A stretch of 25,406 nucleotides of DNA from a virus: positions 1 through 25,406 of the IMG/VR virus record IMGVR_UViG_3300045996_002210; one strand, written 5' to 3'. Of the stretch, positions 1 through 25,406 are shown in pieces. Below the pieces are notes generated by a model that was given only the letters and a program-made list of their open reading frames with translations, did no database searches and had not been told where the DNA came from. The stretch's first letter is position 1. Each line of letters opens with the position of its first letter. The position numbers were made by a program, and so were the translations under genes.

Positions 1-2783
1 GCGTTCGACAGCATGCGCATCGGGTCGGTGAACTTCTCGGCCTCGGCGTCGAGGCGGGTGTGCGGCAGGTCTGGCGACAGCGCCAGGCCGTCCGTGATGC
101 GGAAGCCACCGCGCTCCTCGAGCCCGAGCGGCATCACGTCGCCCTCCTCGCCCGCGTTGAAGTTGCGGACCAGCGAGTTGTAGTGGGCGTACACCCGCGG
201 GTTGACCCACATCTGCTGGACCTGCAGCGGCAGGTTGCGCGACATGAACGTCCAGAACGGGATCAGCCGCTTCATCTGGACGTCCAGCTCGTTCACTTCG
301 GTGTAGTCGAAGTGGAACTTCTTGATGGCGGCGATCGCCTCGTCGACGGAGCCACCCTTCGAGATGACGTCGAACGCCAGACCCGCACGGACCACGCCCT
401 CGACACGCTCGCCGATCTTCGCCGAACGGGTCGTCACGATGTTGTGGCTGGCCTTGTCGGCCGCCTTCGCGACCACCGACCGAGCCTCCTTCACGGCGTG
501 GCCCAGCTCGGCTGCCGAGTACTGGCCGCCCGAGCCTGCGCCTGCGACAGCGCGCACCACGTCGTGGGCGATGTCACTGTACGCCGCGGGCAGCCCGCGC
601 TCCCACTGGCCCTTCGGATCCTTCACGAACGCCTGCCACACACGGGCGCCCCGAGCCATCGAGTTCGGGGTGACCCCAGCGACAGCGTTCATGAACGTCG
701 CCGACATGGCGTTGCGGACGTGGAAGCCAGGGGTGGCCGTGGCCCACGACTTGAAGAACTTGGTGTAGCCGTCCACCGCACGCCAGAAGGCGTTCGGCTC
801 CCGCTCCAGCAGGTTCACCACGTTGTCGAGCGCCTGCTTCACCTCGGCCTGGATCGCCACCTCGGCGCCCTCGCCGAACACGTCCTTGCCGATCTCCTCG
901 AAGCCCTGGCGGACCATGTGAACCATCGGGCCGTTGAAGGTGCCCTTCTCCGCCTGCTTGAGGAAGGCGCGGTCCTGCTTCACCTTGGCGGCGTGCTGGG
1001 CCACGTCGGCCTTCGCCGCCACGTACGAATCGACCAGAGCCTTGTGGGCGCCAGTGGCAGGATCGGCGGGATCCATGAGGTCGACGGCGTCGACCATCTT
1101 GCGCTCGAGGTCGTCCAGCTCGGCAACCCGAGCGGCGTTCTTCGTTGGACGCTTCGGCACGGGCACGGGCCCGTTGACCATCTGACGGAGGGCGTCCAGG
1201 CCCTCCACTCGGACAGCGTCCGAAGCTCGCCCAAACGCCCCCTGAGAGGCCGCCAGACGATCCTGGGCCCCCATCACTGCCTGCGGGTCCACACTGCGCT
1301 GAGACGCGCGCGTAGGCACCTCTGCGAAGGCCCTGGCGTCACCCTTGGCGAACACTGCGGCGTCACCCTTCCGCAGCTCGTTCACGCCCTGGGCGACACC
1401 GACGTCGTCGGCCACATCCTCCAGGTAGCGGGCCAGGAGGAACTCGGGGTTGTCCTCGAACAGCTTCTTGCCGCCCAGCTCGTTCGGGAACGCCTGCTGG
1501 AACTCGCGGGTGATGTCGGCGCGGGTCGGGTTCTCGGGCAGCGTGATCTGCCTGCCCTTCACCGTGAACGTGCCACCGCGCCACTGGCGGCCCATCGTGC
1601 GACCCGACACGGTGTCGACCTGGTCGACGAACAGGTTGTTCGGGGTGTTCGCCAGGAACGTCTTGAGGTCGCGCGTCATGATGCGCGGGCCGCCGTAGTT
1701 CTGGGCCCGCTTCGCGTACGCCGTGGCCCCCTCGAAGATGGCGTCGTCGGCGACACCGTCGACGGCATCGATCAGCTCCTGGACCTCAGGCGTGATCGCG
1801 CCCCGCTCCCACGCGTCGATCAGGTCGGCGCGACCACGGAACTTCTTGCCCGTGTTCGAGATGTCACGGGCGTGCTTGAGGATGAAGCCGCGGGTGCCAA
1901 CACCCTCGGCCCCCCTGTTGCGCAGCACCTGGGCGGCGACGCCCAGATCCCCCTTGCCCGTGGCAAGGCTGTTCACGGCCTCGCGGACAGCGCCAGGCGC
2001 ACGCCCGCCGCCGAGGGCGCGGGCGCCACGTCCGACGATCGTGTCGGTGAACGGGCGGCGCACGCCCGCCAGGGCGCGCCCGCCAGCGTTGGCCAGACCC
2101 TCGGTGCCAGGGATCACCTTGCCCGCGAAGCGGAGCCCAGCAGGCTGCAGGTTGAGGGACTGCCGCTCGGCGGCCTCGAGGCCGTGCTCGCCCATGCGGC
2201 CGATGCGGCCCAGCAGGTCGTCCAGCTGCGACTTGGGCAGCGTCTCGCCCAGCTCACGCGACGCCGTCGCCGCCAGAGCGGCACGGCCGCCCGAGCCAGC
2301 GAACTTGGAGGCGCCCAAGGTGAAGTAGGTGAGAGGGTCGAACGCGACATCGCCAGCGAAGCCAGCGATGCGGTTCAGCCACTTGTTGTCGAAGTCGACG
2401 ACGTCGCCGAAGCCGATGTGGTCCTTGCCCTGCTGGACGAAGTCTGCCCAGCTGGACTCGTCGTCCCCGCTGATCTTGTCGGCGATCTCCTTGATGCCCG
2501 ACACGGCGAACGAGCGGCCGTAGTCGAGGAACGACAACGGCTTGAGCACGTTGCCGATGATGCGGCCCAGAGTGCCTCCGCCCTGCTTCTGAGGGGCGGC
2601 CACACCGTCGGCGACCCACGGGGCAACACCCGCAGGGCGGTTGGCGCGGCGCGTCTGGGACTCAGCGGCAGCGGCCTGCTGCTGCTGGGCCCTGAGCGCC
2701 TGCATCGGGTTGCGCACGACACCGCGCTGTGCGGCCTGCTGCGCGAGCGCCTGGCGAGCCAGGGCGACGCGAGGGTCGATCAC
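1..2783 (-). CDS. Very large virion protein (partial, runs off left edge)
   Basis: The minus strand is open without a stop from a GTG at 2783 to the window edge, more than 925 codons. The GTG overlaps the TGA of the upstream gene. The N-terminus is rich in Ala and Gln, and a long helical body follows. Near the end of the visible part (about + positions 220-330) is an HFDYTE...KRLIPFWTFMSRN motif, and before it (about 690-760) a segment with PGFHVRNAM. From memory, both resemble large phage virion or polyvalent proteins (LPD38-type region) that are often ejected with DNA in podoviruses. Position at the end of the virion operon fits an internal or ejection protein. No lysozyme or protease motif is visible in this part. 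The C-terminus is missing, and the ejection role is inferred. Confidence 0.85.
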   Translation of the reverse strand, partial: MIDPRVALARQALAQQAAQRGVVRNPMQALRAQQQQAAAAESQTRRANRPAGVAPWVADGVAAPQKQGGGTLGRIIGNVLKPLSFLDYGRSFAVSGIKEIADKISGDDESSWADFVQQGKDHIGFGDVVDFDNKWLNRIAGFAGDVAFDPLTYFTLGASKFAGSGGRAALAATASRELGETLPKSQLDDLLGRIGRMGEHGLEAAERQSLNLQPAGLRFAGKVIPGTEGLANAGGRALAGVRRPFTDTIVGRGARALGGGRAPGAVREAVNSLATGKGDLGVAAQVLRNRGAEGVGTRGFILKHARDISNTGKKFRGRADLIDAWERGAITPEVQELIDAVDGVADDAIFEGATAYAKRAQNYGGPRIMTRDLKTFLANTPNNLFVDQVDTVSGRTMGRQWRGGTFTVKGRQITLPENPTRADITREFQQAFPNELGGKKLFEDNPEFLLARYLEDVADDVGVAQGVNELRKGDAAVFAKGDARAFAEVPTRASQRSVDPQAVMGAQDRLAASQGAFGRASDAVRVEGLDALRQMVNGPVPVPKRPTKNAARVAELDDLERKMVDAVDLMDPADPATGAHKALVDSYVAAKADVAQHAAKVKQDRAFLKQAEKGTFNGPMVHMVRQGFEEIGKDVFGEGAEVAIQAEVKQALDNVVNLLEREPNAFWRAVDGYTKFFKSWATATPGFHVRNAMSATFMNAVAGVTPNSMARGARVWQAFVKDPKGQWERGLPAAYSDIAHDVVRAVAGAGSGGQYSAAELGHAVKEARSVVAKAADKASHNIVTTRSAKIGERVEGVVRAGLAFDVISKGGSVDEAIAAIKKFHFDYTEVNELDVQMKRLIPFWTFMSRNLPLQVQQMWVNPRVYAHYNSLVRNFNAGEEGDVMPLGLEERGGFRITDGLALSPDLPHTRLDAEAEKFTDPMRMLSN

Positions 2784-3931
2784 CCGCCACCCCGCAGCAT
2801 CTGCAGCATGGCGAGGCGGGCCTGCATCGTGTCCGAGAACGGCGTGCGGCCCTCGGCCCCCATGTTCTGCGCCGTCTTCGCACGGGCGACACGGTCACGA
2901 CGGTTCGACTCCTGGCGGAGCTTCTCCGTGCTGCCGCGCTGGCGGCGCCAGTCGTTCACGTTCGTGCGAGCCGTGCTCGCCTTCTTGGCGTGGCCGATCG
3001 CCTCGGCCACCTGCTGGATCGCCTGGACGGCCCGCTGCGGGCGGTCGTCGACGCGAGCGACGACACCGTTGTTGGTGAGGTCGGAACCCGTGCGCATCTC
3101 CTCGAGCGTGCGCCCTGGCGTCATCATGGATCCGTTCTCCGTGTTCACGAAGCCCTCGGGCGGACGTGCGGCGGACGCCTTCGCCTGGGCCAGCGCCTGC
3201 CGCATCGCGAGCGACTCGTCGTTCAGCGTGCGGGCACTGGCCATCGCGCCAGGGCGCGTGCGCTCCAGCTCGCCGCGGCGATCGTTGTAGCGGGCGCGGG
3301 CGCCCGACATGGCGAGCGGTCCCGTCAGCTGCACGTTGTCCTTCGTGTACTGCTCCGTCGGCGACGGCAGGCCAGCCTTCCGCAGGAACTGCTCCATCGG
3401 CGACAGCTCTGGCTGACGGAACTGGGCGTTGTGGTCGAACTCGGCGGACGAACGCGAGAAGTCACCGAACTCGCCCATCGCCTGCTCGGCGACCGACTGC
3501 ATGTCGGCCGCGTCCTCCTCGGTGAGCCGCTTCTCGGTCACGCCCTGGCGGATCTGCTGGTTGATGTCGAGGATGGTTCCGCCGCCCTCGATCTGCTCGG
3601 CGATCCAGGCCGTGTTCGGGTTCGCCTTCAACCGATCGATGGTCGGAGTCCACCGCATCGGCGGTGGCTCGATCTCCTGCGGCTGCACCGTCGTCATCGA
3701 GTCGAACGTCGGCATGCCCAGCGCCAGGCCCATCAGGCCCATGGAGGGATCCAGCATCATGTCGAAGTCGTCCTGCAGAGCGTTGCCCTGCTTCGCGTAC
3801 TGGTCGAGGTCGTACGGCTCCTCGTTGCCGTACTTGTCCTGCGCGGACGGCAGCGACGGGACGTTGCCCATCCCCAACATCATCATGATGCTGAACGGGT
3901 CGAGGCCCGCCAGCGGATCTTCGAACGACAT
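2780..3931 (-). CDS. Virion-operon protein of unknown function, 383 aa
   Basis: ATG start preceded by a good AAGGAG ribosome site, nine bases downstream of the previous gene's TAA. The N-terminal 70 residues are Met- and Asp-rich with MMMLGMGN and a proline-rich stretch. The C-terminal third is strongly basic and helical. No catalytic motif is recognised. The TGA overlaps the GTG of the giant gene that follows. Size, composition and place among late genes suggest a minor virion or internal protein of a short-tailed phage, but this is inferred from context only. Confidence 0.8.
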   Translation of the reverse strand: MSFEDPLAGLDPFSIMMMLGMGNVPSLPSAQDKYGNEEPYDLDQYAKQGNALQDDFDMMLDPSMGLMGLALGMPTFDSMTTVQPQEIEPPPMRWTPTIDRLKANPNTAWIAEQIEGGGTILDINQQIRQGVTEKRLTEEDAADMQSVAEQAMGEFGDFSRSSAEFDHNAQFRQPELSPMEQFLRKAGLPSPTEQYTKDNVQLTGPLAMSGARARYNDRRGELERTRPGAMASARTLNDESLAMRQALAQAKASAARPPEGFVNTENGSMMTPGRTLEEMRTGSDLTNNGVVARVDDRPQRAVQAIQQVAEAIGHAKKASTARTNVNDWRRQRGSTEKLRQESNRRDRVARAKTAQNMGAEGRTPFSDTMQARLAMLQMLRGGG

Positions 3932-3940
3932 GGTGTCTCC

Positions 3941-4831
3941 TTACGCCAGTCCGACCTGTTCCATGGTCGGCAGGCTCAGCCCCACAGGGGCAGCGATGTT
4001 GGTCATCTGGAGCAGCAGCTGCAGAAGCGCCTGCTGCTTCGCGGTCTTGTCGGCGGCATCCTTCGCGTCCACCTGGCCGAGCATGCCGCGGGTCGCCGCG
4101 TCAATCTCCCGCTCGGAGAACGCCGCAGCCTGAGCCAGCTCCGACTGCTGCGACTGGGCGCCACGAGTGAAGTTGGCCTCCTGCGAGTCGAAGGCGTTCT
4201 GCCAGTTCGACGCCATCAGCTGTGCCATCTGGTTCAGCGAATCCACCTCCGACTGATAGGCGGAAGCGTCCCCTCCCTGAGCGCGCAGGAGCGCACTGTG
4301 CGTGGGGGCCGTCTGGGCTGCCCGCGCCTGCAGCGCGGCGAACGGGTTCGTGGCGTTGATCGAGTCGACCGCGGTGCGAGCGTCGCCGTACGTCTTCGCG
4401 GCGTACGCCTTGTCGTTGGCGCCAGCGGTCGTCACCTTCCCGCGCAGAACGTCATCGGGGGTGTGCGTGTACATCGGCGACTTCGCCAGATCGATCAGGT
4501 AGCGCAGCTGGTCGAGAGCGACAGCCTTCGGGTCGACGGCGGGAGCCCCGCCACCGCCACCGCCGCCGTAGCTGCGGCCGCGGCCGCTCGAGCCGCTCGA
4601 CGACTGGCGCGCGGCAGCCTGCGGCGCCGCCTGTGGCCTGTTGTACTGGTTCTGGTGGAACGGCGAACCCTGACGAATCAGGTCGTACAGCTTCACGGGC
4701 TGGCCGAGAGCACGGCTCTCAGCCGCCAGACGCTCGCGGGTGGGGCGGGCAAGTTCGTTGCGCGCCGCCTGGGCGCGCTGGCGGTTCGGGACTCGCCCTG
4801 GGCGAGGGCCGTCATCGGTCTGTACGGGCAT
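3941..4831 (-). CDS. Virion-operon protein with glycine-rich linker, 296 aa
   Basis: ATG start with an AAGGAG site that overlaps the upstream stop region. A basic N-terminus (residues 1-50) is followed by an Ala/Gln region and a Ser/Gly-rich linker with seven consecutive glycines near residues 88-96. A helical body rich in Gln and Ala follows. The linker separates two likely structural units. Family not recognised. Neighbours are virion proteins and it is probably an internal or tail-associated protein. It starts with MPVQT, close to the MPVDT of the upstream gene, which may be coincidence. Confidence 0.78.
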   Translation of the reverse strand: MPVQTDDGPRPGRVPNRQRAQAARNELARPTRERLAAESRALGQPVKLYDLIRQGSPFHQNQYNRPQAAPQAAARQSSSGSSGRGRSYGGGGGGGAPAVDPKAVALDQLRYLIDLAKSPMYTHTPDDVLRGKVTTAGANDKAYAAKTYGDARTAVDSINATNPFAALQARAAQTAPTHSALLRAQGGDASAYQSEVDSLNQMAQLMASNWQNAFDSQEANFTRGAQSQQSELAQAAAFSEREIDAATRGMLGQVDAKDAADKTAKQQALLQLLLQMTNIAAPVGLSLPTMEQVGLA

Positions 4832-4840
4832 GACTACTCC

Positions 4841-5272
4841 TTAGAAGAGGGGGCGCAGGCCCTGGATCTCGAGCGCGGCCTGGGCCATCGCGGCCGCCTT
4901 CTCCGCCTCGAGATCCGCCAACGCACGCTGACGTGCCGCCTCGAACGAAGCGGCGGACTGATCGAACTGGGTCTGCTCGGACTGGAAGTCCTGCTGCCTC
5001 TCGGCACCCTGGCGGGTGTGGTCGCCCACGAAGTCCTGCATCGCCCGCTGATGAACACCCGACTGGACGTTGGGGCCCGTCAGGCCCCGACGGCCGAAGC
5101 CAGCGTTGAAGTTCGGGAAGCGCCGCTGGAAGTCGCGAGTGAACGCGCCGTAGTCGCGGTGGAACCGCTGCTGCGACGTGAACCGACCGAACTCGTTGGC
5201 GGTGCGCTTCGCTGCGTAGTCGTCGTCGATCCCGCGACGGCGGCGCTCAAACTGGGAGGTATCAACAGGCAT
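4841..5272 (-). CDS. Small helical virion-operon protein, 143 aa
   Basis: The chosen ATG at 5272 follows the collar-fibre stop by seven bases and has a GAGG ribosome site. A longer in-frame reading through 5776 would lie antiparallel to nothing and overlap the fibre gene, so it was not used. The first 70 residues are basic and aromatic (repeated RF/FxRR). The C-terminal half is a predicted Gln/Glu/Ala coiled coil (about residues 85-135). No enzyme motif is seen. Function unknown; virion association is inferred from position. Confidence 0.72.
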   Translation of the reverse strand: MPVDTSQFERRRRGIDDDYAAKRTANEFGRFTSQQRFHRDYGAFTRDFQRRFPNFNAGFGRRGLTGPNVQSGVHQRAMQDFVGDHTRQGAERQQDFQSEQTQFDQSAASFEAARQRALADLEAEKAAAMAQAALEIQGLRPLF

Positions 5273-5279
5273 CGGTGCC

Positions 5280-6113
5280 TCAGGTCTTGATGATGTAGTT
5301 GACGGTGGCGAACGGCTGCAGGTTCTTGTTGGTGCCCGACACGCCATCGGTCGACGTCGAGTTCGTCGACGGGCCGCCAGTGGTGAGGGAACGGTCAGCG
5401 GCGCCAGTGGTCGCGGGCAGGGCGTGAACGTGGTCGTTGGAGGCGGCGCCCGTCGATGCGTGGTGGTTCGCCTGGATGATCTGGGTGCCACCGTTGCCGA
5501 GTACGCCCGACGGGTTGATGGTCGCCACGACGAAGTTGCCTTCGGCCGCGGGGTGCGTGTGGCTGGCCGACTGGCCACCCGTGGACCCGCCCAGGCCGTG
5601 CAAGTGGTCGACGCCCGTGTGGGTGTGGCTGCCCATGGTGTGGCCGTGAGACACCACCACGGCGTCAGCGGCGCCGCCCGACACGCCGAGCGTCCCAGCG
5701 AACGTGCTGCCGCTCTTGTAGCCCACCCCGACCTTCTCGCGCAGGTCAGGGAGCGTGAACGAGTTGGCGTCCACACTGCCCCAGGTGGTGCCGATCTCGG
5801 CGAAGAGGGCGGCGTACTCGGTGCGCGACAGCGACTGGCCCTGGCAGAGCAGCCACCCCGTCGGGGCGGTGGCGCCGTACCAGATCATGCCCATGCCTGG
5901 CTTCCAGAGCCCGTCGACATAGCCCTTCGACGCGGCGTGCGTCGCCGTGGTCGGGGTGACCACGGTCAGCGGCTGCTGCATCGCGACGGAACCGTCGCGG
6001 TTGATCAGGTCCGTGTTGGCGAACGTCTCGATCGCGTCGAAGTTCTGCTGAACCTTCGCGGCCTCGCCAGGCTGCCCCGCAGTGATCGTGTTCGGAATGT
6101 TGAGAGTGGTCAC
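5280..6113 (-). CDS. Tail fibre with phage tail-collar domain
   Basis: The GTG at 6113 overlaps the upstream TGA and gives a 277-aa protein starting VTTLNIPNTI. Residues about 72-130 match the phage tail collar domain (Pfam PF07484): GMIWYGATAPTGWLLCQGQ, then a YAALFAEIG segment and FTLPDLREKVGVG. A His/Gly/Ser-rich region with repeated SHGHTMGSHTH-like motifs follows, then a C-terminal NLQPFATVNYIIKT ending typical of collar and fibre tips. The family forms trimeric distal fibre or receptor-binding parts. It lies directly downstream of the nozzle-like gene, as expected for a short tail. The His-rich loops may bind metal, as in other fibre tips (inference). Confidence 0.9.
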   Translation of the reverse strand: MTTLNIPNTITAGQPGEAAKVQQNFDAIETFANTDLINRDGSVAMQQPLTVVTPTTATHAASKGYVDGLWKPGMGMIWYGATAPTGWLLCQGQSLSRTEYAALFAEIGTTWGSVDANSFTLPDLREKVGVGYKSGSTFAGTLGVSGGAADAVVVSHGHTMGSHTHTGVDHLHGLGGSTGGQSASHTHPAAEGNFVVATINPSGVLGNGGTQIIQANHHASTGAASNDHVHALPATTGAADRSLTTGGPSTNSTSTDGVSGTNKNLQPFATVNYIIKT

Positions 6114-7741
6114 TTCAACCTCTTGAGGATGTACTTGAGAACGAACGCGTCCACGCCCCAGCGCAGGCCGCTGGGCCCGTCGAAGCGGAGGCGGACAGAG
6201 CTGCAAAGCCCGAAGGCGTTGCCGCGGATTGGGCGGGAGCCAGCGACCTGACCGCCCCACAGGGAGCCGTCATCCCAGACGAAGTCGTCCCAGACGAACC
6301 CCGACGTGCGCTGAGGGATGTTGAGAGGGAAGGCCTTCTTCGGCGTGGACTCGTCGAAGTCCTGGAAGACTCCGACCTGGATGATGTGCGTGGACTCGGT
6401 GTCCTTCACGATGAAGTCGGGGCGCCGCCACGACTTCTTCCGCGTCGGCCAGCCAGCGTCGAACCAGCGCGTCTCCAGGTACGAGACGAACGCCGTCTCG
6501 GTCCCCGCGAGATCGTCGACGGCGTCCTCGAGCGCCTCGAGCGCCACCACCGTCTCGAGGCCGCGAACCGCGGCGTAGACCTGATCCGAGGTGAGCGTCT
6601 CCACCATCGGGCCGACGGTGACGTCGCCCGCCCCACGGAACGCCACCCAGGAGCCGCGCTCCGACAGGGTGCGGTCCAACACGAGCGACGTGTACGCGTC
6701 CGACGGGCTGGTCGTCAGCGAGAACGGGACGTTCGCCCAGAGCCGCTGGCCGACGTAGGCCAGCCAGACGTTGTTCAGCGCTGCGCCGTTGAAGCCGTCC
6801 GACGTGATGCCAGGGCGCAGCTGCTCCGACACCTCGAAGAGGCCCGACTCGGCGTACTCGTACACCCCGTGGGGGTATGAGAAGAAGTACACCCGATCCT
6901 CCGCCACCGCGACCGCCTGGCGGTGCGGCGCGCCCAGGCGCAGCGACACGTTGGACAGCTGGAACGAGTCCGAGTCGTAGCCGTCGAGACGCCAGATCGA
7001 GTCCGTCTTGAAGATCAGGAGATGGTCAGCGAACGACACGAGCGCAGTGATGCGCGAGCCGCCCGTGCGGATGTCGAGGCGGTCCAGCTCCGCCCAATGC
7101 TCAGGGTCGTTGGGGTGGGACCAGCGCACCCTGTGCGGGTAGTCCGTCGAGTCCTCGTTCGTCGACGCGGCGAACATGTAGCCGAAGTGGGTCGCGACGA
7201 TGTCCGCCTTCGGGAACACCGCCGTGCCAGGCGCCGTGTAGTCGGGGGACCAGTTTGCGGCCGCGGCAGCCGTGGCGAGTGTGGCCGCCCCCGTGCCCGT
7301 CCACTTCGCCGTCTGCTCGTCATGGCCGCAGGCGATGTAGACGAGGTCGCCCCATTGGGCGAAGTCGGCCATGTGTGGCTCGGCGCCGCACACCAGCGGG
7401 TTGGCGCCAACCAGGATCGGCGTGAACGTGCCGTCGTCGCTCTCGAGCACGGTGCCCTTCGTGGCACCGCCGCCCGTGTACGAAGCCTTGTTGGCGACCA
7501 TCACCTTCTCGGTCGTGCCGAACACCTGGGCGCACATGGCGCGCGGATCCCAGTCGGGCTCGCCCGACGTGTCGCCCCACTGCTCCCAGCCCTTGCGGCT
7601 GCGGAAGCCGCCGCGGGCGTCGATCTCCACGTTGAGGCAGAGCTGCACCTCGTTCTCGGCGAGCTGGAACGCGTCGGCACGCAGGTTGATGCCGCCTCGG
7701 AAGTCGCCGACGTTGAGGGTCTGCAGACGGTTGGCAGCCAT
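6110..7741 (-). CDS. Tail nozzle-like (tail tube B-type) protein, 543 aa
   Basis: ATG at 7741 overlaps the stop of the adaptor gene (ATGA). The protein starts with the pattern GDFRGGINLRADAFQLAENE (about residues 12-31), followed by repeated beta-strand units such as DLVYIACG, HFGYMFAAS, VRWSHPNDPEHW and LLIFKTDSIWRLDGYD. This looks like the beta-propeller nozzle/tubular protein of podoviruses (T7 gp12-like or P22 gp10-like role), where it forms the distal tail tube. Gene order adaptor-nozzle-fibre supports it. The call rests on pattern recognition and context; no alignment was run. Confidence 0.68.
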   Translation of the reverse strand: MAANRLQTLNVGDFRGGINLRADAFQLAENEVQLCLNVEIDARGGFRSRKGWEQWGDTSGEPDWDPRAMCAQVFGTTEKVMVANKASYTGGGATKGTVLESDDGTFTPILVGANPLVCGAEPHMADFAQWGDLVYIACGHDEQTAKWTGTGAATLATAAAAANWSPDYTAPGTAVFPKADIVATHFGYMFAASTNEDSTDYPHRVRWSHPNDPEHWAELDRLDIRTGGSRITALVSFADHLLIFKTDSIWRLDGYDSDSFQLSNVSLRLGAPHRQAVAVAEDRVYFFSYPHGVYEYAESGLFEVSEQLRPGITSDGFNGAALNNVWLAYVGQRLWANVPFSLTTSPSDAYTSLVLDRTLSERGSWVAFRGAGDVTVGPMVETLTSDQVYAAVRGLETVVALEALEDAVDDLAGTETAFVSYLETRWFDAGWPTRKKSWRRPDFIVKDTESTHIIQVGVFQDFDESTPKKAFPLNIPQRTSGFVWDDFVWDDGSLWGGQVAGSRPIRGNAFGLCSSVRLRFDGPSGLRWGVDAFVLKYILKRLK

Positions 7742-8403
7742 CAGAGCGACGGCATCCAGCCGCCGTAGCGGGTGCGGATCTTGGCGATGCCGCCGTGCAG
7801 GATGCGGGCCCGCGCAGGGTCGGGCCGCATGATGTCGTTCCGAGCGGCGACCACACCCTGCTCCCACTTCTGGACGTAGCTCTGGTCAAGCACCTCGTCT
7901 TCGTTGGCGAGCTGCGCCAGTGCGCAGGCGGCCCAGATGAGGGGGATGTGGAGGCGCGAGTCGCAGTCGGGCTCGGCGCCCGCGTCAGCGGTGAAGAAGT
8001 CGGTCGGCTTCCGCCAGCCCGTGATCAGCAGCTCGACGTCGTCCTCGAACGGCGCGGGCCACAGGTAGACCTTGCCGTTGCGGACACTGTAGAAGCGGCT
8101 GTGCCCGACGCTGCCGTCGCGGCCGTAGTTCTCCTCGGCGAAGCCGTGGTCGAGGAAGCGCAGCTGATCCTGCCCAACCATGTAGACGTGGTCGATGCCC
8201 GCCAGGTCGGCGGGGATCGTCTCGGGCTCACCCTCAGGGATCCCAAGGGTCCACTCCATCTCGAGGAATGGCCACTTGCGCTCCTGCTGAATGGTGCGCT
8301 GGAAAGCGTCGGCGAGGTACAGGTCCAGTCGCGAATCAGGCAGCTCTTCGTCGTCGACCTCGAGCTGAGCGCGGACTGCGTCTCGCAGCTCCTGCTTGTT
8401 CAA
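7741..8403 (-). CDS. Head-tail adaptor (connector) protein, 220 aa
   Basis: The start appears to be TTG at 8403, six bases after a GGGAGAG ribosome site; no nearby ATG or GTG fits. The N-terminal helices (ELRDAVRAQL, RLDLYLADAFQRTIQQERKWPF) and the YSVRNGKVYLWPAP strand segment are typical of podovirus adaptor proteins (P22 gp4 or T7 gp11 role) that sit under the portal and recruit the nozzle. It lies between capsid and nozzle genes and its stop overlaps the nozzle ATG. Function is inferred from pattern and order. Alternative: another small connector. Confidence 0.65.
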   Translation of the reverse strand: MNKQELRDAVRAQLEVDDEELPDSRLDLYLADAFQRTIQQERKWPFLEMEWTLGIPEGEPETIPADLAGIDHVYMVGQDQLRFLDHGFAEENYGRDGSVGHSRFYSVRNGKVYLWPAPFEDDVELLITGWRKPTDFFTADAGAEPDCDSRLHIPLIWAACALAQLANEDEVLDQSYVQKWEQGVVAARNDIMRPDPARARILHGGIAKIRTRYGGWMPSL

Positions 8404-8415
8404 TCAGCTCTCCCG

Positions 8416-8697
8416 TCAGACGAGGGTGGGTGGGAACGGTTCGTGGCGGCTGTTCTCGTTGTCGGCCGACCTCTGGTGGCCGACGCACAGCAGGCCGTCG
8501 GTCATCCGACGGGCGCCGCACTTGGAGCCGTCGTCCTTGAAGCCCGAGCAGAAGCCCTTGCGCCGATCCACGTAGGGGGCGGGGCTGTCCGACATGGCGA
8601 CCTCGAAGCCAGCGGCGGCGCCGTTGGCGGGGGAGGTGTCCTGGGCGGGTTCGCCCCAGAAGCCGATCTCGGGCGCGGCAACGATGTCTCTCATCAC
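8416..8697 (-). CDS. Small zinc-knuckle-like protein, 93 aa
   Basis: The reading frame opens with consecutive GTG and ATG codons (8697 and 8694), and either could be the start. The C-terminal half has C50-x9-C60-x10-C71-x2-H74, a spacing seen in small phage zinc-binding proteins of the form Cys...Gly-x-x-Cys...Cys-x-x-His. The first 45 residues are low-complexity and poorly conserved-looking; an internal Met35 is another possible start. It is the first gene after the hairpin that follows the capsid gene. Role in the virion operon is unknown. Confidence 0.68.
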   Translation of the reverse strand: MMRDIVAAPEIGFWGEPAQDTSPANGAAAGFEVAMSDSPAPYVDRRKGFCSGFKDDGSKCGARRMTDGLLCVGHQRSADNENSRHEPFPPTLV

Positions 8698-8727
8698 CTG
8701 TAGGTGGAAACGTCCCCCAGGAATGGC

Positions 8728-8757
8728 GAAGGGCGGGGGCCGAAACCCCCGCCCTTC
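8728..8757 (-). terminator. Strong hairpin after the capsid gene, possible attenuator
   Basis: Perfect 12-bp inverted repeat (GAAGGGCGGGGG and its complement) with a 6-base loop, 25 bases past the capsid stop. No T-run follows on the minus strand, so it is not a classical intrinsic terminator. It may attenuate, protect a 3' end, or cap the 5' end of a transcript from the adjacent box. Confidence 0.55.
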
Positions 8758-8759
8758 TT

Positions 8760-8774
8760 CTGACCGTAGGTCAG
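8760..8774 (-). promoter_or_regulatory. Promoter-like dyad box (leftward copy)
   Basis: On the minus strand this reads CTGACCTACGGTCAG, preceded by ACC, identical to two rightward intergenic boxes at 19121 and 19612. TACGGT would be the -10 hexamer. No good -35 is seen. It lies between the capsid stop and the strong hairpin and is the only copy noticed in the virion operon. Confidence 0.5.
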
Positions 8775-8781
8775 GGTGCGA

Positions 8782-9774
8782 TCAGGACGTCGCGATGTTG
8801 TGGATCTTCCACTGGCGCTTGCGGTTCGACACCGTCAGGTTGCCGTACGTGGTGATCAGGGCGTAGCGGGCGTCCACGACCGTGCCGTTGCCACCCGTGG
8901 CCGAGGACAGGCCCTGGCTGAACGGCGACTGCTTGAACCAGCGGTCCTTGTGGCCCACCAGCTTGATGTACTTGCTGTTCAGGCCGAAGGCCGTCCCAGC
9001 AGGGGCCTCGAAGTCCCAGTAGATGGGGCAGCCCTTGTGCAGCAGGTTGGTGAAGCCCGCGTCGACCGCGGTCTTGTTGACGAAGCGAGCCTGCGGCAGC
9101 AGCGACGCCTCGTGCAGCTCGAAGACGAGCTGCGAGGTGAAGATGCCGTCGGTGACGTCGTTGCCCTTCGACGACGAGTTGGTGGCGTTGGTGAACCAGG
9201 CCTGCGTGTCGACGTTGGCGAGCACGACGGCCGTCTTGTCGAGGACGGTCGACCGCCAGTACTCGTTGCCAGCGGTGGCGCAGTTGATCCCGCCGACGGT
9301 GTCGAGCGAACCCGACTCGTCGTTGACCAGGAGGGCCAGGCCGCCGAAGTCCTTCGACGAGTTGCCCGTGCCGTCGCCGAACAGCATGACGTTGAGGCTC
9401 TCCTTGAGAGTCTCCTCGGCCTGCATGACCTTGGCCTCGAGCAGGTTGATGACAGCCTCGTCACCGCTGTTCTGGGCCTCTTCGAGGCCCGAGATGGCGA
9501 TGCCAGCCTGCAGCTGCTTCCACGCGAACTCGGCGGCCGTCAGGCCGTCCTGAGGAGCGATGGTGATGGCGTCCCACTCGCCGTAGGAGCCAGCCGACCC
9601 CTGGGCGTAGATGAGCGGGGTGACGATCTTGTGACCGCCGCCCTTCTTGTCGACCTTGTTCTTCTCGGTGAGCCACCACAGGAGCACGCGGCTCTGGAAG
9701 ATGTTGTCGACGAGCTTCGGGGCGTGGTTGGCCAGCGTGGTGGCCAGAAGCGAGTCGTAGTTGACGTTGGACAT
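8782..9774 (-). CDS. Major capsid protein
   Basis: The 330-aa protein starts at an ATG with an AAAGGG ribosome site. Recognisable segments are an N-terminal arm ending DNIFQSRVLLWWLTEK, then GGGHKIVTPLIYAQGS and EFAWKQLQAGIAISGLEE (about residues 80-100). A long helix follows (NLLEAKVMQAEETLKESLN), and then GDGTGN. This pattern is typical of HK97-fold capsid proteins of uncultured and actinobacterial short-tailed phages. It directly follows the scaffold gene. A strong hairpin and promoter-like box lie downstream, consistent with separate dosing of capsid relative to tail genes. Confidence 0.92.
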   Translation of the reverse strand: MSNVNYDSLLATTLANHAPKLVDNIFQSRVLLWWLTEKNKVDKKGGGHKIVTPLIYAQGSAGSYGEWDAITIAPQDGLTAAEFAWKQLQAGIAISGLEEAQNSGDEAVINLLEAKVMQAEETLKESLNVMLFGDGTGNSSKDFGGLALLVNDESGSLDTVGGINCATAGNEYWRSTVLDKTAVVLANVDTQAWFTNATNSSSKGNDVTDGIFTSQLVFELHEASLLPQARFVNKTAVDAGFTNLLHKGCPIYWDFEAPAGTAFGLNSKYIKLVGHKDRWFKQSPFSQGLSSATGGNGTVVDARYALITTYGNLTVSNRKRQWKIHNIATS

Positions 9775-9809
9775 GGCGAGGAATCCCTTTCAGGGAGACG
9801 GGGGGAGCG

Positions 9810-10622
9810 TCAGCTCATGCCAAGCTGTTGCTTGGCGAGCAGGAAGCTCTCTCGGACGGACTGAGGCGTCGAAGTCGGCGCTGCGGCAGTCGATGCGGCC
9901 TGCGGGCTGTGCGAGACGATCTGGGACTTGGCTGCCTCCCGCTGCGCGACCTCGGCGGCCTGCTGGGCCGTGAGGTCCGCTTCCGCCCGCTGACGGGCGA
10001 AGATGCGGTCGAACGCCATCTCCTTGTAGACCTGCTCCAACTGGCTCGGGTCGCGGTGACCGCGCCGAAGCGCTTCGTTCACCACCGCCTGCGGCTCGAA
10101 GTCCGAGCCGTAACGGTTTTGGAGGGTTCCGAGCGTTTCCTGCAGCTGGCGCCGCGCGTAGTCCTGGGTGATGGGGGCCAGCTGCTGCTGGACCTCACCG
10201 AGGATTTCCATGCGGGCCCGCTCGTAGGGGTCTTCGGGCCACTCTTCCTGCACCTGCGGGGCCTGCTGCTCGTACTGGCGCCGCAGGAGGTCGATGGTTC
10301 CATCGAAATCCTGGTCGAGCGCCTGCAACACCGTGAGGGCGTATTCCGCCTCCTGGCGCTGCTGAGCGACAGCCTGGGCCTTGCGGGTGTAGTCGGCCTG
10401 GCGGCTGTAACCGCTGATGGCCTCCGCGAGTGGTACTTCGACCTCTTCGCCATCCACCTTGACGCGGACCAGGTGGCTCGCGTAGTCGTCGGTGGGGAGG
10501 TAGGAGGGCTCGGGGGTGACCTCTGGCTCTGCGCCTTGTCCGCTCTCGGCGGGGGCAGTGGGGGCCTCGGTCGCATCTGAGATCGGTGCGTCTGCAACGA
10601 TCTCGGTGCCGTCTTCTGGCAT
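9810..10622 (-). CDS. Capsid scaffolding protein
   Basis: 270 aa, acidic Pro/Glu/Ala-rich N-terminus (residues 1-40), then a short ordered segment VRVKVDGEEVEVPLAEAI followed by SGYSRQADYTRKAQ, a hallmark of many phage scaffold proteins. A long Gln/Glu/Arg-rich coiled coil follows, and a basic short C-terminus that ends LLAKQQLGMS. Scaffold proteins organise capsid assembly through a helical C-terminus and then leave or are degraded. Located between portal and capsid genes as usual. No protease domain is present. Confidence 0.83.
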   Translation of the reverse strand: MPEDGTEIVADAPISDATEAPTAPAESGQGAEPEVTPEPSYLPTDDYASHLVRVKVDGEEVEVPLAEAISGYSRQADYTRKAQAVAQQRQEAEYALTVLQALDQDFDGTIDLLRRQYEQQAPQVQEEWPEDPYERARMEILGEVQQQLAPITQDYARRQLQETLGTLQNRYGSDFEPQAVVNEALRRGHRDPSQLEQVYKEMAFDRIFARQRAEADLTAQQAAEVAQREAAKSQIVSHSPQAASTAAAPTSTPQSVRESFLLAKQQLGMS

Positions 10623-10689
10623 TGGGGTTCGGGAGTCCTTTCGGGGGTTGTTCCGTCACCTCAATGGCGGGAACGTTCCCCGACTCCCG

Positions 10690-12450
10690 TTAGGCGGCTG
10701 GGACGGTCTGCTCTGGCGGCATCGCGCCAGGGTCCATCGGCGGGGCGCCAGGCGCCCCAGGCGGCATCCCAGGCATCCCAGGCGGGGCCATCTGCATGAT
10801 GAACTTCTCGGGCTGACGCACACCGAACTCGTGGAGAACGTGCATCGCGAGCTGGCTCATGTCGATCACGCCCGCGCCGACGAACGGCGCGATCGCGTCG
10901 ACCAGCTGGTTCACGGCCTGACGGCGGAAGCTCTCGTTGCGCGGCTGCGTCGAGCCGCCCTCGACCTCGAAGTCGAACTCGCCCTGGATCCACGACGGGT
11001 CGCCCACAACCCAGGTCTGCTCCATGCCCGTCATGCCGACGACGCGGTAGACGAGGTCGCCCGTCATGAACTGCTGGCACAGCTGCACGATCCGCATGCC
11101 GACCTCGGAGAGGAACTCCTCGATCAGCGCCAGCTTGTCCGCGGCGCGGGCGTTGCTGGCGTCCTGGATCATCGCCGCCTCGGTGGCGGTGCGACGGATC
11201 TCAGGCAGGTTGCCTCGGGCATAGTCCGAGGTGGCCGTGACGTTGTCGATGTCCGACTGGATGAGGTCCGACTGGTTGTAGAACTCGGGCGGGGTGCCCT
11301 CGGCGGGCATCGGCGCGATCGACTCGGCCAGCTTGTGCCCAGGGAGGACGGGGACCATCGTGTTGTCCTCGTCCGACTCGAGGGCCGCCAGGCCCTTGTC
11401 GTCGAACGCATCCTCGTCGTACAGCCACTTGCGGGCGAACCGCTTGCGGTGGTTGAACATCTGGGTGCGCGTCTCGTTCAGCTCGTACTGCAGGGGCTCC
11501 ATCGCCTCCAGCTCGCCGAGCGGGTAGAAGAAGTCGGGCACCTCGTAGTTGCGCAGCATGAGGAACGGGTGGCCGAAGCTGTAGTCCATGCGCCGCGGCG
11601 CGATCAGGAAGCCGTCGACCGACGAGTCGGCGAACACACACATCGTGTGGCGCTTGACGTCGTACCACTCCCACACGTCGACGAAGCCGTTGTCCGCCGA
11701 GCCTGGGACGTTCGTGCCGTCGACACCGTGGGTGCCACCGCGCGAGTCCTCGTCATCGAAGCGGCTGCGCATCGTCGGGGAGACGTTCTTGCGGACCTTC
11801 GCGTTGTACCGCTCGTCGACGCGCACGTCGGCGACAGGCCGACGGACGCGCTGGCAGATCCAGCGGATCTCCTCCATGTTGCGGGCGTCGGGGTCGACGA
11901 ACATGTCGAACGGCGAGATCCGCTCCACGAACGGGCGGTCATCGACGACACGAACCTCGGACTCGACGTTGCCTGGCATCTGCGGGTCGCGGTCAGCGAC
12001 GCCCTCGCCGTCATCGCCGTAGTCGCCCGTGCCACCGAAGGTGACCTCTTCCTTGACGAACTTGTAGCCGACCTTGAGGAAGCCGTGGCCGCAGATGAGG
12101 AAGTCGTCGACGGCGCGACGGAACGGCCTCTTGTACTTGTTCGAGCGCCAGATGTAGTTGAGCAGCTCCTGCGCGTGGACGGCCTGCGGGGCCGTCTCGG
12201 GCTTGCGCGGCTCGACCGTGAACTTCGGGTTGTTCACCGCGACCGACGGAGCGATGATGTTCTTCGTCGCGAACGCAACGTTGACCACCATCTTGTCCTC
12301 GGCTCCGAGGAAGTTGAGGTGCTTGCCGCGGTACAGGTCGACCATGCGGTGCCACAGGTCGTCGTAGCCTTCGTCCCGACGCCAACGCTTGGAGCGGGCC
12401 AGCTCCGACTGGATCCGCTCGAGCTGATGCTTGTGCGAAGGAGGGGCCAT
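10690..12450 (-). CDS. Portal protein
   Basis: 586 aa, ATG at 12450 overlapping the previous stop by one base. The N-terminal region has WRRDEGYDDLWHRMVDLYRGKH and NVAFATKNIIAPSVAVNNPKF. The core has FLICGHGFLKVGYK, the RISPFDMFVDPDA motif and a long helix around NETRTQMFNHRKR. The C-terminus is Pro/Gly/Ala/Met-rich and disordered. This combination fits portal proteins of short-tailed phages, which form the dodecameric DNA gate and bind terminase. Position between terminase and scaffold supports the call. Confidence 0.93.
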   Translation of the reverse strand: MAPPSHKHQLERIQSELARSKRWRRDEGYDDLWHRMVDLYRGKHLNFLGAEDKMVVNVAFATKNIIAPSVAVNNPKFTVEPRKPETAPQAVHAQELLNYIWRSNKYKRPFRRAVDDFLICGHGFLKVGYKFVKEEVTFGGTGDYGDDGEGVADRDPQMPGNVESEVRVVDDRPFVERISPFDMFVDPDARNMEEIRWICQRVRRPVADVRVDERYNAKVRKNVSPTMRSRFDDEDSRGGTHGVDGTNVPGSADNGFVDVWEWYDVKRHTMCVFADSSVDGFLIAPRRMDYSFGHPFLMLRNYEVPDFFYPLGELEAMEPLQYELNETRTQMFNHRKRFARKWLYDEDAFDDKGLAALESDEDNTMVPVLPGHKLAESIAPMPAEGTPPEFYNQSDLIQSDIDNVTATSDYARGNLPEIRRTATEAAMIQDASNARAADKLALIEEFLSEVGMRIVQLCQQFMTGDLVYRVVGMTGMEQTWVVGDPSWIQGEFDFEVEGGSTQPRNESFRRQAVNQLVDAIAPFVGAGVIDMSQLAMHVLHEFGVRQPEKFIMQMAPPGMPGMPPGAPGAPPMDPGAMPPEQTVPAA

Positions 12451-12683
12451 CAGGCGGCTGGCGGCAGGATGCCGCGCTCGTCAGGCAGGACAGGGGTGAC
12501 CCGACGGATGATGAGCACCGCGGTCGTCAGGGCGGCGGCGATGGACGCGCCGACCGACGCCACGACGGGGATCCCGACGCTCGTCGACACGATCGTCACG
12601 ACGGTGGCGACCATCGTCAGCCACGTCGGAGCGGCCTTGATGACGACGAGGGCGCGGGCCCAGGACTCTCGGACCTTGTTCAC
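12450..12683 (-). CDS. Small two-span membrane protein (holin candidate)
   Basis: 77 aa from a GTG overlapping the previous stop. A basic amphipathic N-terminus (MNKVRESWARALVVIKAAP) leads into two hydrophobic segments (about residues 19-38 and 41-62), followed by a charged tail with RRVTP. Size and topology fit a holin, but no endolysin is seen in the window, so the role is uncertain. It lies between another small membrane protein and the portal gene. Confidence 0.7.
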   Translation of the reverse strand: MNKVRESWARALVVIKAAPTWLTMVATVVTIVSTSVGIPVVASVGASIAAALTTAVLIIRRVTPVLPDERGILPPAA

Positions 12684-12976
12684 GCTGCGTGCTCCTTCTG
12701 GGGGGTGACGACGACGGTCTGGACGGACGGTGTGGGCGCCTGATGGGCGTGGAAGGCGAGGTGCTCGGAGAGGCGCTCAGCAGCGAGGTCGACCTTCTGG
12801 TCGACGCGCTCTACGGCGACGCGCGTCTCGCGCATCTCGACCTGCAGCTCCCGCATCGCGCCGAGGTTCTCGCCGTGCTGCGACGTGTTGCGCTTGTCGA
12901 GGCGGCTCAGGAAGTAGGCGATGGGTCCGCCTACGCCGAACAGGCCAGCGATCAACGCGGCGAGGACGACCTCCAC
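12680..12976 (-). CDS. Membrane-anchored coiled-coil protein, 98 aa
   Basis: GTG start two bases beyond the upstream stop. One N-terminal transmembrane segment (about residues 3-24, VVLAALIAGLFGVGGPIAYF) is followed by a charged coiled coil (about residues 38-72) and a Pro/Thr/Val-rich tail. This layout is common in small actinophage membrane proteins found near holins and could act as a holin partner or spanin-like factor. That role is only inferred. Confidence 0.7.
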   Translation of the reverse strand: MEVVLAALIAGLFGVGGPIAYFLSRLDKRNTSQHGENLGAMRELQVEMRETRVAVERVDQKVDLAAERLSEHLAFHAHQAPTPSVQTVVVTPQKEHAA

Positions 12977-12977
12977 G

Positions 12978-13196
12978 TCACACCCAGCGCTTCCCTACGG
13001 GCTCGACGACGACCCCCGTGTTCTTGGCGTTGCGGTAGTGCTCGTCCGCAACTTCCTTGTTGGTGCGCTCGTGGAAGTTCTGGCGGCCGTAGCCGCCTCC
13101 GCCCTGGAAGCCGAAGCGGATCGTCTGGAGGTGGCAGCGGAAGCACAGGGCCGCGTCGCGGTCGTGCTCCCGTCCGCAATCGGTGCAAGCGGTCAT
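12978..13196 (-). CDS. Zinc-ribbon protein, 72 aa
   Basis: ATG at 13196 overlaps the TerL stop (ATGA). Residues C4-x2-C7 and C18-x2-C21 form a likely zinc-binding site. A glycine-rich turn (GFQGGGGYG) and a charged C-terminal region (ERTNKEVADEHYRNAK) follow. Small zinc proteins are often found next to terminase genes and might aid packaging or bind nucleic acid; no specific function can be assigned. Confidence 0.72.
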   Translation of the reverse strand: MTACTDCGREHDRDAALCFRCHLQTIRFGFQGGGGYGRQNFHERTNKEVADEHYRNAKNTGVVVEPVGKRWV

Positions 13197-14908
13197 CGCC
13201 TGAAAGGCGAAACCGTCCCCCTGCCGTTGGCCCGAACGCAGAACGCCCCCATCGCGTTCGGCTTCTTCTTCTCTTCGGCGTAGAGCATCTTCTCGAGGAA
13301 GCCCATCGTCCCTGGCCCAGGCTCGTCCTTGACCCGATACTGAGGCAGGTACGAGTGCTTGATCATCTCGACGGCGATGGCGAGCGCCATCGTGCGGTCG
13401 TCGTGTGGCGAGCCCGACGTCCGCCCCTTCTCGTCGCGGGTGTACGTCTTGAGTTCGGCGATCGTTTCGGCGTCGGGCACGACCAACGCGTCGGGCCCGC
13501 GCGGGGACTTGTCGGGGTCGGCGATGAACTCGCCCAGCTCCTCGTCCCACTCGTCAACAGCGGGACCGCCGCGCAGCGCCTTGGCCAGCTCGTCGATCAT
13601 GTACGGCTTCGACACGGCGCTCGTGCGCCAGCCGAGGTTCTCCGTCTTCGCCTCCCACTTCTGGCCGAGCCGCACCTGGTAGTACAGGTTGCGGTAGCTG
13701 GCCCGCTGCAGGGCCTTGGCGGTGGTCAGACCGTGGTTGTTGATCTCGACGCCGAGGAGCGCCACGTTGTACCAGCGGCCCAGCAGGTTGAGGACGTCCG
13801 AGCCGAACAGGTCGGCGTCGACGTGCCCGTGCCAGATCGCGACGACGTGGCCCGTCGCCACGTCGATCACCTGGGCGCAGGAGAAGTCGCCGTGCTCGAG
13901 GCCCTCGGCGACGTCTGCGCCGATGACGTAGCGCCGCTTCGGCTGAGGGGGCGACCACACGCGGAGTGCGCCGTTGTCGTGGTCCCGCAGCACGATCCCT
14001 TCGCCTGGCTTCTCCCAGAGGGTGCCGCGCAGGATGGGCGGGGCGGTCGGAATGGCCCGCACCACGTCGAGGTCGAACACGGGGCGGCCCGACTTGAGGA
14101 AGGCTTCCTCGGGGTTGTCGGGGTACTCCTGCGCCATCTGCCAGGCAGGGGTGATGTCCGACTTGTGGTCGTACCAGTCCTGGGTGCGCCCGCTGGCCCA
14201 CCAGCCGTGGAAGATCCCCTTGTACTGGCTGTACTCGCTGCCGAGCCCCTGCGACCCGAGCCACAGCTTGTGGAGCAGGTTGCCCTCACCGTTGGCGGTG
14301 CCGAGCATGATGAGCGAGCCGCCGACCTCGGCGACAGGCTCGACGGCCGCGTAGGCCTCCTCGCTGTTCGGGAGGAAGCCGATCTCGTCGATGATCGCCA
14401 GGAAGGCGGTGTCGCCGCGGCCAGGCTCGCTGGCCGACGGCAGCGACTCGATCGACGACTCGTTGGTGAACGCCATCTTGGTCTGCGTCTTCGTCTCCAA
14501 GATGGGGCCGCGCTGCTGCATCCACTTCGGCATGAAGCGGTAGCCGTACTTGGAGTGGCCGAGCAGCTTCGCCGAGTGCCGCTCCGTCTTCGAAATCATG
14601 ATGATGACGCGGTCGTCGAAGAAGAAGGTGAGCCAGAAGGCGTACGCCGCGATCAAAGTGGAGAAGCCGATCTGGCGGGCCTTCAAAGCAACCGAGTAGC
14701 GCTCGGCCAGCCAAATGCGAATCGTCTCCGCCTGGGCGTCGTACAAATCGAAGAGACGCTTGCCCTTCGGGTGGCGGATGTACCAGTAGTTGCGGCAGAA
14801 GTACTCGAAGGCGGAAGCCTTCTCTTCCAGCGTCGCCTTGTCCCAGTCGGGGACACGGCACTTGCGCCACTCGATCTCGAGCAGAAACTCGTCGAAGTCG
14901 TCGACCAT
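13193..14908 (-). CDS. terL: Terminase large subunit
   Basis: 571 aa, ATG overlapping the upstream TGA. The ATPase domain shows a Walker A-like LKARQIGFST (residues about 75-84), Walker B FLAIIDE (169-175) and a coupling motif IMLGTANGEGN (200-210). The RNase-H-like nuclease domain has acidic residues in GADVAEG (D332), GVEINNHG (E388) and PHDDRTMALA (D503/D504). It cuts concatemeric DNA and pumps it through the portal using ATP. Length matches the family. It lies between a fibre-like gene and a zinc-ribbon gene rather than directly after TerS. Confidence 0.97.
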   Translation of the reverse strand: MVDDFDEFLLEIEWRKCRVPDWDKATLEEKASAFEYFCRNYWYIRHPKGKRLFDLYDAQAETIRIWLAERYSVALKARQIGFSTLIAAYAFWLTFFFDDRVIIMISKTERHSAKLLGHSKYGYRFMPKWMQQRGPILETKTQTKMAFTNESSIESLPSASEPGRGDTAFLAIIDEIGFLPNSEEAYAAVEPVAEVGGSLIMLGTANGEGNLLHKLWLGSQGLGSEYSQYKGIFHGWWASGRTQDWYDHKSDITPAWQMAQEYPDNPEEAFLKSGRPVFDLDVVRAIPTAPPILRGTLWEKPGEGIVLRDHDNGALRVWSPPQPKRRYVIGADVAEGLEHGDFSCAQVIDVATGHVVAIWHGHVDADLFGSDVLNLLGRWYNVALLGVEINNHGLTTAKALQRASYRNLYYQVRLGQKWEAKTENLGWRTSAVSKPYMIDELAKALRGGPAVDEWDEELGEFIADPDKSPRGPDALVVPDAETIAELKTYTRDEKGRTSGSPHDDRTMALAIAVEMIKHSYLPQYRVKDEPGPGTMGFLEKMLYAEEKKKPNAMGAFCVRANGRGTVSPFRR

Positions 14909-15345
14909 CAGGCGGTCACCGAGAAACGGATGCCGTCGACGTAGACGTAGACGTTGTTGCCGACCTGCGGCCGCACCTCGCCGTTGGCGAAGACCTGGAC
15001 GTTGCCGAAGGCGCCGTTCGAGTCGACGACGAACGACTGGTTGGCGATCGGCGGGCCTTCGGGCAGCGTGAAGGCCGTCGCCGTCATCGTCCCGTTCTTC
15101 ATGACGCCGCGCAGCTCGTAGACGTCGCCGACCTCGCGGTACTGGACGTTGCGGGCGCCAGCGCCAGGCGAGTCGTAGTTCACCCAGGAGTTCTGGAAGG
15201 TGACGTCCGTCCAGGGCCCCGCCGTGTGCTCGGTCACCCAGGCGTCGAACGCCTCCTTCACCTCGCCGATGCGTCGCGACAGGTCCTGCAGCGCACGGCG
15301 AAGCGGCAGCGTCAGGCCGCCGATCGCCGACAGATCACGCGCCAC
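14908..15345 (-). CDS. Tail-fibre-like beta-sandwich protein, 145 aa
   Basis: The GTG at 15345 overlaps the TerS stop and is preferred over the longer frame from 15411. A helix (about residues 9-40, LPLRRALQDLSRRIGEVKEAF) precedes a beta-rich domain with WTDVTFQNSWVNYD, VQYREVGDVYELRGVMKNGT and FTLPEGPP. The REVGD-LRG-GT-LPEG order is the familiar C-terminal domain of actinobacteriophage minor tail and fibre proteins. The helix could trimerise. It is therefore probably a short fibre or virion decoration protein. Finding it between the two terminase genes is unusual. Confidence 0.75.
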   Translation of the reverse strand: MARDLSAIGGLTLPLRRALQDLSRRIGEVKEAFDAWVTEHTAGPWTDVTFQNSWVNYDSPGAGARNVQYREVGDVYELRGVMKNGTMTATAFTLPEGPPIANQSFVVDSNGAFGNVQVFANGEVRPQVGNNVYVYVDGIRFSVTA

Positions 15346-15778
15346 GGGCGACCCTGCGCTCAGCCAGCATGTCGCCCGCCCGCTGGGCGGCCAGCGTCTC
15401 CAGCTCCTCATCGGTCAGGTCGCGGGCCCGCTTCGCGGCGCCACCAGGAGCCGCCTTCGCCTGGCCAGACGCCTTCGGGACGAGCGCACCCGTCCACTCG
15501 GCCCACAGCTTCGCTGCCTGCACCTGCTTCGGCGACAGCGCGTCCAGCGCCTGCGCCTCGAGAGCGGCCAGGATCATCTGGGTCTTCTCGACCCCACCCG
15601 ACACCTGCATCGCCAGCTCGTGCTGCTCGGTGCGGAAGTCCTCAGCAGCCTGCCAATCCCGAAGCGTCCGCGGCGCCACACCCAGCTCCGCAGCCAGCTC
15701 CCCCTTGGTGCGCGGCTGGCGCTCCGCAGGAAGCGTGACAAGCCAATCCAGCAGCCGCTGCTTACGAGGATCTTCCAC
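15335..15778 (-). CDS. terS: Terminase small subunit
   Basis: 147 aa from a GTG at 15778, the first gene of the leftward operon. An N-terminal helix-turn-helix (about residues 24-45, KGELAAELGVAPRTLRDWQA) would bind the packaging site. A helical oligomerisation region follows (residues 55-95). A basic Ala/Gly-rich C-terminal part could contact TerL or portal. HTH type, size and operon position suit TerS. Its stop overlaps the next start. The call is based on architecture; sequence identity to a named TerS was not tested. Confidence 0.75.
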   Translation of the reverse strand: MEDPRKQRLLDWLVTLPAERQPRTKGELAAELGVAPRTLRDWQAAEDFRTEQHELAMQVSGGVEKTQMILAALEAQALDALSPKQVQAAKLWAEWTGALVPKASGQAKAAPGGAAKRARDLTDEELETLAAQRAGDMLAERRVARGA

Positions 15779-15953
15779 GCCCTACAGGTCCGAACGTCCC
15801 CTGAGCAGCTCGGAGGAGTGTGGACGCAAAATCGCGAGGCCCCCCCTATAGCTCGCAGGCTCCGTCAGGAGACTGCGCCTGCTCGCAACCACTGGGCGCC
15901 CACGTCGCCGAAGCCGACAGGCTGAGGCGACGATCGTCTCCCGCATCTAAGAT

Positions 15954-15972
15954 CCCCAGCGCTTCGCTGGGG
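15954..15972. repeat. 8-bp hairpin, 3-base loop
   Basis: CCCCAGCG-CTT-CGCTGGGG is a perfect inverted repeat. On the minus strand it would sit in the 5' leader of the virion operon, about 175 bases before TerS. Confidence 0.6.
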
Positions 15973-15997
15973 GCTCCGCGCTGGTGATGCTCCTGAA

Positions 15998-16021
15998 CCC
16001 CCACCCCCTATCCCCCTCCCC
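15998..16021 (-). other. G-quadruplex-type tract (bottom strand)
   Basis: The plus strand has four C-runs of 5, 5, 5 and 4 bases separated by 1, 3 and 1 bases. The minus strand therefore has four G-tracts with very short loops, a strong quadruplex pattern. It lies in the probable leader of the leftward operon. Confidence 0.6.
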
Positions 16022-16209
16022 AAACGTCCCGCACCACCCCCCGCAGAACCTGGGACGCACATCCTGAGCAGGGCGAAGAGGCGACCACAACCCCTCGAGC
16101 CCAAATACACGTACAAGGAAACGGGACTCCCAAGCCAAATGGGGCCCCCCACAACAGATATCGAAAAGACATCGGGAAGTACCGATCCAGGGAATCCTTT
16201 CTCTCTCTA

Positions 16210-16235
16210 CCCCCCCACCCCCCCACACCCCCCCC
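16210..16235 (-). other. C-run block, quadruplex-capable on bottom strand
   Basis: Three C-runs of 7, 7 and 8 bases separated by A and ACA, preceded by a CT-repeat. Homopolymer length makes this prone to sequencing error. Confidence 0.55.
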
Positions 16236-16255
16236 ATGGCGGCCGCGACCGACGC

Positions 16256-16267
16256 TCGCGCGCGCGA
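16256..16267. repeat. Alternating CG palindrome
   Basis: TCGCGCGCGCGA is a perfect 12-bp palindrome, a Z-DNA-type sequence, just before the LexA-like box. Confidence 0.5.
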
Positions 16268-16268
16268 T

Positions 16269-16284
16269 TAGAACGTTCGTTCAA
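16269..16284. promoter_or_regulatory. LexA-like (actinobacterial SOS-type) box
   Basis: TAGAACGTTCGTTCAA contains GAAC-N4-GTTC. Compared with the mycobacterial consensus TCGAAC-N4-GTTCGA, ten of twelve defined positions match. A chance match is possible. Confidence 0.35.
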
Positions 16285-16309
16285 ACCGCAGACCAGGGCA
16301 AACGCGCGC

Positions 16310-16321
16310 ATCATCGATGAT
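16310..16321. repeat. ATCATCGATGAT palindrome in AT-richer stretch
   Basis: Perfect 12-bp palindrome followed at once by further ATCAT units to about 16335. The small AT-richer island with short repeats in a GC-rich genome is a possible origin or regulator site. Confidence 0.45.
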
Positions 16322-16357
16322 CATGCATCATCATGGATGGACATGCGTGTGCTTGCT

Positions 16358-16380
16358 GTAGCTAGCACGGCGCTAGCTAC
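16358..16380. repeat. 9-bp perfect inverted repeat
   Basis: GTAGCTAGC-ACGGC-GCTAGCTAC, a perfect dyad with a 5-base spacer. No T-run follows on either strand, so an operator, origin element or RNA hairpin are all possible. Confidence 0.6.
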
Positions 16381-16464
16381 TGTTCGGAGCCTAGCCCTGC
16401 TGTCGCATGGTTCATATTGGGGGGGGATCGTAGGGATGATGCGAGGATTGGCGTCCACACTCTG

Positions 16465-16484
16465 CTAGCCCATAGTTGGGTTAG
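16465..16484 (+). repeat. 7-bp hairpin with one G-U pair
   Basis: CTAGCCC-ATAGTT-GGGTTAG folds as RNA. It lies about 80 bases upstream of the rightward leader promoter. Confidence 0.4.
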
Positions 16485-16495
16485 GCGTGAGGTGC

Positions 16496-16510
16496 GTTTC
16501 TAGGTGAAAC
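16496..16510. repeat. Degenerate relative of the 15-bp dyad
   Basis: GTTTC-TAGGT-GAAAC has the same total length and outer five bases as GTTTCC-N3-GGAAAC, but lacks the inner C/G pair. It lies 53 bases upstream of the leader -35 and could be a weaker operator. Confidence 0.45.
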
Positions 16511-16563
16511 GTGAGGGGTGACCAGGGGTTATGCTGAAATCTCAGAAATTTCCTCGAAACCTC

Positions 16564-16592
16564 TTGACAGGGTGAAGGGCAGGGTTTACAGT
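16564..16592 (+). promoter_or_regulatory. Leader promoter of the rightward arm
   Basis: TTGACA (16564-16569), 17-base spacer, TACAGT (16587-16592). Predicted start near 16599. This is the best sigma70-type promoter in the window and reads into the structured leader and the first rightward gene. Confidence 0.78.
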
Positions 16593-16599
16593 GATCATC

Positions 16600-16764
16600 G
16601 TTCGATCAAACGAACCGCACGGTACGAGGGTCTAGCTGAAAGATTGCTAGGTGTGTCCCGACCGTCGTGAGGGTCTGACTCACCCCGTAAGGGGTCAGGT
16701 TGTCAGGTGAGTCCCGCTCGCACTCTGGTGAGAGAACCCCGTTCGATTCGGGGTGTGCGAACCA
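16600..16764 (+). ncRNA. Structured leader RNA with tRNA-like 3' end (candidate)
   Basis: The predicted transcript begins with hairpin GTTCG-ATCAAA-CGAAC (16600-16615). Further helices are CTAGC/GCTAG (16632-16650) within CGGT/ACCG, an 8-bp GACTCACC/GGTGAGTC helix (about 16677-16712) enclosing a CCCC-GTAA-GGGG hairpin, and CTCT-GGTG-AGAG. Then comes a textbook T-arm CCCCG-TTCGATT-CGGGG (16737-16753), acceptor-like TGTGCGA, A and CCA (16762-16764). The acceptor strand can pair with TCGCAC at 16718 or CGCACG at 16617. No normal D-arm or anticodon arm is found, so this is not a standard tRNA. It could be a tRNA-like regulatory RNA, a tRNA-derived attachment-site remnant, or a reduced tmRNA-like relic. 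Confidence 0.42.
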
Positions 16765-16765
16765 T

Positions 16766-16780
16766 GCCCGACAGTCGGGC
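16766..16780. repeat. GCCCGA-CAG-TCGGGC dyad
   Basis: Perfect 15-bp dyad with 6-3-6 layout, three bases upstream of the first GTTTCC dyad. A related GGCCCGATCGGGCC lies in the leader at 21669. Confidence 0.6.
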
Positions 16781-16783
16781 AGC

Positions 16784-16798
16784 GTTTCCATCGGAAAC
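16784..16798. repeat. GTTTCC-N3-GGAAAC dyad, copy 1
   Basis: Centre ATC. It ends 23 bases before the ATG of the first rightward gene, upstream of its GGAG ribosome site. Confidence 0.9.
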
Positions 16799-16821
16799 AG
16801 CAGATAGGAGACAGAACCATC

Positions 16822-17298
16822 ATGAACAACAACCAGGTCATCGCTGGCATCCGCACTCGGGTGACCCGCAGCGTGCAGAACGCATTGGAGATCGGCGAGT
16901 ACGTCTCACAGTGGGATGGGTCGCTGCAGGCCTTGGCGGACGCCCTGGACGGCGACGTCAGCAAGGGCACGCTCTCGAAGTGCCACACGATGTTCAAGCA
17001 TTGGGGCACCGACGCCGCCAAGTGCGTGGCGGACGTCAAGGCCGCTGGCATGGGCTCGGGCTGGACTGAGGGCTACAACCTGCTCAAGCAGACGGCGGAG
17101 ACGCCCACCGTTTCCGACGGAAACGACGAGGGCGAGCCCGAGGGCGAGACGGCTGGCACGGCCGATCCTCGGCGCATCGTCAAGATCGACCTCGACGACC
17201 CGTTGGCCGCCCTGCTCAAGCTCGACACCGCCGATGTGGCCGCCCTGGCCACGGCCGTGGCCGCCATCCTGGTCGACCGTGAGTTGGTGGCCGCCTGA
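16822..17298 (+). CDS. First rightward gene; possible DNA-binding protein, 158 aa
   Basis: ATG at 16822 is chosen because a TAGGAG site precedes it and the frame upstream runs through the leader RNA and dyad. The N-terminal 85 residues are helical with a possible helix-turn-helix (ALADALDGDVSKGTLSKCHTM region, about residues 37-57). The middle is an acidic Glu/Gly/Thr linker (about 90-118). The C-terminus is a short helical LLKLDTADVAALATAVAAILV segment. It is the first gene of the arm and carries a dyad copy inside its coding region (VSDGN). It could be the protein that recognises the dyads, but this is speculative. No family recognised. Confidence 0.8.
   Translation: MNNNQVIAGIRTRVTRSVQNALEIGEYVSQWDGSLQALADALDGDVSKGTLSKCHTMFKHWGTDAAKCVADVKAAGMGSGWTEGYNLLKQTAETPTVSDGNDEGEPEGETAGTADPRRIVKIDLDDPLAALLKLDTADVAALATAVAAILVDRELVAA
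17110..17124. repeat. GTTTCC-N3-GGAAAC dyad, copy 2 (inside gene)
   Basis: Centre GAC. It lies in-frame within the first rightward gene, where it codes Val-Ser-Asp-Gly-Asn in the acidic linker. Confidence 0.9.
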
Positions 17299-17316
17299 AC
17301 CCTGACCTATGATCAG
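17284..17316 (+). promoter_or_regulatory. Promoter with CTGACC-type -10 box
   Basis: TTGGTG (17284-17289), 18-base spacer, TATGAT (17308-17313) inside CTGACCTATGATCAG (17302-17316). It starts just after the stop of the first gene and would drive the 51-aa gene and those after it. Confidence 0.62.
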
Positions 17317-17329
17317 TGACACCATCGCC

Positions 17330-17353
17330 CTGTCACCGCTTCGGCGGTGGCAG
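17330..17353 (+). other. 10-bp leader hairpin with UUCG tetraloop
   Basis: CTGTCACCGC-TTCG-GCGGTGGCAG, fully paired as RNA with one G-U. It begins about 10 bases after the predicted start site and has no U-run, so a 5' stabiliser or attenuator is more likely than a terminator. Confidence 0.6.
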
Positions 17354-17381
17354 GCCATGGGGCCATTCGGTCGCCAGCAGC

Positions 17382-17396
17382 GTTTCCACTGGAAAC
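17382..17396. repeat. GTTTCC-N3-GGAAAC dyad, copy 3
   Basis: Centre ACT. It ends 25 bases before the ATG at 17422, upstream of a GAGAAAGGGG ribosome site. Confidence 0.9.
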
Positions 17397-17421
17397 GCCC
17401 AACGAGAGAAAGGGGCCCGCC

Positions 17422-17577
17422 ATGGGCGAGCGCAAGCCATCCACCGTCGACAAGATCCTCGATCTGATCGACCGTGCCCTCGACGAGTACGACGAGGCGA
17501 AGCGCAACTTCGCCTACCTGGACGACCCGTACGCACTGGCCGCCCGCCGCGGCGTCATCGGTGCGCAGTTCGTCTGA
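17422..17577 (+). CDS. Small acidic/helical protein, 51 aa
   Basis: ATG with an AAAGGGG ribosome site. It has a helical first half (TVDKILDLIDRALDEYDEAK) with regular charge spacing, and no cysteines or membrane span. It lies alone between two dyads and would be the first gene of the transcript from the 17308 box. Function unknown. Confidence 0.68.
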   Translation: MGERKPSTVDKILDLIDRALDEYDEAKRNFAYLDDPYALAARRGVIGAQFV

Positions 17578-17579
17578 CC

Positions 17580-17594
17580 GTTTCCAACGGAAAC
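17580..17594. repeat. GTTTCC-N3-GGAAAC dyad, copy 4
   Basis: Centre AAC. It starts two bases after the preceding stop codon and ends 22 bases before the next ATG. Confidence 0.9.
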
Positions 17595-17616
17595 GCTGAG
17601 TGAGAGGATCACACCG

Positions 17617-17958
17617 ATGACCACGACCCCGCTGGGCACCTGGCTCGTCTACGCCAGGCCCGACGACCCGTACACCGACCACGTCGGCCGAGTGATCGGC
17701 GACGAGGGCGACAACGCCGACGAGATGGACTACGGCGATGACGTCGGGTTCGTCACGCTCGAGTTCCCCATCGCCATGCGTGGCTCCGATGGCCGCCGCA
17801 TCCAGTACTACACCGTCAAGCGCTCCGCCTGCCGCCTGGCCGACGCCTACGACGTGACCGCCCTCGTCGACGAGTGCCACACGGCCATCGTCGAGGCTGA
17901 GCGGGTCAGATGGGAGCACCAGCAGCTGCTGGCGTCCCTGCCTCAGCACGTCGACTGA
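17617..17958 (+). CDS. Hypothetical protein, 113 aa
   Basis: ATG preceded by a GAGAGGA ribosome site right after a dyad. An N-terminal beta-like part (TWLVYARPDDPYTDHVGRVIGDE) precedes an acidic loop, a VGFVTLEFPI strand and a helical C-terminus (residues about 80-110). It resembles small phage proteins with an SH3-like barrel at the N-terminus, but no family is assigned. Confidence 0.72.
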   Translation: MTTTPLGTWLVYARPDDPYTDHVGRVIGDEGDNADEMDYGDDVGFVTLEFPIAMRGSDGRRIQYYTVKRSACRLADAYDVTALVDECHTAIVEAERVRWEHQQLLASLPQHVD

Positions 17959-17964
17959 GCCCAC

Positions 17965-17979
17965 GTTTCCACTGGAAAC
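17965..17979. repeat. GTTTCC-N3-GGAAAC dyad, copy 5
   Basis: Centre ACT. It starts six bases after the preceding stop and lies 20 bases upstream of the box at 18000, so it could overlap RNA polymerase contacts. Confidence 0.9.
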
Positions 17980-17999
17980 GGTGAGGCACCGACCACACC

Positions 18000-18014
18000 C
18001 TGTCCTACAATCGG
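18000..18014 (+). promoter_or_regulatory. CTGACC-type -10 box (CTGTCCTACAATCGG)
   Basis: TACAAT (18006-18011) is the candidate -10. The right half is less symmetric than in other copies and no strong -35 is seen. The next ATG is at 18045. Confidence 0.52.
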
Positions 18015-18044
18015 GGCACCCACACACAGAGAGGATGGCCTACG

Positions 18045-18242
18045 ATGGCCTTCAAGCCCTGCACGACCGCATGGACGGTCGGCAACCGAGTCCAGGCCCA
18101 CCCCGCCACCGATGCGTGGATGATGGGCGACCGCTTCGGCGAGATCGTCGTCATCGGCAGCAAGCTCGTCCATGTCCGCATGGACCGCTCGGGCCGCCTG
18201 CTCAAGTTCCGCCCCGAGAACCTGATCGGCATCTGGCAATGA
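18045..18242 (+). CDS. Small SH3-like barrel protein, 65 aa
   Basis: The ATG at 18045 has an AGAGAGG site 11 bases upstream; an earlier ATG at 18034 is in another frame. Beta-strand pattern VGNRVQAHP, RFGEIVVIGSKLVHVRMDRSGRLLKF ends in ENLIGIW, typical of small phage KOW/SH3-like proteins. Such proteins often bind nucleic acid or partners. The stop overlaps the next ATG. Confidence 0.72.
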   Translation: MAFKPCTTAWTVGNRVQAHPATDAWMMGDRFGEIVVIGSKLVHVRMDRSGRLLKFRPENLIGIWQ

Positions 18243-18394
18243 GGGGCATCACGGGCCAGCAGCCACGCACGGTGTGGCCGTGGCGTGACGTCGAGCACGC
18301 CTACAAGACCGTCGACGACGACGGCAAGCGCTGGGTGCTCGTCTGGGACGAGCAGCAGGGCACCGTCCTCGCACCGTGGGAGGGCACCGAGTGA
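18239..18394 (+). CDS. Small protein, 51 aa
   Basis: ATGA overlap with the previous gene implies translational coupling. Tryptophan-rich (VWPWRDV, RWVLVWDEQ) with alternating beta pattern. Function not recognised. Confidence 0.62.
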   Translation: MRGITGQQPRTVWPWRDVEHAYKTVDDDGKRWVLVWDEQQGTVLAPWEGTE

Positions 18395-18552
18395 TCGTCG
18401 TCGCCATCCTGCTCGCCTGGGTCGCCCTGTCGATCCCCGTCGCCCTGATCCTCGGCCGACTGTGCCGTGGTGCCAGCAGCGTTTCCACTGGAAACGAGGA
18501 AGAGAGAGAGAACCATGCCGCACGCACTCATCCTCATGCCCGCCAGGGCTGA
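18391..18552 (+). CDS. Small single-span membrane protein, 53 aa
   Basis: GTGA overlap with the previous stop. One strong hydrophobic segment at the N-terminus (VIVVAILLAWVALSIPVALIL), then a short Cys/Arg region. The frame then runs straight through dyad copy 6 (read as VSTGN) and into the next gene's first codons. The C-terminal half is therefore encoded by the next gene's leader and is likely unconstrained. Real but weakly supported. Confidence 0.48.
   Translation: MIVVAILLAWVALSIPVALILGRLCRGASSVSTGNEEERENHAARTHPHARQG
18481..18495. repeat. GTTTCC-N3-GGAAAC dyad, copy 6
   Basis: Centre ACT, preceded by GCCAGCAGC exactly as in copy 3. It ends 19 bases before the next ATG. Confidence 0.9.
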
Positions 18553-18778
18553 GGCCTACAGCTACCACCCGATCGTCGGGCGGATCAGCTCCACCATCGA
18601 CTTCTGCTGGGGCTGCGAGCGCCCGCAGGTCATCGACGCCTCCCGCATCACGGAGTGGGTCGTGGCCCGTGTCGAGGCCGACGGCCGTGACCGCCTGGAC
18701 TACCTGGTCGACTACCAGGTGGGCCGCCTGCTGTCGGGCCTGTACCCGTCCTACGTTTCCACTGGAAACGGCTCATGA
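18515..18778 (+). CDS. Hypothetical protein with CxxC, 87 aa
   Basis: ATG after a GAGGAAGAGAGAG leader. It contains FCWGCERPQ (a CxxC pair at residues 31-34) and a helical EWVVARVEADGRDRLDYLVDY segment. The last residues before the stop (VSTGN) are coded by dyad copy 7, so the repeat forms the gene's 3' end. The stop overlaps the next ATG. Function unknown. Confidence 0.7.
   Translation: MPHALILMPARAEAYSYHPIVGRISSTIDFCWGCERPQVIDASRITEWVVARVEADGRDRLDYLVDYQVGRLLSGLYPSYVSTGNGS
18755..18769. repeat. GTTTCC-N3-GGAAAC dyad, copy 7
   Basis: Centre ACT. It lies at the 3' end of one gene, in frame, and ends five bases before the next ATG. Confidence 0.9.
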
Positions 18779-18960
18779 GCGCCTACGACCCCTGCTTCGT
18801 GTGCTGGGAGCCCATCGACGACGGCGACGAGCCACACACCAACCACGACCCCCGCTGTCCCGCTGCACGGGACGTGGACGCCGAGTGCGCCCTGTACGGC
18901 GACTGCGGGCCTGACGTCCACGAGGGGTGCTGCCCAACCTGCAAGGACGACGAACCATGA
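18775..18960 (+). CDS. Cysteine-rich zinc-binding-type protein, 61 aa
   Basis: Nearly all of the sequence is metal-ligand motif: C7-x2-C10, H21, H24, C28, C38, C44, H49, C52-C53-x2-C56. Likely a small zinc protein. ATGA overlaps at both ends suggest coupled translation with neighbours. No specific function assigned. Confidence 0.68.
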   Translation: MSAYDPCFVCWEPIDDGDEPHTNHDPRCPAARDVDAECALYGDCGPDVHEGCCPTCKDDEP

Positions 18961-19124
18961 TCGTCCGCATCTGGCTCGCCCTCGTCGAGCGAGCCCTCCA
19001 CGCCATCACAGGTGGCACCCTGATCGTCGACGTGGACGCCACACGGCAAGCCATGACCGACTTCGCCTGGGAAGCGTTCGGCATCCGCCTGGCGTTTCCA
19101 GAGGAAACGACGACTGAACCCTGA
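18957..19124 (+). CDS. Small protein, 55 aa
   Basis: ATGA start overlap. A hydrophobic-helical N-terminus (IVRIWLALVERALHAITGG) could be an amphipathic helix. Dyad copy 8 and the stop codon both lie in the last codons, and the TGA itself is part of the following CTGACC box. Function unknown. Confidence 0.58.
   Translation: MIVRIWLALVERALHAITGGTLIVDVDATRQAMTDFAWEAFGIRLAFPEETTTEP
19094..19108. repeat. GTTTCC-N3-GGAAAC dyad, copy 8
   Basis: Centre AGA. Overlaps the end of a gene and sits where the -35 of the following box would be, so binding could block RNA polymerase. Confidence 0.9.
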
Positions 19125-19135
19125 CCTACGGTCAG
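19121..19135 (+). promoter_or_regulatory. CTGACC-type -10 box (perfect dyad)
   Basis: CTGACCTACGGTCAG, with TACGGT (19127-19132) as -10. It overlaps the stop codon of the preceding gene. The ADP-ribosyltransferase-like gene starts at 19157 after an AGAGAGGAAGAGAG leader. Confidence 0.58.
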
Positions 19136-19156
19136 ACCACACAGAGAGGAAGAGAG

Positions 19157-19615
19157 ATGACGTTCACCCTGGACGAGGCCGTGGCCGAAGCGGCCGACAA
19201 GGGCCTGATCGATCCCACGTTCGGATACCACGGCACCCGTGGTCACTTCAAGGTCGGCGACTACATCCTGCCCTCGGACGAGGTCAAGCAGCAGAACCCG
19301 TCGCACGAGCCGAACTTCTCGATCAGCGACAAGACGCGGGCCTACTTCACGGCAGGAGCGTTCGACTCCACGCTCTACGCCTGGGGCGGCTGCGACACGT
19401 CAATCGACTGCGCCTGGCAGTGGGCGAAGTCCAGCCATGACCGCACCTGGCGGCTCGCCCCCGAGCAGGTGGACACCATCCTCGGCCCGCCCGTTGTGCT
19501 CAAGGTCGAGCCCGAGGGCGAGGTTCGTGGCGACCGCAACTTCTGGTACGGCGAGCCACGCCCCGAACTGACCGCCGACCGCCTGCGCATCGTCGAGATC
19601 ATCATCAAACCCTGA
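19157..19615 (+). CDS. Arr-like ADP-ribosyltransferase (probable)
   Basis: 152 aa. Pattern matches the rifampin ADP-ribosyltransferase (Arr) family: GYHGT with H25 near the N-terminus, RAYFTAGAF with Y63, and KVEPEGEVRGDRN with D126, then RLRIV near the end. H-Y-D is the known Arr catalytic triad; Arr uses NAD to modify a small-molecule hydroxyl. The central part has an unusual Trp/Cys-rich stretch (WGGCDTSIDCAWQWA). In phages ADP-ribosyltransferases often modify host RNA polymerase or other proteins, so the substrate is unknown. Resemblance was judged by eye; length is close to Arr. It has its own box and leader, implying individual control. Confidence 0.7.
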   Translation: MTFTLDEAVAEAADKGLIDPTFGYHGTRGHFKVGDYILPSDEVKQQNPSHEPNFSISDKTRAYFTAGAFDSTLYAWGGCDTSIDCAWQWAKSSHDRTWRLAPEQVDTILGPPVVLKVEPEGEVRGDRNFWYGEPRPELTADRLRIVEIIIKP

Positions 19616-19626
19616 CCTACGGTCAG
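19612..19626 (+). promoter_or_regulatory. CTGACC-type -10 box (perfect dyad)
   Basis: CTGACCTACGGTCAG, identical to the 19121 copy and containing the preceding gene's stop codon. TACGGT (19618-19623) is the candidate -10. One base separates it from dyad copy 9, which would start at about +1 of the transcript. Confidence 0.58.
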
Positions 19627-19627
19627 C

Positions 19628-19642
19628 GTTTCCAACGGAAAC
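19628..19642. repeat. GTTTCC-N3-GGAAAC dyad, copy 9
   Basis: Centre AAC. It abuts the preceding box and ends 12 bases before the ATG at 19655. Confidence 0.9.
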
Positions 19643-19654
19643 AGAGAGGAACAC

Positions 19655-20551
19655 ATGAAAGAACTGACCGAACTGCTCGAGCCCTACGCCGCCGACATGG
19701 AGATCCGCTTCCACCTCGGCGCCGCGGCGGGCGCCCGCTGGCGCTCCATCGGCGACGCCTACGCCCTCTTCGGCGAGGTGCGTGAGCGCTACGGCTTCGC
19801 CCCTGCCAAGACTCGCATCCCGCTGCTCACGCCGCCCGATGCCAACATGAAGCTGGACAAGGCGACCACACCCAGCTTCGGGCTGACCATCCAGCACTAC
19901 GTGCAGAAGCTGTCGACGGGGCTGACGGTGAACGCCTGCCCGTTCGCTGGCGACTGCGTCAAGGTGTGCGTGCTGGACAACGGCATGGGCCGCTACAGCA
20001 GGGTGCAGCTGGCTCGCCGTGCGAAGACCGAGTTCCTGGTGGAGTACCCGAGGGAGTTCGCCACCCTGCTCGGCTACGAGCTTGCGATGGCCGTCAAGAA
20101 GCACGGCAAGATCCTGTTCCGCCCCAACGTGAACAGCGACGTCGCCTGGGAGCGCCTGCTGCCCTCGCTGGTGAACGGCCACATCGACGGCGTCACCAGC
20201 TACGGCTACAGCAAGCGGCCCGAAGTGCTGGACACCAACGGCTGGCTCGGCACGCACTATCGGGTGGCGTACAGCTGGAACGAGAAGAGCGACCCCGACG
20301 CCATCGAGGAGTTCATCGTGGCTGGCGGCTCCGTGGCCGTGGTCACGTCCCGCAAGAAGGGTGAGCCCGTGGCGGACGCGATCAAGCTCGGCGAGTGGGA
20401 GTACAGCGAGGGCGGCGACGACACGCCGCACCTAATGGACGCCGACGCCACCGACGAGTGGATCTTCACCGACGGCGCCATCGGCGACCTCTCGGCGAAG
20501 GGCAAGGCCCGCTCGCTCGTCGGCAAATCAGGCTTCGTCGTCACTGTGTAG
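19655..20551 (+). CDS. Cysteine-cluster protein, resembles phage gp88 family, 298 aa
   Basis: ATG with an AGAGAGGA ribosome site. The core has LLTPPDANMKLDKA, then ACPFAGDCVKVC (C95-x5-C101-x3-C105), RYSRVQLARRAKTEFL, a GKILFRPNVNSDVAWERL segment and later a SYGYSKRPEVLD region. Cysteine trio plus the following helix resembles the gp88 domain of phages as I recall it, whose function is not known. The cysteines could hold a metal or iron-sulphur cluster, but there is no classical radical-SAM CxxxCxxC. Largest complete protein of the right arm in this window. Its expression is set by the box and dyad immediately upstream. Confidence 0.75.
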   Translation: MKELTELLEPYAADMEIRFHLGAAAGARWRSIGDAYALFGEVRERYGFAPAKTRIPLLTPPDANMKLDKATTPSFGLTIQHYVQKLSTGLTVNACPFAGDCVKVCVLDNGMGRYSRVQLARRAKTEFLVEYPREFATLLGYELAMAVKKHGKILFRPNVNSDVAWERLLPSLVNGHIDGVTSYGYSKRPEVLDTNGWLGTHYRVAYSWNEKSDPDAIEEFIVAGGSVAVVTSRKKGEPVADAIKLGEWEYSEGGDDTPHLMDADATDEWIFTDGAIGDLSAKGKARSLVGKSGFVVTV

Positions 20552-20552
20552 C

Positions 20553-20567
20553 CTGATCTACAGTCAG
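20553..20567 (+). promoter_or_regulatory. CTGACC-type -10 box (CTGATCTACAGTCAG)
   Basis: TACAGT (20559-20564) is a good -10. It lies one base after the preceding TAG stop and 12 bases before dyad copy 10. Confidence 0.56.
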
Positions 20568-20579
20568 ACAATCGCAACC

Positions 20580-20594
20580 GTTTCCACTGGAAAC
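20580..20594. repeat. GTTTCC-N3-GGAAAC dyad, copy 10
   Basis: Centre ACT. It ends 18 bases before the ATG at 20613 and is followed at once by an AGAGAGAGGAAG ribosome-site region. Confidence 0.9.
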
Positions 20595-20612
20595 AGAGAG
20601 AGGAAGAAGAAC

Positions 20613-20912
20613 ATGAGCAAGAGCAACACACAGCGGCGACAGGAGTTCGCCGCCGCCATGGCGGCGCTGCACGCCGCCGAGCAGAGGGCGGCCGAGGCCG
20701 CTCGCAACCTGCCCAAGCTGCCCCGCAACGTGTCAGGCCAGGTCCATGAGCCAGGGATCCTGCGGGTCGAGGGCGACCTCGAGTTCGAGGACGGCAGCTG
20801 GTTCTGCCCGACCGACGGGCATAGCTCGTACGGCGAGACGGGCGCCTTCGAGTACGTCGTGGGCTACGACGGCCAGGTCTACGCCACGCCCGAGAGGATC
20901 GAGTGGTCATGA
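20613..20912 (+). CDS. Hypothetical protein, 99 aa
   Basis: An N-terminal Ala/Gln/Glu helix (residues 5-35, likely coiled coil) and a C-terminal beta part (GILRVEGDLEFEDGSWFCPTD, YVVGYDGQVYATPERIEW). The stop overlaps the next ATG. Function unknown. Confidence 0.72.
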   Translation: MSKSNTQRRQEFAAAMAALHAAEQRAAEAARNLPKLPRNVSGQVHEPGILRVEGDLEFEDGSWFCPTDGHSSYGETGAFEYVVGYDGQVYATPERIEWS

Positions 20913-21232
20913 GCTTCGAGCCACCCACCGAACCAGCCCGCTACGCCAGCCGCTTCGACCCGTGCATCTGGGTCGAGGACGACGGCACCATCAGCGCCTC
21001 ATGGGGCGGGTCGTACTGCGACTCGGCCATCCTGCCCTCGTACGACGTCCTGCCGAACGATGAGACGGGCCTCGACGAGCCAACGCCGAGCCAGCTGCTC
21101 GACGAGCGCCTGGACTCCATCCGCGACGTGTTCGCCCACTACGACGCCATCGGCACGGTCGACAGCGTCGACGAGGGCGAACTGCTCGAGGCGCTGGTGC
21201 GCCTCGTCCGCCCCTTCTTCGAGGAGGCATGA
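20909..21232 (+). CDS. Hypothetical protein, 107 aa
   Basis: The ATG at 20909 overlaps the previous stop (ATGA); a GTG at 20903 is possible but less likely. Beta-rich start (CIWVEDDGTISASWGGSYCD), then a helical C-terminus with LLDERLDSIRDVFAHYDAIG. Acidic. Function unknown. Confidence 0.7.
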   Translation: MSFEPPTEPARYASRFDPCIWVEDDGTISASWGGSYCDSAILPSYDVLPNDETGLDEPTPSQLLDERLDSIRDVFAHYDAIGTVDSVDEGELLEALVRLVRPFFEEA

Positions 21233-21519
21233 TGACCGCTCTCGCCATCTTTGGCCCGAACGGGCACGGACCCGACGAGCCCCCGTTCCATGTCCACGCC
21301 GTCGGCTGCGCTGACACCTTTAGGCGTCGCTACGCCACCTGCGAGTACTACAAGGAGGACTTCGACTCTCTGCGGGAGCTGGTCGAGTCGTACTACGACG
21401 GCCAGCTACAGGACAACGCAGACGACCCCGCTGGGTGGGGCGAATGGGAGGCGTACATCGACGAGTTCAAGGTCTTCCCGTGCGTGAAGGGCCTCGTCGA
21501 CGTCGCGGCGGTGCCATGA
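21229..21519 (+). CDS. Hypothetical protein, 96 aa
   Basis: Consecutive ATGs at 21229 and 21232; the first overlaps the previous stop. Contains FHVHAVGCADTFRRRY, a motif I associate with a widespread family of small phage proteins without known function, and an acidic DSLRELVESYYDGQ helix. Function unknown. Confidence 0.7.
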   Translation: MMTALAIFGPNGHGPDEPPFHVHAVGCADTFRRRYATCEYYKEDFDSLRELVESYYDGQLQDNADDPAGWGEWEAYIDEFKVFPCVKGLVDVAAVP

Positions 21520-21623
21520 TAGGAGCGGTGGACCGCGAGACGTGGGGCGACAGGCTGCTGTGGATCTACGCCATCGTCATGGCTGGCGTGACCGTCGCCA
21601 CCATCGTCTCCTGGATCACATAA
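21516..21623 (+). CDS. Small membrane protein, 35 aa
   Basis: ATGA overlap with the previous gene; a GTG at 21528 after ATAGGAG is an alternative start. One hydrophobic segment (LLWIYAIVMAGVTVATIV) near the C-terminus. Below the usual size for confident calling. Confidence 0.5.
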   Translation: MIGAVDRETWGDRLLWIYAIVMAGVTVATIVSWIT

Positions 21624-21627
21624 TCGT

Positions 21628-21660
21628 TTGACGGGGACGTAAACCCTGTGCTATAGTCAG
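21628..21660 (+). promoter_or_regulatory. Promoter with CTGACC-type -10 box and good -35
   Basis: TTGACG (21628-21633), 18-base spacer, TATAGT (21652-21657) inside CTGTGCTATAGTCAG (21646-21660). This copy has the clearest -35 and supports reading the whole family as promoters. Confidence 0.75.
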
Positions 21661-21668
21661 TAATAGAC

Positions 21669-21682
21669 GGCCCGATCGGGCC
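21669..21682. repeat. GGCCCGATCGGGCC leader palindrome
   Basis: Perfect 14-bp palindrome about 11 bases after the -10 box. It takes the position that the GTTTCC dyad has in other leaders. Confidence 0.65.
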
Positions 21683-21704
21683 ACGAATAGAGGAGAACAC
21701 AGCA

Positions 21705-21941
21705 ATGCAAGGCATCTTCATCAACGGTCAGCGCCCTGCCTCGAAGAAGGCGATCAAGGAAGCGGTCGTCGCAGGCGGACGGGTCCGCATCGAGGCCACG
21801 TCCATGTTCGGCAACGAATACGACGGCGACGTCAGCCAGGCGCCCGACGGCAAGTACACGTTCGTCGGCCCCGACCCGTACACGAAGCGCAACTTCTACG
21901 GGACCATCACGGTCAAGGGCGGCACGGCCAAGGTCGTCTGA
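21705..21941 (+). CDS. Small actinophage-type protein, 78 aa
   Basis: ATG with a GAGGAG ribosome site. Pattern FINGQRPASKKAIKEAV followed by RVRIEATSMFGNEYDGDV and YTFVGPDPYTKRNFYGTI is one I recognise from many actinobacteriophage genomes, where it has no known function. All-beta C-terminal half. Own promoter and no GTTTCC dyad, unlike its neighbours. Confidence 0.8.
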   Translation: MQGIFINGQRPASKKAIKEAVVAGGRVRIEATSMFGNEYDGDVSQAPDGKYTFVGPDPYTKRNFYGTITVKGGTAKVV

Positions 21942-21944
21942 ACC

Positions 21945-21959
21945 CTGTCCTACGATCAG
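21945..21959 (+). promoter_or_regulatory. CTGACC-type -10 box (CTGTCCTACGATCAG)
   Basis: TACGAT (21951-21956) is the candidate -10. The box starts three bases after the stop, and dyad copy 11 starts two bases after the box. Confidence 0.57.
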
Positions 21960-21961
21960 CC

Positions 21962-21976
21962 GTTTCCACTGGAAAC
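21962..21976. repeat. GTTTCC-N3-GGAAAC dyad, copy 11 (last)
   Basis: Centre ACT. It ends 20 bases before the ATG at 21997. No further complete copy was seen to the right. Confidence 0.9.
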
Positions 21977-21996
21977 ACCCACCGAAAGGAACCACG

Positions 21997-22416
21997 ATGA
22001 GCATCACCATGCAGGAGTACTTCGACAAGACGGTCCGCCACCTGGTCGACCAAGGCAAGCGGGCCTGGGGCCCCTCGCCGACCCGCCCTGGCCGCGAGCA
22101 GTGCCTCTACCTCGCCCCTGACGGCACCAAGTGCGCCGTCGGAGCGCACATCCCCGACGGGCACGACGCCCAGCGCAGCCCCCGCGGCATCTACGACCTG
22201 GCCATCGCCCACCCCGACCTCGAAGGCGTCGCCTGGCCCGAGGACACCGAGGAGCACGACGGCCTGCAACTGGCCTCCAGGCTGCAGAGCGTCCACGACG
22301 ACGAGAACAGCTGGCGGCCCGAAGGCGGGCTCGACGTCATCGCCTGGCGCCTCCTGCGGGACGTCGCCTCGGAGGTCGAGCTGAGCACGGCGGTGCTCGA
22401 CGAGTTGCGGCCATGA
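21997..22416 (+). CDS. Hypothetical protein, 139 aa
   Basis: ATG with a GAAAGGA site. The segment REQCLYLAPDGTKCAVGAHIPD matches a motif (CxYR-type, KCAVG) common in small phage and bacterial hypothetical proteins. The rest is helical. Last gene start directly preceded by a dyad. Function unknown. Confidence 0.75.
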   Translation: MSITMQEYFDKTVRHLVDQGKRAWGPSPTRPGREQCLYLAPDGTKCAVGAHIPDGHDAQRSPRGIYDLAIAHPDLEGVAWPEDTEEHDGLQLASRLQSVHDDENSWRPEGGLDVIAWRLLRDVASEVELSTAVLDELRP

Positions 22417-22640
22417 CCGCCCCACGCACCTTCTGGTGCATCGACTGCGACGACCTCACCCTCGTCGAGGAACCCACCGAACAACAGGTCGAGAGCGGTG
22501 TGGGCGCATACGACGAGTTCTGGTGCGGCCGCTGCGGCGGCGACTACCAGTGCGACGAGTGCGGCTACGAGATCGACCGCGACGGCAACTGCCTTCGCCC
22601 GACCGAGACGGGCGGATGCCCGAGTCAGGAAACATCATGA
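22413..22640 (+). CDS. Double zinc-ribbon protein, 75 aa
   Basis: ATGA start overlap. Cysteine pairs C9-x2-C12, C38-x2-C41 and C47-x2-C50, plus C60 and C69, suggest two metal sites. Likely structural zinc. Function unknown. Confidence 0.7.
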   Translation: MTAPRTFWCIDCDDLTLVEEPTEQQVESGVGAYDEFWCGRCGGDYQCDECGYEIDRDGNCLRPTETGGCPSQETS

Positions 22641-23206
22641 AGAGGAACCTCACCATCGCAACCGCAGCCCTCGCCATGCTCGCCATGACGGGCTGCCAGC
22701 GCATCAACATCGGCGACAGCATCTTCGCCCTCTCCCAGCCCAGCGGCGACCACACGGACTCGCAGGCAGGCAGAGGCGCCTACAACCAGGGCGTCGACCA
22801 GAACCTCACCCACAGCCAGGTCGTCGCCACGCTGGTCCCGTACCTCGACCCAGGCGGCGTGCTCGTCATGGAAGAGGACGGCACCTACGACAACGGCGCG
22901 GGCATCAGCGGCGAGGAGACACCCGAGTCGTACCGACGCTTCGTCGACGAGGTTGTCGCCGTGCTGCCCGACGACCGCTGCCTCGTCTGGGTGCTGCCGT
23001 TCAACGTGTTCGCCCAGGAGCGTGACGCAGCGTTCGCTGCGCAGATCGAGGCTGGGCTGCAGGCGCAGCCGTGGTCGGCGACCGTGCCGTGGAACCAGAT
23101 CGCCGCGGCCAACCCTCACCTGCTGGCCGACGGGCTGCACCCGAACCAGGCGGGCGCGAACGCCCTCAACGCAGCGATCGACGCTGCGATCGCCGAGCGG
23201 TGCTGA
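22637..23206 (+). CDS. Secreted SGNH/GDSL-type hydrolase lipoprotein
   Basis: 189 aa. The N-terminus is a lipoprotein signal: basic KR, hydrophobic ATAALAMLAMTG, then Cys20 in a lipobox (MTGC). Right after it comes INIGDSIF (block I, nucleophile Ser28), and near the end ADGLHP (block V, Asp165 and His168). An RGAYNQGV Gly block and an LPFN Asn lie between. This is the SGNH hydrolase layout (esterase/deacylase), made very short. It should be exported and anchored to the cell membrane. Possible roles are modifying envelope sugars or lipids, superinfection exclusion, or lysis help. All roles are inferred. Confidence 0.75.
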   Translation: MKRNLTIATAALAMLAMTGCQRINIGDSIFALSQPSGDHTDSQAGRGAYNQGVDQNLTHSQVVATLVPYLDPGGVLVMEEDGTYDNGAGISGEETPESYRRFVDEVVAVLPDDRCLVWVLPFNVFAQERDAAFAAQIEAGLQAQPWSATVPWNQIAAANPHLLADGLHPNQAGANALNAAIDAAIAERC

Positions 23207-23277
23207 TGGGCGCCTGGGGGCTGCTCGTACCCCTCGCCTGGATCGTGTTCCTCATCGCCAGAGATCCCGACAAGTGA
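23206..23277 (+). CDS. Tiny membrane peptide, 23 aa
   Basis: TGATG overlap with the lipoprotein gene and GTGA overlap with the next. Mostly one hydrophobic span (LLVPLAWIVFLIA). The double overlap supports translation, but the size makes it tentative. Confidence 0.42.
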   Translation: MGAWGLLVPLAWIVFLIARDPDK

Positions 23278-23423
23278 CCACCGAAGAGCTATGTCGGCTC
23301 ACCGACCTGCAACTGCACGACCTCCTGTTGGAGGTCGGCAACGACCCACACCACTTCTCCCGCAGGGAGAGGGCCCAGATCGTCGCTGAGGGTCTGGCCC
23401 GCATCGAAAGGAAACTGCAATGA
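23274..23423 (+). CDS. Small helical protein, 49 aa
   Basis: GTG start overlapping the previous stop; TGA overlaps the next ATG. Leu/Glu-rich helical sequence (RLTDLQLHDLLLEVGND, RRERAQIVAEGLARIE). Function unknown. Confidence 0.58.
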   Translation: MTTEELCRLTDLQLHDLLLEVGNDPHHFSRRERAQIVAEGLARIERKLQ

Positions 23424-23644
23424 CCACCGAACAGCCGTACTTCGAGGTTCGCCTCACCCTCGAGCAGATCAACGCCGTCATCAAGTCGGTCGGCATCACG
23501 CTCGACAAGGCGGCGACCAAGCTGCTCCGCCTGCCCCCGACGGGCCGTCTGGCCGACGAGACGAAGGCCGAGTTCTCGGCCCTGTCGGAGGGCCTCGACT
23601 TGCTGCGCGACGTGCAGCACGACGCCCTGGTGGGTGCGCTGTGA
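23420..23644 (+). CDS. Hypothetical protein, 74 aa
   Basis: ATG with an AAAGGA ribosome site and an ATGA overlap. Starts YFEVRLTLEQINAVIKSVG, a helical pattern with paired Leu. Helical to the end. Function unknown. Confidence 0.68.
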   Translation: MTTEQPYFEVRLTLEQINAVIKSVGITLDKAATKLLRLPPTGRLADETKAEFSALSEGLDLLRDVQHDALVGAL

Positions 23645-23847
23645 CCCTGAGGTTCAGTCGGACACTGGATCGGTTCCTCGACGGGTTCATCGCCATCACC
23701 GTGCTGGCCCTCGGCCTCGCCGTCCTGTACGTCGCCCTCCTGGCCGTGCATGCGCTCGTGAGCAACCCAGGCGTCGTCCTGGTGTTCGCCAGCGTGATGG
23801 GGTCGGCCTACAGCCTCGGCTGGCTCGCCGAGAGGCTGGGCTTGTGA
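23641..23847 (+). CDS. Two-span membrane protein, 68 aa
   Basis: GTG start overlap. Two hydrophobic spans (about residues 15-38 and 42-60) with a basic N-terminus. Holin-like in shape, but no lysin lies nearby. Function unknown. Confidence 0.65.
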   Translation: MTLRFSRTLDRFLDGFIAITVLALGLAVLYVALLAVHALVSNPGVVLVFASVMGSAYSLGWLAERLGL

Positions 23848-24242
23848 GCGCCACCGCGCTCGCCACCGAGGGGGTGGTTCGCTGCAGAGACTGTGCCGTC
23901 ATCGCCCCCCTGCACGCCGAAGAGTGCTGGGCTCGCCGCTGGTCGGCGGTCGACACAGGCGAAGGCTGGGACGAGTGGAACGAGCGCATCCTCCACCGCG
24001 TCGACGACAAGGCGGAGGTCGAAGCAGCCGTGGCCCGAGGGGACGCCCACACCTCTCAGGCGCATCCGAAGAAGGGGCTCATCTACTACGAGTTCGTGGG
24101 CGGCGCGTACGACGGCGTGGTGATGCGCTGCTATCCGCCGTTCGAGTCCGTGATCACCCAGGGCGGCCAGCGCTACGTGCTGGGCCCCCCGAAGAACAAC
24201 CGCACCAAGAAGCTCACCTTCCGACTGGAGAACCCATCATGA
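23844..24242 (+). CDS. Hypothetical protein with CxxC, 132 aa
   Basis: GTG start at 23844 overlapping the previous stop; the longer frame upstream belongs to another reading frame of real genes. C14-x2-C17 and C28 may bind zinc. The C-terminal half (KKGLIYYEFVGGAYDGVVMRC) is beta-rich, and its end is basic. Function unknown. Confidence 0.68.
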   Translation: MSATALATEGVVRCRDCAVIAPLHAEECWARRWSAVDTGEGWDEWNERILHRVDDKAEVEAAVARGDAHTSQAHPKKGLIYYEFVGGAYDGVVMRCYPPFESVITQGGQRYVLGPPKNNRTKKLTFRLENPS

Positions 24243-24550
24243 CCATGATCAGCACCCTCGAGCGCGACATCGCCGTGCTCACCGAGCACCTGGCGTGCAA
24301 GAAGCGCGACCTGGCCGAGTTGAAGCAGAACCGCTTCGGCGAGGACGGGCGGGACGGCGACGTCATCCGCTTCGTCCGCTGGTGCAACGGACGCAAGTCC
24401 TACACGTACGCAGCGGTGCGGGCGTGCGGCACCTGGCACATCACGGGCGCCCAGTCACCGCAGTTCCTCCGCTGGGATCGCCTCGTCGAGACGCTGAACT
24501 CCTGGGGCGTCACCAGCGTGACCCGCCTGGTCGAGGAGGTGCCGTTCTGA
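24239..24550 (+). CDS. Hypothetical protein, 103 aa
   Basis: ATGA start overlap. A coiled-coil N-terminus (TLERDIAVLTEHLACKKRDL) precedes a mixed domain with VIRFVRWCNGRKSYTYAAVR and WHITG. The pattern is like small actinophage proteins of unknown role. Its stop overlaps the RtcB start. Confidence 0.7.
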   Translation: MTMISTLERDIAVLTEHLACKKRDLAELKQNRFGEDGRDGDVIRFVRWCNGRKSYTYAAVRACGTWHITGAQSPQFLRWDRLVETLNSWGVTSVTRLVEEVPF

Positions 24551-25406
24551 TGCCTGAGCGCCTTCCCTACGCTCCCAACGTCCTGTCCTGGGCGGTAGAC
24601 CTCGACGAGAAGACGGGGATCCAGGCGGCCGAGTCGGCCCGCCTCCCGTTCATCGAGGGGCACGTCGCCCTCATGCCCGACGCCCACTTTGGCTACGGGT
24701 CCACCGTCGGTTCCGTCATCCCGACCCGAGGGGCCATCATCCCGTCCGCTGTCGGTGTCGACATCGGGTGCGGCATGATCGCCCAGAAGCTCGGCATCAC
24801 GTCCCAGGCGCTGCCTGACGACCTGCAGCCGCTGCACGACCTGATCACCCAGGCGATCCCTGCAGGGGTCGGCCAGGGCCACGTCGGCAGCGTGGCCGAT
24901 CTGTGGGCCCTGCTGGGCTGGCCGCGCACCGACCTGACCAGCAAGCAGAAGCAGACCGCGGCGCTGCAGTTCGGCACCCTCGGGTCGGGCAACCACTTCG
25001 TCGAGGTCTGCCTCGACACCGAGGACAACGTGTGGCTCGTGCTGCACTCGGGCTCGAGGGGCATCGGCAACCAGCTCGCCAACATCCACATCGACAAGGC
25101 GAAGGGCCTCGCCAAGCAGTGGTTCCTCGACCTGCCGCACATGGACCTGGCGTACCTCCCTGAGGGCACGCCCGAGTTCGACCACTACATCGCAGACCTG
25201 ATGTGGGCGCAGCGGTACGCCATGGGGAACCGCGAGGCGATGATGAAGGCGGCGCTCGACGCCGTCTACCTGTTCCTCGGGACCGTCGGCTTCGGGAGAC
25301 TCAGGCGGCACGCCCCGATCAACTGCCACCACAACTACACGGCCCTGGAGCATCACCGAGGCAAGAACGTGTGGATCACCCGCAAGGGGGCGATCAAGGC
25401 CGCCCT
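24550..25406 (+). CDS. rtcB: RNA-splicing ligase RtcB (3' end cut by window)
   Basis: 285 codons are visible. RtcB motifs: MPDAHFGYGSTVGSVIPT, AVGVDIGCGM (Asp71 and Cys74, metal ligands), FGTLGSGNHFVEV (His149), LHSGSRGIGNQ (His166), and NCHHNY further on. The guanylylated-His region (GVIPGSMG type) lies beyond the window end. RtcB joins RNA 3'-phosphate or 2',3'-cyclic phosphate ends to 5'-OH ends using GTP and Mn2+, and repairs cleaved tRNA or rRNA. In a phage it could counter host ribonuclease defences. TGATG overlap places it in the same translation unit as the preceding genes. Confidence 0.97.
   Translation, partial: MPERLPYAPNVLSWAVDLDEKTGIQAAESARLPFIEGHVALMPDAHFGYGSTVGSVIPTRGAIIPSAVGVDIGCGMIAQKLGITSQALPDDLQPLHDLITQAIPAGVGQGHVGSVADLWALLGWPRTDLTSKQKQTAALQFGTLGSGNHFVEVCLDTEDNVWLVLHSGSRGIGNQLANIHIDKAKGLAKQWFLDLPHMDLAYLPEGTPEFDHYIADLMWAQRYAMGNREAMMKAALDAVYLFLGTVGFGRLRRHAPINCHHNYTALEHHRGKNVWITRKGAIKAA

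Follow-up and report, generated by a model that had tools for sequence, protein, structure and literature searches.

Intergenic 18-bp boxes with likely promoter function in an uncultured viral genome fragment

Eight copies of an 18-bp conserved unit, ACCCTGWNCTAYRRTCAG (hereafter the box; seven rightward and one leftward), were identified in the window, a 25.4-kb virus fragment from IMG/VR with a G+C content of 67%. Judging from the sequence, these copies constitute a real, well-defined, and phage-specific family for which a promoter function is likely. We favor, with reasonable confidence, the explanation that each box supplies the -10 region of an internal promoter, which carries a phage-specific spacer element and is used by the host RNA polymerase with its primary sigma factor. 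Behind a gene end, a box would restart transcription and drive the next one to few small genes; the rightward, early-type arm would be served by seven of them and the leftward structural operon by one. Recognition would involve the hexamer TAYRRT, the block ACCCTG at about -21 to -16, and the CAG just downstream, mostly without a -35 element, and transcription would start about 7 bp past the hexamer.

The first automatic gene call of the window picked antisense shadow frames; the calls used here come from a codon model for which genes confirmed by homology served as the training set. The leftward structural block contains genes for terminase, portal, scaffold, major capsid, and tail/virion proteins. 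The rightward arm is made up of small genes; it begins at 16822, includes a GP88 homolog, and reaches the right edge with an RtcB-like ligase. The product of 19655-20551 has 27–29% identity to mycobacteriophage GP88 proteins. No near relative of the window was found among named phages, whereas the capsid and terminase have IMG/VR relatives with 46–62% identity. Searches of IMG/VR with the proteins of 16822-17298 and 19655-20551, and of named phages with the former, found no relatives. Among bacterial genomes, one capsid relative (44% identity) is in an Acidimicrobiales metagenome-assembled genome and the others are in proteobacteria. An actinobacterial host is plausible, with the GP88 homolog and the Acidimicrobiales capsid as the only hints, and is not established because the other capsid relatives occur in proteobacteria.

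All eight copies listed in the first-pass annotation were recovered (Table 1). The shared pattern that it described, CCTGNNCTANNNTCAG, is exact in seven of them, the copy at 18000 ending in TCGG rather than TCAG, and the conserved unit is longer than first described, at 18 bp. When one mismatch was allowed, the 16-bp pattern matched the window at exactly these eight sites, compared to a mean of 0.18 and a maximum of two in 100 dinucleotide-preserving shuffles. The motif scan seeded with the eight copies, which had been proposed as a check, gave the same picture: leave-one-out position weight matrices (PWMs), with identical copies collapsed, gave every copy a rank of 8 or better among 50,778 positions. 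The scores were at least 26 bits for true copies and 15 bits for the next-best site. The eight copies represent six distinct sequences, as boxes 3, 4, and 8 have the same sequence. Conservation is lopsided, reaching further to the left (ACC upstream), with nothing conserved downstream on the right.

Table 1. Boxes, the leader promoter, and GTTTCC dyads in the window.
Feature	Position	Strand	Sequence or signal	Neighborhood
Box 1	17299..17316	+	ACCCTGACCTATGATCAG; -10-like TATGAT 17308-17313; weak TTGGTG at 18 bp	right behind TGA stop of 16822-17298; ATG 17422, 105 nt on
Box 2	17997..18014	+	ACCCTGTCCTACAATCGG, TCGG variant	ATG 18045, 30 nt on
Box 3	19118..19135	+	ACCCTGACCTACGGTCAG, perfect dyad	holds TGA stop of 18957-19124; ATG 19157, 21 nt on
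Box 4	19609..19626	+	as box 3	holds TGA stop of 19157-19615; ATG 19655 (GP88 homolog), 28 nt on
Box 5	20550..20567	+	AGCCTGATCTACAGTCAG	begins in TAG stop of 19655-20551; ATG 20613, 45 nt on
Box 6	21643..21660	+	ACCCTGTGCTATAGTCAG; sole full promoter: TTGACG 21628-21633, 18 bp, TGC-TATAGT 21652-21657	ATG 21705, 44 nt on
Box 7	21942..21959	+	ACCCTGTCCTACGATCAG	right behind TGA stop of 21705-21941; ATG 21997, 37 nt on
Box 8	8760..8777	-	as boxes 3 and 4	between capsid gene stop and GC-rich hairpin; upstream of leftward gene 8694-8416
Leader promoter	16564..16592	+	TTGACA-17-TACAGT; without ACCCTG block	rightward-arm leader; internal comparison
GTTTCC-N3-GGAAAC dyads (n = 11)	16784..21976		16784, 17110, 17382, 17580, 17965, 18481, 18755, 19094, 19628, 20580, 21962	

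All eight boxes are located in intergenic gaps, with boxes 3 and 4 extending over the end of the gene before them. Gaps account for 6.8% of the rightward arm and hold all seven rightward boxes (p ~4e-9 for random placement, a value that depends on the gene calls used). Every box also points in the direction of its downstream gene (chance 1/256), and the leftward operon has its lone copy in the flipped orientation. Seven of the nine listed rightward gaps of at least 20 nt before genes contain a box, the exceptions being the leader and a 39-nt gap at 17578. Boxes are always absent between overlapping genes, and the stretch 18395-18514, of uncertain coding status, also lacks one. A purine-rich ribosome site lies between the rightward boxes and the start codons, which follow at 21–45 nt in six of the seven copies and at 105 nt in the remaining one. 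In three copies other than boxes 3 and 4, a TGA or TAA stands directly before ACCCTG; those at 17296 and 21939 are TGA stops of the preceding genes.

This position behind stop codons raises an alternative, namely that the box is a non-promoter protein-binding or RNA-processing element of gene ends, such as an endonuclease or anti-termination site. Most copies begin within a few bases of the preceding stop codon and most have no -35 element. A non-promoter protein site is also possible because the length and strictness of the motif exceed those of a normal -10 element. Furthermore, a strong hairpin directly follows box 8, which argues against a promoter there and fits a gene-end element. However, such an element would not be expected to be missing from overlapping gene pairs and to mark the gaps before a new ribosome site, nor to contain a bacterial hexamer with invariant TA and T that, in box 6, coincides in register with a TTGACG. 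In addition, the Rfam search gave no match, and neither Rfam nor covariation indicated a conserved RNA structure for the box. We therefore judge a gene-end element improbable.

The promoter reading is based mainly on the hexamer. A -10-like TAYRRT is present in all eight boxes, and its TA and final T are invariant. In the copy at 21646 (box 6), the TTGACG at 18-base spacing was correctly noted in the first-pass annotation (TTGACG-N18-TATAGT). Across both strands of the whole window, TTGACN-N16..18-TANNNT has two matches compared to 0.21 expected, one being the leader promoter at 16564 and the other box 6 (21628), whose hexamer coincides exactly with the -10 of the match. This coincidence in register with a consensus -35/-10 pair is the best single reason for reading the boxes as -10 regions. 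A -35 of the form TTGACN at 16–18 bp was found for box 6 only; those of the other seven are weak or absent, and the upstream -35 scores of the boxes are marginally above random (p = 0.016), mostly due to box 6. Promoters without a -35 element exist, such that its lack in most boxes makes a sigma70/SigA promoter less probable but is not decisive.

Three bases separate the common block ACCCTG from the hexamer, which is closely followed by CAG. Box 5 and the leader promoter have the same hexamer, TACAGT. As ACCCTG is missing from the leader promoter, the rightward arm seems to have promoters of two kinds. There is a modest chance that ACCCTG is bound by a phage factor, either an activator or a sigma-remodelling protein, which would stand in for -35 recognition from unusually close; the boxes of this uncultured podovirus would then define a class of promoters that is phage-specific. 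A phage sigma factor or activator acting at the boxes is possible, and a candidate gene for it was not found in the window, which is a genome fragment. Among the rightward-arm proteins, most of which match no family, no known regulator was found; MotA and AsiA likewise had no match in this arm of an incomplete genome. A search for sigma70 region 2 was negative in 20 records, the window fragment among them, and positive in bacterial controls.

A different source of long, asymmetric motifs that are codirectional with genes in a podovirus-like genome would be a single-subunit RNA polymerase encoded by the phage, of the kind found in T7-like podoviruses, with the box as its promoter. In favor of this hypothesis, box 6 (AACCCTGTGCTATAG) loosely resembles the T7/T3 promoter class. 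However, the RNA_pol domain PF00940 had no match in the window fragment and about 34 related records of 8–41 kb (T7 control, 1e-109), box 6 has a bacterial -35 in register, and the variable positions lie inside the hexamer, as in TANNNT. A single-subunit polymerase is thus highly improbable, and the absence of both PF00940 and sigma region 2 favors the use of the host polymerase.

The first-pass annotation had placed the -10 inside a dyad and proposed either a tight overlap with a repressor or a phage-specific sigma factor or activator. The -10 reading was supported by the intergenic, codirectional placement of all eight copies, the TAYRRT hexamer, and the register of box 6; the functional dyad was not, as the inner arms are broken in five of the eight copies. 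The perfect dyad CTGACC-TAC-GGTCAG occurs in three copies (19121, 19612, and the leftward 8774-8760) instead of the two first reported, and it is indeed the copies at 19121 and 19612 that hold the preceding TGA. These three copies are one identical sequence. The outer triplets CTG and CAG are invariant and form an inverted pair centered on base 2 of the hexamer, whereas the three inner pairs fail in three to four of the six distinct sequences. In a covariation test of these six sequences, only the three outer pairs were kept and no pair, outer or inner, was compensated, and all 500 shuffles did as well. Single-strand folding gave a full stem only in the three identical copies (z -3.2 to -3.8), such that an N4-type hairpin promoter, with a 5–7 bp stem and a 3-nt loop in every copy, is matched by these three only.

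The hypothesis that follows from this symmetry is a promoter with an embedded operator, in which a dimeric repressor on a CTG-N9-CAG dyad centered at -10 blocks RNA polymerase. The invariant triplets and the three foldable copies with perfect 6-bp arms are compatible with it. However, those three count as a single sequence, the inner pairs fail without compensation, conservation is one-sided, and a clearly symmetric family, GTTTCC-N3-GGAAAC, already adjoins the boxes. A repressor site around the -10 is weak because it rests on three outer base pairs; the proposed repressor overlap was not supported. Taken together, an embedded operator seems doubtful and a dyad function of the box is unlikely.

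The 11 GTTTCC dyads are fully symmetric, and 10 of them are located 5–65 nt before start codons. They are interleaved with the boxes on either side, at offsets of -32 to +83 from the box start, and are absent at box 6, the sole box with a full -35. These dyads are probable regulator sites. If regulation is involved, they would be better operator candidates than the symmetry of the box, and a regulator may bind them rather than the CTG/CAG triplets. The GTTTC dyads look like parS, and the ParB_N domain sought for this reason was absent from 20 records.

The box was also sought in other viral sequences. A complete scan of IMG/VR with the 18-letter ACCCTGWCCTAYRRTCAG found 18 exact matches, one per contig and all inside open frames, several of which repeat one peptide-coding context. 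Combining the box with the GTTTCC dyad gave no other match in IMG/VR, and combining the GTTTCC dyad with AGAGAGGA gave none. In about 160 capsid/terminase relatives, PWM matches appeared to be enriched relative to a reversed control; these were conserved coding stretches and were rejected. Nineteen of the longest contigs had chance single matches only. Within the IMG/VR records searched, from which near-identical ones may have been omitted, the box thus appears to be private to the phage of the window. A motif located mainly inside genes of relatives had been named in advance as evidence against the promoter reading; the comparison did not apply as intended, because the relatives lack such a family altogether.

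If the boxes are promoters of the kind favored here, they map the promoters of a podovirus arm that is otherwise uncharacterized. They would also exemplify a class of promoters in which a conserved block that touches the -10 spacer takes the place of -35 contacts. Repeated motifs of this type would allow groups of small genes with unknown functions to be split into transcription units by sequence alone. General ideas of phage transcription would not be expected to change.

Among described systems, the extended start-associated motif known as ESAS in Cluster K mycobacteriophages appears to be the closest, judging from its layout. These elements are 46–47 bp long and have a -35 and a -10 at 17–18 bp together with a fixed inverted repeat of 15–17 bp (PMC3203893; PMC11373665). 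In Adephagia, seven intergenic copies with predicted SigA-like hexamers and inverted repeats are present (PMC11373665; PMC3203893). As in Cluster K, several intergenic copies of a promoter-like motif are distributed over the non-structural arm of the window, with one copy for each group of small genes, together with inverted repeats and adjacent translation starts. Unlike ESAS, the boxes are conserved over 18 bp, mostly have no -35, and are accompanied by dyads at variable offsets on either side. ESAS lies just upstream of the SAS, GGGATAGGAGCCC (PMC3203893; PMC11373665); in the window, the SAS has five loose matches compared to 8.8 expected, with no enrichment.

Other systems share individual features. 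The middle promoters of T4, in which the MotA box is centered at -30 and 12 ± 1 bp from the -10 (PMC2988021), similarly keep the host -10 and replace the -35 with a phage-specific upstream block, although the ACCCTG of the boxes ends only 3 bp from the hexamer. The promoter-early-stem-loop (PeSL) cassettes of T4-type phages (Arbiol et al., 2010; Comeau et al., 2014; as cited in PMC4503421) similarly have modules of promoters and dyads/stem-loops in the gaps that separate small early genes. As far as the account in PMC4503421 goes, PeSL is a fixed promoter-terminator pair, whereas the dyads of the window are short symmetric DNA sites that vary in order and distance. The 17-bp palindromes of Cluster O (Corndog) resemble the GTTTCC dyads in being many short dyad copies in an actinobacterial phage genome; they are strictly symmetric and mostly off predicted promoters (PMC4351075), whereas the boxes are asymmetric and always intergenic. 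Based on these sequence comparisons, the box family most likely adds a new case to a known kind of phage control element.

Dyads of the form GTTTC-N4..7-GAAAC in the window recur in its capsid/terminase relatives, where their centres differ by lineage. Across 1.7 Mb of these relatives, some of the loci overlapping, 43 such dyads were found versus five for a control dyad. The loci that carry them are L317; L153, L163, L144, and L162; and L206/L322. L317 is the leftward arm of the record behind L170, and this record has eight copies of GTTTCAGCGCTGAAAC, frequently immediately 3' of stop codons. Other lineage-specific forms are GTTTCTGCAGAAAC and GTTTCTATGTAGAAAC. The L075 contig (39% GC) carries an unrelated dyad family centred on CCTGAC...GTCAGG, with five or more copies within 10.8 kb.

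For the promoter-like boxes, one further site (ACCCTGAGGTTCAGTCGG; PWM score of 15 bits) lies at a gene junction, shortly 3' of a stop codon, and its sequence may represent a degenerate ninth box. Box 8, the leftward copy, is located between the stop codon of the capsid gene and a strong GC-rich hairpin immediately 3' of this gene. Most of 20 capsid relatives that were examined likewise have such a hairpin immediately 3' of their capsid gene.

Features of the window by position.
Feature	Position	Context
GC-rich hairpin	8700-8760	3' of capsid gene
Leader	15780-16820	Separates divergent arms
TTGACA-17-TACAGT		Leader
GAACGTTCGTTC	16271	Leader; LexA-box-like
GTTCG-ATCAAA-CGAAC repeat	16600-16615	Leader
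tRNA-like element	16718-16764	Rightward-arm leader
GTTTC-type dyads	16784-21976	
ACCCTGAGGTTCAGTCGG	23644-23661	Gene junction

The leader (~1 kb) has low coding signal. Its tRNA-like element (TCGCACT ... CCCCG-TTCGATT-CGGGG-TGTGCGA-A-CCA) has an acceptor and a T arm and is too short for an anticodon arm; ARAGORN made no tRNA call there, and the element folds no better than shuffled sequences. As for the GTTTC-type dyads, ParB_N was sought in 20 records and none was found, despite a half-site that resembles parS.
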